Shown here: piece by piece, positions 1 to 64,000 of the stretch
Numbering within the stretch: the stretch's first letter is position 1
Layout of the letters: every line of letters starts with the position of its first letter
NCBI RefSeq assembly: GCF_020733705.1
Contig: NZ_JAJFZM010000004.1
Coordinates: 62,001-126,000, forward strand
DNA from: Nocardia australiensis
GTDB taxonomy: Bacteria; Actinomycetota; Actinomycetes; Mycobacteriales; Mycobacteriaceae
Direction: 5' to 3'
DNA length: 64,000 nt
Notes under the pieces: generated by a model
What the model was told of the DNA's origin: nothing
What the model saw: the letters and a program-made list of their open reading frames with translations, nothing else
Databases searched by the model: none
Position numbers and translations under genes: made by a program

Positions 1-17
1 GACAAAGAGTGCTGCTG

Positions 18-734
18 ATGTCGGCCCCTCTCGGGATGCCCGCGCTGGCGTCGGCCGTTGCGCTGTCGGGGCCGTCGACACAACGGAAAGCGCTGCTGGC
101 GCGTCGGATCCGTTGGTTCGTCGCCGCGACAATCTCCTACAACGTGATCGAGGCGATCATCGCCCTCACCGAGGGCTCCCGTGTCTCGTCGACCGCGCTG
201 ATCGGATTCGGCCTGGACTCGGTGATCGAGGTGTCCTCTGCCGCGGCGGTCGCTTGGCAGTTCGCTGGCCACGACCCGGAGAAGCGGGAGAAGGTGGCGC
301 TGCGGATCATTGCGTTCTCTTTCTTCGCCCTCGCCGCCTACGTCACTGTTGACTCCATTCGTGGTCTGCTGGGCATCGGGGAAGCTCAGCACTCGCCGAT
401 CGGCATCACGCTGGCCGTGGTCAGCCTGGCGGTCATGCCAGTGTTGTCGTGGGCGCAGCGCCGCGCTGGACGCGAACTCGGCTCCGCCTCGGCGGTCGCC
501 GACTCCAAGCAAACTCTGCTCTGCACCTACTTGTCGGCAGTCCTGCTCGTCGGCTTGTTGCTCAACAGCCTGTTCGGGTGGTCGTGGGCAGACCCGCTCG
601 CCGCCCTCGTCATCGCCGGGATCGCGATCAAGGAAGGCATCAGCGCCTGGCGCGGCGACACCTGCTGCCCCGCACCAGGAGCAGTCCTCGTCGGTACCGG
701 CGAGACCGGACACGACTGCGATTGCTGCGACTGA
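18..734 (+). CDS. CDF-like cation transporter, Cys-rich tail
   Basis: Integral membrane protein of the cation-diffusion/cation-transporter family, about 238 residues with roughly six hydrophobic segments. The GFGLDSVIEV stretch near residue 62 is the metal-site helix typical of actinobacterial members. The C-terminus carries a Cys/His-rich tail (CC at about 219-220, then HDCDCCD at the end), which suggests binding of a soft metal such as Zn, Cd or Hg. The ATG at 18 follows an aaagag sequence at a sensible spacing, but a GTG at 9 is in frame and the reading frame is open to the window edge, so the true start may lie upstream. A DUF3703 gene follows 38 bases later, a pairing common in actinobacterial metal-resistance cassettes. 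The metal specificity is inferred. Confidence 0.8.
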   Translation: MSAPLGMPALASAVALSGPSTQRKALLARRIRWFVAATISYNVIEAIIALTEGSRVSSTALIGFGLDSVIEVSSAAAVAWQFAGHDPEKREKVALRIIAFSFFALAAYVTVDSIRGLLGIGEAQHSPIGITLAVVSLAVMPVLSWAQRRAGRELGSASAVADSKQTLLCTYLSAVLLVGLLLNSLFGWSWADPLAALVIAGIAIKEGISAWRGDTCCPAPGAVLVGTGETGHDCDCCD

Positions 735-772
735 CCCGGCACAACGTTGCCCGAAACCTGAAAGGACCTGCG

Positions 773-1123
773 ATGGCAAGGATCCCGGATGTGGCGCGCA
801 CCCGCTACCACGAAGAAATGCGCGCCGCGAAAACCACGCTTGACCCCGCGCAACGATGGGCACACCTCGAACGCGCGCACATCCTGTCCCAGCCCGACCC
901 CTGGCTGCACACCGGTAACCACCTCGCCATGTTCACACTCGCCGTCCGTCAGCGCGATCGTCGCGAGGCCCTCGGGCAAATCGTGCGGATCATCGTCGCC
1001 GCACCCGGATCGCTGGCCGGCCGCTTTCCTGAAGGCAACACCGGCCGCGCTCGAGTCGGACTGCGCCAGCCCATGCCGACACCGCCGGACCTGGACGCGT
1101 TACTGCACCCGCGGGCGGCATAG
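773..1123 (+). CDS. DUF3703 family protein
   Basis: Protein of 116 residues, beginning MARIPDVARTRYHEEM, that matches the DUF3703 family in length and in its helical pattern (RTRYHEEMRAAKTTLDP, then ERAHILSQP and HTGNHLAMF). The ATG at 773 has gaaagga at 760-766. The family has no established biochemical role. It is often encoded directly after CDF-type or mercury/cadmium transporters, as here, so an accessory role in metal handling is the best inference. The conserved His residues in the HILSQPDPWLHTGNH region could be metal ligands. Confidence 0.75.
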   Translation: MARIPDVARTRYHEEMRAAKTTLDPAQRWAHLERAHILSQPDPWLHTGNHLAMFTLAVRQRDRREALGQIVRIIVAAPGSLAGRFPEGNTGRARVGLRQPMPTPPDLDALLHPRAA

Positions 1124-1311
1124 CCACCGAATTACCCCGCTCCGGAATTTCCGAAATCTAGATCCGACCAAGCACCCAGACCGGCAAGCCTGCCAAAATT
1201 TCGGATACCAGGCGAACGGACACTCGCCATGCCGCAACTGCCATGCCTGTCCCGGTCATTCCGTACACCAGCTGGGTCTGCGGCCACCATTCTCGGCGGC
1301 GATCGAGCGGA

Positions 1312-2727
1312 TTACCGGTCCGAGGTCGGGCCGCGTCCGGGCATCGCCGCGGATGCGATAACCATGACCCCTGCCATCGCCGTGACGGTGATGAACACCA
1401 AGTGGACCGCCGAGGACAGTGCTACGGGGGCGGGGTGATCGGTGTTGCCGATGCGCGAGTTGACCAGGGCGCCGAACAGTGCCACCCCGACCGCGCTGCC
1501 GATGGAGCGGGCGAACATGTTCGTCGAGGTGACGACGCCGCGCTCGGTCCATTCGGCGGCGGTCTGGGCGGCGATGAGAGTGGGGGTGGCGACCAGGCCC
1601 ATGCCGATGCCGATCACGAAACAGGACGCCGCGACCTGGATCAGCGTGGAATTCTCATCGATCAACAGCGTGGATACCGCGCCGAGCGTGGCGATCGTAC
1701 TGCCGATGAGCGCGGTGCGGCGGAAACCGATGCGCAGATACACCCGTCCGGCATTGGACGCGGCCACCGGCCAGCCGAGGGTGAGTGCGCCGGCGGTCAG
1801 TCCCGCGACGAGTGCGCCGGTGCCGAGCACGCCCTGGGTGAAAGTCGGTACGTAGGAGGATATTCCGAGCAGAATGGCGCCGACCAGCAGTGACGCCAGG
1901 CTGCTCGCGACAATCACCCGCCGGGTGAATACCCATAGCGGCAGGATCGGGTTCTCGGCTCGCCATTCGACAACGACGAACACGACCAGCACCACTGCGC
2001 CACCAGCGAAGATGGCGATGCTGATGGGCGAGGACCAGGCCCACGCCTGCCCGCCCTCGAGTAGCGCGAGGATCAGCGCGCCCGCGCCGAGCGCCAGCAG
2101 TCCGGCGCCGAGATAGTCGACGCGCTGGGTGCGGCGCGGCGCGCTCTCGGTGAAGTGGCGCAACAGCATCCACGCGGCCAGCGCCGAGAGCGGCAGGTTG
2201 ATCAGGAAGATCCAGCGCCAGTCGACGTATTCGGAGAACACTCCGCCCACGACCGGGCCGAGCACACTGGACATGGCCCACACACTGGCAAGATAACCCT
2301 GCACTTTCGCGCGCTCGGACAATGTGTATAGGTCGGCGGCGATGGTCATGGTCATCGGTTGGATCGCGCCCGCGCCGATACCTTGCACCGCGCGGAAGAT
2401 AATCAGCCCGAGCATGCTCGTGGCCAGTCCGCACAGTAGCGAGCCGAGCGCGAAGATCGCTATCCCGAACATGATCACCGGCTTGCGCCCGACCGTGTCG
2501 GCGATCTTGCCGTAGACCGGGACTGTCACCGCCTGTGTCAGTAGATAAATCGAGAACAGCCAGGGGAACTGCGAGAAACCGCCGAGGTTGTCGGTGATGG
2601 TCAGCACCGCGGTGGCGATGATCGTCGAATCCAGCGCCACCAGCGCGGTCGCCAGCATCAACGCGCCGAGGATCGGACCCCGTTCGGATCGGAATCCGAC
2701 AGATGAGTCGACGGCCTCGGTCGTCAC
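1312..2727 (-). CDS. MFS drug-efflux transporter (DHA2/EmrB-QacA type)
   Basis: Polytopic inner-membrane transporter of 471 residues with about 14 predicted hydrophobic segments, as expected for the 14-TM drug:H+ antiporter family. Diagnostic features are the motif DSTIIATAVLTI in TM1, the loop 2-3 signature GKIADTVGRKPVIMFG near residue 73, the RAVQGIGAGAIQPM segment of TM4, and motif C (VLGPVVGGVF) in TM5. It should export amphiphilic or toxic organic compounds using the proton gradient; the substrate cannot be read from the sequence. It is a single transcription unit converging on the metal genes. No regulator is adjacent. Confidence 0.88.
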   Translation of the reverse strand: MTTEAVDSSVGFRSERGPILGALMLATALVALDSTIIATAVLTITDNLGGFSQFPWLFSIYLLTQAVTVPVYGKIADTVGRKPVIMFGIAIFALGSLLCGLATSMLGLIIFRAVQGIGAGAIQPMTMTIAADLYTLSERAKVQGYLASVWAMSSVLGPVVGGVFSEYVDWRWIFLINLPLSALAAWMLLRHFTESAPRRTQRVDYLGAGLLALGAGALILALLEGGQAWAWSSPISIAIFAGGAVVLVVFVVVEWRAENPILPLWVFTRRVIVASSLASLLVGAILLGISSYVPTFTQGVLGTGALVAGLTAGALTLGWPVAASNAGRVYLRIGFRRTALIGSTIATLGAVSTLLIDENSTLIQVAASCFVIGIGMGLVATPTLIAAQTAAEWTERGVVTSTNMFARSIGSAVGVALFGALVNSRIGNTDHPAPVALSSAVHLVFITVTAMAGVMVIASAAMPGRGPTSDR

Positions 2728-2983
2728 CAGCGGCCCCTCTCGTTCATTCGACCAACTATCCCGAACGAACGTATCCGCGCGGCGGCTATTCCCGCACGCG
2801 AATATCGGCCGCGGTGGCGAACTCGGCCGCGATCTCCTGCGCGGTCACTGTGGCCCAGTTCGATCAACAACGGCATCCGCCGGAATAATGAGCGTGGTCG
2901 CACCGCGTGCGACGCGACAGCGGCGCTGGGTAGTCGGTGGCCTCGAGCCCTCGCGGAACGCGTTGCGCGGCAGGACGATCGGG

Positions 2984-3172
2984 GGCAGCGCGGTTATCGA
3001 GGAGTTCCTCGACAAGCAGCAGCACGCGGCGGATCTGCTGGCTACCAACGGATTACTGCCGAAGACCATCCAGGTGCGCTCGGCGATGCTGCCTTGGATC
3101 GGTGAGGTGGTCCAGGAAACGAACCCCGCCGCGACCGTCAGATCGTCCCGAATGCTTTGTGGCGCAACATAA
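2984..3172 (+). pseudogene. Fragment resembling C-terminus of a sulfonate/nitrate-type ABC substrate-binding protein
   Basis: The 617-base stretch 2728-3344 has no intact gene. In it, one frame encodes about 60 residues containing EEFLDKQQHAADLLATNG followed by LLPKTIQVRSAM. This resembles the C-terminal helix and the 'LPKKIDV' strand of SsuA/TauA-type periplasmic binding proteins. There is no start, signal peptide or ligand-binding core, so if real it is a relic. The match is from family memory only and is weak; the rest of the interval shows nothing recognisable. Confidence 0.3.
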
Positions 3173-3344
3173 GCGCCACGACCGGCCCGGTTGTCCGGAC
3201 TTATCTCGCCATCGCGGCTGAACTATGTGGCACTTGCCGAGATTCGCGACGAACACCCGATGTTCGGCAATCGCTGGACCTCGCGTGCGTATGGTTCTAC
3301 CGTCGGCCGGGCAACCCAGTATCCGGTTTTGCGAAAGGTGGCGC

Positions 3345-4433
3345 GTGAAGGTCGGTATCGGAGCACATTGTCGTCGCACCAGCCGCGCTGCGGTGCTATC
3401 GATCGCCGCTGTGGTTGCCTGTTCGAGTGGGTCGGCCATTGCTGAGCCCGACAGCAGCGCCGATCCCTCGATTCCCGTGCGTGCCATGAACTCCGCTCAG
3501 CCGGCGCCCAATGGGTCGCGACTGGTGACCGCCGTGCAGGGGCCAGGACGTGTGCTGGATCTGACGGTCCATTCCGAGGCGATGGCCGCACCCGTATCCG
3601 TGGAAATCCTTCCGGCAGCGGACAGTTCGAAGCCCGCGCCCACGTTGTATCTGCTCAACGGGGTCGACGGGGGAGGCAGCGTCGAGGGCTGGCAGGGGGG
3701 TGACAACTGGCTCACCAAGACCGACATCGAGGAGTTCTTCGCCGACAAACAGGTCAATGTCGTGATCCCCATCGGTGGCAGGGGCAGCTACTACACCGAT
3801 TGGCGTGCCGAGGACCCGGTGTTGGGTAGGCAACAGTGGGCGAGCTTCCTGACCCGTGAACTCCCCCCGATCATCGACTCCGGGTTTCGCGGTACCGGCG
3901 CCAACGCCATCGCCGGCCTGTCGATGGCCGGCGCCGCGGTGTTCCAACTCGCCCTCGCCGCGCCTGGCCTGTACCGCGGCATCGGTTCCTACAGCGGCTG
4001 TGCGCGTACCAGCGATCCTCGCGGCCAAGCCATGGTGGACATCGTCGTCGGCGGCAAAGGGGGCAACACGGTCAATATGTGGGGACCGCCCGACGACCCC
4101 GCATGGGCCGCCAACGACCCCTACTTGCACGCCGACAAATTCCGCGGTATCGCCATCTATGTGGCCACCGGCAGTGGCCGAGCGGGCCCTCTCGACGCCC
4201 TCGACGGCCCTGGCGTCCATTCCGATCCGGTGAAACTGACCGATCAGGTTGTGCTCGGCGGAGCTCTGGATTCGGTTGCCAGCGGATGTACCCGCCAGTT
4301 GCAGGACCGATTTCGGGAGCTGGCAGTACCCGCCACCTTCGACTTCCGTGACACCGGCACCCATTCCTGGGGTTACTGGCAGCAGGACCTGCACAATTCC
4401 TGGTCGGTACTGGGCGCTGCCCTGGATAAGTAG
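3345..4433 (+). CDS. Secreted antigen-85-type mycolyltransferase/esterase
   Basis: Alpha/beta-hydrolase of the antigen 85 (Fbp) family, 362 residues. It should transfer mycolic acids between trehalose monomycolates and to arabinogalactan in the cell envelope. The N-terminus has a signal peptide (basic CRRTSR, hydrophobic AAVLSIAAVVA, then SGSAIAEP). The nucleophile elbow is GLSMAG with Ser193, and the catalytic His is in THSWGYWQQDLHNSW (about His340), the usual C-terminal block of Fbp proteins. The GTG at 3345 is chosen because gaaagg lies at 3332-3337 and it gives a clean signal peptide; an upstream ATG at 3225 would add 40 uncharacteristic residues. It stands alone, without an fbp neighbour. 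Confidence 0.85.
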   Translation: MKVGIGAHCRRTSRAAVLSIAAVVACSSGSAIAEPDSSADPSIPVRAMNSAQPAPNGSRLVTAVQGPGRVLDLTVHSEAMAAPVSVEILPAADSSKPAPTLYLLNGVDGGGSVEGWQGGDNWLTKTDIEEFFADKQVNVVIPIGGRGSYYTDWRAEDPVLGRQQWASFLTRELPPIIDSGFRGTGANAIAGLSMAGAAVFQLALAAPGLYRGIGSYSGCARTSDPRGQAMVDIVVGGKGGNTVNMWGPPDDPAWAANDPYLHADKFRGIAIYVATGSGRAGPLDALDGPGVHSDPVKLTDQVVLGGALDSVASGCTRQLQDRFRELAVPATFDFRDTGTHSWGYWQQDLHNSWSVLGAALDK

Positions 4434-4591
4434 CCGGTGCTAGTGGCCCATCACCTCGAGGAGCGCCGATTCGATCGCGGCGGCATAGCGATTCACCGAT
4501 TCGTGCGCCAACGAGGACTAAATGCCCCGCAAGCGTGGTTGTCTGCGTGAGCAGCGTCATGGTGTCTGTCGGTCGGGGCCGGGGTAGATTC

Positions 4592-4607
4592 TTCGTTAAT
4601 TAGCGAA
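4592..4607. promoter_or_regulatory. Candidate ArsR-family operator
   Basis: The 16-base AT-rich inverted repeat TTCGTTAATTAGCGAA lies 19 bases before the GTG start of the ArsR-type gene. It is symmetric about TAATTA, with one mismatched pair. A further ATCGAAAG half-like copy follows. Position and symmetry fit autoregulation of the ArsR/oxidoreductase operon. The assignment is inferred. Confidence 0.5.
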
Positions 4608-4625
4608 ATATCGAAAGATGGTGTC

Positions 4626-4946
4626 GTGCTCGACGAATGCAAGGCGCTGGCGAACGAGACGCGGCTGCGCATCCTGGAGTGGCTCAAGGATCCCGAGGCG
4701 AACTTTCCGGCAGAGCCGGGAGAGGCGAACTTTCCGGCGAAGCCGGGAGAGGCGGCCGAGCTGGGCGTCTGTGTAGGTCTCATCCAGCAGAAGGCGGGCA
4801 CCTCGGCCTCGACCATCTCCGCGCACTTGGCAGTGCTGCAGCGTGTCGGGTTCCTGCGCGCCACGCGGCGCGGGCAGTGGACGTACTACCGGCGCGACGA
4901 CGCCCGCATTCGTACTTTCACCGAACTTCTCCATCGCGACCTCTGA
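4626..4946 (+). CDS. ArsR-family winged-helix transcriptional regulator with internal repeat
   Basis: Small DNA-binding repressor of 106 residues. The order is helix 1-2 (LANETRLRILEWLKD), an inserted linker, the recognition region (TSASTISAHLAVLQRVGFL) and the beta-wing (RATRRGQWTYYRRDD). The GTG at 4626 is the only in-frame start consistent with the family N-terminus. A perfect in-frame 9-residue duplication (EANFPAEPG / EANFPAKPG) lengthens the linker; relatives I recall have one copy. No CXC metal-binding pair is seen at the usual arsenic site; a single Cys lies in LGVCVG. It is followed after 21 bases by a flavin-dependent oxidoreductase, a common regulator/target arrangement. Confidence 0.8.
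   Translation: MLDECKALANETRLRILEWLKDPEANFPAEPGEANFPAKPGEAAELGVCVGLIQQKAGTSASTISAHLAVLQRVGFLRATRRGQWTYYRRDDARIRTFTELLHRDL
4695..4748 (+). repeat. 27-bp tandem duplication inside the ArsR gene
   Basis: Two adjacent 27-base copies (4695-4721 and 4722-4748) differ at two positions only, and the first six bases of a third copy follow. The copies are in frame and add nine residues rich in Glu/Pro to the linker between the first helices and the DNA-recognition helix. Confidence 0.9.
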
Positions 4947-4967
4947 CCAAGGAAAGGCGCCGCCACC

Positions 4968-5990
4968 ATGCCGACCGCACTATCCGTCCTCGACCTCGCC
5001 TCGATCGCGCCCGGCCAGCGCGCGCGCGACAGTTTCGACAACAGCGTCGCCCTGGCCCGCGCCGCCGAGCGCAGCGGCTACCGGCGCGTCTGGTACGCCG
5101 AACACCACAACATGCCCACCATCGCCTCGAGTGCCACGAGCGTTCTGATCGGCCACGTCGCGGCCCATACCGACACCATTCGCCTCGGTTCAGGCGGCAT
5201 CATGCTGCCCAACCACTCGCCGTTGGTGATCGCCGAGCAGTTCGGCACCTTGGAGACGCTGTTTCCCGGCCGGATCGATCTCGGTCTGGGGCGGGCGCCG
5301 GGCAGTGACCAGAAAACCATGGTGGCGCTGCGCCGTAACCCGTCATCGGCAGACTCTTTCCCCCAGGATGTGCTGGAATTACAGGGGTACCTGAGCGGTC
5401 GATCACGGATCCCTGGCGTGCAGGCGGTGCCGCGGGCCGAGGGCGTGGTGCCGCTCTACATTCTGGGGTCGTCGCTGTTCGGCGCTCAGCTGGCGGCGCA
5501 GCTCGGTCTGCCGTACGCATTCGCGTCGCACTTCGCGCCGAATGACCTGCACCAGGCGATCGCTGTGTACCGCAACAACTTCCACCCGTCCGAGCAGTTG
5601 GCCGAGCCGTATGTGATCGCTGGTGTGAATGTGTTCGCGGCCCAGGACTCGGCGACGGCGGCACAGCAGCAGGCGGTCGCGTACCGGGCCCGGGCGCGGG
5701 GCATGCTCTCGCGGGGCGCCGCCGACCACACGTTCACCGACGCGGAGATCGACGCGTTCCTCGCTTCACCGAACGGTCACCAGCTGGCCACGATGACCAG
5801 GAACACTGCCACGGGAACCGCCGATGAAGTCCGTGTCTACCTGGCGGATTTCGCCGCCTCCATAGACGCCGACGAGCTCATCCTCGTCCACCACGCCAAC
5901 CAGATCGATGACCGCGTGCGGTCGGTCGAACTGGTTGGCGATGTCATGGCCACGCTCGAGCACACCTCCGATCCCACTCTGCGGTGCTGA
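4968..5990 (+). CDS. LLM-class flavin-dependent oxidoreductase (YhbW-like)
   Basis: Luciferase-like monooxygenase fold, 340 residues. The N-terminus [13 protein letters not shown], the block [20 protein letters not shown] near residue 40, and [17 protein letters not shown] followed by [16 protein letters not shown] are the diagnostic motifs of the 'alkanal monooxygenase alpha-like' subgroup. FMN- or F420-dependent oxidation of an unknown substrate is expected. The gene starts 21 bases after the ArsR gene and is probably co-transcribed with and repressed by it. An aaggaaagg ribosome site precedes the ATG. Confidence 0.85.
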
Positions 5991-6155
5991 CGTCTCCGGA
6001 TTCGCGCACCGGGTGGCGCGCGGCGATCAGGAGTTGAGGTAGCAGCAGGTGTAGTTCTCCGGTGTCGTCGTCCAGCAGTACCTACAGCGGATCCTCGGCG
6101 ATCGAAGTGATCGGTGAGCTCCCGGACTGTCGGTGGCACTGCTACAGCTGTGCTG

Positions 6156-6755
6156 CTAGGGGTTCCATGTGATACGGCCGCCCTGGAAGTCCTGGGCCTT
6201 GCCGTCTTGGTAGTCGTATTCGTCGCTGGTCGGGTAGCCGTAGCGGCCGGTCTCGGCGCCGGAACCCTCCCAGGTAGTTCGGATGTTCCCCCAGACCGCG
6301 TGGGCGTTGGTGGCCGGGGACCAGTAGATGCCGCCGCCGCCGAACAGGTTGTATCGGCCGTCGTTCTTGCCTGCCTGCGTTTCGTCGGTGATGGGGTAGC
6401 CGAGTGCGCCGTTCTCCCAACCCAGCGAACCCCACTTGTCGCGAATGTAGCCGCCGACCTGGTGTGCGTCGGTGCCGATCGACCAGTAGATGGAGCCGTT
6501 GCGTTCGAATGCCTGGAATTTGCCACCATGCCCGGCGTCGGACTCGGGGGTGACCGGGTCACCGAAGGCGGCGGTCCCGCCGGCCTGGTCGTACTTGGCC
6601 TCGATCGCACCGCCTACCTCGAAGTTGCCGATCGTGCGGGCGGCGGCGGTATCGGTGCACACGGTGGCGGCCAGGACGACGCCGACCGCGGCGGCTGCTA
6701 CCAGTGCGCCGCGATGGCGCGGTCTGGGTAGGTGTGCGTGGGGTGTCCGTGTCAC
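6156..6755 (-). CDS. Secreted LGFP-repeat cell-wall protein
   Basis: Exported protein of 199 residues with a signal peptide (arginine-rich start, then ALVAAAAVGVVLAATV, cleavage near ATVCTDTAAA). The mature part holds three LGFP repeats of about 53 residues: GAIEAKYDQAGGTAAFGDP, GYIRDKWGSLGWENGALGYP and GNIRTTWEGSGAETGRYGYP, each followed by a QAF/NLF/QDF strand and an IYWSP-like turn. LGFP repeats are known from Corynebacteriales cell-envelope proteins, including mycolyltransferase tails, and are thought to help anchor proteins in the wall. The protein ends right after a last ITWNP turn, with no catalytic domain. No operon partner is adjacent. Confidence 0.85.
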   Translation of the reverse strand: MTRTPHAHLPRPRHRGALVAAAAVGVVLAATVCTDTAAARTIGNFEVGGAIEAKYDQAGGTAAFGDPVTPESDAGHGGKFQAFERNGSIYWSIGTDAHQVGGYIRDKWGSLGWENGALGYPITDETQAGKNDGRYNLFGGGGIYWSPATNAHAVWGNIRTTWEGSGAETGRYGYPTSDEYDYQDGKAQDFQGGRITWNP

Positions 6756-7017
6756 AAAAATCTCCCTTGGTCAGGTGATGCTCGATGGCGAGACAGCGCG
6801 GTCATGCTGACGCGGGTGCGGGTGGCGCGTGGCCCAGCAGATCTATCGGTACGTCACCGGCAACCGTTAGCCGCGCGGTCTGCGCGCGGTCGGTTGTGCC
6901 CCTACGGGATGTCATTATCCCGCCGGCTCGGCGGTACGGGCGCAGTAGACTTCCGGCATGTCGGTCGCTTCGTCTCCGTCGCGGACGCCCGAAGCGGTGA
7001 GCGGCTACGACGCACGC
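6756..7017. other. Intergenic region, no gene recognised
   Basis: Between the LGFP gene and the acyl-CoA dehydrogenase (6756-7268) the only candidate is the short minus-strand frame at 7018-7182. In the remainder I see no conserved protein, RNA or strong hairpin. Confidence 0.5.
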
Positions 7018-7182
7018 TCAGAGCGGACCGGCCCCACCCACGCCGAGCCCAGCCTTGACGCGGTGAGCAGTCTGAAATTGCGCATGTCGTGTACCGCGCA
7101 GGGGTAACGCGCCGATGATGACCAGCGAGGCGGCGCGCCGATAGAACGGGCGAGCCAGAGCTGCGGATTGATATGTGCCCAT
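7018..7182 (-). CDS. Possible small protein, 54 residues, unknown
   Basis: A 54-codon frame starts MGTYQSAALARPFYRRAASL and is preceded by a strong aaggag Shine-Dalgarno at the right distance (6-7 bases). It has an Arg-rich N-terminus and one short hydrophobic stretch (SLVIIGALPL), so it could be a small membrane-associated peptide, or the head of a gene whose remainder was lost. I do not recognise the family. The good ribosome site is the only positive evidence. Confidence 0.25.
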   Translation of the reverse strand: MGTYQSAALARPFYRRAASLVIIGALPLRGTRHAQFQTAHRVKAGLGVGGAGPL

Positions 7183-7268
7183 ACGGAATCTCCTTCATCG
7201 GAGCGATAAAGGATGGCTGCTATTCGTAGCCGCCCGCTTCGTGGACGCACCGGGGATAACCTCGGGGC

Positions 7269-8501
7269 ATGGACTTCGCAGCATCGGCGTTCGCGGCTGA
7301 GTATCGTGACAAGGTGGCTGATTTCATCGCCACGCGGATCGCGCCTGTCGAGGAGGAGTACCTGCGCACCCTGCGCGCGCTCGACGATCCCTGGGTGGTG
7401 CTGCCGATCATCGAGGAACTCAAGGCACAGGCGCGCGACCAAGGGCTGTGGAACTTCTTCTTGCCGAAGGCGTATTCCGAGCAGACCGGGCAGGGGGCCG
7501 GGCTCAGCAACGTCGAGTACGCGCCACTGGCGGAGTTGATGGGGCGTCATCTGATCGCCTCGGAGGTGTTCAACTGCAATGCGCCCGACACCGGCAACGC
7601 GGAGGTGCTGGTGCATTACGGCAGCGAAGCACAGCAGCGCGAGTGGCTGGATCCGCTGCTGGCAGGGGAGATACGGTCCGCGTTCTGTATGACGGAGCCA
7701 CAGGTCGCCTCCTCCGATGCCACCAACATGGCCGCCACCGCCATCCCGGATGGCGAGGACATCATTGTCAACGGTCACAAGTGGTTTTCCACCGGCATCG
7801 GCCACCCGAATTGCAGATTCGTCATCTTCATGGGCCTGACCGACCCCGACGCGCACCGCCACGCCCGGCACACCATGGTCATCGTGCCAGTGGGGACACC
7901 GGGCATGAAGGTCGAACGGATGCTCGAGGTGTTCGGTTATCACGACGAACCGTACGGTCACGGCGAGGTGACTTTCGACAATGTGCGGGTGCCGAAACAG
8001 AACGTAATCGCCGGTCTCGGTAAGGGTTTCGAGATCGCGCAGGGCAGGCTCGGCCCGGGGCGCATTCACCACTGTATGCGGACGATCGGGCTTGCCGAAC
8101 GCGCGCTGGAGATCGGTATCCGACGGGCCATGGAGCGCACGGCCTTCGGTAAGCCGCTGGTCAATCTGGGCGGCAACCGCGAACGCATCGCGCAGGCGCG
8201 GATCGCGATCAACCAGGCCCGGCTGCAGGTATTGCAGACCGCGTGGCTGCTGGACACCGAAGGCGCTTTCGGTGCGCTGTCGGAGCTTTCGCAGATCAAG
8301 GCGTCGGTGCCGCGCATGGCCTACGAGGTGATCGATATGGCGATCCAGCTGCATGGCGCGGGCGGTTTGACCAATGACTTCCCGCTGGCAGGTGCGCTCG
8401 CGGGCGCACGTTCGCTGCGGTTCGCCGATGGACCGGACGAGGTCCACCTCGGCGTCGTCTCCCGGATCGAACTCGCCAAATACAAGCAGAACGACCGATG
8501 A
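7269..8501 (+). CDS. Acyl-CoA dehydrogenase, ACAD10/11-like
   Basis: FAD-dependent acyl-CoA dehydrogenase of 410 residues. The substrate/FAD motifs are CMTEPQVASSDATNM near residue 140 and KWFSTGIGHPNCRF near 175. The C-terminal domain contains RRAMERTAFGKPL and IQLHGAGGLTNDFPLA. The QVASSDATNM variant and the overlapping phosphotransferase-like gene downstream are typical of the two-gene bacterial version of human ACAD10/ACAD11, where 4-hydroxyacyl-CoAs are phosphorylated by the kinase and then processed by the dehydrogenase. Its stop overlaps the next start by 4 bases, so the pair is translationally coupled. That the native pathway is broken here is inferred from the defect in the partner. 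Confidence 0.85.
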   Translation: MDFAASAFAAEYRDKVADFIATRIAPVEEEYLRTLRALDDPWVVLPIIEELKAQARDQGLWNFFLPKAYSEQTGQGAGLSNVEYAPLAELMGRHLIASEVFNCNAPDTGNAEVLVHYGSEAQQREWLDPLLAGEIRSAFCMTEPQVASSDATNMAATAIPDGEDIIVNGHKWFSTGIGHPNCRFVIFMGLTDPDAHRHARHTMVIVPVGTPGMKVERMLEVFGYHDEPYGHGEVTFDNVRVPKQNVIAGLGKGFEIAQGRLGPGRIHHCMRTIGLAERALEIGIRRAMERTAFGKPLVNLGGNRERIAQARIAINQARLQVLQTAWLLDTEGAFGALSELSQIKASVPRMAYEVIDMAIQLHGAGGLTNDFPLAGALAGARSLRFADGPDEVHLGVVSRIELAKYKQNDR

Positions 8502-9166
8502 AACCGGAGTTCATCGACACACCGGGCCAGGTTCGCGACGAGGATGCCTTCGATGCCACGGCCGTGCACGAATGGCTGTCGGCTCGGGTGGACGGGCTGG
8601 CCGATACACCTGTGGTGCGCCAATTCCCCGGCGGCGCATCGAATCTCACCTACCAACTGTCCTATCCTGGACGCGAGCTGATTCTGCGCAGACCGCCTGG
8701 CGGACACCGCGCGGCCTCCGCGCACGACATGCGGCGCGAATTCCGTGTCCAACGCGGTCTGAAGCCGGTATTCCCTTATGTGCCTGCAATGTTGGCGTTC
8801 TGTGCGGACGAGTCGGTGATCGGCTCGGAGTTCTACGTGATGGAGAAACTCGAGGGCCTCATCCTGCGCCGCGATATCCCCTTCATCCAGCGACTGCGCC
8901 GCCAGCCGACCCATGTGCCCGGCATGCGCACCCGTGCCGAAATCATCGAATACTATTCGCGCACAACCGGTTTACCCGTTCACAACTGGACCTTCTACGA
9001 GGTGTACGGCCTCTTCCGGCTGGCAGGGGTCATCCAACAGCTCTACCGGCGTTTCCGTGACGGCGGCACCCACAATCCGGTGTTCAAGGACTACTGGATG
9101 TTCGTCGGCTACCTGGAATGGCGCTGCAAACAGGCCATGAACGGCTCCGGCCGATCACGGTCATGA
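8498..9166 (+). pseudogene. APH-like acyl-CoA kinase with catalytic core deleted
   Basis: 222 residues, whereas relatives run about 340-360. The N-lobe is present: FPGGASNLTYQLSYPGRELI, the RRPPGG loop, and FYVMEKLEGLILRRDIP. Directly afterwards, at about residue 127 (base 8880), the sequence jumps to the C-terminal block LRRQPTHVPGMRTRAEIIEYY, then FYEVYGLFRLAGVIQQLYRRF. The middle, which in this family carries the HGDxRxxN catalytic loop and the Mg-binding aspartate, is absent while the frame is kept. The product cannot be an active phosphotransferase. It is translationally coupled to the dehydrogenase, so it may still be translated. This looks like an in-frame deletion rather than gradual decay. 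Confidence 0.8.
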
Positions 9167-9307
9167 TCGGAGGCCTGCCTCGACACCCGCCCGTGCGGTG
9201 ACGCCGCGTACGGCGCTGTGTGAAAGCGTGCCCCGGTCGGGCGACGGATCGGTCCTTGTTCCCTGCCTGCCGACCTGGTAAAGCCGGGTCCGGGGTTAGT
9301 GTTGGGC

Positions 9308-10324
9308 ATGGTCGAGTCGAAGAGGATCGTGCTTGCGTCCCGGCCGGTGGGTGCTCCGACGCCGGCGAATTTTCGTACCGAGACCGTGGAGCTTGCGCAG
9401 CCACGGGCCGGCGAGGTGGTCCTGCGGACGTTGTATTTGTCCTTGGATCCTTACATGCGGGGGCGGATGAGTGCGGCGAAGTCGTATGCGCCGCCGGTCG
9501 AGGTGGGTGGGGTGATGGTCGGCGCCACGGTTGCCGAGGTCATCGAGTCCCGAGATTCATCGTTGGTGAAAGGTGATGTGGTGCTGGCCTATTCGGGCTG
9601 GCAGTCCCATGATGTGGTGCTCGCGTCGACGGTGCGCAAGTTGGACCCGGATTGGGCGCCGGTGTCGACGGCGCTGGGTGTGCTCGGGATGCCCGGGTTC
9701 ACCGGATACGCGGGACTGCTCAGGATCGGGCAGCCGAAGCAGGGGGAGACCGTGGTGGTCGCCGCAGCCAGCGGCCCGGTGGGGTCGGCGGTTGGGCAGA
9801 TCGCCCGGATCAAGGGCGCGCGGGTGGTAGGGATCGCGGGTGGGCCGGACAAGTGCGCTTATGTGCGGGACGAATTGGGCTTCGATGCGGCCATCGACCA
9901 CCGCGCGCCCGATTTCGGTGAGCAGTTACCGGCCGCGGTGCCCGAGGGTATCGACGTCTATTTCGAGAATGTCGGTGGCGCGGTCGCCGCAGCCGTGTAT
10001 CCACTGCTGAATACCTATGGGCGCGTACCGGTTTGCGGCCTCATCGCCAACTACAACGCTACGGCCGCACCGGAGGGGCCGGATCGGCTGCCCGCTTTCT
10101 ACGGGCGGATTCTGACCAAGAGCCTCACCGTTCGGGGGTTCATTCAGAGCGAGTTCGTCAAAGAGATGTTCCCGGACTTCCTGCGTGACATGTCCGGGTG
10201 GATCGCCGATGGCAGCGTCCGCTATCGCGAGGATATTGTCGAGGGCCTCGAGCAGGCTCCGGAGGCATTCATCGGCATGCTCGAGGGCCACAACTTCGGC
10301 AAACTCGTTGTTCGGGTCGGGTAG
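9308..10324 (+). CDS. NADP-dependent MDR oxidoreductase (CurA/PTGR-like)
   Basis: Zinc-independent medium-chain reductase, 338 residues from the ATG at 9308 (a GTG at 9299 is also in frame). The N-terminal GroES-like domain includes LYLSLDPYMRGRM, a hallmark of the leukotriene B4 dehydrogenase/prostaglandin reductase group. LGMPGFTGYAGLL and AAASGPVGSAVGQIARIKG (AASGxVGxxxGQxAK motif) form the NADP-binding fold. GIDVYFENVGG is the following strand. It should reduce alpha,beta-unsaturated carbonyls. It is convergent with a second MDR gene 3 bases away on the opposite strand, and the substrate is unknown. Confidence 0.87.
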   Translation: MVESKRIVLASRPVGAPTPANFRTETVELAQPRAGEVVLRTLYLSLDPYMRGRMSAAKSYAPPVEVGGVMVGATVAEVIESRDSSLVKGDVVLAYSGWQSHDVVLASTVRKLDPDWAPVSTALGVLGMPGFTGYAGLLRIGQPKQGETVVVAAASGPVGSAVGQIARIKGARVVGIAGGPDKCAYVRDELGFDAAIDHRAPDFGEQLPAAVPEGIDVYFENVGGAVAAAVYPLLNTYGRVPVCGLIANYNATAAPEGPDRLPAFYGRILTKSLTVRGFIQSEFVKEMFPDFLRDMSGWIADGSVRYREDIVEGLEQAPEAFIGMLEGHNFGKLVVRVG

Positions 10325-10327
10325 CGG

Positions 10328-11314
10328 CTACGCCGGTTCGGCCGATAGTGCGATCTTCGCGCTACGGCCTCGCGTTTCGCTTGCGGCAGCCGCCTCGGCG
10401 GCGGCCTCCAGGGGATAGACGGCCTCGAAATCCAGCCGCAGTACCCCACTCGCCGCCATGCCGACCAGCTCGACGATCAGCAGCCGCAGCTCGTCGGCGC
10501 TGGTCTGCTCGGCGCGCATGGATCCCCAAAAGCCTTTGATGATGGCCTGTTTGAAGATCAGGGCGCCAGGGTTGATCGTCAAGGGCAGTCCGGACAGTGC
10601 GCCGAACGAAATCAGCTCCCCCTTGGGGCCGAGCAGCGACAGCAGATCATCCGCGCTGCGCCCACCGACCTGGTCCACTGCGCGGACCACCGGTGCGCCC
10701 GCGGTGACGGCGGCGGCCCGCTCGAGCCAGCGTTCGGATTCGGTGTCGAACACCGGCTCGAAGCCGAACTCTTGCAGCGCCGCGACCGACGCCGGACCGC
10801 GCACCAGGTTCAGTACGTTGATACCGCGTTGGCGCGCAAGCACATTCACCAATCGGCCGACCGCGCCGTTCGCCGCGTTGATCGCGATCCAGTCACCCGG
10901 CACCACCCGGAGGTCCTCCAGCAGCATCAGCGCGCTGAGCGGCATCGCGAGCAACTGTGCGGCCGTTTCGTCGGAAATGCTGTCGGGCAACGGGACGACC
11001 TTGCCCGCGTTGGCGACGAACTGCTCGGCCCAGGCATCGTGGATGCCCGAAACGCTCACGCGCTGACCGACTTCCAGCCCCGTCACACCCGATCCGAGTG
11101 CATCGATCCGGCCGACCGCTTCGGTGCCCGGAATCGCGGGCAGCGTCGGCTTGTAGCCGTATACCCCACGAATAGTGGCCAGATCATGGTTGTGAATCGG
11201 TGCCAGGATCAGCTTGATTCGCACTTCACCGTGGCCGGGTTCGGGTGCCGGGCGGTCCGCTGAGATCAGCACATTTTCGGGTTCACCAAACTTTTCGATG
11301 ACAACGGCACGCAT
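10328..11314 (-). CDS. Zinc-binding-type MDR oxidoreductase (quinone oxidoreductase-like)
   Basis: MDR-superfamily protein of 328 residues from the ATG at 11314, which has ggaagaa just upstream. A second ATG at 11341 overlaps the ohr stop. Features: MRAVVIEKFGEPENVL start, ATIRGVYGYKPTLPAIPGTEAVG, GDWIAINAANGAVGRLVNVLARQ as the cofactor fold, and VRAVDQVGGRS. The Cys of the structural zinc site is not visible, so it belongs with the quinone/enoyl reductases. It follows ohr by 19 bases in the same direction and is likely in the ohrR-ohr transcript, suggesting a role in handling reactive carbonyls made under peroxide stress. Confidence 0.82.
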   Translation of the reverse strand: MRAVVIEKFGEPENVLISADRPAPEPGHGEVRIKLILAPIHNHDLATIRGVYGYKPTLPAIPGTEAVGRIDALGSGVTGLEVGQRVSVSGIHDAWAEQFVANAGKVVPLPDSISDETAAQLLAMPLSALMLLEDLRVVPGDWIAINAANGAVGRLVNVLARQRGINVLNLVRGPASVAALQEFGFEPVFDTESERWLERAAAVTAGAPVVRAVDQVGGRSADDLLSLLGPKGELISFGALSGLPLTINPGALIFKQAIIKGFWGSMRAEQTSADELRLLIVELVGMAASGVLRLDFEAVYPLEAAAEAAAASETRGRSAKIALSAEPA

Positions 11315-11333
11315 GCGGGTTTCTTCCTGTGGC

Positions 11334-11756
11334 TCAGTCATCGGCGAGGGTGACCTGGACGTCGATATTGCCGCGCGTCGCGTTGGAGTACGGGCACACC
11401 TGGTGGGCCTGATCGGCCAGTGCCTGCGCCTGGTCGGCGGGCAGATGCGGTAGCGAGATCTCGAGGGTGACGTTCAGCTGGAAGCCGCCCGAGTTGTTCA
11501 GGCCGAGGCCGACCTTCGCGCCGACCGCGGAGTCGTCGACATTCGCGCCGGCTCGGTTGCCGACCAGCCGCAGCGCGCTGTGGAAGCAGGCGGCGTAGCC
11601 CGCGGCGAAGAGCTGCTCCGGATTGGTTCCTGCACCGCTGCCGCCCATTTCTTTGGGCATGTTCAGTGCGACGTCGACCTTGCCGTCGGTGGTGCGGGCG
11701 TGTCCATCGCGTCCGTCGCCAGTCGCGAGTGCTTCGGCGGTGTAGAGGACGGTCAT
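11334..11756 (-). CDS. ohr: Organic hydroperoxide resistance protein Ohr
   Basis: Thiol peroxidase of the OsmC/Ohr family, 140 residues, the usual length. The peroxidatic Cys57 is in GYAACFHSAL and the resolving Cys121 in VCPYSNATRGNIDV. Arg21 and Glu47 (NPEQLFAAGYAAC) fit the catalytic network. It reduces organic and fatty-acid hydroperoxides in the cytoplasm using lipoylated partners. The gene lies 16 bases after ohrR on the same strand, and an MDR reductase follows. It should be induced by organic peroxides through OhrR. Confidence 0.93.
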   Translation of the reverse strand: MTVLYTAEALATGDGRDGHARTTDGKVDVALNMPKEMGGSGAGTNPEQLFAAGYAACFHSALRLVGNRAGANVDDSAVGAKVGLGLNNSGGFQLNVTLEISLPHLPADQAQALADQAHQVCPYSNATRGNIDVQVTLADD

Positions 11757-11772
11757 GTCTGCTCTCCTTCGA

Positions 11773-12213
11773 TCAGTGGTGGGATATCAGCGAATCGGTA
11801 AGTCGCCGTAGTGCTTTGCGCAGTTCGGTGAACTCGTCGTCCGAGAGGCCACTGGCCTCGGCCATCTCCGGCGGAATGCATCGAGCCCGCGACCGCAATC
11901 CGCGGCCGTGCTCGGTGAGCTGGATATCGACGCGACGTTCGTCGGCCGCCGCGCGCCGCCGCTCGATCAAGCCCGCTGCCTCCAGTCGCTTCAGTAGCGG
12001 CGATAACGTTCCGGAATCGAGGGCGAGTGCGGCGCTGAGGTCGCCGACGCTGCGACCGTCGCGTTCCCACAGTGCCAGCATGACGAGGTACTGCGGGTAG
12101 GTCAGTCCCAGTTGTTCCAGCTTCGGGCGATAGGTCGCTGTCATCGCCCGCGACGCCGCATACAGCTGGAAGCACAGCTGCTCGTCGAGAGTGAGGTGAT
12201 CGGTCACGACCAT
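11773..12213 (-). CDS. ohrR: Peroxide-sensing MarR-family repressor OhrR
   Basis: MarR-type winged-helix repressor of 146 residues. The sensing cysteine is Cys14 in DEQLCFQLYAASRAM, the signature of one- and two-Cys OhrR proteins. The HTH follows (LTYPQYLVMLALWERDGRSVGDL, then ALDSGTLSPLLKRLEAAGLI) with the wing RRRAAADERRVDI. No second C-terminal Cys is visible, so it is a one-Cys type that would use a small thiol such as mycothiol. The start at 12213 is preferred because an upstream ATG at 12228 lies inside the operator. Confidence 0.92.
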   Translation of the reverse strand: MVVTDHLTLDEQLCFQLYAASRAMTATYRPKLEQLGLTYPQYLVMLALWERDGRSVGDLSAALALDSGTLSPLLKRLEAAGLIERRRAAADERRVDIQLTEHGRGLRSRARCIPPEMAEASGLSDDEFTELRKALRRLTDSLISHH

Positions 12214-12220
12214 AAGAGTA

Positions 12221-12241
12221 GTGCGCAATTATGTTGCGCAC
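12221..12241. promoter_or_regulatory. OhrR operator
   Basis: Perfect inverted repeat with 8-base arms GTGCGCAA and TTGCGCAC around a 5-base AT-rich centre, starting 8 bases before the ohrR start. Position, size and symmetry fit the operator bound by OhrR dimers, so it probably controls ohrR, ohr and the MDR gene. Confidence 0.8.
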
Positions 12242-12291
12242 AACTAATCGTGATGTGCTTCATGGCACAGGTCGTTGAACACCCAGTGTGG

Positions 12292-12648
12292 TCAGCCGGC
12301 AACAGAGCCACCGCCGATGGCGAGGTAAACGGTCATGAGCATGAACAGGAACCAGCCCGCGCCCTGCCAGATCGGCCAATTCCGGCCATGCCGCCATTGC
12401 TGATACGTCCGGACGAACGCGCCGATGCCACCCAGGAGCAATACCGCCGTCGGCCCGAGCAGTACGGCCGTCTTCGCGGGGGTGTCACACAGCGTCGTGT
12501 CCGCAGTCGAGCATGCCGCGCGGTTGGCCGCCCAGATCGTGGTGATCGCGAAAACCGCCGCGGCCACCGCGATCACAGCCAGCGCGTAGGTCGCCGCGCC
12601 CCGGAAGGTGCGATCGTCGGAAAAGCGCTTCTCCACGTCATTGACCAT
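12292..12648 (-). CDS. Small integral membrane protein, unknown
   Basis: 118 residues from the ATG at 12648, which has gaggtg 7 bases upstream; a longer start at 12684 lacks such a site. Hydrophobic segments: YALAVIAVAAAVFAITTIW, TAVLLLGGIGAFV, and GAGWFLFMLMTVYLAIGGG. The first loop carries two Cys (AACSTADTTLCDT), probably outside the membrane. I do not recognise the family. It stands alone, facing away from ohrR across a 50-base gap. Confidence 0.65.
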   Translation of the reverse strand: MVNDVEKRFSDDRTFRGAATYALAVIAVAAAVFAITTIWAANRAACSTADTTLCDTPAKTAVLLGPTAVLLLGGIGAFVRTYQQWRHGRNWPIWQGAGWFLFMLMTVYLAIGGGSVAG

Positions 12649-12714
12649 GGTATTCACCTCATTGACGGAGTTGCCGAATGGCATCGTCCGAAACGTCGGC
12701 CGGCCATCGCGTCT

Positions 12715-12860
12715 TCAGCCGATGCCCCTGGCGATCCACTCGATCAGGTCGGCCCGACTTCCTCGCGATCGAGTTCGTTGAGGATCTCGTGCCGTGCGTC
12801 CGGGTAGCTGCGGTAGGCGATGTCGGTCGCGCCGGCGTCTCGATAGCGTTGCACCCGCAA
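12715..12860 (-). pseudogene. C-terminal remnant of a monoacylglycerol-lipase-like hydrolase
   Basis: One minus frame encodes VQRYRDAGATDIAYRSYPDA then RHEILNELDREEV. After a frameshift near 12756 the adjacent frame continues with DLIEWIARGIG. Together they match the C-terminal end of lysophospholipase/monoacylglycerol lipases, where RHE carries the catalytic His and the chain ends with a helix before the stop. The nucleophile elbow and the rest of the enzyme are missing, so this is a relic. The rest of 12649-13240 shows nothing else. Confidence 0.55.
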
Positions 12861-13240
12861 GGTTGCTCCGGGACGCCAGCCCAGTGGCGCAGCGACAGAA
12901 ACCGTGCAACGCCGACCGTCTCGGGTGACATCCGGCGTAGCCCGCCGTGTCGCCCGTATCGATCGTGCGGCGAACCGCCCGGGGTGGGCCCCGTCATAGA
13001 AAAATCGGTGTGTCGCTTCCAATCGATGATCTTGATGAGGTTCAATCGATGAGCTCAACGAGTTTTCCTCCAGCAATCGAGTGAAAGCGGGACATGGCAT
13101 GGCACCCGACTGCCTGGACGGCCACAGATAGTGCCGATGCGCCGGCGATTCGATGGCTGCCGGCGTATCTCATTTCCGGAAATGTCTGGCGAATCTTCCT
13201 TCCTGCGGCATCACCTCGGCATGCGATAAGGAGCACGAAC

Positions 13241-13525
13241 GTGAGCATGATTCTTGCTGCGCTGCACGACACCGTCCTCGCACAGGTCGACAATCCGACC
13301 CCGGAGGAACCGCCGATGGCGGACAAGCTGATGCAAATGGGCCGCTACTTCACCTGGTTGGTCCAGCTATCGGGCATTACCGCCATCACCTACGGCGGCG
13401 GCCGCTTCGCCTGGGAAAAGTGGAATGGCGGTGGCCTGCAGTCACCGAAGATGATCGCGAGCGCAATGGCGGGCGGTGTTGTCGCAACAAGTGCGGGCAC
13501 GATCATGAATGCCGTGGTCGGATAG
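13241..13525 (+). CDS. VirB2/TrbC-like small membrane protein (orphan)
   Basis: 94 residues from the GTG at 13241, with aaggag at 13228-13233. A soluble N-terminus ([19 protein letters not shown]) is followed by two hydrophobic helices ([19 protein letters not shown] and [19 protein letters not shown]) separated by a short basic loop. This layout resembles the pilin-like VirB2 proteins encoded at the head of conjugation operons in actinobacterial integrative elements, which often have an 'NPxPxxPP' lead-in. No other transfer gene is present, and an IS5 fragment follows, so it is probably an orphan from a lost mobile element. The family call is tentative. Confidence 0.45.
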
Positions 13526-13550
13526 CCGACAAGGTGGCTTCGGAGTTCGT

Positions 13551-13597
13551 GCGGCTCCATGTCAGACGTCCAATAGCGGCATCTGACATGGAGCCGC
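13551..13597. repeat. Perfect 16-bp inverted repeat with 15-base loop
   Basis: Arms 13551-13566 and 13582-13597 (first arm GCGGCTCCATGTCAGA) are exact reverse complements. The structure starts 26 bases after the stop of the VirB2-like gene and ends at the border of the IS5 remnant. No T-run follows, so it is either a non-canonical terminator or a recombination or transposon end. Confidence 0.75.
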
Positions 13598-13599
13598 GG

Positions 13600-13851
13600 T
13601 TGTTTCGCTATGCCGTTGCGAGACTCCCACGGCGGGCGGACAAAGTTCTGCGTCTTACCGTCACCATCGTCAAACGCACCGACCCCGGCTTCGTGATCCT
13701 GCCACGCAGGTGGGTGGTCGAGCGGACCTTCGCCTGGATCAGCAAACCTCGACGCTGTGTCCGCGACTACGAAACCCGGCCCGCCCACCACGAAGCCATG
13801 GTCCAACTCGCCACCATCATGACCATGTCACGACGCCTGACCCGCAAGTGA
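13600..13851 (+). pseudogene. C-terminal fragment of an IS5-family transposase
   Basis: About 84 codons matching the end of IS5-type DDE transposases: [25 protein letters not shown], with the catalytic Glu in [10 protein letters not shown], then [18 protein letters not shown] and [10 protein letters not shown]. The first two acidic residues and the N-terminal part are missing, so it cannot transpose. It lies immediately left of the IS630 element, which suggests that mobile DNA has repeatedly landed here. Confidence 0.8.
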
Positions 13852-13870
13852 CCGGAGTTCCCGGTCACTT
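13846..13870. terminator. Hairpin at the end of the IS5 fragment
   Basis: Perfect 10-base arms AAGTGACCGG and CCGGTCACTT around a 5-base loop, overlapping the stop codon of the IS5 fragment. It could act as a terminator or be a remnant of the IS end. It abuts the IS630 left inverted repeat, and its GGTCAC core recurs there. Confidence 0.5.
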
Positions 13871-13874
13871 ACTA

Positions 13875-13905
13875 AGTGGTCACGCCCGTATGTTGTTCGG
13901 GGGTC
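13875..13905 (+). repeat. Left inverted repeat of IS630-like element
   Basis: Begins AGTGGTCACGCCCG and ends TTCGGGGGTC. It pairs with 15518-15548. The stop codon of the passenger gene lies inside it. Confidence 0.7.
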
Positions 13906-14221
13906 AGTGTCCGAGGTAGAGGTCGCAGGCGCAGTCGAGGGCTTGCTGAGGGCTGCCTGCTGTGAAGCCGGTGGGCAGGATCTGGTTTTCGTACTTGCCG
14001 CTACTGGCGAGGTAGAGACCGAATCCCCAGGTGGAGGCCGATCCGCCGTAGCGGAGCCGGATGAGAGGTAGCCGGTGGCCGTCGGCCAGATCACCCTCGA
14101 CGTAGGCGAATCGGCCGTGGTAGCGGACATGGAGGCCGGCCAGTTGGGGCCAGTGCTCGGCGGCGTGTTGGCGCAGCCGTTGGGCCAGGGAGGTCTTGGT
14201 CGAGTCCGGGATCGCGGGCAT
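13904..14221 (-). CDS. Passenger protein of IS630-like element, unknown function
   Basis: 105 residues, beginning MPAIPDSTKTSLAQRLRQHA. A helical N-terminus is followed by a beta-rich region (LAGLHVRYHGRFAYVEGDLA, LPLIRLRYGGSASTWGFGLY) and an acidic/Cys C-terminal helix (ALDCACDLY). I do not recognise a catalytic motif. It looks like the small conserved protein often seen beside actinobacterial IS630 transposases. It lies between the terminal repeats and is transcribed away from the transposase, so it could move with the element. A regulatory or accessory role in transposition is only inferred. Confidence 0.6.
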   Translation of the reverse strand: MPAIPDSTKTSLAQRLRQHAAEHWPQLAGLHVRYHGRFAYVEGDLADGHRLPLIRLRYGGSASTWGFGLYLASSGKYENQILPTGFTAGSPQQALDCACDLYLGH

Positions 14222-14326
14222 GAGGTCATCTTGCCGCTTCCGGCGTGTCGATCTGGCTCCGGTGACGGGATCAGGCAAGGCCGTGGCGGTGGCTGCCTCG
14301 AAAGTCGTTGTAAATAGTCTATTTTC

Positions 14327-15518
14327 GTGCCTGTTACTCGTGCTCGCCAGATTGCGTTGACTGCCTCCGAGCGGCGAAGGCTCAAGAAACTGGCCTACTC
14401 CCGCACCGCTGGATTCGCGCTGGTCGTCCGTGTCCGGATCGTGTTGGACGCCGCCTATGGGTACTCCAACAACAAGATCGCTCTTCGGCAGCAGGTCCAC
14501 CTCGACACGGTGCGCACCTGGCGTGGCCGATACGCAGACCACGGGTTCGACGGACTCAAGGACAGGCCCCGCTCGGGCCGGCCCCCGCGTTTCAGCCCTC
14601 TCCAACGCGCCGAGATCACAGCGCTGGCCTGCCAGTTGCCGGCCCAGACGGGGGTGCCGTTGTCGCGGTGGAGTAGCAGCGAACTGGCCACCGAGGCAGT
14701 CAAATCCGGTATCGCCAAGGCGATTTCGGCCTCTACCGTGCGCCGGATCCTGTCGGGCGCGGCACTCAAGCCCTGGCAGCACCGGTCGTGGATCTTCGTC
14801 CGCGACCCCGGCTTCCCGATCAAGGCCGCCCGTGTTGGACCTCTACCAGCGGACTTGGGACGGGCAGCCGTTGGCCGATGACGAATACGTGATCTCCTCC
14901 GACGAGAAAACCTCGATCCAGGCCCGCTGCCGATGCCACTCCACCCTGGCGCCGGGCACCGCCCGCATGATGCGCGTCAACCACGAATACGACCGGGGTG
15001 GATCGTTGTCCTACCTGGCCGCCTACGACGTCGGCCGCGCCTGCGTGTTCGGCCACCGCGCGGCCAAGACCGGGATCGCGCCGTTCATGACCCTCGTGGA
15101 AAAGGTCATGACCAGCGAGCCCTACGCCTCGGCCACACGCGTGTTCTGGGTGGTCGACAACGGGTCGTCACACCGCGGCCAAGCCGCCTGCGACCGGCTG
15201 GCCGCGCGGTTCCCCAACGCGGTCATGGTCCACACCCCGGTGCACGCGTCCTGGTTGAACCAGATCGAGATCTATTTCTCCATCGTGCAGCGAAAAGTCG
15301 TCTCACCCAACGACTTCACCCGCCTTGACCAGGTCGAAGACCGGCTCGCCGCCTTCGAGCGTCGTTACAACGAGACCGCTCGGCCCTTCGAATGGAAGTT
15401 CACCCAGACCGACCTCGCCGACCTACTGGCCCGGATCGAGCGGCACAAACAGAACGAGCACTCCCAACAGCACACCGGCTGCGACCACCAGCCTGCCGCA
15501 CAACCAGCAGCCGCGTGA
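14327..15518 (+). pseudogene. IS630-family transposase, frameshifted
   Basis: The first frame (14327 to about 14833) holds the N-terminal HTH region: LTASERRRLKKLAYSRTAG, then VRTWRGRYADHGFDGLKDRP. The coding sense moves to another frame at GTG 14832, giving VLDLYQRTWDGQPLADDEYV and the DDE catalytic residues in SSDEKTSIQ, VVDNGSSH and NQIEIYFS. The family usually reads ...AARVLDLY, so two bases appear to be missing near 14830. No slippery heptamer is visible, so I favour an inactivating deletion over programmed frameshifting, though IS630 members can use the latter. The stop lies at the right repeat. Confidence 0.8.
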
Positions 15519-15548
15519 ACCCCCGAAAAACCTACGACCGGGACCACT
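15518..15548 (-). repeat. Right inverted repeat of IS630-like element
   Basis: Reverse complement begins AGTGGTCCCGGTCGTA and ends TTCGGGGGTT. It overlaps the last base of the transposase stop codon (15516-15518). Confidence 0.7.
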
Positions 15549-15741
15549 AAGGTCCGACACGTCCTGCGGCGCCATTCCACGTTAGGACCGGCGTTGCACT
15601 TCAGCTCGGTCGATTGGCCGACGGGGCTCAAGGCTTGACCGCCAACACCCTACATGCACTCCCGGTCAGGACCGGTGGTTAGTCGAACATGGTTGGTAGA
15701 CCTGGTGGCCCCCAGCCGTAGCGACGGTCATCCGCGCCTAG

Positions 15742-16629
15742 CTACAGTGCGTCCCATCTCCACGGCCGCGGAACCTCGCCGCGTAGGCACGCTATTCGAA
15801 GACTCACCTGTGCCGCCGCCCTCGCGCTCATCTTCGACCGAGTCAAGGCGAAGATGGTCCACCGCAGCTCCTGAATGTCGGCGAACAGTCGAAATATGGT
15901 GTGCGCGGTGAGGTCATCGCCGTAGGAGGCGACGAATGACGCGTAGTCGACAGGGGACAGGCGCTCGAAATCGGTGTAGTCGGCGGCGATCTGGACGAGG
16001 TCCCACTCTGATCGGCCAAGGGATACACGCTCTAGGTCGAGGAACGTAGCGGGTTGGTCGATGGGAACGATGAGGTTCCCCTGCCATGCGTCGCCGTGAA
16101 TAACTGTCTGATGATCTGATGGTTCGAGTGCGGCGTATTGCTCACGCAGCTCATCGTGGTGGGCGATGAGCCAAGCTCGATCTTCGACGGCGATGTGGTC
16201 GGCGATGTTGATCTGCTGCCGGAGTCCGGCAAAGGGCTGATGGAGAGCGAGCGTGAACTCCGTGGGGGGCGACAACGCGTGGAGGTGTCGAAGTGCCGTG
16301 CCGAGCTCGGCTGGTGTCGAGGGTCGGTGCCCGCGAAGCGTTCGCCACCAGGTGACGGGCCGTCCTTCGACGACGGCGAGAGGCGCCTCGATGTCTGCGG
16401 CCACGACTGTCGGCACGCCGGACTCGTTGAGCCAGCGTGAGATCAGCAGTTCGCGTTCGGCGACATCCGCGGTGCCCGGTTTGCCGATCCGAGCGACCAG
16501 ATCGCTTATGCGGTAGATCGTGTTGGATCCCGCGCGGATGAGTTCGGCGCCAGTTGAGTCGACGCCGCTGATCGCGGCGGCCTCGCCCAAGACACGGAGT
16601 GCCGTGGTGTCGGCCGGGGAGGGGCTCAC
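15742..16629 (-). CDS. APH-family phosphotransferase
   Basis: 295-residue aminoglycoside/choline-kinase-like protein. Visible motifs: a Gly-rich N-lobe (LIRAGSNTIYRISDLVARIG), the catalytic loop HGDAWQGNLIV and the Mg-binding DLERVSLG (DFG equivalent). It should phosphorylate a small hydroxyl-bearing substrate; a true resistance role cannot be claimed. The GTG start overlaps the stop of the upstream XRE/TPR gene by 3 bases (GTGA). That regulator-kinase pair is common in streptomycetes and nocardiae, but here the regulator is broken. Confidence 0.82.
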   Translation of the reverse strand: MSPSPADTTALRVLGEAAAISGVDSTGAELIRAGSNTIYRISDLVARIGKPGTADVAERELLISRWLNESGVPTVVAADIEAPLAVVEGRPVTWWRTLRGHRPSTPAELGTALRHLHALSPPTEFTLALHQPFAGLRQQINIADHIAVEDRAWLIAHHDELREQYAALEPSDHQTVIHGDAWQGNLIVPIDQPATFLDLERVSLGRSEWDLVQIAADYTDFERLSPVDYASFVASYGDDLTAHTIFRLFADIQELRWTIFALTRSKMSARAAAQVSLRIACLRGEVPRPWRWDAL

Positions 16630-17600
16630 GAGCTAGACCGGGGCGAGGTCGTCGTGGCTATGGCCTCGCGGAGTTCGCGGACTTCGCTGATGCGACGGTG
16701 TCTGCTTGCCGCCGTTGCCAATCCTCGAAGTTCGGTGGCGATGCGGGTCGAGTACAGCCCGCGACTGTGGGTCAGCGAGTCCATTCCGATCTCGACGGCT
16801 TGTCGAGGGTCGCCGATCTTCATCGTGAGTGTCGCCAGGCGAATCTGGGAGAACGTATGCGACCGCGGGTACTCGGAGCTGTGGAGGTTGATCGCATCGG
16901 TGAGTCGCGGGGCAGCGACTTCGACCGAATCGAATGTCTCAGCCGCGATGGCGAGGGCCTTTCCGGTGCTCCCGAGATGCTCGGCGGTGTCGTAGTAGCA
17001 CATCCACGGGGGGTCGGTTTCGGGAGTGCGGATCGCGAGGAATTCGTCGGCGCGGGATACCTCGGCGAGGACCTCCTGGGTATGGCCCAGAGCTGCGAGG
17101 TAGCTGGGCGCGCATCGCGCTGAGCATGGCTCGAACTGTAGCCGACAGCCGATCGGATCGGACCTGCGCGAGTTCGATGAGCGACAGCGCGCCATCCGAG
17201 TCGTCGACGAAGGCTGATCGTCGCGCCATGTCGGCCAGCGTGCTCGCTCGCAGATTCCATGAGCCCGCAGTGTCTGCGCACCAGAGCGCGAACTGGAATC
17301 GTCGGTCGGCATCGGCGAGTACGCCGGCGTCGAAGGCGGTGTATCCGACGACGCTGCTGAGATTGCCTACCGATTCGAACAACGAGCGTCGGAGTTTGGC
17401 GCTGACGGTGCCGTTCACCATCGGGGCAAAGCGACGCAGGGCTTGTTCTGCGGACTCCGCCGAGGATTCACCACCGTGCAGATTCTCCGTGGACGCTGCT
17501 AGCTTCGTCGCGGCCCGAATCGCGTCTACCTCGGGCTTGCCCACGCGGCCGTGGTGGCGTGCGGTTGGACTCACGTCGGGGAACCCGACTGGATGAAGCG
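16626..17600 (-). pseudogene. XRE-type regulator with TPR region, truncated and frameshifted
   Basis: The C-terminal ligand/TPR region of an actinobacterial XRE-family regulator is split over two frames. The first has RRSLFESVGNLSSVVGYTAF, then AGSWNLRASTLADMARRSAF and RSDRLSATVRAMLSAMRA. From about 17105 the sense continues one base out of frame as SYLAALGHTQEVLAEVSRAD, PPWMCYYDTAEHLG and TFSQIRLATLTMKIGDPRQA. The N-terminal HTH domain is missing: the homology stops near 17600, at the end of the TetR gene. Two independent lesions make this a pseudogene. It was probably the regulator of the coupled APH-like gene. Confidence 0.75.
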
Positions 17601-17630
17601 ACTGGCTGAACGGGCTGAACAGGTTGACGG

Positions 17631-18215
17631 TCAGTGTGGGGTCGGGCTGATGGTCGCAGGGCTTGCGACGGTTCGGGTGGACTCGAGAAAGGTCCGGATG
17701 GCCGTATCCGCTGCCGCGCGGCCCTCTTCGCCGGTGATCGCGAGGTCGAACAGCAGTCCGCGGGCCATCGCCAGCGCCATCTGCGCCCGCAGCGCCGCCT
17801 CGTCCGGTTCGTGTCCTGCCCGGATGAACAGGGCGGTCAGCACCTCCCGCCATTGCTGGACCCACTGCCGCAGCGGCACCGCCCACGGTTTCCCCTGCAT
17901 GGCGGCCGCTGCCACCTCGAAGAACAGCGGGGCTACCAGCGTGGCTTCGTCGGCGATCCGGTCCCAGAACGCGTACGCGGCGTGGTAGGGGTCGGTGCTG
18001 GATTCGAGCAGGTCTGCCAGCACCAGATTCTGCCGGCCCCAGGTGGCAGCGACAACGGCCTCCAGCAGTCCGTCACGAGAACCGAAGTGGTAGTTCAGCA
18101 TTCGATGACTGGTGCCGACTCCCTCGGCTATTGTGCGCATACTCGTATCCCCGACACCGTTGGCTGCGAACCAGGCGACCACCCGTTCCAGCAGCGCCTT
18201 GCGGGCGGCGGTCAT
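17631..18215 (-). CDS. TetR-family regulator
   Basis: 194 residues. The N-terminal HTH is LLERVVAWFAANGVGDTSMR then TIAEGVGTSHRMLNYHFGSR, typical TetR. The C-terminal ligand domain is helical (YHAAYAFWDRIADEATLV, ALRAQMALAMARGLLFDLAI). The ATG at 18215 overlaps the stop of the upstream flavin monooxygenase (ATGA), so the two are co-translated. It probably represses this operon through the palindrome at 19898-19917. The C-terminus after ESTRTVASPA borders the truncated XRE gene and may be altered. Confidence 0.83.
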   Translation of the reverse strand: MTAARKALLERVVAWFAANGVGDTSMRTIAEGVGTSHRMLNYHFGSRDGLLEAVVAATWGRQNLVLADLLESSTDPYHAAYAFWDRIADEATLVAPLFFEVAAAAMQGKPWAVPLRQWVQQWREVLTALFIRAGHEPDEAALRAQMALAMARGLLFDLAITGEEGRAAADTAIRTFLESTRTVASPATISPTPH

Positions 18216-19732
18216 ACGGTCTGCCCGGTACCGGTGCAGGCGGCGGCCACGCGACGCGCCTCGGTGAGATCGCTGCCTCGATACGCCACATACCCGTCGG
18301 GCCGGATCAGCACATATCCCCCGCGCCGCAGACCGTATCTGTCGCGAGCCGAGCCGGTCGGATCGGTCTCGTCGTCGATCCGCACCTCGACTGTCCCGCC
18401 CACCGAACGCGGTGTATCCGGGGCCTCGTTCCGCATATCGTCCGAGTCGCATGCACCGAAATCGAGCAGGGTGAAATGGTCGACGCCGAACCGGTCGTGC
18501 ACTGTTCCGTCGGTGAGCGGGGCATCGGGTGCTCGATCGCCGTCGCGCGGGCCGCGCGTGTACGGCCATTCCCGGCCGCGGCGATAGCTGATGTCCAGCT
18601 GCGAATTCTGCAGGCTCGCTTGCCGGGCGGCTCCCGGAATACGAGACCCGTACCGGAGCATCGCATCACGCAGCGACCGCGCGACCGGATTGCGCAGCGC
18701 ATACAGCCGTCTGCGGCTCTCGACATCGCGGATGGTTGCCGCGGCGACGGTGCGCCGCTCGGTTTCGTATGCCGCAAGCAGATCTGTCGGCGCACCGCGT
18801 TCGACACGCGCCAGCCGCCACGCCAAGTCGACGGCGTCGTGGATACCGAGATTCATTCCCTGCCCCCCGAACGGCGGGAACACATGGGCCGCATCGCCTG
18901 CCAGAAACGCTCGGCCCTGGCGGTATGCGGCGGCAAGACCCACCCGGGTGCGATAAATCGACGTCCATCGCACTTCGGTGATCCGCGTCCGGCTCGGGCC
19001 GCGTTCGTCGAGAAGGGCTTGCAGCTCGGCCATACTCGGTCCGGGCGGCTCGTCCAGAGACTCGGCGTCGGTCATATCGGCGAATATGCGCCAGAGTTCG
19101 GCCGCCCCGGGCAGGCGCATGAGCATGAGGGGGCCGGCGGGTCCCAGCCACATTGCACTGTCCTGAAACGGCGGTCGCGCCTCGAGGACGATATCGGCCA
19201 GATAGTAGGTTTCACCTGTATCGCGGCCGACCAGGTCGATGCCCAGTTCCTCGCGGACCCGGCTGCGCGACCCGTCCGCACCGATCAACCACCCTGCCTG
19301 CACCACGCGACCATCGGCGAGCGTGACCTCGACAGCGGTATCATGCTGGGCCACCGTCTGCACCGGGGCGCCGGTCTCGATCTCGACGCCCGCGGTGCGC
19401 AAACGGTCACGCAGGATATCCTCCAGTCCGGATTGCGGAAGCACATAGGTGTAGGGGTACGGGCTCTGCGGGGGAACCCAGGCGAACCGCGAGAGTTCCG
19501 TATCACCCCGCATCATCGAGGCACCCGATAGCCGGTAGGCCACGCGTTCGATCTCTTCGGCCAGCCCGATACCCGCCAGCAACTCCATGGAACGTGCCTG
19601 TAAGCCGAGCGCTCGCGAGCTGCCGCTGAGCTGCGTGCGCCGCTCCAGCACGCGGCACACTTCTCCGTTCGCGGCGAGGACGAGCGCGGCGACCATCCCT
19701 GTCGGGCCGGCTCCGGCAACAAGAACACTCAT
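18212..19732 (-). CDS. Class A FAD-dependent aromatic monooxygenase
   Basis: 506-residue flavoprotein of the PHBH/aromatic-hydroxylase family, from the ATG at 19732 with aggaag upstream. FAD motifs: VLVAGAGPTGMVAALVLAAN (GxGxxG) at the N-terminus, GADGSRSRVREEL (DG motif), and FLAGDAAHVFPPFGGQGMNL (GD motif) near residue 275-300. A thioredoxin-like C-terminal domain ends RDRYGLRRGGYVLIRPDGYV. It should hydroxylate an aromatic or polyketide substrate using NAD(P)H and O2. Related enzymes act in polyketide tailoring and rifamycin or tetracycline inactivation; the sequence does not decide which. Confidence 0.87.
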   Translation of the reverse strand: MSVLVAGAGPTGMVAALVLAANGEVCRVLERRTQLSGSSRALGLQARSMELLAGIGLAEEIERVAYRLSGASMMRGDTELSRFAWVPPQSPYPYTYVLPQSGLEDILRDRLRTAGVEIETGAPVQTVAQHDTAVEVTLADGRVVQAGWLIGADGSRSRVREELGIDLVGRDTGETYYLADIVLEARPPFQDSAMWLGPAGPLMLMRLPGAAELWRIFADMTDAESLDEPPGPSMAELQALLDERGPSRTRITEVRWTSIYRTRVGLAAAYRQGRAFLAGDAAHVFPPFGGQGMNLGIHDAVDLAWRLARVERGAPTDLLAAYETERRTVAAATIRDVESRRRLYALRNPVARSLRDAMLRYGSRIPGAARQASLQNSQLDISYRRGREWPYTRGPRDGDRAPDAPLTDGTVHDRFGVDHFTLLDFGACDSDDMRNEAPDTPRSVGGTVEVRIDDETDPTGSARDRYGLRRGGYVLIRPDGYVAYRGSDLTEARRVAAACTGTGQTV

Positions 19733-19897
19733 GCTGTGCACTTCCTGTCTCATAGCGTGTTCGTGGGGCGGCGACCTGCCGACACTGCCCGTGTGCCCTG
19801 GCAGTCCGGCCGCAGCGGTACCCGATCTGTGTCATGACCGGCTCGACATCGGGTGCCGATGTCCGCGTTTATCCATTGGGGGGCTGCCACCACATGT

Positions 19898-19917
19898 GAT
19901 GTACCAAATGGTACATC
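19898..19917. promoter_or_regulatory. Palindromic operator, probably for the TetR/monooxygenase unit
   Basis: Perfect palindrome with 8-base arms GATGTACC and GGTACATC around AAAT, in the 447-base gap between the monooxygenase (start 19732) and the lipoprotein gene (20180). Size and symmetry fit a TetR dimer site. The rest of the gap shows no gene. Confidence 0.6.
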
Positions 19918-20179
19918 GCGTGATAGGTGCCGTCGAGCGCATTCCGGGGCGGACGGTATCGGCGCACGCCTTGTCGACGGCATGCCGATTCAGCCGTATG
20001 CGATCCCCTCGAACATCGAAGCTCCTGGGATGTCTGACATTTCGCCGCGTCGTGTCGTCGTTCTAGTGAGGCGGTCGAAACCCGATGGCTTCGTGACTGC
20101 CGAACTGCAACGCAACCGGGACCTCACGTCGCCGCGTCACTGAGGCATATCGGAAGTCCCCGCAAGTGAGGAGAAGATC

Positions 20180-20686
20180 ATGTCGCACCCGAAATCTTCG
20201 ATCAGGAGAATGGTCACCGCTGTGATCGGGGCCCTGGCCATCGGTGGTGGGCTCAGCGCCTGCGGCGCGGACAGCAGCGAAGCTGCCGGGCCGAAGCAGC
20301 GGGTCGAGATCATCGAGGCGGCCGCCCTGACAGATCAACTCGCAGCTCCGGACCTCGATAAGCCCGGTGCGAGTATCGGTGACCTGACCGTCTTCTCGGG
20401 CGGTATCCGGCAAGACGGTCGCGAGATCGGGCACGGTGGTGGGGCATGCCAGAACATCCATATCGAGGGTAACGAGATCACCATGCAATGTGTGCTCACC
20501 GCGCAGCTCGAACGGGGATCGCTGACCATGCAGGCGGTGTGGGTCCAGGGCGCGAGCCCGCTTGATATGGCGATTACCGGTGGTACCGGCGCATACCGTG
20601 GTGCGACCGGCACCGCTCGGTTCTGGGAAATCGGGACACCGGATGAGCGGATGCGCGCCGAGGTCACTCTGCTCACGCAGGAGTGA
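20180..20686 (+). CDS. Lipoprotein with allene-oxide-cyclase/dirigent-like barrel
   Basis: 168 residues. The signal sequence ends in a lipobox (GGGLSACG), so the mature protein should be a lipoprotein with acylated Cys28. The rest is beta-rich with the AOC-barrel pattern: IGDLTVFSGGIRQDGREIGH, GACQNIHIEGNEITMQCVLT, MAITGGTGAYRGATGTARFW and a final EVTLL strand. The GGTGxYxGAxG motif is the family hallmark. Function in bacteria is unknown; plant relatives bind oxylipins. An aggagaag site precedes the ATG. Confidence 0.75.
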   Translation: MSHPKSSIRRMVTAVIGALAIGGGLSACGADSSEAAGPKQRVEIIEAAALTDQLAAPDLDKPGASIGDLTVFSGGIRQDGREIGHGGGACQNIHIEGNEITMQCVLTAQLERGSLTMQAVWVQGASPLDMAITGGTGAYRGATGTARFWEIGTPDERMRAEVTLLTQE

Positions 20687-20828
20687 CCGGTCGGCGAGCA
20701 CCCCGGCCGAATATCTCCGCCGCTCGCATACGCCGATCCCGCAGCACTTCGAAATCCCGGCGTGCCACCGATTGTTTTGTAGGGCAACACAAAAAACCCG
20801 GACGACTCACCCAATTACCGAAAGATCT

Positions 20829-21317
20829 TTAATCGACCGAGCTCTCCAGCCATCGGCCATCCAACATGACGGTGCGTCCAGCGAATTCGTGGATTCCGTT
20901 CCAGACCTGGATGCGCTGGGGCTGCAGGTGCAGGTAGACGAACTTGCCCTCTGGATAGGTACGCGGATCCGTGGAAACCTTGGCGTAGCGCTCGGCAATG
21001 TCGTCGTCGATGTCGGTGACCTCGACAGTCGTAGCGCTGGCGTCAATCATTACGACGTCAGCGGTGTCGCCAAGAGCGACCCGAACCTGCGGGTGAGCCT
21101 TCGTGTTCATGACAGTCCTGCTGCTGGCGAAGGTCGCGGTGTACAGAACCGAGCCGTCCCAGACATAGGCGACCGGGATCAGATGCGCACCACGACCGTC
21201 GTTGCCGGTCGCCAGCCACATCTGGAAGCCGGATTCGAGCCGCTTGTGAGCATCGGCCTGGCGCTCGACCAGGCTGCGCGGAACCGGTACCGAGGCGAGT
21301 TCTTCGTCAGGGGGCAT
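20829..21317 (-). CDS. PPOX-class flavin/F420-binding protein
   Basis: 162 residues of the pyridoxamine-phosphate-oxidase-like split-barrel fold: MWLATGNDGRGAHLIPVAYV, LYTATFASSRTVMNTKAHPQ (phosphate-binding SxxxxN region) and VRVALGDTADVVMIDASATT. The family binds FMN or F420, and actinobacterial members often reduce F420-dependent substrates; the substrate is unknown. A gaaggag site precedes the ATG. A SnoaL-like gene lies 54 bases upstream on the same strand, and the pair may form an operon. Confidence 0.78.
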   Translation of the reverse strand: MPPDEELASVPVPRSLVERQADAHKRLESGFQMWLATGNDGRGAHLIPVAYVWDGSVLYTATFASSRTVMNTKAHPQVRVALGDTADVVMIDASATTVEVTDIDDDIAERYAKVSTDPRTYPEGKFVYLHLQPQRIQVWNGIHEFAGRTVMLDGRWLESSVD

Positions 21318-21371
21318 GACGACTTCTCCTTCGCAGTGACCTGGGTGTGAGTTCCCTTCCCTGTCGGGAGG

Positions 21372-21827
21372 CTAGTGGTCGTCCCAAGAGCCCTGTGGCG
21401 GTATGCCTGTCAGTGGGGTGGTGTCGAGGTATCGGGGCTCGAGGACGCGCTCGGTGAATTTCCAGCCATCCTGGGTGCGCTGGTAGCGATCGGAGAACAC
21501 GCCGTACATCACGACCGACCTGCCGTTGCGCTGGCGTCCGATCTCGAAAATATATTCCCGGCCGGACGCGGTGTCGCCGTCGAGCTGGATCGTGCCCGCA
21601 TGGGAGTTCTGCACCCAGAACTCCCATGCGGCCTGCATCCGTTCGATACCGGCACGGATCCCGTTCCGCCCTGTGAGCTCGACGTCAGCGAAGGGAATCC
21701 GCCATACCGCGTCGTTGGTGAACAGCGATGCGAAACGGTCATAGTCGCCGACCATGGTCGCGTCGAGGTGCTCGCCGCGCAGTGCCTCAATCTCGACGCG
21801 GTCAGCGATTGTCGCGAGGTCGCTCAT
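21372..21827 (-). CDS. SnoaL/NTF2-like protein
   Basis: 151 residues with the NTF2-like pattern: LATIADRVEIEALRGEHLDA, DYDRFASLFTNDAVWRIPFA, a conserved GRNGI loop, and the sheet ending GWKFTERVLEPRYLDTTPL. It resembles polyketide-cyclase/dehydrase-type or hydroxylase-beta-like NTF2 proteins. An ggagg site lies 6 bases before the ATG. It neighbours an ECF41-type sigma factor gene, whose own C-terminus is also SnoaL-like, so the two may share regulation. The catalytic role is unknown. Confidence 0.75.
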   Translation of the reverse strand: MSDLATIADRVEIEALRGEHLDATMVGDYDRFASLFTNDAVWRIPFADVELTGRNGIRAGIERMQAAWEFWVQNSHAGTIQLDGDTASGREYIFEIGRQRNGRSVVMYGVFSDRYQRTQDGWKFTERVLEPRYLDTTPLTGIPPQGSWDDH

Positions 21828-22010
21828 CTGTGTCCTCCATTATTTCGTGATGTGTCTGTATGACAGGACAGCCCGCGACGGGTGAGTGGTCACGACCGAT
21901 GGGCTGGATTCGTTCAGCACGGATCCCTATGGTGAACGGCGGTCGCCGCGCACGTGCGGCCGAGTTGGCTGACCGGTCGCGCACAGGGCTGTAGTTCACC
22001 GCTGACCAGA

Positions 22011-22907
22011 TCACGCGGATGATGATCGCCAGGGCCGCAGTTTCTCCGGATTCCGGATCGCCCATATGCGCGTGATCCGGCTCTCCGCGATATCGAAGGC
22101 GTAAACCGAGATGATGGTGCCGTCGAGCTGCGCCACTAGGCCGGGCCGGCCGTTCACAGTGCGCTCCAGCAGGGCTACCCGGGAGTTGTGCGGGATTTCT
22201 GCCCAGGCGCGGGCGATCTGCTCGCCGCCGTGGATCGGGTCGCGGAAAGCCGGAGCCAGGCCGCCGCTGTCAGCGGTCGCGGTGGCTGCCGGATCGAGCA
22301 GGCCGATCAGCGCCTCGATATTCTTCGCCTGCCACGCACATTTGAATTCCCGGACCACCTCGGCGTGCCCGGTGCTCGATGGGCCCCGCCGTGAGGTCTC
22401 GACGCGGCGACGGGCGCTCGAGGCGAGTTGCCGGCAGGCCGCAGGGGTGCGTCCGACGATCTCGGCGACCTCGGCGAATGAGTAGCGGAAAACATCGTGC
22501 AGGATCAATGCCACTCGTTCGGCGGGGGTCATGGAGTCCAGTACGACGAGAAAGGCCATGCTGATCGACTCATCGAGGGTGATCCGGTCGGCCGGATCCT
22601 CGGGGACAGAGCTGTCGAGCCATTCGGACCGGTCTGGTATCGGTTCCGGGATCCATTCACCGATATAGCGTTCGCGCCGGACGCGTGCCGAACCGAGCAG
22701 ATCGAGGCAGATCCGGCCGGCGACCCGTGTCATCCATGCCCCTGGCGTCGCCACCTCGCTTCGCTGCTGCTCGGACAGCGTGTACCAGCGCGCGTATGTT
22801 TCCTGCACCACATCCTCGGCCTCGGCCAGTGAGCCGAGCAGCCGGTAGGCGAGGTTGATCAGCGTCCGCCGCTCACCGATCACCGCGGGCAATTGTGGGT
22901 CGCTCAC
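22011..22907 (-). CDS. sigJ: ECF41-type RNA polymerase sigma factor with SnoaL C-domain
   Basis: 298 residues from the GTG at 22907 (gaaggag upstream). Region 2: LINLAYRLLGSLAEAEDVVQ, then ETYARWYTLS. Region 4: FLVVLDSMTPAERVALILHD, FAEVAEIVGRTPAACRQLAS. The linker includes the WIPEPIPDRSEWLDSS element. The last 120 residues form a SnoaL-like domain (ADSGGLAPAFRDPIHGGEQI) ending NPEKLRPW, as in ECF41/SigJ proteins, where this fused domain takes the place of an anti-sigma factor. Mycobacterial SigJ is linked to peroxide survival. A divergent FMN reductase with a possible ECF promoter is a plausible target. Confidence 0.85.
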   Translation of the reverse strand: MSDPQLPAVIGERRTLINLAYRLLGSLAEAEDVVQETYARWYTLSEQQRSEVATPGAWMTRVAGRICLDLLGSARVRRERYIGEWIPEPIPDRSEWLDSSVPEDPADRITLDESISMAFLVVLDSMTPAERVALILHDVFRYSFAEVAEIVGRTPAACRQLASSARRRVETSRRGPSSTGHAEVVREFKCAWQAKNIEALIGLLDPAATATADSGGLAPAFRDPIHGGEQIARAWAEIPHNSRVALLERTVNGRPGLVAQLDGTIISVYAFDIAESRITRIWAIRNPEKLRPWRSSSA

Positions 22908-22975
22908 AGGTGGCTCCTTCGGTCGATGGTCTCCAGCTGTATCGACGAATCAGCGGCACGAATTGTGAGGCGGCC

Positions 22976-23000
22976 TGACATTCCGGACAGCTGTGTCGTC
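22976..23000 (+). promoter_or_regulatory. Possible ECF41-type promoter
   Basis: TGACAT followed after 15 bases by CGTC, upstream of the FMN reductase (start 23041) and divergent from sigJ. ECF41 promoters are described as TGTCAC-like -35 and CGTC -10 elements, so the fit is partial. Offered only because the sigma factor gene is adjacent. Confidence 0.3.
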
Positions 23001-23040
23001 GAAAGGTGGTACCGCTGTCAGCCGAGCAGGAGTTTCGGAA

Positions 23041-23625
23041 ATGACCAAGATCGGCATCATCCTCGGTAGTACCCGGCCCAACCGTAAAGGCCCACAGGTC
23101 GCGCAGTGGGTCATGGACACGGCATCGCAACGCGGCGACGCCGAGTTCGAACTGATCGACCTGCGCGACCACCCGCTACCGCATCTGGACGAACCCATGC
23201 CGCCGATGTTCGGCCCGTCGGTGCATGCGCATACCCGCGCCTGGGCCGAGCGGATCGCCCCGTGCGACGGCTTCGTTGTGGTGACCCCGGAATACAACGG
23301 CGGCGTCCCCGGGGTATTGAAGAACGCCATCGACCACCTGTGCAGGGAGTGGACCGACAAGGCGGTCGGATTCGTCTCCTACGGCGTGAGCGGCGGCGCC
23401 CGCGCGGTGACGCAACTGCGGGTGGTGTGCGGCACGCTGGGCATGGCCGATGTGAGCCCTCCAGTGGAGGTCTCATTGCTCACCGATTTCGAGAACCACA
23501 CCACCTTCACACCGCGCGACCACCATGTCGCCGCCCTGAACAAGACGCTGGATCAGCTCATCGCCTGGAGCGCTGCGCTCGCGCCGCTGCGGGCTGGGGC
23601 CGAAACCGCTTTCGTCAGTTCCTGA
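23041..23625 (+). CDS. NAD(P)H-dependent FMN reductase
   Basis: Flavodoxin-like reductase of 194 residues: IGIILGSTRPNRKGPQVAQW (FMN phosphate loop, GSTRxxRxG), then FVVVTPEYNGGVPGVLKNAI (PEYNxxxP motif) near residue 80-95, and YGVSGGARAVTQLR. It should reduce FMN or quinones with NAD(P)H, likely as a soluble dimer. The ATG at 23041 has aggag 8 bases upstream. It is divergent from sigJ, and a truncated SnoaL-like gene follows 13 bases downstream, so it was probably part of a small operon under the ECF sigma factor. Confidence 0.85.
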   Translation: MTKIGIILGSTRPNRKGPQVAQWVMDTASQRGDAEFELIDLRDHPLPHLDEPMPPMFGPSVHAHTRAWAERIAPCDGFVVVTPEYNGGVPGVLKNAIDHLCREWTDKAVGFVSYGVSGGARAVTQLRVVCGTLGMADVSPPVEVSLLTDFENHTTFTPRDHHVAALNKTLDQLIAWSAALAPLRAGAETAFVSS

Positions 23626-23638
23626 GGAGATTCCCGAT

Positions 23639-23824
23639 ATGACCGAACCCAACGACTCCCGGTCCCGCACCGACCGCATCCAGGCGGATGACGCCGAGCT
23701 CCGCCGCCGAATCGACAAGTTGATCGAAGGGCTGCGAGCCAAAGATCTCGAAGCCCTGAAGCAGCTGTACGCCATCGACGTCGTCTCCTTCGATATCGAG
23801 CCGCCACTCCAGCATGTCGGGATG
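23639..23824 (+). pseudogene. Truncated SnoaL/NTF2-like gene
   Basis: Starts ATG 23639 after a gaggag site, giving ELRRRIDKLIEGLRAKDLEA and then LKQLYAIDVVSFDIEPPLQH. This is the first helix and strand of an NTF2-like domain. From about 23825 the frame runs on to 24058 without further resemblance and with a different, Arg-rich composition, so the gene is cut by a deletion or rearrangement. The rest of 23825-24182 shows no gene. It would have been co-transcribed with the FMN reductase. Confidence 0.6.
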
Positions 23825-24182
23825 GCCTGTCGACCACAGGTCACACTATGCCGTACAACGGATTACGCCCACGTAAGACGCCCTCCAATAGGTTCGGGCC
23901 GGAACTTATTGCGTTGCACGCGGTTTCGTCGACTCATGGCCGCGCCGGTCGGGCGATTATCAGTTGCCCGCCTCGTAGGCCGACACCTGATCGGTCGCGT
24001 GTGCGAACTCGGCCGACGGTGCCGGTGTGACAACGGTGCTCGAAACGCTCATGAATGAGTTGCCGGGGGAGTCGTTTGCCGATGGCTCAGGCCCGGCGTC
24101 GCGAGCCGTCTTGGATTCCGTTGACGAGCACCTATATTGATCGAAGGGCGAATGGCGTCCCCGTCGGCAGAAGGGAGACAGA

Positions 24183-24548
24183 ATGCGCAGGGCGATGTTC
24201 GGTGCGGCTGTTGTTGGAGTCGGTGTGCTGACGGTGGTTTCGGGTGGTGTGGCCACCGCGCAGCAGCCCGCCGAGGGCTCGTTGCAGGTGCAGGCGGTGA
24301 CCGGGCTGGATCGGCTGCCGGTGACCGGCTTGGACACGAGTGTCACGAGCTGCGCGGCCGGGCCTGTGCTGGCGACGCTGACCACCGGCCGGGACGGAAC
24401 CGTGACGCGCAACTTCCCCGATGGCTGCTACCGGGTGGAGGTCACGGCCGTTCCGGGCGGCTGTCAGTTGGGCAGCATCACGTACGTCCAGGTCGAGGTA
24501 CAGCCCGGCACCGCACCGGTCGCCGAGTTTCGGTTGCATTGCGCATAA
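24183..24548 (+). CDS. Small secreted protein, unknown
   Basis: 121 residues with a clear signal peptide (MRRAMFGAAVVGVGVLTVVS, cleavage near VATAQQ). The mature part of about 95 residues is beta-rich: TSVTSCAAGPVLATLTTGRD, FPDGCYRVEVTAVPGGCQLG, and VQVEVQPGTAPVAEFRLHCA. It carries four Cys that could form two disulfides. The pattern resembles a prealbumin/transthyretin-like strand domain, but I cannot assign a family. An agggaga site precedes the ATG. No neighbour points to a function. Confidence 0.7.
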   Translation: MRRAMFGAAVVGVGVLTVVSGGVATAQQPAEGSLQVQAVTGLDRLPVTGLDTSVTSCAAGPVLATLTTGRDGTVTRNFPDGCYRVEVTAVPGGCQLGSITYVQVEVQPGTAPVAEFRLHCA

Positions 24549-24567
24549 CCGGCCACGCTCGACGCCG

Positions 24568-26292
24568 TCAGTCGTTCGGCTGGATCGGCGGTGGCGGGGT
24601 CTCAACTGCCTCTGTGACGAGGCCGAAGTCGCTGTCGTGACGTTCCTCGCCGCGGACAACCGCGGTCTCGACGAGCTGGATGCCGCGTTCCTCCCGCAGG
24701 ATCATCGGATCCGATCGCACATCCTTGTACAGCGAAACGCACAGAAAACCCATCACGACCACGAACGGCAGCGCCACCACCGTGGTCAGGGCCTGTAGGC
24801 CGTTCAGTGCGCCGCCGAGGTCGTTGGGGTCGGCGATCAGGAGCATGATGGCGGCGACGGCGCCGGTCGCGGCGCCCCAGAAGATCACGGTCGCCTTGGA
24901 GGGTTCGATGCTGCCCTTCTCCGACAACGTGCCCATCACGATCGATGCGGCATCGGCGCCGGAGACGAAGAAGATGCCGACGAGGATCATCACCAGCACT
25001 GCCGTGACCGAGGCGAGCGGATAGTGGTCGAGCAGGTGGAACAGTGCGAAGTTCTCGTTGACCTTGCCATTCGCCTCGGTCAGGTCACCACTTTTGCGCT
25101 GTTCGAAAATGCCCGCGCCACCAAAGATCACGAACCAGGCCAGGCTGACCACGCTCGGCACGAGCAGTACACCGGTGACGAACTGACGGATCGTGCGTCC
25201 GCGGCTGATGCGGGCGATGAACATACCGACGAACGGAGTCCAGGACACCCACCACGCCCAGTAGAAGATGGTCCAACTCGACAGCCACGCCTTCATGTCG
25301 TCGCCGCCGCTCACGTTGGTGCGTGAGGCCATCGCGGGCAGTTTTGAGATGTAGTCGCCGAGCGAGGTCGGCAGGAAGTTGAGCATAAAAAGCGTTGGTC
25401 CGGCGACGAAGACGAATACCGCGATGATCAGTGCGAGCACCATATTGATATTCGACAGCCACTGGATGCCCCGGTCGATGCCAGAGATAGCCGAGACGAT
25501 GAACGCGATGGTCAGGCCGGTGATGATGGCGACGAGACCGGCCTTGCCGATCGAGTCGACCCACCCGTTGAACTCCATGCCCGCACCGATCTGCAGTGCG
25601 CCGAGGCCGAGGGAGGCCGCCGAGCCGAACAGCGTCGCGAAGATCGCCATCATATCGATCGCGCGCCCGCCGATACCATCGGCGCGACGTCCGAGAATCG
25701 GCCGGAACATCGACGAGATCAGCTGGGAGCGTCCCTTGCGGAATGTGCCGTAGGCGATGGCTAGTCCGACCACGGCGTAGATCGCCCATGGATGCAATGT
25801 CCAATGGAACAGCGTTGTCGCAATCGCGGATTCGGCCGCCTCGGTGCTGCCTGGTTCGGCTGTACCCGGCGGCGGGCTCATGAAATGCGATATCGGTTCG
25901 GCGACGCCCCAGAACATGAGGCCGATGCCCATACCCGCACTGAACATCATCGCGATCCACGAAGTGGTACGGAATTCTGGTTTTTCGTCGTCGGCGCCGA
26001 GCGGGATTTTGCCGTACCGGCTTCCCGCCAACCAGATGATGTAGACGACAAAGGCCGAAGCGATCAGCACGAACAGCCAGCCGGTATTGGTGATCACCCA
26101 TGACTGCGCATCGGAGGACGCGGAGCCGAGGCTGGTGTGGTCCACGATGCCCCAGGCCACGAAGGCCAGGGAGCCGATCGCTGTGACACCGAAGACCAGC
26201 CAATCGATCCCAAGCTTCTTCGGCGGCTTGCCTGCGCGGTCCTCGGTGCTGTCGTCTGGTTCGTGCGATTTTCGGTCGGTGTCTATCGACAT
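24568..26292 (-). CDS. BCCT-family betaine/choline/carnitine transporter
   Basis: 574 residues, about 12 TM segments. The family signature is SAGMGIGLMFWGVAEPISHF near residue 120 (GMGIG...WGVAEP) and the Trp-rich block FYWAWWVSWTPFVGMFIARI with the FIARISRGRTIRQF motif. It imports quaternary ammonium osmolytes or their precursors with Na+. The N-tail (SHEPDDSTEDRAGKPPKK) is polar, and the C-tail after about 530 is short and acidic (DFGLVTEAVETP), with less positive charge than known osmosensing tails. ATG 26292 has gaaagga upstream. It has no operon partner. Confidence 0.9.
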   Translation of the reverse strand: MSIDTDRKSHEPDDSTEDRAGKPPKKLGIDWLVFGVTAIGSLAFVAWGIVDHTSLGSASSDAQSWVITNTGWLFVLIASAFVVYIIWLAGSRYGKIPLGADDEKPEFRTTSWIAMMFSAGMGIGLMFWGVAEPISHFMSPPPGTAEPGSTEAAESAIATTLFHWTLHPWAIYAVVGLAIAYGTFRKGRSQLISSMFRPILGRRADGIGGRAIDMMAIFATLFGSAASLGLGALQIGAGMEFNGWVDSIGKAGLVAIITGLTIAFIVSAISGIDRGIQWLSNINMVLALIIAVFVFVAGPTLFMLNFLPTSLGDYISKLPAMASRTNVSGGDDMKAWLSSWTIFYWAWWVSWTPFVGMFIARISRGRTIRQFVTGVLLVPSVVSLAWFVIFGGAGIFEQRKSGDLTEANGKVNENFALFHLLDHYPLASVTAVLVMILVGIFFVSGADAASIVMGTLSEKGSIEPSKATVIFWGAATGAVAAIMLLIADPNDLGGALNGLQALTTVVALPFVVVMGFLCVSLYKDVRSDPMILREERGIQLVETAVVRGEERHDSDFGLVTEAVETPPPPIQPND

Positions 26293-27024
26293 CAGATCCG
26301 AGTCCTTTCGCCGATCCCGGAAGCATGCTTCCGAGAATCCCCCGTTACATCCGGGCAACCGTACAGTGTCTCGGCATGCAACGCAGAATTAAGACACGCG
26401 TCCGCGGCCCGCCGAACCGCACCGAATCGGCACCCCTGCCTGCGAAAACAGGGTGCGGATAACTTCTGGATAAATCGACATCGCGAACCCGGTTGGCATA
26501 CGCCGGGCCCCATACTCGACGCCCGGATTCGCTCAGTGGCGTCGGAGGCATGCGCAAGTAATGCCTCGGATAGGCGCCGCTACGGCGGAGCCATCGACGC
26601 GGTCTGTGGTTCGACCACTACCGACCAGCTGACACCGCCGACCGAGTTCGCGGGCAATGGTGTACCGCGCCTGCCCGACGGAGATCTGCTGACAACTCGG
26701 GTAGGAACCGAGGGCGGCCCGTCGAAGGGCCTGAGTCGCTATCGGCATGATTCCGGAACTGTCGAGGTGAGCTGGTCGCCGGTGCCGCGCTCGGAAGGGC
26801 TGGCGCTCGCACCGGATCAGCGCACCGTGTACACCGACGACCCAGCTTCGATGGCACACTGCGGCGCCTACGACCTCCCGCCGACGTCGATCTCGCGCCG
26901 ACACGGATTTCGTAGGATCAGGCTGTGACCGGGTTCGCGCGGGCCGGGTCCGTTCGCGCAGTCGACCACGCGGCATCAGTCGGTGCCGATGCCGCGTGGT
27001 CGCGGGATCGTCGTTGCCGCCGAG
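26293..27024. other. 732-base intergenic region, possible relic only
   Basis: No convincing gene. One plus frame from about 26640 reads FAGNGVPRLPDGDLLTTRVG and later SEGLALAPDQRTVYTDDPAS, faintly like a beta-propeller (SMP-30) blade, but there is no ribosome site, start or continuation. The rest shows nothing. Confidence 0.3.
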
Positions 27025-27444
27025 TCAGCGGGCCCTGCGGATTCCCAGGTACTGCAGGGCCGCGAAACCGCCGACAGCGGCTGCTTGCGCGACGGTCCAG
27101 ATCGAGCCGACGACGTTGAGGTCGAGGCCGCCCCCGAGTAGGGCGGCGAGGCTGACCACCACCCACGCAACATTGCTGGTGGCAATAACGCCGGCGACCT
27201 TGGTATCGATCGTCTTCGGCATGCTGACCAGCGCCACCGCGATGCCGTAGACGGTCAGGAAGATTCCGATCGGGATGCCGATCTCGGTATCGAGACCGAG
27301 CAGCGATTCCAGCGGGCCCGAAAGCGCAAGGTAGGCAAGGCCGTTGACGCCGGTGACGACCGCATCCAGGCGCAAGGATGTTCGGAGCAGGCGCTGGCCG
27401 GGGGCGAGTAACGCGGACATGGAGGTGGGGGCAGTGGTTGTCAT
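27025..27444 (-). CDS. Four-TM membrane protein, unknown
   Basis: 139 residues with four hydrophobic segments: LDAVVTGVNGLAYLALSGPL, IGIPIGIFLTVYGIAVALVS, VAGVIATSNVAWVVVSLAAL, and VGSIWTVAQAAAVGGFAALQ. A short cytoplasmic tail ends GIRRAR. This is a small family of actinobacterial integral membrane proteins without known function. The gaagga site precedes ATG 27444. It sits 42 bases after an NTF2-like gene on the same strand, so the two are likely co-transcribed. Confidence 0.7.
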   Translation of the reverse strand: MTTTAPTSMSALLAPGQRLLRTSLRLDAVVTGVNGLAYLALSGPLESLLGLDTEIGIPIGIFLTVYGIAVALVSMPKTIDTKVAGVIATSNVAWVVVSLAALLGGGLDLNVVGSIWTVAQAAAVGGFAALQYLGIRRAR

Positions 27445-27486
27445 GACTGCTTTTCCTTCTGGTGCAACAGTTTCAGGGACGGAAGA

Positions 27487-27843
27487 TCAGGCAGCGGCCG
27501 GGACCTTGTCGAGGAAGCCGTAGACGTTGGCGATACGACCGCCCTCGATAACCGCGACGTCGAAACCGACCACGACGGCAGGCCCATCGGCGGGGCCGAG
27601 CTCCCAGGTGAAACGCACCTGATTGTGGTGGGCGTCAACCGGACCGGCGAGCGTGAAAACCCAACCGGGGAACTGGGCTTGCACCCCGGCGATGGCGGCA
27701 TCGAGTTGGTCGTGCCCGGCGACCGCGGCGAGCGGGTCGACATAGGTCGCGCCGCTGGTGAAGACGGCCTCGATACCGGTCCTGCGGGCAACGGCGTCGG
27801 TGGTGTTCCAGACTTCCAGGTACTGTGCGACGAGCTCGTTCAT
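27487..27843 (-). CDS. SnoaL-like NTF2-domain protein
   Basis: 118 residues from the ATG at 27843, with ggagg 5 bases upstream; an earlier ATG at 27855 contains that site and is less likely. The pattern ELVAQYLEVWNTTDAVARRT, FTSGATYVDPLAAVAGHDQL, VRFTWELGPADGPAVVVGFD and VAVIEGGRIANVYGFLDK is a typical NTF2/SnoaL cone. The aspartate in YVDPLAAV sits where ketosteroid-isomerase-like enzymes keep an acidic residue. It is co-transcribed with the membrane protein downstream; the role is unknown. Confidence 0.78.
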   Translation of the reverse strand: MNELVAQYLEVWNTTDAVARRTGIEAVFTSGATYVDPLAAVAGHDQLDAAIAGVQAQFPGWVFTLAGPVDAHHNQVRFTWELGPADGPAVVVGFDVAVIEGGRIANVYGFLDKVPAAA

Positions 27844-27973
27844 GATGTCCTCCATGGCGTTTGACCTGCGGTTTCTCTGTCTTTCCTGCTGACGAGAACT
27901 ACGTTATGTGGCAAGCCATGGGTGCCGAATCAGTCGTCTATAAGTACTTTCCGCTGTGGCATACGTATGCGAA

Positions 27974-29770
27974 TCAGAACCAGGAGTCCCGCATGTCCAA
28001 TGCGGTGCGGTCCATCAGCTCCAGCAGATCCAATTGTGGTTCGGTCTTGGGGAGTTCGTATCGGAAGAAATAGCGCGCCGCCGCGCGCTTTCCCTCATAG
28101 AAATCGCCGTCGCGGCCGTGCGCGGCAAGGGCCTGCTCGAGCCAGATCCAGGAGAGCACGACGTGGCCGAATGCCTCCAGGTAGATGCTGGAGTTCGCCA
28201 TGGCCGCGGCGATATCGCCGGAGCCGAACATCCAGCCGGTGACGGTGAGTAGACGTTGCCAGACCGCGTCGAGCTGACTACCGAATTCGGTCCATTCGCC
28301 ACCCGCGTCGCTGGCGGCGAGCACGGTCTGCTCGATCTGCGCGGCGAGCAGTCGGAGGCTGGCGCCATCGTGCTGGGTTACCTTGCGGCCCAATAGGTCC
28401 AGGCCCTGGATGCCATGGGTGCCCTCGTGGATCGGATTGAGCCGATTGTCGCGGTAGTGCTGTTCGACATCGTATTCGCGGGTATAGCCGTAGCCGCCGT
28501 GCACCTGGATGGCGAGGTTGTTGGCTTCCAGGCACCACTGCGACGGCCAGCTCTTGGCGACGCCGGTCAGGATCTCCAGCAGCAGTGTGTGGGCATGTTT
28601 GGTCTCGGGATCGGTGCTGGTGTGTTCCAGGTCGACGAGCCGATTGCAGTACAGCAGTAGTCCGAGCGCGCCCTCGACATAGGACTTCTGCGCCAGCAGC
28701 ATTCGTTTGACGTCGGTGTGTTCGATGATCGGGATCTGTGGCGCGCCAGGGTCTTTCGCGGTGACGGCGCGTCCCTGTTTGCGCTGCCTGGCGTACTCGA
28801 CGGATTTGAGATACCCGGTGTAGCCCAATGCCGTTGCGCCGAGGCCCACTCCGAGGCGCGCCTCATTCATCATGTGGAACATGTAGGACAGTCCGCGGTG
28901 CGCCTCACCGACGAGGTACCCGACCGCGCCCGGCAGCCCGTCGGGAGTCTGCTTTCCCTCACCGAAATTCAGCACCGTGTTCGTGGTGCCGCGGTAGCCC
29001 ATCTTGTGATTGAGTCCGGCCAGCGCGACATCATTGCGCGGGCCGAGCGAACCATCGTCGCGCACCAGGAATTTGGGGACGATGAACAGAGAGATGCCCT
29101 TGGTTCCGGCCGGACCGCCGGGAATCTTGGCGAGCACGAGATGTACGATATTGTCGGTCAGTTCGTGATCGCCGCCGGAGATCCACATTTTCGAACCGAA
29201 AAGCCGGTAGGTGCCATCGGATCGGGGTTCGGCGCGGGTGACGATGTCGGCGAGTGAGGAACCCGCCTGCGGCTCGGACAGGCACATAGTCCCGGTGAAT
29301 CGCCCCTCGACCATCGGCTTGACGAAACGGTCGACCTGCTCCGGGGTTCCGTGCGCGGCAAGGAGATTCGCGTTGCCGACGGTCAGGAACAGGTAGCCGG
29401 CGGTGCCGACGTTGGCCGCCTGAAACCAGGCGAACCCGGCCGCTTCCAGGGCGGCGGGCAGTTGCAGCCCACCGATCTGTTCATCCATCGCGGCACCGAC
29501 CAGGTTGGCCTTTGTGAACGCCTCGATCGCGGCCTTCACCTCCGGGATGATGGTGACCCGTTCGCCGTCGAAGGTCGGCTCATTGGTGTCGTTGCGCTTG
29601 TTGTGTGTGGCGAAGTACCGGGTTGCCAGGTCCTCGCACAGGTCGAGGAAGCCGTCGAAGGTCTCTTTGGAATGCTCGGTGAATCGCGGCAGCGAGGTGA
29701 GTTCCTCGACCCGCAGCCACTCATAGAGCAGGAAGTCGAGGTCTCTACGGGAGAACAACGTCGAGCGCAC
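27974..29770 (-). CDS. Long-form acyl-CoA dehydrogenase (FadE5/DmdC-like)
   Basis: About 598 residues, longer than the usual 380-410. Features: CLSEPQAGSSLADIV (FAD/substrate loop), SKMWISGGDHELTDNIVH, the R-loop in MMNEARLGVGLGATALGYTG, HGGYGYTREYDVEQHYRD, and the catalytic glutamate region NPIHEGTHGIQGLDLLGRKV. A C-terminal helical domain follows (residues 460-598). This is the class of acyl-CoA dehydrogenases with an extra domain, including FadE5-type broad-range enzymes and MMPA-CoA dehydrogenase. GTG 29770 is preferred over an in-frame TTG at 29776. Divergent from a TetR gene. Confidence 0.85.
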   Translation of the reverse strand: MRSTLFSRRDLDFLLYEWLRVEELTSLPRFTEHSKETFDGFLDLCEDLATRYFATHNKRNDTNEPTFDGERVTIIPEVKAAIEAFTKANLVGAAMDEQIGGLQLPAALEAAGFAWFQAANVGTAGYLFLTVGNANLLAAHGTPEQVDRFVKPMVEGRFTGTMCLSEPQAGSSLADIVTRAEPRSDGTYRLFGSKMWISGGDHELTDNIVHLVLAKIPGGPAGTKGISLFIVPKFLVRDDGSLGPRNDVALAGLNHKMGYRGTTNTVLNFGEGKQTPDGLPGAVGYLVGEAHRGLSYMFHMMNEARLGVGLGATALGYTGYLKSVEYARQRKQGRAVTAKDPGAPQIPIIEHTDVKRMLLAQKSYVEGALGLLLYCNRLVDLEHTSTDPETKHAHTLLLEILTGVAKSWPSQWCLEANNLAIQVHGGYGYTREYDVEQHYRDNRLNPIHEGTHGIQGLDLLGRKVTQHDGASLRLLAAQIEQTVLAASDAGGEWTEFGSQLDAVWQRLLTVTGWMFGSGDIAAAMANSSIYLEAFGHVVLSWIWLEQALAAHGRDGDFYEGKRAAARYFFRYELPKTEPQLDLLELMDRTALDMRDSWF

Positions 29771-29879
29771 GGGCAAATCCTCTCGCGGGTACTGCCGAGG
29801 TTTTGGGCGAAGGCGATGCTCACCCGGGTCTATTTGGTACGTTACTATGCATGTGTCGCGAATCTATCCCAGGGCTGGG

Positions 29880-30482
29880 ATGACCTCCGCCGCCGGCGCC
29901 ACCCGATCTGTCGGGCGGCCCGCTGCCGCGACCCAAGATCAGGTGCTGGCCGCGGCGACCGCGCAATTTCTGGCCTCGATGCGCGTGGACGTGCAGGCGA
30001 TCGCCGCCGAACTCGGCCTCTCGCGTGCGACCGTCTATCGCTGGTTCGGCTCGCGCGACGGTCTACTCGGCGCGGTTATGGTGTCGGAATTTCAGCGAAT
30101 TGTCGAGGCGGCGCGCAGCCGCAGTACCGGAGTCGGCGCGCACCGGGTGCTGTCGATGCTGGACCAGGTGTCGCGTTGGCTCGCGCGCAGCGAGCCCTAC
30201 CGGTACTTCATCGCGACCGAGCAGGCCACTGCGGGCCGGATCATCACTACCAGCGATGGGCCGGTGCAGCCCAGGGTTGTCGCCACCGTCGCGGAACTGA
30301 TCGACGCCGCCATAGCAGAGGGTTACGAGCAGCGGGTCGACACCCCCACCTTCGCCTATGCGCTGGTCCGCCTCATCGAAGCGTTCCTGTATCAGGATGC
30401 GGTGACGGGCATCAGAGGCGATGTCGATCGGTTGCGTGACGTGCTCATGGTCATCTTGGGGCTGGACCCGCAACCGCGCTGA
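29880..30482 (+). CDS. TetR-family regulator (QsdR-like C-domain)
   Basis: 200 residues from ATG 29880; an upstream ATG at 29847 would add 11. The HTH is DQVLAAATAQFLASMRVDVQ then AIAAELGLSRATVYRWFGSR. The ligand domain has ARSEPYRYFIATEQATAGRI and YALVRLIEAFLYQDAVTGIR, resembling the QsdR group. It is divergent from the acyl-CoA dehydrogenase, with 109 bases between the starts, so it probably represses that gene in response to an acyl-CoA or related ligand. No strong palindrome is visible in the gap. Confidence 0.8.
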   Translation: MTSAAGATRSVGRPAAATQDQVLAAATAQFLASMRVDVQAIAAELGLSRATVYRWFGSRDGLLGAVMVSEFQRIVEAARSRSTGVGAHRVLSMLDQVSRWLARSEPYRYFIATEQATAGRIITTSDGPVQPRVVATVAELIDAAIAEGYEQRVDTPTFAYALVRLIEAFLYQDAVTGIRGDVDRLRDVLMVILGLDPQPR

Positions 30483-30563
30483 CAGACCCAGAATTTTGCC
30501 TTTCCCGACCGGTGTGCGCTCAGCGCCTGGTCCGGCTCGGGGTGATTCGAGCCGGTCTCACGG

Positions 30564-32399
30564 TCAGTCCAGGTCTGCGAGCCTCGCGAGGATGGCCGTC
30601 GCCATCGCCGCGGGATCGCCGTCGGTGGGCCGCAAAATCAGCTCGGCGTCAGTGGGCTTCTCGTAGGGGGCGTCGATGCCGGTGAAGCCGCGGATTTCGC
30701 CCGCGCGGGCTTTGGCGTACATGCCCTTGGGGTCGCGGGATTCGCAGATTTCCAGTGGAGTGTCGACGAAGACTTCCACGAACGCGATGCCCGCCGCATC
30801 ATGCGCGGCGCGGGCGCGATCGCGGTCGGCCTGGTACGGGCTGATTAGCGAAACTACTGCCAGCACACCGGCTTCGGCGAAGAGGCGGGCGACTTCGCCG
30901 ACGCGCCGGACGTTTTCGACCCGGTCCGCGGCGTCGAAGCCGAGGTCGGCGTTGAGGCCGTGGCGGAGGTTGTCGCCGTCGAGGAGGAAGGCAGGGCGGC
31001 CCGCCGCGATGAGTCGGCGTTCGAGTTCCACTGCCACCGTGGATTTTCCGGAGCCCGACAAGCCCGTCAGCCAAACGGTCATGCCGCGCGTGGCGCGTTC
31101 GTCCCGCCCCACGGCGGTGGAGTGCCAGACCACCCGTGAGGAGGGCAGGCTGGGACCGGTGATCATGCCCGCGGCCACGGTGTTGTTTGTGGTGTCGTCG
31201 ACGAGGATGAAACTGCCGGTACTGCGGTTTCGCCGGTACGGATCGAAAAGCAGTTGCTGGCGACTGCGCAGCTGTATACGTCCGATCTCGTTGAGCGACA
31301 ACGATTCCGCAGCCTCGTCGCGGTGCAACGTGTTGACATCCAGGCGGTAGTCGAGGCTGTGCACCTCGACGGTGGCGGTCCGGGTGGTGTGCCGGATGGT
31401 GTAGGTGGCGCCCGGCGTGAGCGCGGACTCCTCGCTGAACCAGCACACCATCGCATCGAGATCGCGATCGGCGTGTGGCCGATTGGCCGGGCGGCAGATC
31501 AAATCGCCACGGGCGATATCGATTTCGTCGGCGAGCTGAATGGTCACCGCCTGCGGTGGGAAAGCCTCGGCGACGGGTGTGCCGCCCGGCCCCCAGATCG
31601 CGGTGACCGTGCTGTTGAATCCGGATGGAAGCACGGTCACGTCGTCGCCGGGTTTGAAGACGCCGCCGGCCACAGTACCCGCGTAGCCGCGGAAATCCTC
31701 GGCATGCCGGCGGGTGACGTACTGGACCGGGAACCGCGCGTCGATGAGATTGCGGTCGGAGGCGATGTGCACCTCCTCCAGATGATGCAGCAGTGGAGAC
31801 CCCTCATACCACGGCATGCTGGCCCCGCGGTGCACGATATTGTCACCCGTCAGGGCCGACATCGGGATGAAGGTCAAATCGACGACATCGAGTTTGGTTG
31901 CGAATTGGGCGAATTCGTCGCGAATCTCCTCGTAGCGCTGTTGCGACCAGTCGACCAGATCCATTTTGTTCACGCAGAGCGTCAGGTGGGGGATGCCGAG
32001 CAGGCTCGTCAAGAAGGCATGCCGCCGGGTTTGTTCGACGATGCCCTTGCGCGCGTCCACCAGGATGAGCGCGAGATCAGCGGTCGAAGCGCCGGTGACC
32101 ATATTGCGGGTGTACTGAATATGGCCCGGCGTATCGGCGATGATGAATTTCCGTCGGGGCGTGGCGAAGTAGCGGTGCGCGACGTCGATGGTGATGCCCT
32201 GTTCGCGTTCGGCGCGCAGACCGTCGGTGAGCAGGGCAAGGTTCGGGTAGTCGTCGCCGCGATCGCGGCTGGTGCGTTCTACGGCGGCCAGCTGGTCGGT
32301 GAAGATCGTCTTGGAGTCGAAAAGCAGCCGCCCGATCAGGGTGGATTTGCCGTCGTCGACGCTGCCCGCCGTGGCAAGGCGCAGGAGGGTGGTCGTCAT
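30564..32399 (-). CDS. cysNC: Bifunctional ATP sulfurylase GTPase subunit / APS kinase CysNC
   Basis: 611 residues. The N-terminal GTPase (CysN) has the P-loop GSVDDGKSTLIGRLL at 12-26, DTPGHIQYTRNM and NKMDLVDW (G4). An EF-Tu-like beta-barrel follows. The C-terminal APS kinase (CysC), from about residue 440, has MTVWLTGLSGSGKSTVAVEL, LLDGDNLRHGLNADLGF and FVEVFVDTPLEICESRDPKG. With CysD it turns sulfate plus ATP into APS and then PAPS. The start overlaps the cysD stop (ATGA). A sulfotransferase gene, which would use the PAPS, lies 4 kb away. Confidence 0.95.
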   Translation of the reverse strand: MTTTLLRLATAGSVDDGKSTLIGRLLFDSKTIFTDQLAAVERTSRDRGDDYPNLALLTDGLRAEREQGITIDVAHRYFATPRRKFIIADTPGHIQYTRNMVTGASTADLALILVDARKGIVEQTRRHAFLTSLLGIPHLTLCVNKMDLVDWSQQRYEEIRDEFAQFATKLDVVDLTFIPMSALTGDNIVHRGASMPWYEGSPLLHHLEEVHIASDRNLIDARFPVQYVTRRHAEDFRGYAGTVAGGVFKPGDDVTVLPSGFNSTVTAIWGPGGTPVAEAFPPQAVTIQLADEIDIARGDLICRPANRPHADRDLDAMVCWFSEESALTPGATYTIRHTTRTATVEVHSLDYRLDVNTLHRDEAAESLSLNEIGRIQLRSRQQLLFDPYRRNRSTGSFILVDDTTNNTVAAGMITGPSLPSSRVVWHSTAVGRDERATRGMTVWLTGLSGSGKSTVAVELERRLIAAGRPAFLLDGDNLRHGLNADLGFDAADRVENVRRVGEVARLFAEAGVLAVVSLISPYQADRDRARAAHDAAGIAFVEVFVDTPLEICESRDPKGMYAKARAGEIRGFTGIDAPYEKPTDAELILRPTDGDPAAMATAILARLADLD

Positions 32400-33331
32400 C
32401 AGAAGTAGCCTTCTCGTTTGCGGTCTTCCATGCCTGCCTCGGAAATTCGGTCATCGGCGCGCGTCGCGCCGCGTTCGGTGACACGGGTGGCGGCGACCTC
32501 GGTGACCACCTCATCGGGGGTGGTGGCCATTGATTCCACACAGCCGGTGCACGTTGCGTCGCCGACGGTTCGGAATCGCACCGTCGTCTCGTACGGCGCT
32601 TCCCCGTCGAGCAGTTCGAGGAAACGGGTGTGCGCCAACAGCATTCCGTCGCGTTGCACCACCGGGCGGCGGTGTGCGTAGTACAGGGGCGGCAGTTCGA
32701 TCTTTTCGGCGGCGATGTAATGCCAGATATCGAGCTCGGTCCAATTGGAGATCGGGAACACTCGAATGTGTTCGCCCGCGCGGTGGCGCCCGTTGTAGAG
32801 GTTCCAGAGTTCGGGTCGCTGATTACGTGGATCCCACTGACCGTATTCGTCGCGGAAACTGAATACGCGTTCCTTCGCGCGGGCCTTCTCCTCGTCGCGG
32901 CGAGCGCCGCCGAAAACCGCGTCGAAGGATTGCTCCCGGATGGCGCGCAGTAGGGTGCTGGTCTGGAGGCGGTTCCGGGAGGCGCGTGGCCCGGTTTCCT
33001 CGGCTACCCGGCCCGCGTCGATGTCGTCCTGCACCCGGCCGATAACCAGCCGCAGGCCGAGCCGTTCGACGGTCCGGTCGCGATAGTCGATCACTTCGTC
33101 GAAATTGTGTCCGGTGTCGATATGCATAACGGGAAATGGCAACGGTGCGGGCCAGAATGCCTTTGCCGCCAGGTGCAGCATAACCACCGAGTCCTTGCCG
33201 CCGGAGAACAACAACACCGGCCGCTCGAATGTCGCTGCGACTTCACGGAATATGTGTGCCGACTCGGCCTCGAGCGCGTCAAGATGCGGCAGCTCGTAGG
33301 TGCTCGCCGTCGACTTTGCGTACTGGCTCAC
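32399..33331 (-). CDS. cysD: Sulfate adenylyltransferase subunit CysD
   Basis: 310 residues of the PAPS-reductase/ATP-sulfurylase PP-loop family. FERPVLLFSGGKDSVVMLHL (SGGKDS) is near residue 45. PFPVMHIDTGHNFDEVIDYR, AVFGGARRDEEKARAKERVF, FPISNWTELDIWHYIAAEKI and FRTVGDATCTGCVES follow as in CysD. It adenylates sulfate to APS with CysN. The GTG at 33331 has no clear Shine-Dalgarno; a KstR-like box lies 11-24 bases upstream. Translationally coupled to cysNC. Confidence 0.95.
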   Translation of the reverse strand: MSQYAKSTASTYELPHLDALEAESAHIFREVAATFERPVLLFSGGKDSVVMLHLAAKAFWPAPLPFPVMHIDTGHNFDEVIDYRDRTVERLGLRLVIGRVQDDIDAGRVAEETGPRASRNRLQTSTLLRAIREQSFDAVFGGARRDEEKARAKERVFSFRDEYGQWDPRNQRPELWNLYNGRHRAGEHIRVFPISNWTELDIWHYIAAEKIELPPLYYAHRRPVVQRDGMLLAHTRFLELLDGEAPYETTVRFRTVGDATCTGCVESMATTPDEVVTEVAATRVTERGATRADDRISEAGMEDRKREGYF

Positions 33332-33340
33332 ATCATAAAA

Positions 33341-34273
33341 CTAGAACACGTTTTGGTCATGGTCAATGGGATGGCCGATGGGACGTTTCTGTGGTGAGTG
33401 CGGTTTGCGCCCGCCGGAGGACTCGGTAACCGCATCGGCCGCGGCGATGAGAACGGTTCCGCGACGGGCGATTTCGGCGCCGGTGATGGCCGCGCCGACA
33501 TACATGGTGAGCACCATGTTCTGCCGTCCGTCATAGTCATAGGTGGGTGCGGCGAGCAGGCTGACTGGATGTTCCTTCCGTGGTCGAAGGTCGGCGCCGA
33601 GGTACACCCGTTCGCCGAGGCTGGTCACCAGTTCGCCGACGAGTTCGCGCAGCTCCTCGGGCAGGTCGCGGGCGGCGACGCCGGACAGTAGTGAATACAG
33701 CCTGCGACCTGCGGCGGTCAGGCTCTCGATCAGGTATCCGCGAGCACGACACTCCGCGACGATCTGCCGCAGCCGCGCCACATCCTGTCGCAGCGGCACC
33801 GTCGCCGGCTTCGCCAGCCAGGCGTCGAACGCCGCGTCGGTGTCCCACAGCACGTACATCAGCCCGACCGGCGGTGCGAATAGGTAGGACGCGCCGACTT
33901 TTACCAGGCCGGGGCCGGTGCTCTCGAGTATCGCGATCTGATCACCGATCACCGCCGACGCGGTGCAGGTGGTGCGGTATTCGGTGCTGAGTTTCGCCAA
34001 TTCGGTGCGAGCGATGGCGGAAATTGCGAAGCTGTCCTGCGCGACCCGCCCTGCGGCGATGAGCGCGGGCCCGAGGCCGTAGGTGAGCGTGTGGGAATCG
34101 CGGACCAGGTAGCCGCCCGCGCTCAGTTCGGTGAGGATGCCCAGGCAGGTCGGTTTCGCCAGGTCCAGCTCGCGGGCAAGTTCGGACAGGCCGAAGCGCT
34201 TGCCGTGCTGTTCGACGAAGAAGTCCAGCACTTGGACCACCCGCGCGGTGGGGGCGGATCTGCGGGCAACCAT
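33341..34273 (-). CDS. IclR-family transcriptional regulator
   Basis: 310 residues. The N-terminal winged HTH is ARVVQVLDFFVEQHGKRFGL then SELARELDLAKPTCLGILTE, LSAGGYLVRD. The effector domain follows, with TVLIAAADAVTESSG near the C-end. IclR proteins sense small acids and act on nearby promoters. ATG 34273 has aggag upstream, directly beside the box at 34284-34297, so the box would block its ribosome site and promoter. It is divergent from the DUF1214-SDR-sulfotransferase operon, which it probably regulates. It ends 10 bases before cysD starts, on the same strand. Confidence 0.82.
   Translation of the reverse strand: MVARRSAPTARVVQVLDFFVEQHGKRFGLSELARELDLAKPTCLGILTELSAGGYLVRDSHTLTYGLGPALIAAGRVAQDSFAISAIARTELAKLSTEYRTTCTASAVIGDQIAILESTGPGLVKVGASYLFAPPVGLMYVLWDTDAAFDAWLAKPATVPLRQDVARLRQIVAECRARGYLIESLTAAGRRLYSLLSGVAARDLPEELRELVGELVTSLGERVYLGADLRPRKEHPVSLLAAPTYDYDGRQNMVLTMYVGAAITGAEIARRGTVLIAAADAVTESSGGRKPHSPQKRPIGHPIDHDQNVF
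33342..33355. promoter_or_regulatory. KstR-like box before cysD (near-match)
   Basis: TAGAACACGTTTTG matches the consensus TnnAACnnGTTnnA except for the last base. It lies 11-24 bases upstream of the cysD start and overlaps the stop codon of the IclR gene. It shares TAGAACACGTT with the site at 34284. Confidence 0.5.
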
Positions 34274-34283
34274 TGACCACTCC

Positions 34284-34297
34284 TAGAACACGTTCTA
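34284..34297. promoter_or_regulatory. KstR-type box between IclR and DUF1214 operon
   Basis: TAGAACACGTTCTA has perfect 6-base arms (TAGAAC/GTTCTA) and fits TnnAACnnGTTnnA, the published mycobacterial KstR motif, exactly. It sits 11 bases before the IclR start and 65 bases before the DUF1214 start, so it could control both. It could instead be the IclR protein's own site. Confidence 0.65.
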
Positions 34298-34314
34298 ATA
34301 TTTCTCATATTGAA

Positions 34315-34333
34315 ATGTACCAGAGCGGTACGT
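34315..34333. promoter_or_regulatory. Second inverted repeat upstream of DUF1214
   Basis: ATGTACC and GGTACGT around a 5-base centre (AGAGC), with one mismatched pair. It resembles the site at 19898 but with a different spacer. It lies 29 bases before the DUF1214 start, in the likely promoter. Confidence 0.4.
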
Positions 34334-34361
34334 ATTTGGAACACTACCTCGGAGAAGCCTC

Positions 34362-35525
34362 TTGCTGACACAGCCGTTCGCGGACGCCATCGCCACCGCC
34401 GAGCAGATCATCGCCGATGCGCCACATATTCGGACCGAACAGGATCTCGTCGAGGGTTACGACTATCTCGCGGGCAGCATTCGCGCGGCCATCCAAATGG
34501 CATGGGCCTATGAGCGTGACTTTCCGTTCTTCGTCCAATCCACCGGGCCCTACACGAAAATGGGCCTCGATAATCCCGATACGCTTTACTTTCATTCGTA
34601 CCTGCGCCCCGACGCCGATTATGTGGTGACCGGAACCCGCGGCACCACCCGCGACCTGAGTTTCCAGGTGCTCAACGGCGACTACTCACCCGTGGACGTG
34701 CCCGATAGCCTCACCGCATTCGACGATCGCTCGATCGATGTCGCCGCCGACGGGACCTACGTACTACGCCTCGGTCCCGGCGAGGCACGCCCCGGATACG
34801 TGCATCTCGCGCCCGACTCGGCCATGCTCGTGATCCGCGAGGTCTATAGCGATTGGGCCACCGAAAGGCCGGGCACGGTCCGTATTCAGCGAGTGGACCG
34901 GATCGGTGACGCGCCGCCGCCGCTGACGAAGGACCTGCTGACCAAGCGTTTCGGTGCCGCGGGCAAAATTCTGGTGTCGCGACTGAATACCTTCCTCGCC
35001 TTCCCGAATTGGTTCTACCTCAACCTGCCGGTCAATACGATGACCGAACCAAGATCGACCCCGGGCGGGCTCACCACCCAGTTTTCCTCGGTGGGACACT
35101 ACGAACTCGACGACGATCAGGTCATGATCATTACGGTGCCGAAATCGGATGCGCCGTATCAGGGCTTCCAGCTGGGCAGCATGTGGTATCTGTCGCTGGA
35201 CTACATCAACCACCAGACCAGCCTCACCGCGGACCAGGCGCGGGTGGATCCCGACGGGATGATCCGGCTCGTCGTGAGTGAGCGTGATCCTGGCCTGGAG
35301 AACTGGATCGAACGCACCGGACATGCCCGCGGGTATTTGCAATTTCGCTGGCAGCGCTTGGCGCGGGAGATGAAGCCCGAAGACGGGCCGACGGTCGAAG
35401 TGGTGTCAGTCGCGGAACTATCGGAGCGATTGCCGTATTACGAGCAGGCTCGGGTCTCGCCCGAGCAGTGGCGAGCGCGGATCGCGGCGCGGCAAGTCGC
35501 CGTGTCGGAAAGGATGTTGGGCTGA
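34362..35525 (+). CDS. DUF1214-domain protein
   Basis: 387 residues. The C-terminal half carries the DUF1214 pattern: GGLTTQFSSVGHYELDDDQV, then FQLGSMWYLSLDYINHQTSL and DGMIRLVVSERDPGLENWIE. A preceding strand-rich region includes PDTLYFHSYLRPDADYVVTG. Function is unknown. The start is TTG 34362 after ggagaag at 34351. It is the first gene of a three-gene operon (stop overlaps the SDR start as TGATG). From memory, M. tuberculosis has a similar trio (Rv3531c-Rv3530c-Rv3529c) within its cholesterol cluster, also unassigned. That parallel should be verified. Confidence 0.8.
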   Translation: MLTQPFADAIATAEQIIADAPHIRTEQDLVEGYDYLAGSIRAAIQMAWAYERDFPFFVQSTGPYTKMGLDNPDTLYFHSYLRPDADYVVTGTRGTTRDLSFQVLNGDYSPVDVPDSLTAFDDRSIDVAADGTYVLRLGPGEARPGYVHLAPDSAMLVIREVYSDWATERPGTVRIQRVDRIGDAPPPLTKDLLTKRFGAAGKILVSRLNTFLAFPNWFYLNLPVNTMTEPRSTPGGLTTQFSSVGHYELDDDQVMIITVPKSDAPYQGFQLGSMWYLSLDYINHQTSLTADQARVDPDGMIRLVVSERDPGLENWIERTGHARGYLQFRWQRLAREMKPEDGPTVEVVSVAELSERLPYYEQARVSPEQWRARIAARQVAVSERMLG

Positions 35526-36301
35526 TGTTGTTGCAGGACAAGGTCGTTGTGGTTTCCGGGGTGGGACCGGGTCTGGGCCGTGCCATCGCGGTGCAGAGCG
35601 CGCGTGCCGGGGCCGACGTGGTGCTGGCTTCGCGCACCGAATCGCGATTGGTCGAGGTTGCGAAGGAGGTGACCGAACTCGGCAGGCGCGCCGTGGTGGT
35701 GCCGACCGACATCAACGACGAAGCGGCGGTGACGAATCTGGTCGAGACGGCGGGCAGCGCGTTCGGCCGGGTCGACACGCTGGTGAACAATGCCTTCGCT
35801 ATCCCGCCGATCACCGATCTCGCCACCGTCGACCTGGACGATGTGCGCGCCGGATTCGAGACGAATGTGCTTGCCGCGCTGCGGTTGACGCGGCTGTTCG
35901 TGCCCGCGCTCGCCGAGTCGAAGGGTTCGGTCGTGATGATCAATTCCGCGGTGTTGCGGCATTCGCGGCGCACATTCGGGCCATACAAGATGGCCAAGGC
36001 GAGCCTGCTCGCCTTGGCACAGAGCCTCGCCACCGAACTCGGTCCTGAAGGCATTCGAGTGAATTCCGTGGCCCCCGGATATATTTGGGCCGACAACCTG
36101 AAGTGGTACTTCAACTACCTCGCCGAGCAGCGCGGCATCACCTCCGAGGAGGTATACGCCGAAACCGCCGCGACCATCGATCTGCGAAAGCTACCCGAAC
36201 CCGACGAGATCGCCGACGCCGTGGTCTTTTTCGCCTCGCAACTGGCGCGGGCGATCACCGGGTCGTGTCTGGATGTCAACGCAGGCGAATATCACCACTG
36301 A
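35525..36301 (+). CDS. SDR-family oxidoreductase
   Basis: 258-residue classical short-chain dehydrogenase. Cofactor loop: VVVVSGVGPGLGRAIAVQSA (GxxxGxG variant GVGPGLG). LVNNAFAIPP is the NNAG-like motif with Phe for Gly. Catalytic Ser lies in VVMINSAVLRH, and Tyr-Lys in FGPYKMAKASL (YxxxK). It should oxidise or reduce a hydroxyl/keto group with NAD(H). It is translationally coupled to DUF1214 and followed after 12 bases by the sulfotransferase, so its product or substrate may carry the hydroxyl that is sulfated. That link is inferred. Confidence 0.87.
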   Translation: MLLQDKVVVVSGVGPGLGRAIAVQSARAGADVVLASRTESRLVEVAKEVTELGRRAVVVPTDINDEAAVTNLVETAGSAFGRVDTLVNNAFAIPPITDLATVDLDDVRAGFETNVLAALRLTRLFVPALAESKGSVVMINSAVLRHSRRTFGPYKMAKASLLALAQSLATELGPEGIRVNSVAPGYIWADNLKWYFNYLAEQRGITSEEVYAETAATIDLRKLPEPDEIADAVVFFASQLARAITGSCLDVNAGEYHH

Positions 36302-36313
36302 GGGGACCAGAAA

Positions 36314-37483
36314 ATGACTGTGATCGGCAGGGGCGACGTCGGCACCATCGATGACCTGCATGCTTCGGCGACCAAGGTCGTCGGGCTGGACGATTTCGGT
36401 GACGACGGCTATCGCGAAGGGCTCCAGGTGCTACTCGAGTCCTATGCGAAGGACGCGGAGCTGACGCCGTTCGGCAACAAGGTGAATCGGGCCTTCCTGC
36501 GCGGTGCGTTGATCGCGCGGCTGCTCAGTGAATCTGCGTGGCAACGGTTTCCGGAACATGCCGAGGTGGCGATCGAGCGGCCCATCTTCGTCACCGGGCT
36601 GCCGCGCTCGGGGACGACGGCGGTGCACCGGCTGCTCAACGCCGACCCGGCGCACCAGGGACTGGAAATGTGGCTGACCGAGATGCCTCAGCCGCGTCCG
36701 CCGCGCGAGACCTGGGCGGACAACCCGGTGTATCAGCGCATCGAGTCCGCGTTCGAGAAGCATCATGTGGAGCATCCGGAATTCATGGGCGTGCACCACA
36801 TTTCGGCCGATCAGGTGGAGGAGTGCTGGCAGCTGTTGCGCCAGTCGGCGATGTCGGTGTCCTACGAATGCCTCGGATTCCTGCCCGGCTATTCCGAATG
36901 GCTGCGCGAGCGGAACTGGACCGAGGCCTATCGCAGGCACCGGCGCAACCTACAGCTGATCGGGCTGCCCGATGCCGGCCGCCGATGGGTGCTCAAGAAT
37001 CCGAGTCATTTGTTCGCCCTGGACGCGATCTTCGAGGTATACCCGGACGCGCTGGTCATCCAGATGCATCGCGATCCGCGCACCATCATCGGCTCGGTGT
37101 GCAGCCTCAATGAGCAAGCCTCGGCGGGCTGGTCGGAGAAGTTTCGCGGACCCGTTGTCGGTTCGGCACAGCTGGACCTGTGGGCCAGGGGAGCCGACCA
37201 CTTTCTCTCTGATCGCAAGCGGCACAACGCCGCTCAGTTCTGCGACGTGTACTACGACGACTTCGTAGCGGATCCGATCGGCACGGTCGCCTCGATCTAC
37301 CGGCATTTCGACCTGTCATTGAGTCAGGAGGCCGAATCCGCCATGGCGGCACTGCATTCGGAGACCACCTCTGGTGCCGCGCGGCCCACTCATCGCTACA
37401 CGCTGGCCGACTTCGGGTTGACCAGCGAGCAGGTCGACGCGCGTTTCGCGGAGTATCGCAGCGAGCACTTCCCGGGTAGATGA
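36314..37483 (+). CDS. PAPS-dependent sulfotransferase-family protein
   Basis: 389 residues of the Sulfotransfer_3 type. The 5'-phosphosulfate loop IFVTGLPRSGTTAVHRLL is at 91-108. The 3'-phosphate region is ALVIQMHRDPRTIIGSVCSL, with RDPR and Ser. WVLKNPSHLFALDAIFEVYP lies between them. It should move sulfuryl from PAPS to an alcohol in the cytoplasm; the acceptor is unknown. It is the last gene of the DUF1214-SDR operon, before a terminator. cysD and cysNC, which make PAPS, are about 3-6 kb away across a shared set of KstR-like boxes. Confidence 0.85.
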   Translation: MTVIGRGDVGTIDDLHASATKVVGLDDFGDDGYREGLQVLLESYAKDAELTPFGNKVNRAFLRGALIARLLSESAWQRFPEHAEVAIERPIFVTGLPRSGTTAVHRLLNADPAHQGLEMWLTEMPQPRPPRETWADNPVYQRIESAFEKHHVEHPEFMGVHHISADQVEECWQLLRQSAMSVSYECLGFLPGYSEWLRERNWTEAYRRHRRNLQLIGLPDAGRRWVLKNPSHLFALDAIFEVYPDALVIQMHRDPRTIIGSVCSLNEQASAGWSEKFRGPVVGSAQLDLWARGADHFLSDRKRHNAAQFCDVYYDDFVADPIGTVASIYRHFDLSLSQEAESAMAALHSETTSGAARPTHRYTLADFGLTSEQVDARFAEYRSEHFPGR

Positions 37484-37489
37484 AATACT

Positions 37490-37524
37490 CCGGTGGGCCG
37501 GATAATGCTGCGGCCCACCGGTTT
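37490..37524 (+). terminator. Hairpin terminator after sulfotransferase
   Basis: Perfect 10-base arms CCGGTGGGCC and GGCCCACCGG around a 12-base loop, followed by TTT. It starts 6 bases after the sulfotransferase stop and 24 bases before the stop of the convergent thioesterase gene, so it could serve both. Confidence 0.65.
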
Positions 37525-37547
37525 CCCGGCCCGGGTAAGCTATCGCG

Positions 37548-38219
37548 TCAGGGCTGACCGGGTCTGAGCACGATAAACAGCCCGTGTGCCTCGGCGCAGA
37601 GACGGTCGCCGTCGTGCAGGGTCGCACGCACGAAGACCTTGCGACCTTCCTGGCGTTCGGCCCAGGAGCGCACCGTCAGTTCGGTGTTCAACGGGGTGAT
37701 GGAGCGGTAGTCCACGGTGAGTGACGCGGTTCTGGTCACCGCGCCCGCGTGGATTGCGGCGGCCATGCCGAGCAGGTCATCGAAACCGGTGGCCACCTGT
37801 CCACCATGAGCGGCGTTGTTGCCGCCCAGATGGAAGGTTCGGAAGGTGATCCGCGCCTGGACTCCGTCGGGGTCAGCGTGATCGATCGTGAACGGCGGCA
37901 GCGTAACGTTCCCGCGCGCGGGCAGGTCGATCCTGGTCCAGGTGGGGGTGGACCATTCGTCCACGATCGCCGCGTCCAGCTTATCGTTGAGCTTCTCCAG
38001 GATGCCGATCGTCTCGAGCGCCAGCTCGTCGGTCGGACACGCCAGCCGCGCGCGATCCATCAGACCGCGCACCTGTTCGATGAATTCGCCGTGGTGCGGG
38101 CCGCCACGGGTGGTGTCGATGCCCAGCTCGTGCGCGTTGATCAGCTCTGACATCGGTCGGAACCCGCCCTCGTGGTGCTGCTCGTTGGGCAGCGAGTCGT
38201 CGGCCTGCGGTTCATTCAT
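37548..38219 (-). CDS. PaaI-type hotdog thioesterase
   Basis: 223 residues from ATG 38219. The C-terminal hotdog domain shows FHLGGNNAAHGGQVATGFDD, LLGMAAAIHAG and ASLTVDYRSITPLNTELTVR, with catalytic residues expected in the HGG turn. An N-terminal extension of about 100 residues includes GPHHGEFIEQVRGLMDRARL. It should hydrolyse acyl-CoA thioesters, probably aryl- or medium-chain. Only a short untranslated leader is seen; a core AACnnGTT half-match lies at 38222 but lacks the outer bases. It is convergent with the sulfotransferase operon. Confidence 0.8.
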   Translation of the reverse strand: MNEPQADDSLPNEQHHEGGFRPMSELINAHELGIDTTRGGPHHGEFIEQVRGLMDRARLACPTDELALETIGILEKLNDKLDAAIVDEWSTPTWTRIDLPARGNVTLPPFTIDHADPDGVQARITFRTFHLGGNNAAHGGQVATGFDDLLGMAAAIHAGAVTRTASLTVDYRSITPLNTELTVRSWAERQEGRKVFVRATLHDGDRLCAEAHGLFIVLRPGQP

Positions 38220-38420
38220 ACAGAACAAGTTATCGGTTGCCCGGGGGATGCTCGTCCTGCGGGGCCATTTCCCGCTCGGTTCACGGGACATGCGATTCGA
38301 GTACCGCACAGGTGCGGTTACGATGCTCGTCCATCAGGTCTTCCGAAGAACCCGAGAGTCCCGGCCGCCGATCGATCCGATCGGCGCTCGGCGGCGCGGA
38401 TGGCGAAAGGCTATGCCCCG

Positions 38421-39077
38421 ATGCATATTACGGCTGTCATCTTTGATATGGACGGCGTATTGATCGATTCCGAGCCGGTATGGGAGCGCGTGCGGCGCGA
38501 CTACGTCGCCGAGAAGGGTGGGCGTTGGCTCCCCGATACGCAGCAGCGGCTGATGGGTATGAGCACCGGGGAATGGTCGGACTATCTCAGCGGCGAATTG
38601 GGTGTCGGCGAGACGCCCGACACCGTCGCCGACGACGTGATCGAGCGGATGGCCGCGCATTACAGCCGGGGAGTCCCCTTGCTGCCGGGCGCGGTCGATG
38701 CCGTGCAGCGGATGAGCGAACACTGGCCGCTCGGCGTGGCCAGCTCCTCGCCGCGGACGCTGATCGATGTGGTCCTCGGCCGGACCGGTTTGATCGAATT
38801 CTTCAACGTGACCTTCTCGACGGAAGAAGTCGATCGGGGTAAGCCCGCGCCGGACGTCTATGTGGCTGTCGCGGGCTTTCTGCGGCAGAAATCCACCGAG
38901 TGCGCCGCGGTTGAGGATTCGAGCAATGGCCTGCGTGCGGCACATGCGGCGGGAATGCGGGTGATCGCCGCCCCGCGCCCGGAGTACCCGCCCGCGCCCG
39001 ATGCGCTCGCGCTGGCCGACGATGTCATCGATGGTCTCGATGAACTCACGCCCGACCTGGTCGTGGGACAGCGCTGA
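38421..39077 (+). CDS. HAD-family phosphatase (beta-phosphoglucomutase-like)
   Basis: 218 residues. Motif I VIFDMDGVLIDSEPVWE (nucleophile Asp in DxD) is near the start. Motif II is GVASSSPRTLIDVVLGR. Motif III/IV region is EVDRGKPAPDVYVAVAG, then CAAVEDSSNGLRAAHAAGMR (ED). The alpha-helical cap (residues 20-85) is the class typical of beta-PGM-like enzymes. It should dephosphorylate or isomerise a sugar or nucleotide phosphate. The ATG at 38421 is the family start, with aaagg 11 bases upstream; another ATG at 38400 is in frame. Confidence 0.86.
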   Translation: MHITAVIFDMDGVLIDSEPVWERVRRDYVAEKGGRWLPDTQQRLMGMSTGEWSDYLSGELGVGETPDTVADDVIERMAAHYSRGVPLLPGAVDAVQRMSEHWPLGVASSSPRTLIDVVLGRTGLIEFFNVTFSTEEVDRGKPAPDVYVAVAGFLRQKSTECAAVEDSSNGLRAAHAAGMRVIAAPRPEYPPAPDALALADDVIDGLDELTPDLVVGQR

Positions 39078-39107
39078 GCGGTTGGGGTACGTGGTGATCG
39101 CGGTAGC

Positions 39108-39701
39108 TCAGCGTCGGTAGGACGACAGCAGTGTGCGAGCGGCCTCGGCGAGGTCGGTCTCGAGCCAGTCCGGGAGTTCCGGTGCGTGGGCGTGTCGACG
39201 CAGGGCGGCGTAGGGGAGATCGACGACTGCGCGGCTGATGGCGTCGATCTCGCGATTGCCGTCGCGGCCGAAGAGGTCACGAGCGAGGCGGCGCAGGTGC
39301 TCGATGAGTGGGGCGTTCATACCCGCGAGGCGAGCGCGGAAATCCGCATCGGGGCCGCCGTCGAGCAGATCGCTGACGCGCAGATTCAGCAAAAGCCTTG
39401 CGTCGCTGGGTAATTCGCGGCCGAATCGGACGGCGGCCACCGTCATCTCGGCACCCGCCTCGACCGGATCCGGATGGCCGGTGGCAGCGAGTACACCGGC
39501 CTGGAAGCGTTCCAGCGCGCGCAGCCACGCGGCGGTGAGTACGCCGTTTCGATTGCCGAATCGGTGATACAGCGTGCCGACGGGCGCGCCGCTGGCCGCC
39601 GCGATTGCCGCGACGCTGGCAGCGCGGGGCCCCTCGGCCAGCACCAGGGTGCGTGCCGCGTCGAGGATCACATCGGTGTCGTGCTTGCGGGGCGGGGCCA
39701 T
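39108..39701 (-). CDS. TetR-family regulator
   Basis: 197 residues. HTH: DVILDAARTLVLAEGPRAAS, then VAAIAAASGAPVGTLYHRFG. The ligand domain has AAWLRALERFQAGVLAATGH and ends SYRR. It is divergent from a two-gene operon (39723-40600), with only 21 bases between the starts. The GTACTAGTAC palindrome at 39702 is the likely operator, which would stop both promoters. Confidence 0.83.
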   Translation of the reverse strand: MAPPRKHDTDVILDAARTLVLAEGPRAASVAAIAAASGAPVGTLYHRFGNRNGVLTAAWLRALERFQAGVLAATGHPDPVEAGAEMTVAAVRFGRELPSDARLLLNLRVSDLLDGGPDADFRARLAGMNAPLIEHLRRLARDLFGRDGNREIDAISRAVVDLPYAALRRHAHAPELPDWLETDLAEAARTLLSSYRR

Positions 39702-39711
39702 GTACTAGTAC
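39702..39711. promoter_or_regulatory. Palindrome between divergent TetR and operon
   Basis: Perfect 10-base palindrome GTACTAGTAC, extended to 14 bases with one mismatched pair. It directly precedes the TetR start codon and lies 12 bases before the divergent gene, so it is positioned to act as a shared operator. Confidence 0.5.
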
Positions 39712-39722
39712 GTTCCTTCCAT

Positions 39723-40091
39723 ATGGAGCGATTACCCTATATCGATGAGCATGCCACATCTGTCGACGCGAGCCGGGGGGAGGTGTGGCAGGCGTTGCTG
39801 AAAATTGTCTGTAAGGACCCGGCCGACTCGTCGACCGCGCCGATCGGTTTCGAGGTGGATGCCGCCGAACCGCCCGCTCGCCTCGCCTTGCGGGGGCGGC
39901 ACTGGTTCTCGAGGTACGCGCTCGTCTTCGAACTCGATGAACCGACCCCGAGCCGGACCCGGCTGCGCGCGCGGAGCTGGGGAGAATTCCCCGGCCCGCA
40001 CGGAAAGATCTATCGCGCGCTCGTGGTCGGCACCGGTGGCCATCGGCTCGCGGTGCGCGCGATGCTGCGCCGGATCGCGGCCGCGACATGA
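39723..40091 (+). CDS. Hypothetical protein, SRPBCC/DUF2867-like
   Basis: 122 residues: MERLPYIDEHATSVDASRGE, VWQALLKIVCKDPADSSTAP, FEVDAAEPPARLALRGRHWF, YALVFELDEPTPSRTRLRAR. The alternation of strands and a C-terminal helix (VGTGGHRLAVRAMLRRIAAA) fits a SRPBCC-type lipid/ligand-binding fold. The gene is overlapped at its stop by a second SRPBCC-like gene (ATGA), so the two are co-translated, and a divergent TetR gene probably controls them. The ligand is unknown. Confidence 0.65.
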   Translation: MERLPYIDEHATSVDASRGEVWQALLKIVCKDPADSSTAPIGFEVDAAEPPARLALRGRHWFSRYALVFELDEPTPSRTRLRARSWGEFPGPHGKIYRALVVGTGGHRLAVRAMLRRIAAAT

Positions 40092-40600
40092 CCGCGCGGC
40101 TGTGCTGGGGCGCCACCGAGGCCGAATGTGAACAGCCGCTGCCGTGTGACGAGCTGAGACCCGGTGGGTTGCAGGCGGACCGGGCCATCAGTGTCGATGC
40201 CCCGCCGAATGTGTTGTACGCCTGGCTGTGTCAGCTGCGGGTAGCGCCCTATAGCTACGACCTGCTCGACCGTCTCGGGCGTCGCAGCCCGCGCGAACGC
40301 GATCCGGCACTCACCGAACTCGCGGTGGGGCAACGGTTCATGTCCCAGTTCGAGCTGGTGTCGTTTGTACTCGGCAGCCATATCACCCTGGTCGCGGGAA
40401 CGGCGTGTGCCACCTACGCGGTGCGGCCGAACGGGGTGGGGACCCGTCTTGTCGTCAGGGTGCGTTTCGTTGGACCACGTCCGGTGGCGCGAGTGTTGGC
40501 GTTGGGTGACGTGTTCATGATGCGCAAACAGTTGCGCACCTTGAAGGAACTCGCCGAAGCGGAAGCGCGAGCGTCGGGGATTGCGCGCGCTGAACATTAG
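40088..40600 (+). CDS. SRPBCC-family-like protein
   Basis: 170 residues. LQADRAISVDAPPNVLYAWL, CQLRVAPYSYDLLDRLGRRS, then VGQRFMSQFELVSFVLGSHI and RLVVRVRFVGPRPVARVLAL form an alternating strand pattern consistent with a polyketide-cyclase-like (SRPBCC) domain. I see no catalytic motif. It is the second gene of the pair after 39723 and is coupled to it. Together they may bind or carry a hydrophobic ligand sensed by the TetR protein. Confidence 0.65.
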   Translation: MTARLCWGATEAECEQPLPCDELRPGGLQADRAISVDAPPNVLYAWLCQLRVAPYSYDLLDRLGRRSPRERDPALTELAVGQRFMSQFELVSFVLGSHITLVAGTACATYAVRPNGVGTRLVVRVRFVGPRPVARVLALGDVFMMRKQLRTLKELAEAEARASGIARAEH

Positions 40601-40622
40601 TTTTGCGGTGCGAGACCTGAGT

Positions 40623-41594
40623 TCAGGGGTTGGGCATCGGCTCCATCGCACTGCCGCGCGCGAGCGGAAGGCCCTGTTCGGCCATGTTGCTGGTGAGTTC
40701 GGTGGCGTGCCTGAACTCGGCGCAATCGGCGGCGCGCGTGGGGAGGAACTCGCTTGGTTGCTGGGTTTGATCAGCTGGAACCCGTCGGTGTCGACCATGC
40801 GCTGGCGCTGGCGCGGCGCGGGCGGTCCAGCGGCCGTCGTCGTGGCGGACCTCGACGGGGTGGTCGAAGGCGGCGGTGACGTTTGCGGTGGTGACGGTTT
40901 CACGGGCAGGACCGCTGGCGACGGTGCGGCCGTCGGCGATGAGCAAAGCGTGCGTGGTGGTGCTCGGGAGTTCTTCGAGATGATGGGTGACCAGGATCGA
41001 CGCGACATCCGGATGGGTTTCGCCGAGGGTGTCGATGGTTTCCAGTAGTTGTTCGCGCGCCGCGACATCCAGGCCGGTGGACGGTTCGTCGAGCAACAGC
41101 AGACGGGGTTCGGCGACGAGAGCGCGGGCAATCAGGCACCGGCCCCGTTCGCCCTGCGACAGCGTCGGCCAGGTGTCGTCGGCCTTGCCCTTCAGGCCGA
41201 CGGTCTCGATCATCGCGTCGGCGCGACGCAGTTCGTCGGAGGTGGGGCTCCACCTCATCGGTGTGTCGATGGTTGCGGTGATGCCGGTGAGGACGACGTC
41301 GCGGATCGTCAGCGGATACTGCAGCGGATGCCGGGGATTGACATGGCCGATCCCGTGGCGCAGGGTAGCCAGCTCGACGCGGCCGAGTTGATTGTCCAGC
41401 ACGCGCACAGTGCCCGAGGTCGGGAACGTGACCGCGCCGCAGAAGTCGAGCAGGGTGCTCTTGCCCGCGCCGTTGGGGCCGAGTAGAGCCCAGTGCTCGC
41501 CCGCGCGCACCGTCAGGGAGATTCCATCGATTATCTGTTTGCCCTCGCGCCGGAATGTCACATCGGTCAGTTCGAGGACGGGTGCGTGCCTCAC
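40623..41594 (-). CDS. ABC transporter ATP-binding protein (ModF/YlmA-like)
   Basis: 323 residues from GTG 41594 (gaaggagg upstream). Walker A LLGPNGAGKSTLL, signature LSQGERGRCLIARAL, Walker B RLLLLDEPSTGLD and H-loop SILVTHHLEELP are all present, so it is a competent ATPase. The usual length is about 265; the last 60 residues (from about APAPAHGRHRRVPADQ) are Arg/Ala-rich and unlike the family, so a read-through past the original stop is likely. No permease gene is near; ModF/YlmA-like proteins often act alone. Confidence 0.85.
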   Translation of the reverse strand: MRHAPVLELTDVTFRREGKQIIDGISLTVRAGEHWALLGPNGAGKSTLLDFCGAVTFPTSGTVRVLDNQLGRVELATLRHGIGHVNPRHPLQYPLTIRDVVLTGITATIDTPMRWSPTSDELRRADAMIETVGLKGKADDTWPTLSQGERGRCLIARALVAEPRLLLLDEPSTGLDVAAREQLLETIDTLGETHPDVASILVTHHLEELPSTTTHALLIADGRTVASGPARETVTTANVTAAFDHPVEVRHDDGRWTARAAPAPAHGRHRRVPADQTQQPSEFLPTRAADCAEFRHATELTSNMAEQGLPLARGSAMEPMPNP

Positions 41595-41774
41595 GTGAAT
41601 GCCTCCTTCGGGGTGGATAGGTGGGAACGGCTGAATTCCGCTGCGGCCGTGGGGTTTCGCTCGGCGATGGCACCGGTGAGGTGCTTGGCGCAGTCGCGGT
41701 AGGAAGGTGTCGAAGAGTTGGGTGAGCACGTCGTTGTGCGCGGCAACGATAACGGTGCGGTGAAATGTCGTGTC

Positions 41775-41801
41775 CGCGGGGCCTGACCGATCGGCCCCGC
41801 G
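41775..41801. repeat. Hairpin between ABC ATPase and hydrolase
   Basis: Perfect 9-base arms CGCGGGGCC and GGCCCCGCG around a 9-base loop, between divergent genes. No T-run follows. It might limit read-through or be a relic terminator; the 260-base gap shows no other gene. Confidence 0.5.
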
Positions 41802-41830
41802 AAACTCATCGGCCGGGTTCGTGACAAGAC

Positions 41831-41844
41831 TGAAACGTGTTCTA
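41831..41844. promoter_or_regulatory. KstR-type box before the C-C hydrolase
   Basis: TGAAACGTGTTCTA fits TnnAACnnGTTnnA at every defined position. It ends 10 bases before the GTG start of the HsaD-like hydrolase, so the promoter or leader is very short and a bound repressor would shut it off. Confidence 0.6.
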
Positions 41845-41854
41845 GTGTGATGGT

Positions 41855-42706
41855 GTGGACGTGACATACGACGGGACGAAGCGCGAGGTTGCAACCGACA
41901 AGGGGGTGCTGCGTTATCACGAGGCAGGCACCGGGCCGCCGCTCATTCTCCTGCACGGATCGGGGATCGGAGTCAACGGCTGGCGCAACTTCCGAGGCAA
42001 TCTCGGGGTCTTCGCCGAGCACTTCCACTGCTACGTCCTCGAATTTCCCGGGTTCGGCGTGAGTGATCCGGTGGGGGGTCACCCCGTGCTGTCGGCGGGC
42101 TCGGCGGTGCTGCGGTTCATGGATGCGCTCGGCATCGAATCGGCTGCGCTGGTCGGTAATTCGATGGGCGGTGTAGTCGGCGCGAACATTGCCATGAAGC
42201 ATCCGGCGCGGGTCGAGAAACTGGTGACGATCGGCGGGATCGGGGAGGGCGTTTTCAGCCCGAGTCCGAGTGAAGGCACCCGGCTGTTGCAGGAATTCGC
42301 CGACGGCCCGAGTCGCGAGAAGCTGGTTCGCTGGCTCAATTGCATGATCCACAACCCGAAGCTGCTGACCGAGGATCTGATCGAGGAACGCTGGCAGGCG
42401 GCCGTCGATCCCGCCGCGCAACAGACGTTGAAGATGATGTACGGGTCCGAAGCGTTTGCACGGCAACAACAATTCCTCGCAACGTCGGATACTCCGCCGT
42501 ATTGGTCGACGATGCACACGATCACATGCCCGACCCTGCTCGCCTGGGGCGGCGACGATCGACAGTGCCCGCCTGATATGGCGTTGATGCCGATGCGCCT
42601 GATCCCCAACGCCGAACTCCATGTCTTCCCCAAGTGCGGGCATTGGGTGATGTTCGAGGCGAAGGCGGCCTTCGAACGTGTCACCCTGGAGTTCCTTCGC
42701 CGATAG
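41855..42706 (+). CDS. Alpha/beta hydrolase, HsaD/BphD-like C-C bond hydrolase
   Basis: 283 residues. LRYHEAGTGPPLILLHGSGI (oxyanion region), nucleophile Ser103 in LVGNSMGGVVGANIAMKHPA, acid region LLAWGGDDRQCPPD, and catalytic His in FPKCGHWVMFEAKAAFERVT. FHCYVLEFPGFGVSDPVGGH and MIHNPKLLTEDLIEERWQAA match the meta-cleavage-product hydrolase group that includes HsaD of cholesterol ring catabolism. GTG 41855 is the best start. The KstR-type box just upstream supports a sterol-catabolic role; substrate is inferred. No other hsa gene is in the window. Confidence 0.83.
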   Translation: MDVTYDGTKREVATDKGVLRYHEAGTGPPLILLHGSGIGVNGWRNFRGNLGVFAEHFHCYVLEFPGFGVSDPVGGHPVLSAGSAVLRFMDALGIESAALVGNSMGGVVGANIAMKHPARVEKLVTIGGIGEGVFSPSPSEGTRLLQEFADGPSREKLVRWLNCMIHNPKLLTEDLIEERWQAAVDPAAQQTLKMMYGSEAFARQQQFLATSDTPPYWSTMHTITCPTLLAWGGDDRQCPPDMALMPMRLIPNAELHVFPKCGHWVMFEAKAAFERVTLEFLRR

Positions 42707-42759
42707 CCCGCATACCGCCGTCGGTTCGGATCGGTGGGGCGTGAGGCAGACTGGCGCAG

Positions 42760-43275
42760 GTGAGTGACGACCCGGATCGGCACGACGACGTGCATGTCCG
42801 TACAGGCGACGGGGCTACGGTGCCGCACCTGACGGGCCCTCTGCTCGACGACCTGCTCAGTGCGCCACCCGACCCTGGGTGTCCTTTTCTCACCGTCAGT
42901 CGCGGCGACCACGACCACATCCGGGCTCGGCTGCTGCCCGACGGCGTCTATGAGCTCGAATATCGCGCGGGTTCGGGGGATGAGGTGTTCCAGGTCTATA
43001 CCCCCGACGCGGTACTGGTTCGGGATGTCATGTGGGCGTGGATCGACGGCGATCGGTGGTGGCGTGACGGAGTGGCGTGGTTTCCCGTCGACCCAGCGAT
43101 CGCGGAATTGGAGACGACCCGCCGGGAACTGGAAGGGCTGCTCGACGGCCTCACGGTAATGGATGACATCGAATCCACCATGGACCAGGCCATGGCGCGA
43201 GTCGACGAGCTCATGGCATTCGAAATTCCCGATATTCCGGACGAACCCGATGATGAGGGGCGAAGCCGGCCGTGA
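42760..43275 (+). CDS. Hypothetical acidic protein
   Basis: 171 residues from GTG 42760 (gcgcagg upstream, weak). Composition is acidic with Trp-rich centre: LLPDGVYELEYRAGSGDEVF, QVYTPDAVLVRDVMWAWIDG, RWWRDGVAWFPVDPAIAELE, then a helical tail TMDQAMARVDELMAFEIPDI. I do not recognise the family. It reads like actinobacterial DUF-type proteins that occur near hydrolases. Downstream is a convergent thioredoxin gene. Confidence 0.6.
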   Translation: MSDDPDRHDDVHVRTGDGATVPHLTGPLLDDLLSAPPDPGCPFLTVSRGDHDHIRARLLPDGVYELEYRAGSGDEVFQVYTPDAVLVRDVMWAWIDGDRWWRDGVAWFPVDPAIAELETTRRELEGLLDGLTVMDDIESTMDQAMARVDELMAFEIPDIPDEPDDEGRSRP

Positions 43276-43292
43276 CGTCGGCGCGATGTGGG

Positions 43293-43757
43293 TTACAGAC
43301 CTGGCCAGCCATAGTTATCTGATGCGGGGGCGAGCCCAGCCTGCCGCCCGGACGAGGTGAGGCTCGGCGCGTAGGACCCCGCATCCTGCTCCGGCGTCCC
43401 GGATTGTTCGGCCATTGTGCGCCGGATCTTGTCCATATCCAACCAGCGAACCTGCTGAACCACTTCTTCGAGTGCGTCAGGGGCCATGAACCCGGACCGC
43501 GAAAACACCAGCAGCCCATCGCGAAACGCCATCAGGGTCGGGAGACGGTCGACCTGCGCCAATGCGGTGAGCGCCTGCTCGGCCTCGGTGTCGACCTTGC
43601 CGTGCACGATCTCGGGATGCAGTTCTGCGGACGCCTCGTAAACCGGCGCGAATTGGCGGCACGGACCGCACCAGCCGGCCCACCAGTCGACAAGAACAAT
43701 CGGATGATCGGCGATCGTTGTGTCGAAGTTGTGCTGGGTCAATGTCATCGTGGGCAT
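43293..43757 (-). CDS. Thioredoxin-fold protein with C-terminal extension
   Basis: 154 residues from ATG 43757 (gaggaaa upstream). The active site is VLVDWWAGWCGPCRQFAPVY (WCGPC) near residue 25-40, followed by VDTEAEQALTALAQVDRLPT with the cis-Pro RLPTLMAFRDG. The Trx fold ends near residue 105, and an extra 45 residues follow (MDKIRRTMAEQSGTPEQDAG), low in structure. It should act as a disulfide reductase in the cytoplasm. No trxB gene is adjacent. Confidence 0.88.
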   Translation of the reverse strand: MPTMTLTQHNFDTTIADHPIVLVDWWAGWCGPCRQFAPVYEASAELHPEIVHGKVDTEAEQALTALAQVDRLPTLMAFRDGLLVFSRSGFMAPDALEEVVQQVRWLDMDKIRRTMAEQSGTPEQDAGSYAPSLTSSGRQAGLAPASDNYGWPGL

Positions 43758-43937
43758 GTTTTCCTCGCCATATCTCCTAGCGGCAACGTCGAATCCTCGC
43801 ATACGCCTTGCCAATAGGGAACGCCTACCGGCGGGCGGCGCGTGAATGCGTGGACTCGGCGGGGCGGGCCGTTCCGCGTATGCGACATCTTCGGCAAAAT
43901 GGCCACTATCGGTGCCGCGCGTGCGAAGGTATCCAGC

Positions 43938-46241
43938 GTGGTACGGCACGTTTCAGGGAACCTTCCGGCGGAGGTCACGAGCTTCGTCGGGCGTGGCGCG
44001 GAGGTTGCCGCGGCCAGAAGGTTGCTGGCCAGCACGCGGTTGCTGACGCTGACCGGGCCGGGGGGAGTCGGGAAGACGCGATTGAGTCGCCGGGTCGGAC
44101 AGGTGGTGCGGCGGGCTTTTCCGGACGGCGTGTGGCTGGTCGAGGTGGCGCATGTCAACGACGGGGAATTGGTGGCGTCGAGCGTGGCGCAGACGCTGGG
44201 ACTGCGCGATGACACCAACGCACGTATGGCCGGGCTCAGCGACTTTCTGGCCGATAAGAGCCTATTGCTGATTCTCGACAACTGCGAGCACCTCATCGAG
44301 ACGTGCGCCGCGCTGGCCGATCGGATCATTCCCGCCACGTCCGATGTGCGGATTCTCGCGACCAGCAGGGAGCCACTCGGTGTCTCGGGCGAGCAGGTCA
44401 TGCCCGTGGCGCCGCTGCCGGTGCCGGAACTCGATGACGATTCCGCCGTAGCCGCCGCATCCGACAGCGAGGCGCTGCGGTTGCTGATCGATCGTGCGGC
44501 GGCCGCGAACCCGGACTTCCGAGTCACCGACGCCAACCGCGCCGCGCTGGCGGCGATCTGCCGTCGGCTCGAGGGTATTCCGCTGGCGTTGGAACTCGCG
44601 GCGCTGCGGCTGCGGATGTTCACCCCGGATCAGGTCCTCACGCGCTTGGACGACGCGCTGCGATTGCTGACCACCGGGCTGCGTACCGCGCCCGAACGCC
44701 AGCAGACGTTGGAAGCCGCGATTCGGTGGAGCTACGACCTGTGTACCTCTGACGAACAGCGACTGTGGGAGCAAATGTCGGTGTTCGCCGGCGGTTTCGA
44801 TCTGGAAGCCGCCGAGGCGGTATGCCTGGTCGATCCGCCGGGTGCGTTGCTGGACGCCCTCACCGGGTTGGTGGAGAAATCGGTGCTCGGACACCGGCAC
44901 GACAGCGACGGCACCGGCCGGTACACGATGCTGGAGCCGCTGCGGCAGTTTGCCCTCGCGGGGCTGACGGCGCGCGGCGGCGAACGCGCCGTGCGCATCA
45001 GGCATCGCGACTACTACTACCGCCTCGCTCGGCGCGGTCGCACCGACTACTGGGGTGGCAAGGACGTCGATTGGTTCCGGGGTGTGACGCGCGAGCACGC
45101 GAATATGCGTGCGGCACTGCAATTCTCACTCGCCGACCCGGAGGGCGCGTATCGGGCCCTCGAGATCGCGACCGAGCTGCGACCGTTCTGGGAGCACTAC
45201 CGGTTTCTGCTGGAGGGCTACCGGTGGCTGTTGGAGGCGCTGGAGATCAACCCCGAGCATACGATCGACCGGGCGCGCGCGCTGGCCTCGGCGTCGGTCA
45301 TCGCGGCGATGCTGTCGGATACGGCGGCGGCCGATGGCTTCGCCGAGGAGTGCGTCGAGATCGCCACCGAATTGGCCGCGACCGATGTCCTGGTGGAGGC
45401 GGCGCTGTTGTCGGCGCTGCTCGCGTTCGCTGTCGGAGATTCGCGCCGAGCCATCGAAATCGCCGAGACGGCCGCGAACCGCGCCCGCGAGTGCGCCTAT
45501 TACGGCGCGGAGATGGAAAGCCTTGCGTTCGCCTATGTTTGCGCGCTGGTGCTCGACGATCCACGCGCGGGTGCGCTTGCCGAACGGTTCCTGGCGAAGA
45601 CCGCGCGGCAAGGCTCGCAGCTGCTCGGCGGGCTCGGCTATTGGGCGGTCGGCACGCATCATTGGCGCGCTGGTGAGCAGAGCGCGGCGATCGGGGATCT
45701 GCGCCGGGCGATAGAACTGTTCCGGCTTTTCGATCGATGCGTATGGATCGCATCGGGTTTCGATGGGCTCGCCTGGGCCGCTGCGGCGGATGATGATCGA
45801 GTCCGTGCGGCTCGTCTGATGGGCGCGGCGTCGACGGCCCGGCGCGGCAGCACCCAGCGGCTCGCGCATGCGATGACCCAGGCCGTCGGTGACAAAATTC
45901 TGGAACAGGTGCGCACGACCATGGGAGACAAGGAGTTTCGCGCCGCGTTCGATGCCGGTGCCGCGCTCGGCTTGGACGAGGCCGTCGACTATGCCCTCGA
46001 CACCAGGCCTCGTCCGGTCACGGAAGCGGTGAAACCTGTTGCGGCAGACACTCTTACCCGCCGTGAACGCGATGTCGCCCGACTGGTCGCCGACGGCTAC
46101 AGCAATAAGCGAATCGCGGGCGAATTGGTGATCTCGATCCGGACCGCCGAAAGCCACGTCGACCACATTCTCACCAAGCTCGGATTCACCTCCCGAACGC
46201 AGATCGCCGGATGGGTCAGCAAGAATTCGACCGGCGGCTGA
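43938..46241 (+). CDS. AfsR-like ATPase regulator with LuxR HTH
   Basis: 767 residues from GTG 43938 (gaagg 8 bases upstream); an ATG at 43899 is in frame but has no ribosome site. NPAEVTSFVGR-like start, Walker A LLTLTGPGGVGKTRLSRRVG, sensor LLILDNCEHLIETCAALADR (Walker B DN), ATSREPLGVSGEQVMPV. A TPR-like middle (400-690) follows. The C-terminal HTH is TLTRRERDVARLVADGYSNK, RIAGELVISIRTAESHVDHI, LTKLGFTSRTQ. This is a large single-protein LuxR-type (LAL/STAND) activator that needs ATP. Target unknown; transcribed toward the IclR gene. Confidence 0.85.
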   Translation: MVRHVSGNLPAEVTSFVGRGAEVAAARRLLASTRLLTLTGPGGVGKTRLSRRVGQVVRRAFPDGVWLVEVAHVNDGELVASSVAQTLGLRDDTNARMAGLSDFLADKSLLLILDNCEHLIETCAALADRIIPATSDVRILATSREPLGVSGEQVMPVAPLPVPELDDDSAVAAASDSEALRLLIDRAAAANPDFRVTDANRAALAAICRRLEGIPLALELAALRLRMFTPDQVLTRLDDALRLLTTGLRTAPERQQTLEAAIRWSYDLCTSDEQRLWEQMSVFAGGFDLEAAEAVCLVDPPGALLDALTGLVEKSVLGHRHDSDGTGRYTMLEPLRQFALAGLTARGGERAVRIRHRDYYYRLARRGRTDYWGGKDVDWFRGVTREHANMRAALQFSLADPEGAYRALEIATELRPFWEHYRFLLEGYRWLLEALEINPEHTIDRARALASASVIAAMLSDTAAADGFAEECVEIATELAATDVLVEAALLSALLAFAVGDSRRAIEIAETAANRARECAYYGAEMESLAFAYVCALVLDDPRAGALAERFLAKTARQGSQLLGGLGYWAVGTHHWRAGEQSAAIGDLRRAIELFRLFDRCVWIASGFDGLAWAAAADDDRVRAARLMGAASTARRGSTQRLAHAMTQAVGDKILEQVRTTMGDKEFRAAFDAGAALGLDEAVDYALDTRPRPVTEAVKPVAADTLTRRERDVARLVADGYSNKRIAGELVISIRTAESHVDHILTKLGFTSRTQIAGWVSKNSTGG

Positions 46242-46280
46242 ACGACATGCTGTGCGTCCGGCCCGTGCCTGGGCCGTGCC

Positions 46281-47150
46281 CTATCGGTCGGTCACCGACG
46301 CGGTCAAAGCTTGGGCAGCGGCGAGAGTGGCCGAGATGTATTCGTCGCGTTCGGCTTTCGTTGTGGTAGCGCGCAGCGGACCGAGTTGGACCTCGTAGGC
46401 GGGGATGCCCGCCGCGTCGAAAACGGGAGCGGCGAGATAGCTGAGGGGGAGAGCGTCGTCGGAGTCCAAGTCGGATTTGGTGTAGGGGCGGGCGGTCAGG
46501 GTCGCCAACTGGCGCAGCACCCGCGTGCGCAGGTGTGGTTGCAGCAGTTCGGATCCGACGGCGGTCAGTAGATCGGCGAGTAGGTCGACCAGGCTCGCGT
46601 CGTCACCACGGGGGCGGAAGAGGGCGACGCCACGGTCGCGGACCAGGGCAAGCAAGGTGCTGGCGGTGCGGCGATCGGATTCGGGAGCGGCGGCGATCCA
46701 GGTGTTCTGTTCCGCGGCCACACGCCATGGCATAACACTGGCGCCTGCGGGGAATTGCAGCGGAATGCGATGCCCGACAGGGATTCCGGGCACAACCCGT
46801 TCGGAGCCGTGGCGGACGTCGAGGACGGTGAGCCGATCGGGTTCGATGCGGCTGAGCGTCGCGCCGCACCCGGTGCGGGTCGCGAGTGCGGCGAGGACAT
46901 CGCCGACGCCATGGGGGAGTGCGGACGTGCCCAGACCTGCCAGTGCCGGTCCGATGACGTAGCCGCGATTCGAATCGCGCACGACCCAACCCGCCGAATC
47001 CAGTTCGGCCAGAATCGCGGTCGCGGTCGCGCGGGCGATATCGAGCCGCTCGGCGATGCCGGCGACGCTGATCGGATCCGATGCGTCCGTGAGCAGCGCG
47101 ACGATGTCGATGACGCGTCGGGTCGGTGGCGAAGGCGACCGGTCCGGCAT
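46281..47150 (-). CDS. IclR-family regulator
   Basis: 289 residues: winged HTH TRRVIDIVALLTDASDPISV, AGIAERLDIARATATAILAE, LDSAGWVVRD, then an effector domain with VGHRIPLQFPAGASVMPWRV. Divergent from an SDR/reductase pair, with a 101-base gap that contains the operator pair 47189-47226. It should repress or activate that operon in response to an unknown acid. It is not closely similar to the two later IclR proteins (49455, 55420). Confidence 0.8.
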   Translation of the reverse strand: MPDRSPSPPTRRVIDIVALLTDASDPISVAGIAERLDIARATATAILAELDSAGWVVRDSNRGYVIGPALAGLGTSALPHGVGDVLAALATRTGCGATLSRIEPDRLTVLDVRHGSERVVPGIPVGHRIPLQFPAGASVMPWRVAAEQNTWIAAAPESDRRTASTLLALVRDRGVALFRPRGDDASLVDLLADLLTAVGSELLQPHLRTRVLRQLATLTARPYTKSDLDSDDALPLSYLAAPVFDAAGIPAYEVQLGPLRATTTKAERDEYISATLAAAQALTASVTDR

Positions 47151-47188
47151 GGCGAACCCCTTGTTCGGCGTGAATGAACGGCTTACGA

Positions 47189-47226
47189 TGTCGAATATTA
47201 GTACACAGCGTGTCGAATATTCGACA
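47189..47226. promoter_or_regulatory. Tandem operators for the divergent IclR/SDR pair
   Basis: A perfect 16-base palindrome TGTCGAATATTCGACA (47211-47226) is preceded by the same first half, TGTCGAATATTA, at 47189. The two copies start 22 bases apart, about two helical turns, so two dimers could bind on one face. The sites lie between the IclR start (47150) and the SDR start (47252). Confidence 0.7.
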
Positions 47227-47251
47227 ATACGGGTGAGGGACGGAGCGCGGG

Positions 47252-48043
47252 ATGATTCTGGATCGGTTCCGAATCGACGGGCAGGTGGCCATCGTCACCG
47301 GTGCGGGCCGAGGTTTGGGGGCGGCGATCGCCGTCGCCTTCGCGGAGGCCGGGGCCGATGTGGTGATTGCCGCGCGCACCAAGAGTCAGCTGGACGAGGT
47401 CGCTGAGAAGGTGACCGCCGTCGGGCGGCAGGCGCACGTGGTGCCCGCGGACCTGAGCGATATCGATGAAACGGCCGCACTCGCCGCAACCGCCGTCGAA
47501 CGGTTCGGGCGGCTGGATATTGTGGTCAACAATGTGGGCGGGGCCATGCCGTGCACGCTGCTGGACACCACGCCGGAAGCACTGGTCGAGGCATTCAATT
47601 TCAATGTCACAAACGCGCACGCCCTGGTGCGCGCCGCGGTACCGCGAATTCTCGAAACCTCCGGTGGTGGTTCGATTCTCAACATCACCTCGACCATGGG
47701 CCGGTTGCCGGGCCGCGCGTTCGCGGCCTACGGCACCGCCAAAGCGGCACTCGCGCACTACACCAGGCTGGCCGCGCTCGACCTGAATCCGCGCATCCGG
47801 GTGAATGCCATCGCGCCCGGCTCGATCCTCACCTCGTCGCTGGAAATCGTGGCGGGCAATGACGCGATGCGCGCCGAACTGGAATCGAAGACGCCATTGC
47901 ACACCATCGGCGACCCCGAGGATATTGCGGCTGCCGCGCTGTATCTGGTCTCCCCTGCGGGCAAATACGTAACCGGCAAGATACTCGAACCCGACGGCGG
48001 CCTGATCTCCCCGAACCTCGCCCTCCCGATCCAGGATCTGTGA
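47252..48043 (+). CDS. SDR-family oxidoreductase
   Basis: 263-residue classical SDR. Cofactor site [20 protein letters not shown] (GxxxGxG), [20 protein letters not shown], Ser in [15 protein letters not shown], catalytic YxxxK in [20 protein letters not shown], and the PG strand [14 protein letters not shown]. It should act on a hydroxyl/keto substrate with NAD(P)H. The next gene starts one base after its stop (TGAcATG), so they form an operon under the divergent IclR protein. Confidence 0.88.
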
Positions 48044-48044
48044 C

Positions 48045-49127
48045 ATGACATATTCAGTAGTGCAATGGGGTACCGGCAATGTCGGCAAGCACGCGCTGGC
48101 GGGCATCATCGCCAATCCCGACCTGGAACTGGCGGGCGTATGGGTGTCTGGCCCGGCGAAGGATGGGATCGACGCGGGAACCCTTGCCGGACTAGAGCAT
48201 TCGGTCGGGGTGACCGCCACGACGGACGTCGACGCGATCCTCGCCGCGAAGCCGGACTGCGTCGTCTATTGCTCCATGACCGATAACCGCTTGTTCGAGG
48301 CCGTGCAGGACCTCAGCAAGATTTTGGCCGCCGGGATCAATGTTGTCGCCTGCGCGCCGGTGTTCTTCCAATACCCCTACGGTGTGCTGCCGGACGAGTT
48401 GTTGAAGCCGGTGCAAGATGCTGCCGCCCAAGGGAATTCATCACTATGGGTGAACGGCATCGACCCCGGATTCGCCAACGATCTGTTGCCGCTGGCTCTC
48501 GCCGGAACCTGCCTGAGCATCGAACAGCTACGGTGCATCGAGATCGTCGACTACGCGAGTTACGACAATCGTGAGGTCATGTTCGACATCATGGGGTTCG
48601 GCAGGCCGCTCGAAGACATTCCGTTGCTGCTACAGCCCGGCGTGCTTTCGCTGGCCTGGGGTGGCACGGTGCGTCAACTCGCGGCGGGTATCGGCGTCAC
48701 CCTGGACTCCGTCACCGAGACCTACGAACGCGTTCCGGCACCTGATTCCTTCGACATCGCGACCGGCCATATCGCCGAAGGTACCGCTGCCGCACTACGT
48801 TTCGAAGTCCGAGGGATGGTCGGCGACAAAGCGGTCACCGTCCTGGAGCACGTCACCCGTTTGCGTTCCGACCTCTGCCCGGACTGGCCGCAACCCGCCC
48901 ACCACGAGGGCTCCTACCGCGTCGAGATCACCGGCGACCCCAGCTACGCCCTCGACCTGGTCACCTCGAGCCCACACGGCGACCACAACCACGCCACCCT
49001 CCTCGCCACCGCCATGCGCATCGTCAACGCCATCCCCGCCGTAGTGGCGGCACAACCGGGAATCCTCACTGCCCTCGACCTCCCGCTGATCACCACACCG
49101 GCCGCGCGCTCCGCTGAAACCAGTTGA
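48045..49127 (+). CDS. DapB-like NAD(P)-dependent reductase/dehydrogenase
   Basis: 360 residues. N-terminal Rossmann fold TYSVVQWGTGNVGKHALAGI (GxGxxG), with LAGVWVSGPAKDGIDAGTLA as the phosphate/ribose strand, and VVYCSMTDNRLFEAVQDLSK. The C-terminal half (IDPGFANDLLPLALAGTCLS, IEIVDYASYDNREVMFDIMG) is the pattern of mycobacterial 'dihydrodipicolinate-reductase-like' proteins of unknown substrate, some linked to amine or steroid metabolism. It is operonic with the SDR. True lysine biosynthesis is unlikely because the DapB catalytic His-Lys region is not seen. Confidence 0.78.
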   Translation: MTYSVVQWGTGNVGKHALAGIIANPDLELAGVWVSGPAKDGIDAGTLAGLEHSVGVTATTDVDAILAAKPDCVVYCSMTDNRLFEAVQDLSKILAAGINVVACAPVFFQYPYGVLPDELLKPVQDAAAQGNSSLWVNGIDPGFANDLLPLALAGTCLSIEQLRCIEIVDYASYDNREVMFDIMGFGRPLEDIPLLLQPGVLSLAWGGTVRQLAAGIGVTLDSVTETYERVPAPDSFDIATGHIAEGTAAALRFEVRGMVGDKAVTVLEHVTRLRSDLCPDWPQPAHHEGSYRVEITGDPSYALDLVTSSPHGDHNHATLLATAMRIVNAIPAVVAAQPGILTALDLPLITTPAARSAETS

Positions 49128-49130
49128 CCC

Positions 49131-49210
49131 GATGCCGCAGCCGAGGAAGCCGAGCACATCGGTGTAGAAACGGAAAGCGGCATCGAGGTCGGGGACCGGT
49201 AGCACCGCGT
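49131..49210 (-). pseudogene. N-terminal fragment of a VOC/glyoxalase-like protein
   Basis: About 25 codons on the minus strand read AVLPVPDLDAAFRFYTDVLG, the first strand-helix of a VOC-fold module (xLPVxDxxxAxxFYxxxLGF). The frame then runs into the end of the upstream gene. Nothing else of the protein is present, so it is a relic. The rest of 49128-49454 is empty. Confidence 0.55.
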
Positions 49211-49454
49211 GCCCTCGACGAGTAAGTCTGAACTGTGGCTCGCCCGACGGCGGGCCACAGTCGGTTGGTCGTTGTTTGATGCGGGATTGTTTGTGCGCGC
49301 ATGAAGGTAAGCGAGGGGCTCGGGGGGGCTGTCAATAACGGATTCCGGCTACCGAGAAGATCCGTAGCGATCTCCGTAGTCTCCGGGATTCCCTCTGGCC
49401 GCTACGGCGGCAATGTGATTGGAGATATATCGAGCTACACACTGGAGGTCGGCC

Positions 49455-50297
49455 ATGACGGTCGAGGTGATGACCTACCGCGAGCCCGGGCAATTGTGGG
49501 CAGGGACGGGACCGGCGGATACCAGGACCACGCAACCGCCGGTGTCCATGATCGAGCGAATGACCCTCATTCTGGATGCCTTCGACAGTTCGACCCCGGT
49601 GCTGACGCTGCTCGGTCTGGCCGAACGCACCGGGCTGCCGCGCTCGACGGTGCATCGCATCCTGGATCAGATGATCCGATTGCGCTGGCTCGCGCACGCG
49701 CCAGGTGGTTATCGCCTCGGTATGCGCCCGTTCGAATTGGGCGGGCTCGCCGCCGACCACAACGAGGTCCGTGACGTGGTGAGTCCACTGCTGCACGATT
49801 TGTGTCAGCGCACCGGCTTGGCCGGGCACCTGGGAGTTCTCGATGGGCGGGAGGTGCTCTACCTGGACAAGGCTGGTGGCCGCCTCACCGCGCAAATCCC
49901 AACCCGCCTCGGCGGTCGCATGCCCGCACACAGCACGGCCGTCGGCAAGGCGCTGCTCGCCACGCTCGAACCGAGCGTTGTCGAAACATCCTTTCGTGCC
50001 AGGCTGCCGCGGCTGACCGCGCGAACGATCGGTGACAGACCCGAATTGCATCGCGAGCTCGCCCGTATCCGGCACCGCCGGGGCGTCGCGGTCGATAACG
50101 AGGAATCCGCCAATGGCGTTGCGTGCGTCGCGGTTCCCATTCGTGGACGTGGCGCCGCCGTCGGCGCGCTTTCGCTGTCCGGTCGAATCGGCGGCGAGCG
50201 GCCGAACTTGGACACCGCCCGCTTGGCCAGGGTGCTCGTCGAAGTCGCCCACGAGTCCGCGCGCACCCTGTTCCCTCGTCATGCCCGCTGGCGTTGA
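49455..50297 (+). CDS. IclR-family regulator, paralogue A
   Basis: 280 residues from ATG 49455 (ggagg at 49443). HTH: MIERMTLILDAFDSSTPVLT, LLGLAERTGLPRSTVHRILD, QMIRLRWLAHAPGGYRLGMR. Effector domain: RMPAHSTAVGKALLATLEPS and CVAVPIRGRGAAVGALSLSG, ending RHARWR. It is almost the same as the gene at 55420, equal in length. It follows the VOC fragment, and its original neighbours may have been disrupted by the IS element that starts 49 bases downstream. Confidence 0.83.
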   Translation: MTVEVMTYREPGQLWAGTGPADTRTTQPPVSMIERMTLILDAFDSSTPVLTLLGLAERTGLPRSTVHRILDQMIRLRWLAHAPGGYRLGMRPFELGGLAADHNEVRDVVSPLLHDLCQRTGLAGHLGVLDGREVLYLDKAGGRLTAQIPTRLGGRMPAHSTAVGKALLATLEPSVVETSFRARLPRLTARTIGDRPELHRELARIRHRRGVAVDNEESANGVACVAVPIRGRGAAVGALSLSGRIGGERPNLDTARLARVLVEVAHESARTLFPRHARWR

Positions 50298-50390
50298 CTC
50301 GATCGGTGCCGTGGGATCGGTCCTCCGGGTGGGTATATGCCTAGAGGGTGTCCTGTAATTCGTTGTGGTGGTTGGTATTAGCTGTATGTC

Positions 50391-51049
50391 GTGGTAGGTC
50401 GGGGTGAGTTGACTGATCGGGCATGGGCCCGAATCCAACCGTTCGACGCTAGCGTGATCACCGGCAGGTGATCAACGCGATCCTGTGGAAACTACGGACC
50501 GGAGCACCCTGGCGTGACCTGCCCGAGCGGTACGGTCCGTGGAAAACCGCGCACGAGCGGTTGCGGTTATGGACCGCCGATGACACCTGGCAACGTCTGC
50601 TGGATCAGGTGATCGTCAAAGACGACTCGATCGGCGAGGTCGAGTGGGTCATCAGTGTCGATTCCAGCGTGGTCCGGGCTCATCAGCACGCTGCTGGCGC
50701 CCGGAAAAAGGGGGCGGTGCACCCGGAATCGAAGCCCTCGCGATCGACGGGGAAGGACTCGGACGCTCCCGGGGCGGGTTGAGCAGCAAGATCCACCTCG
50801 CCGTCGATGGACGCGGGCTACCGATGCGGATCGTGTTGACCGCTGGCCAGGCCGGAGACAACCCGCAGCTGACAGTATTACTCGACGGTATCCAGGTAGC
50901 CCGGATCGGCCGGGGCCGCGCCCGCACCGGACCCGAGGGCAGTCATCGCAGACAGAGCATTCCGCGGATTGGCCACCCGGTACGCCAAACGCGTCGCCTA
51001 CTTCCACGCCGAACTCACCATCGCCGCCATCATCCTCTGGCTCCGATGA
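50391..51049 (+). pseudogene. IS5-family transposase, deleted and frameshifted
   Basis: GTG 50391 gives VVGRGELTDRAWARIQP, then a deletion near 50445. A second frame reads INAILWKLRTGAPWRDLPER, YGPWKTAHERLRLWTADDTW, VEWVISVDSSVVRAHQHAAG (first Asp). A shift near 50720 yields GLGRSRGGLSSKIHLAVDGR, GLPMRIVLTAGQAGDNPQLT. After another gap VIADRAFRGLATRYAKRVAY and AAIILWLR remain in a third frame. The middle with the other catalytic residues is lost. Inactive. Confidence 0.8.
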
Positions 51050-51050
51050 C

Positions 51051-51536
51051 CTACAGAGCTGAACCTAGACTTTCGAGGATTCCAGCGAATTCCGCAGGCT
51101 CGATCTTGACCTCGAAGACCCTTCCCACATGCTCGGGATGATCTAGCAAATGCGCCTCACGCCAGAACTGCAACGTGATCACCAAGTGGTCGCCGTCGCG
51201 GAAGACGTAGGTCACCAAGTTATCGGTCGTGGGACCCCAGTGAAGGAACCAAAACTGCTCACGCAGCTCGCAAATCGGGTCGTCGTCGGTCGCGGTCTTG
51301 AACCGTTGATGAGTGGCCACCGGAGACAGCCCGGCAAAGGGCAGCGGTGGAACATGCCCGGAACGTACCGAGACAGCAGTTTCCTCCACAGAGCGGCGGA
51401 ACTGCTCGACAAAGGCCATATTGTCGTCGCAGGTCAACCACTGATCGGCCGCCCACAGGTCCACTCGACGCAGCCCCGAGGCCCAATCGCCAACTTCAAC
51501 AGCGAACCTGTTCTTTTCACCCAAAAGTACGGCCAC
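51051..51536 (-). CDS. Hypothetical protein, possibly immunity-like
   Basis: 161 residues, starting MAVLLGEKNRFAVEVGDWAS. The pattern FWFLHWGPTTDNLVTYVFRD, HLVITLQFWREAHLLDHPEH, VGRVFEVKIEPAEFAGILES (strands, then a helix) resembles small immunity or uncharacterised proteins encoded near contact-type toxins. I cannot assign a family. It lies within the possible IS boundaries and converges on the transposase remnant with a 1-base gap. No toxin gene is visible. Confidence 0.5.
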   Translation of the reverse strand: MAVLLGEKNRFAVEVGDWASGLRRVDLWAADQWLTCDDNMAFVEQFRRSVEETAVSVRSGHVPPLPFAGLSPVATHQRFKTATDDDPICELREQFWFLHWGPTTDNLVTYVFRDGDHLVITLQFWREAHLLDHPEHVGRVFEVKIEPAEFAGILESLGSAL

Positions 51537-51748
51537 CTGGACACGATGTCAGGTTCGTCGAGTCGCGCACAACCGAGTTTCGTCTCTGCGTGTGAACCGC
51601 CGAAACGGCGCTCCGGTGCGGCAGCCTCGAACTACGTGATGATCACCGATGACACCGATGGTGAGGTCGAGTCGAATGGACCAGTGACATCGACTGATCC
51701 TCCAGCTCGGACGACTTACAGGACACGGCTAGCCGATCTAGTTCTAGC

Positions 51749-51832
51749 GTGACCGATGCGAAACCCGCTGTGGCGACCGAGGTTCCCGATTTGCCGACGA
51801 CCAGCTGGGCCGTGCTCGGAATGCTTTCGCAA
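51749..51832 (+). pseudogene. N-terminal fragment of a PadR-family regulator
   Basis: GTG 51749 gives VTDAKPAVATEVPDLPTTSW and AVLGMLS, the well-conserved start of PadR-type winged-helix proteins (LPTTSYAVLGLLS...). Beyond 51832 the resemblance ends. It begins 21 bases after the right IS end, so the gene was probably cut by the same event or by a later deletion. Confidence 0.6.
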
Positions 51833-51913
51833 GACCAACATCGGCGCTATCCGGCAGCCGAGGGCGCACCTCATCGCAACCACACAACCGCGCCTCTTCG
51901 AGTGCGGAAACGC

Positions 51914-51960
51914 CGCGGCCCTGCTCCGCGTGTGGTACGCGAAGCAGGGCCGCGAGTTTT
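51914..51960. terminator. Strong hairpin terminator
   Basis: 18-base arms at 51914-51931 and 51937-51954 (first arm CGCGGCCCTGCTCCGCGT), one mismatch, 5-base loop GTGGT, followed on the plus strand by AGTTTT. It lies 25 bases beyond the stop of the minus-strand DUF397 gene and should end that operon or block plus-strand read-through. Confidence 0.75.
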
Positions 51961-51984
51961 ACTGTGGTTCAGAAGATTCAGTGC

Positions 51985-52194
51985 TCAGGCCGGGCGCTTG
52001 AATTCCCCGCCCAGTACGCTTGCGGTGAAGGCGTCCCATTCGCCCGGTGTGAACATGAGGGCCGGGCCGGTCGGGTTCTTGCTGTCTCGGACTCCGATCA
52101 TGCTTTCTTCGAGCCACGCTACTTCGACGCACTGTGAACCGCTGCCGCTGTAGCTGCTTTTGAACCATTTTGCTTTGGATGGGTCATCGTTCAC
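51985..52194 (-). CDS. DUF397-domain protein
   Basis: 69 residues: KWFKSSYSGSGSQCVEVAWL then IGVRDSKNPTGPALMFTPGE and WDAFTASVLGGEF. This is the classic DUF397 pattern (W.KSSyS...CVEVA....v.vRDSK.P.gp.L.f....W..F). It starts GTG 52194, overlapping the stop of the XRE gene by 11 bases. Such pairs are widespread in streptomycetes and nocardiae (Scr1-type/BldB-like) and are thought to act as regulator and antagonist. Confidence 0.9.
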   Translation of the reverse strand: MNDDPSKAKWFKSSYSGSGSQCVEVAWLEESMIGVRDSKNPTGPALMFTPGEWDAFTASVLGGEFKRPA

Positions 52195-53083
52195 CGTTGT
52201 AACTCCTTGCTACCCGCCGCAGCAGGTCTCGCGTTTCCACTTCATCCAGGCATGTACTCCGGATAGCTGAAGCAAGTTCACTATAAAGCTTCACCTCTCC
52301 GTACTTCTCCAGGTATACATCCTGATTCGGCCCTCCCTCTAGACAGACGATTGGTGGTTCGACCGGCTCACCCTTGGTGTTCGTGTCGAATTCCACGATG
52401 GTGAACAAGCCATGTGGCATGCCCCAGATCAGCCCCGCACTGAAAGGGTGTATTCGCAGCATGACGTTGGGCCGCTTCGATATTTCGGCCAAGTGCCGGT
52501 GCTGGGCAGCCATGATCTTCGGGCCGCCGACAATGCGGTGCAGTGCCGATTCGTGCAGCATGACTTCCAGCACGGCGGGACTCGTCTTGCGGGTAATGAT
52601 GGCCTGCCGCCGCAGGCGATGCTCCACACGCCTGTCGATGTCGTCGCCGTCGAACTCTGGGTACGCGCCGATGACAGCGCGTGCGTAGTCGGCGGTTTGC
52701 AACAGGCCAGGAACGTGTTCGTGGTACGTGGTGAGCCGCCGCGCGGCGGCTTCGAGCCCGACGTACATGTTGAAGGCGCTGCTGTACAGACCGCCATACG
52801 CGTGATACCAGCTTTTGGCCTTGGCCTGCACCGCAAGGTCGACCGCCGCCTTGGTGTCGGCGGCATCAACGCCGTACACCTCGCACAGCGCTTGCGCATC
52901 CTGTCTGCGGATCTTCTGAATCTGCCCGGTCTCCAGGCGCTGGAGCACAGCCCGGGATAGATCGACGAGCTTTGCTGCCTCGGCGAGCGTGAACCCGGTT
53001 GCTTCGCGGCGGTCGCGGAGGAAGCGTCCGAGCTGGCGACGCGGCAGGGTCGACGAGGGGCCTTCTTCATCAGGGCTGGTCAA
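52184..53083 (-). CDS. XRE-family regulator with DUF5753 (Scr1-type)
   Basis: 299 residues from TTG 53083 (aggag just upstream); an ATG at 53161 is in frame. HTH: RRQLGRFLRDRREATGFTLA, EAAKLVDLSRAVLQRLETGQ. The C-terminal DUF5753 region shows RLTTYHEHVPGLLQTADYAR, RRQAIITRKTSPAVLEVMLH, ESALHRIVGGPKIMAAQHRH, VMLRIHPFSAGLIWGMPHGL and NQDVYLEKYGEV. It is coupled to the DUF397 gene. Homologues regulate development or antibiotic output; the target is unknown here. Confidence 0.88.
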   Translation of the reverse strand: MTSPDEEGPSSTLPRRQLGRFLRDRREATGFTLAEAAKLVDLSRAVLQRLETGQIQKIRRQDAQALCEVYGVDAADTKAAVDLAVQAKAKSWYHAYGGLYSSAFNMYVGLEAAARRLTTYHEHVPGLLQTADYARAVIGAYPEFDGDDIDRRVEHRLRRQAIITRKTSPAVLEVMLHESALHRIVGGPKIMAAQHRHLAEISKRPNVMLRIHPFSAGLIWGMPHGLFTIVEFDTNTKGEPVEPPIVCLEGGPNQDVYLEKYGEVKLYSELASAIRSTCLDEVETRDLLRRVARSYNGER

Positions 53084-53320
53084 CGGGTCTCCTGAAATCG
53101 AGTCGTGCGGGGTTGGAAATCGATCTCTGTCTGCTCCGGAACCGAGTCCCCTCCTGGGCATTTGAGCAAACCAGGACTGGGTTCTCGTTTCCCGATGGTA
53201 TCCGTCGGTCGCCGGTGGTGTGCTGGTTTTCGGTGTTCCGGGTGGAACCGATCCAGTGGGCGAGTGTCACTACCCGGACGCCTCCGAAACCGCACGCCAC
53301 CACCATGATTCAGGGGACCG

Positions 53321-53740
53321 ATGGACGCACACACTATCCAGACAGCTGGCCTGCCGCCGATCCAGCACCGAAAGCCGAAGGCGGTGGGACTGGTGCGCGC
53401 GGATGTGTCCGGACAGCACGCCTTGCGTCACGCAGTCGAGATACGCCGCCACGCTGAACAATTGGGTTACCAGTACCTCTACACCGTCCGGCCCCCCGCA
53501 ATCATCCTCGTGCACAATGCATCCGACGCGACTCCGATGGTGTCATTCGCTCCCGGCCGGTACCCCGACCTCGCTCGAGCACCCGAGGACCCCAAGGGCG
53601 CCGCGTGCGCGGTATCAGTGGACGCGACATCCGGTGTGACAACAGGTATTTCGGCTGCCGACCGAGCCCGCGCGAGTGCACCATTCTTGTCGGAGCGGCT
53701 GGACGCGACTGTGTCTCGTCCGGGGCTACCGCTTCGGTAG
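53321..53740 (+). CDS. Hypothetical protein with recombinase-like N-terminus
   Basis: 139 residues. The part KAVGLVRADVSGQHALRHAV, EIRRHAEQLGYQYLYTVRPP resembles the first strand-helix of a small actinobacterial family with resolvase-like N-termini that often sits near XRE/DUF397 pairs. After about residue 70 the sequence is Ala/Asp-rich and unlike the family, and it overlaps the stop of the convergent aminotransferase by 15 bases, so it may be truncated and running on. The call is tentative. Confidence 0.45.
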   Translation: MDAHTIQTAGLPPIQHRKPKAVGLVRADVSGQHALRHAVEIRRHAEQLGYQYLYTVRPPAIILVHNASDATPMVSFAPGRYPDLARAPEDPKGAACAVSVDATSGVTTGISAADRARASAPFLSERLDATVSRPGLPLR

Positions 53741-54778
53741 TGCGTCGAGGGTTCGGTCGACGTCGGTGGTGTCGTTGTAGAGGTGGAAGGAGACGCGCAG
53801 GTTGCCGCCGCGTACCGAGACGACGATGCCGGCTCGTTCGAGTGCGATGGGGGCGGCGTCGCCCGCATCCGGGATGGCGACGATCGCCGAGCGTCGGGGG
53901 ACCGGTTCGTAGCCGAGTGCGCGGGCGCCGGTCCGGAAGCGGTCGGCGAGCTCGAGGTTATGGGCGCCGATCTTGTCGACAGTGAGTTCCTCGATGAGAG
54001 AAAGGCCGGCCCGGGCGGCGATGACTCCGAGCCAGTCCGGCGTCGCGTCGAAGCGACGGGTGCTGGCGGCCAATGCGATCGGGTCGTAGAGCTCGGCTCG
54101 CCCGCCCGCGGCGGCATACCAGCCCGGGCCGAGCGGGCGAATATTCGCGATCGCTTCGGGTGCCGCGGCGAAGAAGGCGACGCTGCGGGCGCCGATCAAC
54201 CATTTGTACGCGGCACACACCCAATAGTCGGCATCGGCGAAACGCAGCGGCAACCAGCCGGTTGCCTGGGTGGCGTCGATCAGCAGCCGGGCGTTGTGCG
54301 CCCGGGTGGCCGCGCGCAACGCGGGAAGATCCGCGACCCGCCCATCCTTCGACTGCACGACGCTGACCGCGACCAACGCGGTTTCGGGCCGCACCTCCTC
54401 GGCCAACCGCTCCAACGGAGCGAACCGCACCTCGAGATCGTCGCGGTGCACGAAAGGCCATGACACCGACGAGAATTCGCCATCGGCGAGCAACACTTCC
54501 GCACCCGGCGGCAGCGCCACGGCCAACGGGCCGATGAGTCCGGCGACAGTGCTACCCAACGCGATGTCATCGGCCACCGCACCGGCCAGTAGCCGCGCGA
54601 AACCGGCACGCAAATCGGGGACCAGATGGTCGTACTCGATTGGTGTGCTGCGGCCTGCTGCCCACTGCGCGTTGGCATCTCGCACCGCCGTCAGCGCCCG
54701 CGCCGACGGCAGGCCGTAGGAGGCGGTATTGAGGTAGACGGTTTCGGGCGTGAACTCTGCTGGCGCAAGTGCGGACAT
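53726..54778 (-). CDS. PLP-dependent class V aminotransferase-like enzyme
   Basis: 350 residues from ATG 54778. Features: TVYLNTASYGLPSARALTAV, the PLP-phosphate region GSTVAGLIGPLAVALPPGAE, LLIDATQATGWLPL (Asp and Gln contacting PLP), and the Schiff-base Lys in YWVCAAYKWLIGARSVAFFA. The C-terminus RGGNLRVSFHLYNDTTDVDR contributes an Arg for substrate carboxylate. The class includes cysteine desulfurases, EgtE-like C-S lyases and kynureninases; the isafold does not decide. A SnoaL-like gene precedes it by 83 bases on the same strand. Confidence 0.83.
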   Translation of the reverse strand: MSALAPAEFTPETVYLNTASYGLPSARALTAVRDANAQWAAGRSTPIEYDHLVPDLRAGFARLLAGAVADDIALGSTVAGLIGPLAVALPPGAEVLLADGEFSSVSWPFVHRDDLEVRFAPLERLAEEVRPETALVAVSVVQSKDGRVADLPALRAATRAHNARLLIDATQATGWLPLRFADADYWVCAAYKWLIGARSVAFFAAAPEAIANIRPLGPGWYAAAGGRAELYDPIALAASTRRFDATPDWLGVIAARAGLSLIEELTVDKIGAHNLELADRFRTGARALGYEPVPRRSAIVAIPDAGDAAPIALERAGIVVSVRGGNLRVSFHLYNDTTDVDRTLDALPKR

Positions 54779-54861
54779 GCTCGTAGCATCCGCCGTTGAG
54801 GTGCTCTCGTCCAGCGCCAGCGGTCCGACACTGGACCGCTTCCCACTCCGGGCGGCGGCCG

Positions 54862-55341
54862 TCAATCGCCCGGTGTGGCCCACATATTCGTGAGCAACCG
54901 ATAGCTGGGAGTATCGGCGAGGGACTGGCTCGACTCATAGATCCGCTGGTAACCCGTTGTGGTGATGCGCCATTGCCCGTCGGGGTCGCGGCGGTAGCCA
55001 TCGGTGTAGTAGCCCGCGCCGCGGATCAGGACGCGATAATCGGTCGCGATCACCGTGTCCTCGAAAGCCCATGAGCCCGTGGCGGTCTCACCGTCAACGG
55101 TGATTTCGGGGTGAGTCGCTATATGGGTAGTGACGATCGACGGGCCGAGGTTCTCGCGCATGAAGGCCGTGATGGCCGCGCGCCCGTCGAGTGTGAGCGG
55201 CTCGCCGAGGGCGTGCGTGCCATAGCGTCCGGCGGCGTCGACGGTGAGCGTATCGGCGAACTCGTCCCATCGTTTGAAATCCAACGTCCGGAAGTAACGG
55301 TATTTGAGCTGGCGAATAGCTTCGATGGCGGCGAGATCCAT
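54862..55341 (-). CDS. SnoaL-like NTF2-domain protein
   Basis: 159 residues: MDLAAIEAIRQLKYRYFRTL, KRWDEFADTLTVDAAGRYGT, TAFMRENLGPSIVTTHIATH, GSWAFEDTVIATDYRVLIRG, YTDGYRRDPDGQWRITTTGY. This is a typical SnoaL_4-type fold with Tyr/Arg (LKYRYF) at the cone. It is divergent from the IclR gene at 55420 with 78 bases between starts, and probably in an operon with the aminotransferase gene. The reaction is unknown. Confidence 0.8.
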   Translation of the reverse strand: MDLAAIEAIRQLKYRYFRTLDFKRWDEFADTLTVDAAGRYGTHALGEPLTLDGRAAITAFMRENLGPSIVTTHIATHPEITVDGETATGSWAFEDTVIATDYRVLIRGAGYYTDGYRRDPDGQWRITTTGYQRIYESSQSLADTPSYRLLTNMWATPGD

Positions 55342-55419
55342 CGCTCTACCTTGGCACGCGCGGGGGTGGTGCGTAATCGAAATCCTTCTAAGCTGTAGGG
55401 GCTACACGGGAGGTTAGCC

Positions 55420-56262
55420 ATGACGATCGAGGTGATGCCTCACTATGGGCCTGAGGATCTGTGGGCCGCAGCGAGTCCAACGGCCGCTCGGACCACGCAA
55501 CCGCCGGTGTCCATGATCGAGCGAATGACGCTGATCCTGGACGCTTTCGACACTTCGACCCCGGTGCTGACGCTGCTCGGTCTGGCCGAACGTACCGGGC
55601 TGCCCCGCTCGACGGTGCATCGCATCCTGGATCAGATGATCCGATTGCGCTGGCTCTCGGACGCCCCCGGTGGTTATCGCCTCGGTATGCGCCTGTTCGA
55701 ATTGGGCGGGCTCGCCGCCGACCACAATGAGATTCGCGATGTGGTGAGTCCGCTGCTGCACGATCTGTGTCAACGGACCGGCCTGGTCGGCCATATCGGT
55801 GTGCTCGACGGTCGTGAGGTGCTGTATCTCGACAAGGCGGGCGGTCGCGGCACCGTGCATATTCCGACCCGACTCGGCGGCCGGATGCCCGCGCACAGCA
55901 CCGCCCTCGGCAAGGCGCTGCTCGCGACCCACGAATCGAGCATCGTCGGGACTTCCTTCCCGGACCGGCTGACCCAGCTGACCTCCCGAACCATTTGTGA
56001 TAGAGCCGAATTGCATCGCGAGCTGGCCCGCACCCGGCAACGTCAGGGGGTCGCGCTCGACAACGAAGAATCCGCCAATGGCATAGCGTGCGTGGCGGTC
56101 CCGATCCGGGGCCGTGGTGCCGCGCCCTGCGCCCTGTCGCTATCGGGTCAGACGGGTGCGGGCCATCCCGCTCTCGATACCGCCGTCCTGGCCCGCGTGC
56201 TGTTCGAAGTCGCTCACGAATCCGCGCAGGCGCTCTTTCCGCGCCACGCTCGCCGCCGCTGA
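55420..56262 (+). CDS. IclR-family regulator, paralogue B
   Basis: 280 residues, almost identical to the protein at 49455: MIERMTLILDAFDTSTPVLT, LLGLAERTGLPRSTVHRILD, QMIRLRWLSDAPGGYRLGMR, then RLGGRMPAHSTALGKALLAT. The divergence is greatest at the N-tail and the last 30 residues. ATG 55420 has ggagg upstream. It is divergent from the SnoaL/aminotransferase pair, which it could regulate. The duplication with 5.9 kb in between is unusual. Confidence 0.85.
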   Translation: MTIEVMPHYGPEDLWAAASPTAARTTQPPVSMIERMTLILDAFDTSTPVLTLLGLAERTGLPRSTVHRILDQMIRLRWLSDAPGGYRLGMRLFELGGLAADHNEIRDVVSPLLHDLCQRTGLVGHIGVLDGREVLYLDKAGGRGTVHIPTRLGGRMPAHSTALGKALLATHESSIVGTSFPDRLTQLTSRTICDRAELHRELARTRQRQGVALDNEESANGIACVAVPIRGRGAAPCALSLSGQTGAGHPALDTAVLARVLFEVAHESAQALFPRHARRR

Positions 56263-56455
56263 CCGAGCGCGAGCAGACCTATCGGTCTGATATGGGCGCC
56301 GTATCTTTTCCGATTTTCATGGATAATGGCCAGTTGGATGCTGAGGATTTGCTGCAAGTTTGCGGAAGTGGATGCGGATCGTCGATAAGATTTTCGTTCG
56401 AGCCACGGATTGCCCCTTCGGCTGCTTTCCTTGGTGTGGTCAGGATGGATAGTCC

Positions 56456-57394
56456 GTGAGTTTGGTGAGCCGGAAGCCGGGGATAGCGGTGCACCGAGTA
56501 CCGATCAAGGAACCACAGGCGCGCACGGGTTGGCTGTGGCCGACAGTGGGGGCCCTGATCGCGGTTGTCGGGGTGGTTGTGTGGGTGACGCGACCCGAAC
56601 CGGCGTCGTGCGATCCCGTGCCTGCCGCGGCCGCTGATGACGCGACATCACGAATGGCACTGTCCAACAGTAGTTCCGGTGTCTGGCTCGACCCGGAGAT
56701 AGACGCGCCGGTGCCCACGCAACGCGGCGAGGCACGGTACACGGCGTTCGGCGCTGGGGCGTCGTGCTCCATTCGCGGGCTGCCGCCGGACGGCTTCTAT
56801 GTTGGGGTGTCGACCGAGGAGTACGGCCGCGCCGACCTGTGCGGCGCCTACCTCGACGTACATGGACCGCACGGTGATGTGCGCGTGCTGGTCGCCGACC
56901 GTTGCCCGGGTTGTGCTCGCGGACAACTGGATTTGAGCACCGCGGCCTTCGAGCAGATCGCCGAACGGTCTGCCGGGATCGCGCAGGTGAGCTATTCCGT
57001 GGTCCGGGATCCGCACCCGGCGCCGGAGCTGTTCTACGAGGTCAAACCCGATTCGACAGCGGGCTGGTTCGCCATTCTGTGGACCGGATCGGGTAATCCC
57101 ATACAGCGGGTCGCACTGCGATCGGCGACCGGTAGCTCGTGGCGGGAACTCCACCGCGGCATGGACAACTACTGGACTATCTCGGGTGCGGGCGCGGGAC
57201 CGTTCTCCGCGAGGGTGACCGACATCCAGGGGCATCAGGTCGAGATTTCCGACATCTCGCTGGAACCGGGGCGCCACGCCACCGGCACACCGCTCTACAC
57301 CGAGCAGTCCGGTGGCTCCGCCCCCGCCGTGCCGGCGCCGATGACATCGACACGGCCCGAGATCGCGGGCGCGGCCCCGAGCTGTCGGATCTGA
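56456..57394 (+). CDS. Secreted or membrane-anchored bacterial expansin-like protein
   Basis: 312 residues from GTG 56456. One TM anchor (TVGALIAVVGVVVWVTR) near 30-46. Domain 1 (double-psi barrel): RGEARYTAFGAGASCSIRGL, GVSTEEYGRADLCGAYLDVH, VRVLVADRCPGCARGQLDLS, with the conserved DRCPxC and LDLS. Domain 2 (about 190-285) is an Ig-like CBM63-type: YEVKPDSTAGWFAILWTGSG, IQRVALRSATGSSWRELHRG. Bacterial expansins loosen cellulose or peptidoglycan without hydrolysis. Here the target is probably cell wall; plant association is a possible alternative. Confidence 0.82.
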   Translation: MSLVSRKPGIAVHRVPIKEPQARTGWLWPTVGALIAVVGVVVWVTRPEPASCDPVPAAAADDATSRMALSNSSSGVWLDPEIDAPVPTQRGEARYTAFGAGASCSIRGLPPDGFYVGVSTEEYGRADLCGAYLDVHGPHGDVRVLVADRCPGCARGQLDLSTAAFEQIAERSAGIAQVSYSVVRDPHPAPELFYEVKPDSTAGWFAILWTGSGNPIQRVALRSATGSSWRELHRGMDNYWTISGAGAGPFSARVTDIQGHQVEISDISLEPGRHATGTPLYTEQSGGSAPAVPAPMTSTRPEIAGAAPSCRI

Positions 57395-57413
57395 TGCTCG
57401 GAAACCATTGCGG

Positions 57414-59099
57414 TCAGGACAGTTTCGTAGCCAGTGCGCGTCCGGCGGCGCGTCCGGAGAAGATGCAGCCGCCGAGGAAGGTGCCTTCCAGCGCGTTGTA
57501 GCCGTGCACGCCGCCACCGCCGAATCCAGCGACCTCGCCTGCGGCGTAGAGGCCCGGCAGCGGGGTGCCGTCCGCGCGCATCACCTGCGAATCGAGGTTG
57601 GTCTGTAGACCGCCGAGCGTCTTGCGGGTGAGGACGTTCAACCGCACCGCGATCAACGGGCCGTGCGCGGGATCGAGGATGCGATGCGGTTTGGCGACCC
57701 GGCCTGCCTTGTCGCCGAAATACTGGCGGGCGTTGGTGATCGCCATCAACTGGGCATCCTTGGAGTACTTGTTCGTGACGTCCCGGTCGCGGGCGACGAT
57801 CTGACGTTCGAGAGCGTCGTGGTCCAGTTGTGGTCCGCGCGCGATCTTGTTCATCCCCGCGACCAGTTCGCGCAGATTGTCCGCGACCACGAAATCGACA
57901 CCGTGTTTTTTGAATGCTTCGACCGGACCCGGCGCGCCCTTGGCTACCCGGCTCTGGAGAGTGAGCTTGAGGTCCTTGCCGGTGATGTCCGGATTCTGCT
58001 CGGAACCCGACAGCGCGAACTCCTTTTCGATGATCGACTGGGTGAGTACGAACCAGGAGTAGTCGTAGCCGCTGGCCAGGATCTCCTTCATGGTCGCGTT
58101 GGTATCGAATCCGGGGAAACACGGTGCGGGCAGGCGCTTTCCGGTTGCGTCGAACCAGAGCGACGAAGGTCCGGGAATGATGCGAATAGCGTGGTCGGGC
58201 CAGATCGGATCCCAGTTATTTATGCCCTCGGTGTAATGCCACATCCGGTCTCGGTTGACGATCGCACCGCCTGCGGCCTCGGCGATACCGAGCATCCGGC
58301 CGTCTACATAGGCGGGCACACCGGAAATCATGGTCTCCGGCGCCGGGCCGAGCCGCTCGGTGGGCCAGTTGCGGCGAATCAGCTCATGATTGTGCCCGAT
58401 GCCGCCGGAGGTCACGATGACGGCTTTGGCTCGGAATTCGAAGTCGCTCACAACTTTTCGGGACGAAGACTTGCCGCGTTCGATATCGGTGTCCTCGAGC
58501 ACACTGCCACGCACACCGACCACGGCGCCGTCCTCGACGATCAGCTCGTCGACCTGGTGGCGGAAGCTGAATCCGGCCAGTCCGCGGCGTTCGCCCGCCA
58601 GCACCGGTTCGGCGAAGACCCGGACCACCTCGGGGCCGGTGCCCCAGGTGAGGTGGAAGCGTGGCACCGAATTTCCGTGACCGTCTGCGAAAGCGCCGCC
58701 GCGTTCGGCCCAACCAACCAGCGGTGTGACACGTAAACCCAAGTCGTGCAGGTAATCCCGCTTGTCGGTAGCCGCGAACCGCACGTACGCCTGTGCCCAT
58801 TGCCGGGCCCACAGATCCTCGTCGTCTCGGTCGAACCCGGCCGAGCCCAGCCAGTCCTGCATGGCCAGTTCGTAGGAGTCCTTGACTCCGAGGCGGCGCT
58901 GCTCAGGGCTGTCGACGAAGAACAGCCCGCCGAGTGACCAGAATGCCTGTCCGCCAAGGTTGTTGCGGTTTTCCTGGTCCAGTACGTGCACTTTACGGCC
59001 CGCCTTGACCAGCTCGTGAGTCGCCACGAGTCCGGCCAGACCCGCGCCGACGACGATGACGTCTGCCTCTTGCGCGAATTCGGGACTGCAATTGGTCAT
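57414..59099 (-). CDS. FAD-binding dehydrogenase, 3-ketosteroid-dehydrogenase-like
   Basis: 561 residues from ATG 59099 (gaagg upstream). FAD motif ADVIVVGAGLAGLVATHELV (GxGxxG) and DQENRNNLGGQAFWSLGGLF, then KAVIVTSGGIGHNHELIRRN. C-terminal LPGLYAAGEVAGFGGGGVHG, YNALEGTFLGGCIFSGRAAG is the fumarate-reductase/KstD-type end. Members of this set ('FAD-binding dehydrogenase', MSMEG-type) are related to KstD but their substrate is unproven. It is coupled to the TetR gene (ATGA). A steroid or quinone substrate is a guess. Confidence 0.82.
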   Translation of the reverse strand: MTNCSPEFAQEADVIVVGAGLAGLVATHELVKAGRKVHVLDQENRNNLGGQAFWSLGGLFFVDSPEQRRLGVKDSYELAMQDWLGSAGFDRDDEDLWARQWAQAYVRFAATDKRDYLHDLGLRVTPLVGWAERGGAFADGHGNSVPRFHLTWGTGPEVVRVFAEPVLAGERRGLAGFSFRHQVDELIVEDGAVVGVRGSVLEDTDIERGKSSSRKVVSDFEFRAKAVIVTSGGIGHNHELIRRNWPTERLGPAPETMISGVPAYVDGRMLGIAEAAGGAIVNRDRMWHYTEGINNWDPIWPDHAIRIIPGPSSLWFDATGKRLPAPCFPGFDTNATMKEILASGYDYSWFVLTQSIIEKEFALSGSEQNPDITGKDLKLTLQSRVAKGAPGPVEAFKKHGVDFVVADNLRELVAGMNKIARGPQLDHDALERQIVARDRDVTNKYSKDAQLMAITNARQYFGDKAGRVAKPHRILDPAHGPLIAVRLNVLTRKTLGGLQTNLDSQVMRADGTPLPGLYAAGEVAGFGGGGVHGYNALEGTFLGGCIFSGRAAGRALATKLS

Positions 59100-59101
59100 G
59101 G

Positions 59102-59761
59102 TCATCCTTCGGTTTCGCGGGCGGGGTCGGTTGCGGTGCTGTATGCCAGCACGATGTGACACAAGAGTTCGGTGCGGGCGCGCCGCACTCGGCGGCTGCG
59201 CGGCCGCATGAGAATCTGCACGGTGGTGCCGTCGTGCGCCGCGACCAGGGCCTGTCCGAGCGCGTCGGGATCGGCGACGCAGCGGCCGACGCGGGCGAGT
59301 GCGCTGGTCACCGTCGGCATCAACGCCGCGACTATCGTCGCCTCACGCGCGGCCATCACCTGTCGCAGCGCCGGAGTGCGCAGTGCGTGGGCGGTGAATT
59401 CGGCGGTAATGCGGTACCACGCCTCGTCGATCGGAACGGCGTCATCCAGGAGTTCGACCGCGGCGCCGATATCGGTAACGCCGTTATCGGCGAAGTCGTC
59501 GAGGGTCGCGCGGACCTCGGCGAGCATTGCCGCCGACCGCTGCTCCCACATGGCTAGGAACAGCTCGTCGAGCGAGGAGAAGTTGGAGTAGAACGCACCA
59601 CGGGTGAACCCGGCGCGATCACAGACGCGCTCTACGGTGGTGCGGCCGAAACCTTCCTCGGCGAACACCTCGTACGCGGCCGTGAGTAGCCGATTTCTGG
59701 TTTCGGACCGTCTGCGAGTGATCCGCCTCGCCGGGGTCGCGGCAGTGCTGGACGTCGGCAT
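59102..59761 (-). CDS. TetR-family regulator
   Basis: 219 residues from ATG 59761 (gaggagg upstream). HTH: RRSETRNRLLTAAYEVFAEE, GFGRTTVERVCDRAGFTRGA, FYSNFSSLDELFLAMWEQRS. The ligand domain includes DEAWYRITAEFTAHALRTPA and ALRQVMAAREATIVAALMPT. It precedes the flavoprotein gene on the same strand and shares its promoter. The nested palindrome at 59801-59833 is the probable autoregulatory operator. Only one clear target (the flavoprotein) is adjacent. Confidence 0.86.
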   Translation of the reverse strand: MPTSSTAATPARRITRRRSETRNRLLTAAYEVFAEEGFGRTTVERVCDRAGFTRGAFYSNFSSLDELFLAMWEQRSAAMLAEVRATLDDFADNGVTDIGAAVELLDDAVPIDEAWYRITAEFTAHALRTPALRQVMAAREATIVAALMPTVTSALARVGRCVADPDALGQALVAAHDGTTVQILMRPRSRRVRRARTELLCHIVLAYSTATDPARETEG

Positions 59762-59800
59762 GGCGAACCTCCTCACGGCACATCGGCTCTGCGGCCGTCG

Positions 59801-59833
59801 GATACATCGGTGTATTCAATACAAAAATGTATC
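59801..59833. promoter_or_regulatory. Nested palindromic operator
   Basis: Outer arms GATACAT and ATGTATC surround inner arms TGTATT and AATACA, all with a common centre at 59817 and 3-base gaps between outer and inner arms. The 33-base site starts 40 bases before the TetR start, suiting one or two TetR dimers. Confidence 0.7.
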
Positions 59834-59867
59834 AGAACGGAGTCCTGCTGACGCGGGAACCGCTGGG

Positions 59868-60019
59868 TCAGATCCTGCGGACTCGGGTGGCGCGATAGCG
59901 GAAGCTATCCTGTTGGGCGGCCTCATAATCGAATTCGACCCGGTCGCCCGCCGCGAGCCCCGGAACCCCTCGCCCCAGCCCATCTCGGCTTTGAAGAATT
60001 TGATGGTGTCATCGGCCAT
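59868..60019 (-). pseudogene. Cold-shock-domain-like gene, internally deleted and frameshifted
   Basis: ATG 60019 gives MADDTIKFFKAEMGWG, the start of a CspA-like cold-shock protein. The following frame is nonsense (EGFRGSRRATG). From about 59965 another frame gives LAAGDRVEFDYEAAQQDSFR and YRATRVRRI up to a stop, the last strand of the same fold. The middle, with the RNA-binding FGFI/VFVHF region, is missing, so the product would be unfolded. Position: between TetR and the reductase, on the same strand. Confidence 0.7.
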
Positions 60020-60037
60020 GGCACCATGATCGCCGAT

Positions 60038-62080
60038 CTACCAGTGCAGGCCGGGGACCACGCGGGCGATCCTGGCGGCCGGACCCGGCAGCGCCATGAG
60101 CGGCAGTAGCACGGGCGCGAGCGCGACGAGTGCGCCGCGACCGCGTGCCGGAGTCGCCGCAGATTCGGTGACGGTATCGCGCGTCGCCACCACAACCGGC
60201 GACTTTCCCTGCGCCGCATGCGATTCACCGAAGACGCGGAAGCCCTGGTGCATGATGGTCCGCTTGACGGTCGGCATGAACAGTTCCACGGCTTGGGCGA
60301 AGGTGCCGACAGGTGTGTCGATGCGATCGGGGCGATCGGTGAGGGCGCGCACCACGATCGCGGCCGCCTGGTCAGGATCGGGCACCGGCAGTGAACGGTA
60401 GATTTCGGTAGGGGCGATCATCGGGGTGCGGACCAGTGGCATCCGAACCGACGTGAAAGTGATTCCGGCATCGCGATTTTCGACGGCGGCGATATCGCTG
60501 AAGTTGTCCAGCGCCGACTTGCTCGCTACATAGGCGGCGAAGCGGGGCGCCTTCGTCTGGACGGCGATCGAGGAAATATTGACGATATGGCCGAAGCGCC
60601 GGGCCCGCATGGACGGCAGCAGTGCGAGGATCAGGCGCACCGCGCCGAAGTAGTTCACCGCCATCGTCCGCTCGAAATCGTGCATGCGATCGGTGGAGTT
60701 CAGCACTGATCGCCGGATCGAGCGGCCCGCGTTGTTCACCAGATAGTCGACGTGGCCATGCTCGGCGAGCACGGTCGCGACCAGTTCGTCGACGGCATCG
60801 GGATCGGTGATGTCGCATGGATAGCCATGTGCCACACCACCTTCGGCGGTAATAGCGTCAGCGGCCGCGATGAGGTCGTCGCGCCCACGCGCAACCATCA
60901 CAACCGTGGCGCCGCGCCGGGCGACCGCGTGTGCGGTGGCCAGTCCGATGCCCGAGGACGCGCCGGTGATGAGGACGACGCGGTCGGTGAACGGGCAGCC
61001 GGAGTCGGCCGGGCGGTCGCGGTTGGGGTCGAGGTTGTCGCGCCAATACGACCACAGCCGCTCGGCGTAGCTATCGAAGGACGGCACCGACAGGCCGGTG
61101 CCGCGCAACTGGGCGCGCGTGGAGTCGGAGATGAACTCGGCGGAGAAGGCGGTGTGCGGGGCGACGGTAGCCGGAATTCCCAACTGCTCCAACAGGAAAT
61201 CCCGGACGGCTGCGACGCCGGGAATGCTGGAGAGCCGGCTGAGCGCGCGCCCGCTACCGGGTACCGCGCCGATTCCGCTGGGCGCACCGGCCGCGGTGGC
61301 CAGGGCCGCGTAGATCTTGCTGAAGGGCTGTGGCTCAGGGTTGACCAGGTGGAAGGTGCGTCCGTTGAGTCCGGCGCGGCGCACCAACTCGACCATCGCG
61401 GCGGCGACGTAATCGACCGGCACGATATTCGTGGCACCCAGATCGGGCAGCGGCATCGGCAGGTCGGTGGGCAGCGCGCCCAACTTGGCGATGGCCGCGA
61501 AGAAGTAGTACGGCCCGTCGATCTTGTCCATCTCACCCGTGCGGGAATCCCCGACCACGATGGCCGGGCGGTACACCCGCCAGCGCACCCCACGCGACTG
61601 GCGGACCAATTTCTCGGCGGCGAACTTGGTGCGGTGATACGGCGAGTTGAGCCGCTGACCGAGATCGAAGTCCTCCTCGAAGAACTTGCCCTGGTGATTA
61701 CCTGCTACCGCGACCGACGAGACGTGATGCAGGATCGCGCCGAGGTCGCTCGCCAGGGCGATCACCGATCGGGTGCCCGCGACATTCGCCGCGTGGGCGG
61801 TCTGTTCGTCGGCGGTCATGTCATAGACCGCGCCGAGATGGATTACGTGATCGGCCTTCGGCGCCGGCCCGGCCAGGCCGAGCCCATCGGCGGTGAGGTC
61901 ACCCAGAAGGGGAATTACTCGCTCACCGTCGTGCCAGTTCTCGGCGAGATCGGTGAACTTCCCCAATGATTCGGCGCGCACCAATACGTGCACAGTGGCG
62001 TCGGGTTCCGCGTCGAGCAGTCCCTGTACGACCCGTCGCCCCAGAAAACCGGTGCCGCCCGTAACGATGTAAGTAGCCAT
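60038..62080 (-). CDS. Two-domain fatty acyl-CoA reductase (FcrA/AcrA1-like)
   Basis: 680 residues from ATG 62080 (ggagagg upstream). N-domain: YIVTGGTGFLGRRVVQGLLD (NADP), LHHVSSVAVAGNHQGKFFEE, YHRTKFAAEKLVRQ (YxxxK), of the extended SDR (NAD_binding_4) type. C-domain from about 375: VVLITGASSGIGLATAHAVA, VNNAGRSIRRSVLNSTDRMH, Ser in IVNISSIAVQTKAP, FAAYVASKSALDNF. Homologues reduce fatty acyl-CoA to aldehyde and alcohol for wax esters. A C-terminal hydrophobic tail (LVALAPVLLPLMALPG) may associate with membrane. It stands alone. Confidence 0.88.
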   Translation of the reverse strand: MATYIVTGGTGFLGRRVVQGLLDAEPDATVHVLVRAESLGKFTDLAENWHDGERVIPLLGDLTADGLGLAGPAPKADHVIHLGAVYDMTADEQTAHAANVAGTRSVIALASDLGAILHHVSSVAVAGNHQGKFFEEDFDLGQRLNSPYHRTKFAAEKLVRQSRGVRWRVYRPAIVVGDSRTGEMDKIDGPYYFFAAIAKLGALPTDLPMPLPDLGATNIVPVDYVAAAMVELVRRAGLNGRTFHLVNPEPQPFSKIYAALATAAGAPSGIGAVPGSGRALSRLSSIPGVAAVRDFLLEQLGIPATVAPHTAFSAEFISDSTRAQLRGTGLSVPSFDSYAERLWSYWRDNLDPNRDRPADSGCPFTDRVVLITGASSGIGLATAHAVARRGATVVMVARGRDDLIAAADAITAEGGVAHGYPCDITDPDAVDELVATVLAEHGHVDYLVNNAGRSIRRSVLNSTDRMHDFERTMAVNYFGAVRLILALLPSMRARRFGHIVNISSIAVQTKAPRFAAYVASKSALDNFSDIAAVENRDAGITFTSVRMPLVRTPMIAPTEIYRSLPVPDPDQAAAIVVRALTDRPDRIDTPVGTFAQAVELFMPTVKRTIMHQGFRVFGESHAAQGKSPVVVATRDTVTESAATPARGRGALVALAPVLLPLMALPGPAARIARVVPGLHW

Positions 62081-62635
62081 CGCCCTCTCCAGCTGTAGCT
62101 CGAACCCTGTTGTCACACAACGCTCATCCGGCATGCAGCAGTGGATGCGGACTTCGATGAGTCGGCCCCCGATTGTTAGCGGTCGGACCGAAGTAGGAAC
62201 ATCTTCGTCCTGACTTATAGACAACTGTAATGGGTTCGATGTTGCCGGAGCAAACTTATCGAGGGCAGTGTGGCTGTGGGGATCGTCACCGTCGGTGCAG
62301 GTCAAAGGGTATGTGTTACATAGATTTTCGGTTACCTGAAGTTCGAAGTGGTGCTTGTCCAGAGCTGTGAGGCTGTCGCAGCCGCGGAGTCCGTTCGGTT
62401 GCTGATCCATTGCGCGCACCGACCGTCGGCCCAGATCGTGGTCATCTTCGCGTTGTCGGTGGTCGGCATGCTGGAACGTGTCATCGTGGGGGGAGCAAGG
62501 GGGATGCCTCGCGGTACCGATGGATGACCTGATCGACTACTGCACGAACTTCGCGGGGCCGCACTGCGAGCCAGGTACTCCGGCCAGATCACCCAGCGCG
62601 CAGGGGATTAGCCGACGAACTCGTCGGATGCCGAA
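62081..62635. other. Intergenic region upstream of the reductase
   Basis: 555 bases without a supported gene. A short inverted repeat (TATGT and ACATA, 3-base centre, at 62310) could be a regulatory site, and the A/T-rich 62200-62330 part is a likely promoter region for the reductase. Nothing else is seen. Confidence 0.4.
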
Positions 62636-63316
62636 TCAGGACGGACGCCGAGCCGGGAACTCGGCGGCCAGTTCCTGGAATACCGCGGTGTTCATAGCGA
62701 AGGCCCGCTGGCCCTCGTCGAGCACCCGGCGCCGCTCGAGATCGTCGAGCGGCAGTTGATCCAGCAGTGCGCGGTATTCGCGTTTGAAAGCGGCGGGATT
62801 GCCTACCGCGTCGAAGACGTAGAAGCGCACTCCGTCGCCGCGATGCGGCAGATCCCAGAGCTTTTCGGCGGTACCCCGGATGACCTGACCGCCGGACAGA
62901 TCGCCGAGATACCGGGTGTAGTGATGCGCGATGTAGCCCGCGGGCCAGTCGCGGGCGCACTCATCGATGCGGGCGGCGTAGGCGGTGGTCGCGGGCAGCG
63001 CCTCCAGGCTCGCACGCCAATCCGCGCCGATCAAATGGGTCAGATCGCGCTCCAGTTCGGCGCTCCTCGCCAGTTCGGTGCGAATGAACGGACCGGCGAT
63101 CGGATCGTCGGCCAGGCTTTCCCAGCGCCCTTCGAGGGCCTGGTAGATGAACCAGAGCTGGCCGGTATAGCGATGGTAGGAATCCACGCCGAGCTCGCCA
63201 CCGAGCATGTCGCTCATGAACCGGGAGTTCTCGGCCTCGGTGTGTTGCTGCTGGGTGGCGGTACGGATCGCGGTCGAGAACGGTGTTGCGTCCGCCGAGG
63301 GAACTGTGTCCGACAT
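62636..63316 (-). CDS. Heme oxygenase (biliverdin-producing)
   Basis: 226 residues from ATG 63316. Proximal His25 in TATQQQHTEAENSRFMSDML. The distal-helix signature is YIAHHYTRYLGDLSGGQVIR near 125-145, with GxxxG for heme access. FYVFDAVGNPAAFKREYRAL and LDEGQRAFAMNTAVFQELAA match HmuO/HO-1-type enzymes. It opens heme to biliverdin, CO and Fe2+, providing iron from host or environmental heme. The length (about 215-230) is normal. No heme transporter is adjacent. Confidence 0.92.
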   Translation of the reverse strand: MSDTVPSADATPFSTAIRTATQQQHTEAENSRFMSDMLGGELGVDSYHRYTGQLWFIYQALEGRWESLADDPIAGPFIRTELARSAELERDLTHLIGADWRASLEALPATTAYAARIDECARDWPAGYIAHHYTRYLGDLSGGQVIRGTAEKLWDLPHRGDGVRFYVFDAVGNPAAFKREYRALLDQLPLDDLERRRVLDEGQRAFAMNTAVFQELAAEFPARRPS

Positions 63317-63386
63317 ATCCGAAACCACCTCGCTATCTGGTGCTGAGCTGTTGATTGCCCTAACTAACCGGAACGACGATACCGGT

Positions 63387-64000
63387 TCACGGTCGTGGTC
63401 GCACCCGTGTTCCGCGCAATGCGGCGCGGAATCCGCGATCGGCGCGGCGACGGCGCACGATCGGCCGGCGCAATGAGCCGAAGCGGCTCAGGATCCGCGG
63501 CCTGCGCGCCGTGCGGTCGACCCACTCGCCGAGCGTCACCCCCGCGGCCAATGCGCAACCAACGCCGATGGCCGCCAACAGTTGGTTGGCTCCTATCAAT
63601 AGTTCGTCATAGAGGACCGCGTACAACCCGCGATACACCTTGAGGCCGGGCAGCAGCGGCGTGATGCCCGCGACCGCGACGACCAGTGGGGGAGTCAACG
63701 CCCGCCGCGCCATCAGACCACCGGCCAGGCCGACCAGGGTTGCGGCGACACCGGAGGACACCACCGGTCCGAAACCCGTTTGCTGCACCACGAGAAAGCA
63801 GATGGTGCCCGCCGCACCACTGCACGCGGCGGCGGCCAGCGCCCGGCGCTCGGCGTAGCAGGCCAATGCGAACGCCAGTGCGGCCACCGCGCCCGCGAGC
63901 AATTTGATCGGCAGATCGGTAATGGTGCGACTATCCAGATAGACCGGCGGGATCGTGGCACCGACGACATAGCCGATACGCAGTGCCACGGCGATACCCG
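63387..64000 (-). CDS. ThrE-like threonine/serine exporter, partial
   Basis: The frame runs off the right edge (about 204 residues seen), so it is the C-terminal part only. Five or so TM helices: LLAGAVAALAFALACYAERR, AACSGAAGTICFLVVQQTGF, VVSSGVAATLVGLAGGLMAR, and the conserved VAVAGITPLLPGLKVYRGLY loop of the ThrE family (PLxPGxxxYRG). The tail (RRPRILSRFGSLRRPIVRRR) is basic. The family exports threonine and serine. Start and N-terminal periplasmic domain lie outside the window. Confidence 0.82.
   Translation of the reverse strand, partial: GIAVALRIGYVVGATIPPVYLDSRTITDLPIKLLAGAVAALAFALACYAERRALAAAACSGAAGTICFLVVQQTGFGPVVSSGVAATLVGLAGGLMARRALTPPLVVAVAGITPLLPGLKVYRGLYAVLYDELLIGANQLLAAIGVGCALAAGVTLGEWVDRTARRPRILSRFGSLRRPIVRRRRADRGFRAALRGTRVRPRP

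Follow-up and report, generated by a model that had tools for sequence, protein, structure and literature searches.

The hydrolase gene and its product

The window, the whole stretch of 64,000 nucleotides of Nocardia australiensis DNA that was analysed, contains on the forward strand at 41855-42706 an open and intact frame with a GTG start (an alternative in-frame GTG lies at 41861). The frame encodes an alpha/beta hydrolase of the meta-cleavage-product (MCP) type with 283 amino acids (P0001), and its mRNA is probably leaderless. Among NCBIfam models the protein ranked first with HsaD (NF045632), at 247.7 bits against an equivalog cut-off of 400. Its best relatives in the PDB were HsaD of Mycobacterium tuberculosis, followed by BphD and MhpC. 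Similarly, HsaD chains gave the best alignment with the AlphaFold2 model (pLDDT 92.8), at Z 38.2 and an rmsd of 1.7 over 270 residues, ahead of BphD (Z 36.6) and MhpC (Z 36.1), where rows within 1 Z were treated as tied; the top 21 structure matches were all MCP hydrolases or near kin, with HsaD first.

The codon of the putative catalytic Ser103 (in GNSMGG) is at 42161-42163, and the residue aligns with the serine of GNSLGG in M. tuberculosis HsaD, which is Ser114 in the numbering of the PDB titles. Serine is present in 70/70 rows of clade A, the group of close relatives described below, while Asp235 (42557-42559) and His263 (42641-42643) are each found in 68 of these rows, the other two having a gap. 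Together with Asn45, Asn102, Arg179 and Trp264, these residues match positions that are invariant in the family and are kept in nearly all rows; in MCP hydrolases the Ser-Asp-His triad and the Asn, Arg and Trp have catalytic roles. BphD, MhpC, CumD and CarC, whose substrates are aromatic, have the MCP-hydrolase fold like the window hydrolase, and the BphD and MhpC rows share its catalytic residues. The initial annotation had named the gene an MCP hydrolase, which is borne out by the family and structure matches and the kept active-site residues; the product is predicted to be a serine-dependent C-C bond hydrolase of this family. The next gene (42760-43275) starts after a gap of 53 bp. A local operon of the two genes was considered and not used, because the downstream gene has no family matches and is not common to the compared relatives.

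A KstR-type operator upstream of the gene

Directly upstream, at 41831-41844 on the forward strand, lies the 14-base palindrome TGAAACGTGTTCTA, a predicted KstR operator. It agrees with the operator motif TNNAACNNGTTNNA at every fixed position and fits the KstR consensus TnnAACnnGTTnnA completely, both as given by Kendall et al. (2007; PMC1995591). The box ends exactly 10 bases before the GTG at 41855; the earlier description of its fit and of its spacing was thus accurate. The window holds two exact KstR-type palindromes (shuffled mean 0.17; two or more in 0/100 shuffles). Genome-wide, 45 distinct TNNAACNNGTTNNA sites were found vs 27 for the reversed-pattern control, so that a single site alone is weak to moderate evidence. 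With 26 possible start positions upstream of any one start codon, a box would arise there by chance with a probability of about 1.0e-4 to 1.7e-4.

The second palindrome in the window, TAGAACACGTTCTA at 34284-34297, separates an IclR-like gene (33341-34273, reverse strand) from a three-gene run on the forward strand (34362-37483; an unknown protein, an SDR and a sulfotransferase). Another exact box was detected about 1 kb past the right end of the window (C6:127017-127030; L042:3018-3031), between two divergent genes, with the start codon on the plus side 8 bases after the box.

Phylogenetic placement and relation to HsaD

The genome (G000, 6.88 Mb in 17 contigs) contains a canonical HsaD on another contig (C1:2059687-2060532; 490.2 bits vs the cut-off of 400), adjoined by HsaA (695.7 bits, cut-off 450) and HsaC (569.3 bits, cut-off 450). 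The presence of a canonical hsaD elsewhere in the genome, one of the checks suggested with the initial annotation, was therefore confirmed, and since the hsaA/hsaC/hsaD locus is intact, the idea that the window gene is a canonical hsaD mislaid from a broken cluster was ruled out. Canonical HsaD has the same fold, the same catalytic residues and a KstR-type regulon, and it provides the nearest solved structures. In contrast, the window hydrolase is only 39% identical to it, belongs to a separate clade, has a longer lid span and stands alone instead of with hsaA and hsaC.

A quick tree was built from 91 rows, near-duplicates and broken copies having been dropped by hand, and a careful tree from 50 of these rows, with the long-branched L128, L148, L153, L158, L176, L178, L179 and L180 left out. 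In the 50-row tree, which includes HsaD, BphD and MhpC as had been suggested, the window hydrolase fell in its own clade A (16 rows, support 100/99), and canonical HsaD formed a clade apart from it (8 rows, 100/99). The sister of clade A is clade B (16 rows), with a support of only 79/88 for clade B and 100/98 for A+B. The BphD/MhpC group (4 rows, 100/100) was outside the A, B and HsaD clades in this tree, which was built without CumD and CarC. Forcing the window protein together with HsaD cost 156 log-likelihood units and was rejected (p-AU 2.8e-66), and the 91-row tree agreed with the 50-row tree.

Clade-A proteins, 65-77% identical, were found in Nocardia, Rhodococcus, Gordonia, Speluncibacter and a Mycobacterium. 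Named genomes were also scanned by pattern, which is not a census; the 44 loci returned belong to Nocardia, Rhodococcus, Prescottella, Gordonia, Speluncibacter, Mycobacterium, Nocardioides, Arthrobacter, Glutamicibacter and others. A match with at least 65% identity was present in at least 34 of 148 genomes of the same genus (two of the 34 partial), and one match lies in Nocardia farcinica at NZ_LN868939.1:2490524-2491348; such a limited presence indicates that the hydrolase is not essential to sterol use. Among 25 genomes examined, canonical HsaD (at least 85% identity) was also present in 8/8 clade-A genomes. Because canonical HsaD is kept in those genomes, the clade-A hydrolase is an addition, not a replacement. 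A hydrolase 48% identical to that of the window was also observed on a plasmid of Sphingobium sp. TomTYG73 (L172:7995-8849), alone inside a run of cobalamin biosynthesis genes.

The nearest sisters, clade-B hydrolases such as that of pRHL1 of Rhodococcus jostii RHA1 (L169, in a locus that we take to be 'cluster 4'), show 51-62% identity and the same lid and loop lengths as clade A. The span from R179 to W231 comprises 53 residues in 65/66 clade-A and 38/40 clade-B rows vs 46 in 26/26 canonical rows, and the span 120-140 has 21 residues in both clades vs 23 in canonical HsaD. Position 38 is Ile in clade A, with Pro there in 40/40 clade-B rows. These span differences suggest that the preferred substrate probably differs from DSHA.

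The same data bear on plain redundancy, by which the enzyme would be a backup HsaD acting on the same substrate, DSHA, adding hydrolase dose and having no specificity of its own. The regulon motif and the catalytic residues are those of HsaD, and in the 8 clade-A genomes a canonical HsaD always stands beside the clade-A enzyme, as redundancy would have it. However, the separate deep clade and the consistent lid and loop changes, which suggest another substrate, argue against this explanation, and we regard it as unlikely, though it is the strongest of the alternatives. The initial annotation had raised the possibility of a second HsaD. In the strict sense this does not hold, as the protein lies outside the HsaD clade and below the cut-off in a genome with a canonical HsaD; taken to mean a further MCP hydrolase drawn into the sterol regulon, it is supported.

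Gene neighbourhoods

Neighbouring genes were called with a simple GC-position script, not a proper gene finder, and were compared with steroid proteins from this genome and from pRHL1. The window gene calls starting at 30000-63900 included no hsa or kst gene, and the earlier remark that no hsaA, hsaB, hsaC or kst gene accompanies the hydrolase was upheld within this range. Likewise, the clade-A flanks, which covered about 1.5 to 7 kb and a longer stretch in the window, showed no hsa- or kst-type gene except at L086 (R. maanshanensis), where an HsaA-like neighbour (62%) is divergent and has its own exact box in the space between the two genes, and at L127, where a neighbour has a 29% match to HsaA. 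The neighbouring genes differ between groups of species while the box is kept, and the gene and its operator thus appear to travel as one unit. Two IclR-like genes of the window (49419-50297 and 55420-56262; 7.6 and 13.6 kb from the hydrolase) each share about 40% identity with the IclR encoded in the steroid-type cluster of pRHL1, and the catabolic genes of that cluster do not accompany them. The frame starting at 50468 looks by eye like a piece of a transposase.

The clade-B hydrolases differ from those of clade A in that most belong to catabolic clusters, of which several include an IclR gene, and in that none has an exact box at -40..-15 (that is, starting 15-40 bases before the start codon). 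At most clade-B loci, including that on pRHL1 of RHA1, KstD-, HsaA-, HsaC- or related genes adjoin the hydrolase. Cluster D of Nocardioides simplex (PMC7807495) is possibly of the clade-B kind as well, with an HsaD-like hydrolase in a KstD/HsaA/HsaC-type cluster.

Alpha/beta hydrolases change chemistry easily, and no ring-cleavage dioxygenase gene accompanies clade A; the enzyme might therefore be a KstR-regulated hydrolase that uses the MCP scaffold on another bond (ester, lactone or thioester) in sterol catabolism. But the whole MCP set Asn45, Asn102, Arg179 and Trp264 is kept, and the sister clade sits with HsaC- and HsaA-type genes, so we rate this explanation as less probable still than redundancy.

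Steroid genes and dioxygenases elsewhere in the genome

A KstR gene was identified at C1:2034257-2034838 (336 bits vs the NF033703 cut-off of 280), with a KstR-type box near it at C1:2034985. On contig C2, a box also precedes a 3-oxosteroid 1-dehydrogenase gene (927 bits, cut-off 788); boxes before genes such as this one indicate that the motif marks sterol genes in this genome. The boxes at this C2 gene are in tandem (C2:449273-449309, L046), outside the main steroid locus, and the gene is divergent from that of an acyl-CoA ligase.

An HsaC-type query gave one match in the genome, a gene that reaches the HsaC equivalog cut-off. An HsaA-like monooxygenase gene with an adjoining IclR-like gene was observed on C8 (L220:11595-13926; 57% to the R. 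maanshanensis neighbour). The idea that this pair might supply in trans the partners which sister-clade hydrolases have was considered and rejected, as the pair has no nearby box even at one mismatch and no second HsaC was found.

Two LigB-type dioxygenase matches were found on C7 and C2, and a search for a LigB partner of the window hydrolase returned nothing convincing. These two matches and the structural neighbours BphD and MhpC are what speaks for a hydrolase acting on an aromatic, non-steroid meta-cleavage product that enzymes encoded elsewhere in the genome would form. Against it, the C7 gene has its own hydrolase about 2.5 kb away, the C2 gene has no evident catabolic cluster among its gene calls, and a conserved sterol-type operator does not fit such a role, which makes this explanation very improbable.

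Conservation of the operator and the predicted promoter

The upstream regions were assigned to groups according to how closely their proteins match that of the window (at least 65% identity for A, 51 to below 65% for B), a division consistent with the trees for the included rows. Clade A comprised 70 rows with 51 distinct upstreams, identical upstreams being counted once and some loci having been fetched twice. An exact box at -40..-15 was present in 39/51 distinct clade-A upstreams, and a box with at most one mismatch in 43/51, vs 0/39 and 1/39 in clade B (Fisher test for clade A vs B, P-value = 4e-15, relatedness of the rows being ignored). No exact box was found at these positions in the 43-48% group (0/13) or in canonical and other hydrolases (0/34); its absence before canonical hsaD is expected because that gene is not the first of its operon. 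Two clade-B upstreams have exact boxes farther away (L125 at -213 and L152 at -137).

The 12/51 clade-A upstreams without an exact box were counted against the favoured reading of the gene as a KstR-controlled steroid hydrolase, as were its limited presence in the genus and the lack of hsa neighbours in clade A outside L086. Four have one-mismatch boxes (L086, L103, L153 and L158), a more degraded box occurs in L099, and L127 and L164 are broken or truncated gene copies. In five from Rhodococcus and Prescottella (L101, L105, L106, L110 and L170) no box was found. The R. gordoniae locus has an annotated MarR gene, divergent from the hydrolase and upstream of it.

The assignment to KstR draws on the motif, on the presence of KstR in the genome and, as the strongest evidence, on the conservation of the box in 39/51 upstreams; KstR control of the hydrolase, although predicted from sequence comparison, is well supported. 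A similar palindrome might be used by other TetR regulators. The alternative of a palindrome arisen by chance before a gene outside the KstR regulon, which the 27 control sites in the genome might suggest, is extremely improbable given such position-specific conservation at a chance of about 1e-4 per locus.

A putative -10 element, TAGTGT (41843-41848, forward strand), shares its first two bases with the last two of the operator. Among the clade-A upstreams with a box, 37/39 have a TANNNT hexamer begun by the last two bases of the box, and the gap from box to start codon is mostly 10 or 11 nt. No conserved -35 element was seen in column counts of the clade-A upstreams. From the overlap of box and hexamer and the distance of 10-11 nt, transcription is expected to start at or beside the start codon, which suggests a leaderless promoter whose -10 would be occupied and blocked by KstR. 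The KstR motif is reported to overlap the -10 at kstR itself (PMC1995591), and a leaderless start has been proposed for kstD3 of R. ruber (PMC5348764). The kstR/fadE34 and kstD3 promoters share the palindrome consensus with the hydrolase box; unlike them, the hydrolase promoter serves a single-gene unit found in many unrelated neighbourhoods.

Discussion

We consider it reasonably probable, from comparison of sequences, that the hydrolase is a one-gene unit of the KstR regulon, an additional steroid ring-cleavage hydrolase for a product of HsaC that HsaD handles poorly. A hydrolase of a second steroid-type system would have lost its cluster and come under KstR. By binding the palindrome that overlaps the -10 of the leaderless promoter, KstR would block transcription, and a sterol-derived ligand would remove it, so that the hydrolase would be produced along with the canonical pathway, whose genes lie on another contig. 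The enzyme would then act in trans on a meta-cleavage product formed by HsaC, no other HsaC-type extradiol dioxygenase having been found in the genome. Its substrate would most likely be a DSHA analogue, with the side chain still attached or the ring modified; that HsaD would handle it poorly is suggested by the retention of canonical HsaD while the lid length and the active-site loop differ consistently. The identity of this analogue is a guess. The initial annotation had also offered another ring compound as the substrate; a steroid-derived one appears more likely by analogy, because the sister clade sits in steroid-type clusters.

A search of the open-licence literature returned no paper describing an orphan KstR-controlled paralogue of HsaD. 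Clade A could, rather speculatively, represent a branch of the Mycobacteriales sterol pathway that has not been described before, a self-contained operator-plus-hydrolase cassette descended from a second steroid catabolic system. It would cleave the ring-A products of side-chain-bearing or modified steroids and so allow rings and side chain to be degraded at the same time. If the hydrolase has the proposed role after HsaC, sterol degraders of the order would use two different C-C hydrolases after one HsaC. It would then matter for the reading of steroid pathways from genomes, in which best-hit annotation would name the gene HsaD, and would bear on the phenotypes of hsaD mutants and on steroid biotechnology. 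A gene-plus-operator unit in unrelated neighbourhoods would also show cleanly how a lone enzyme can join a regulon.
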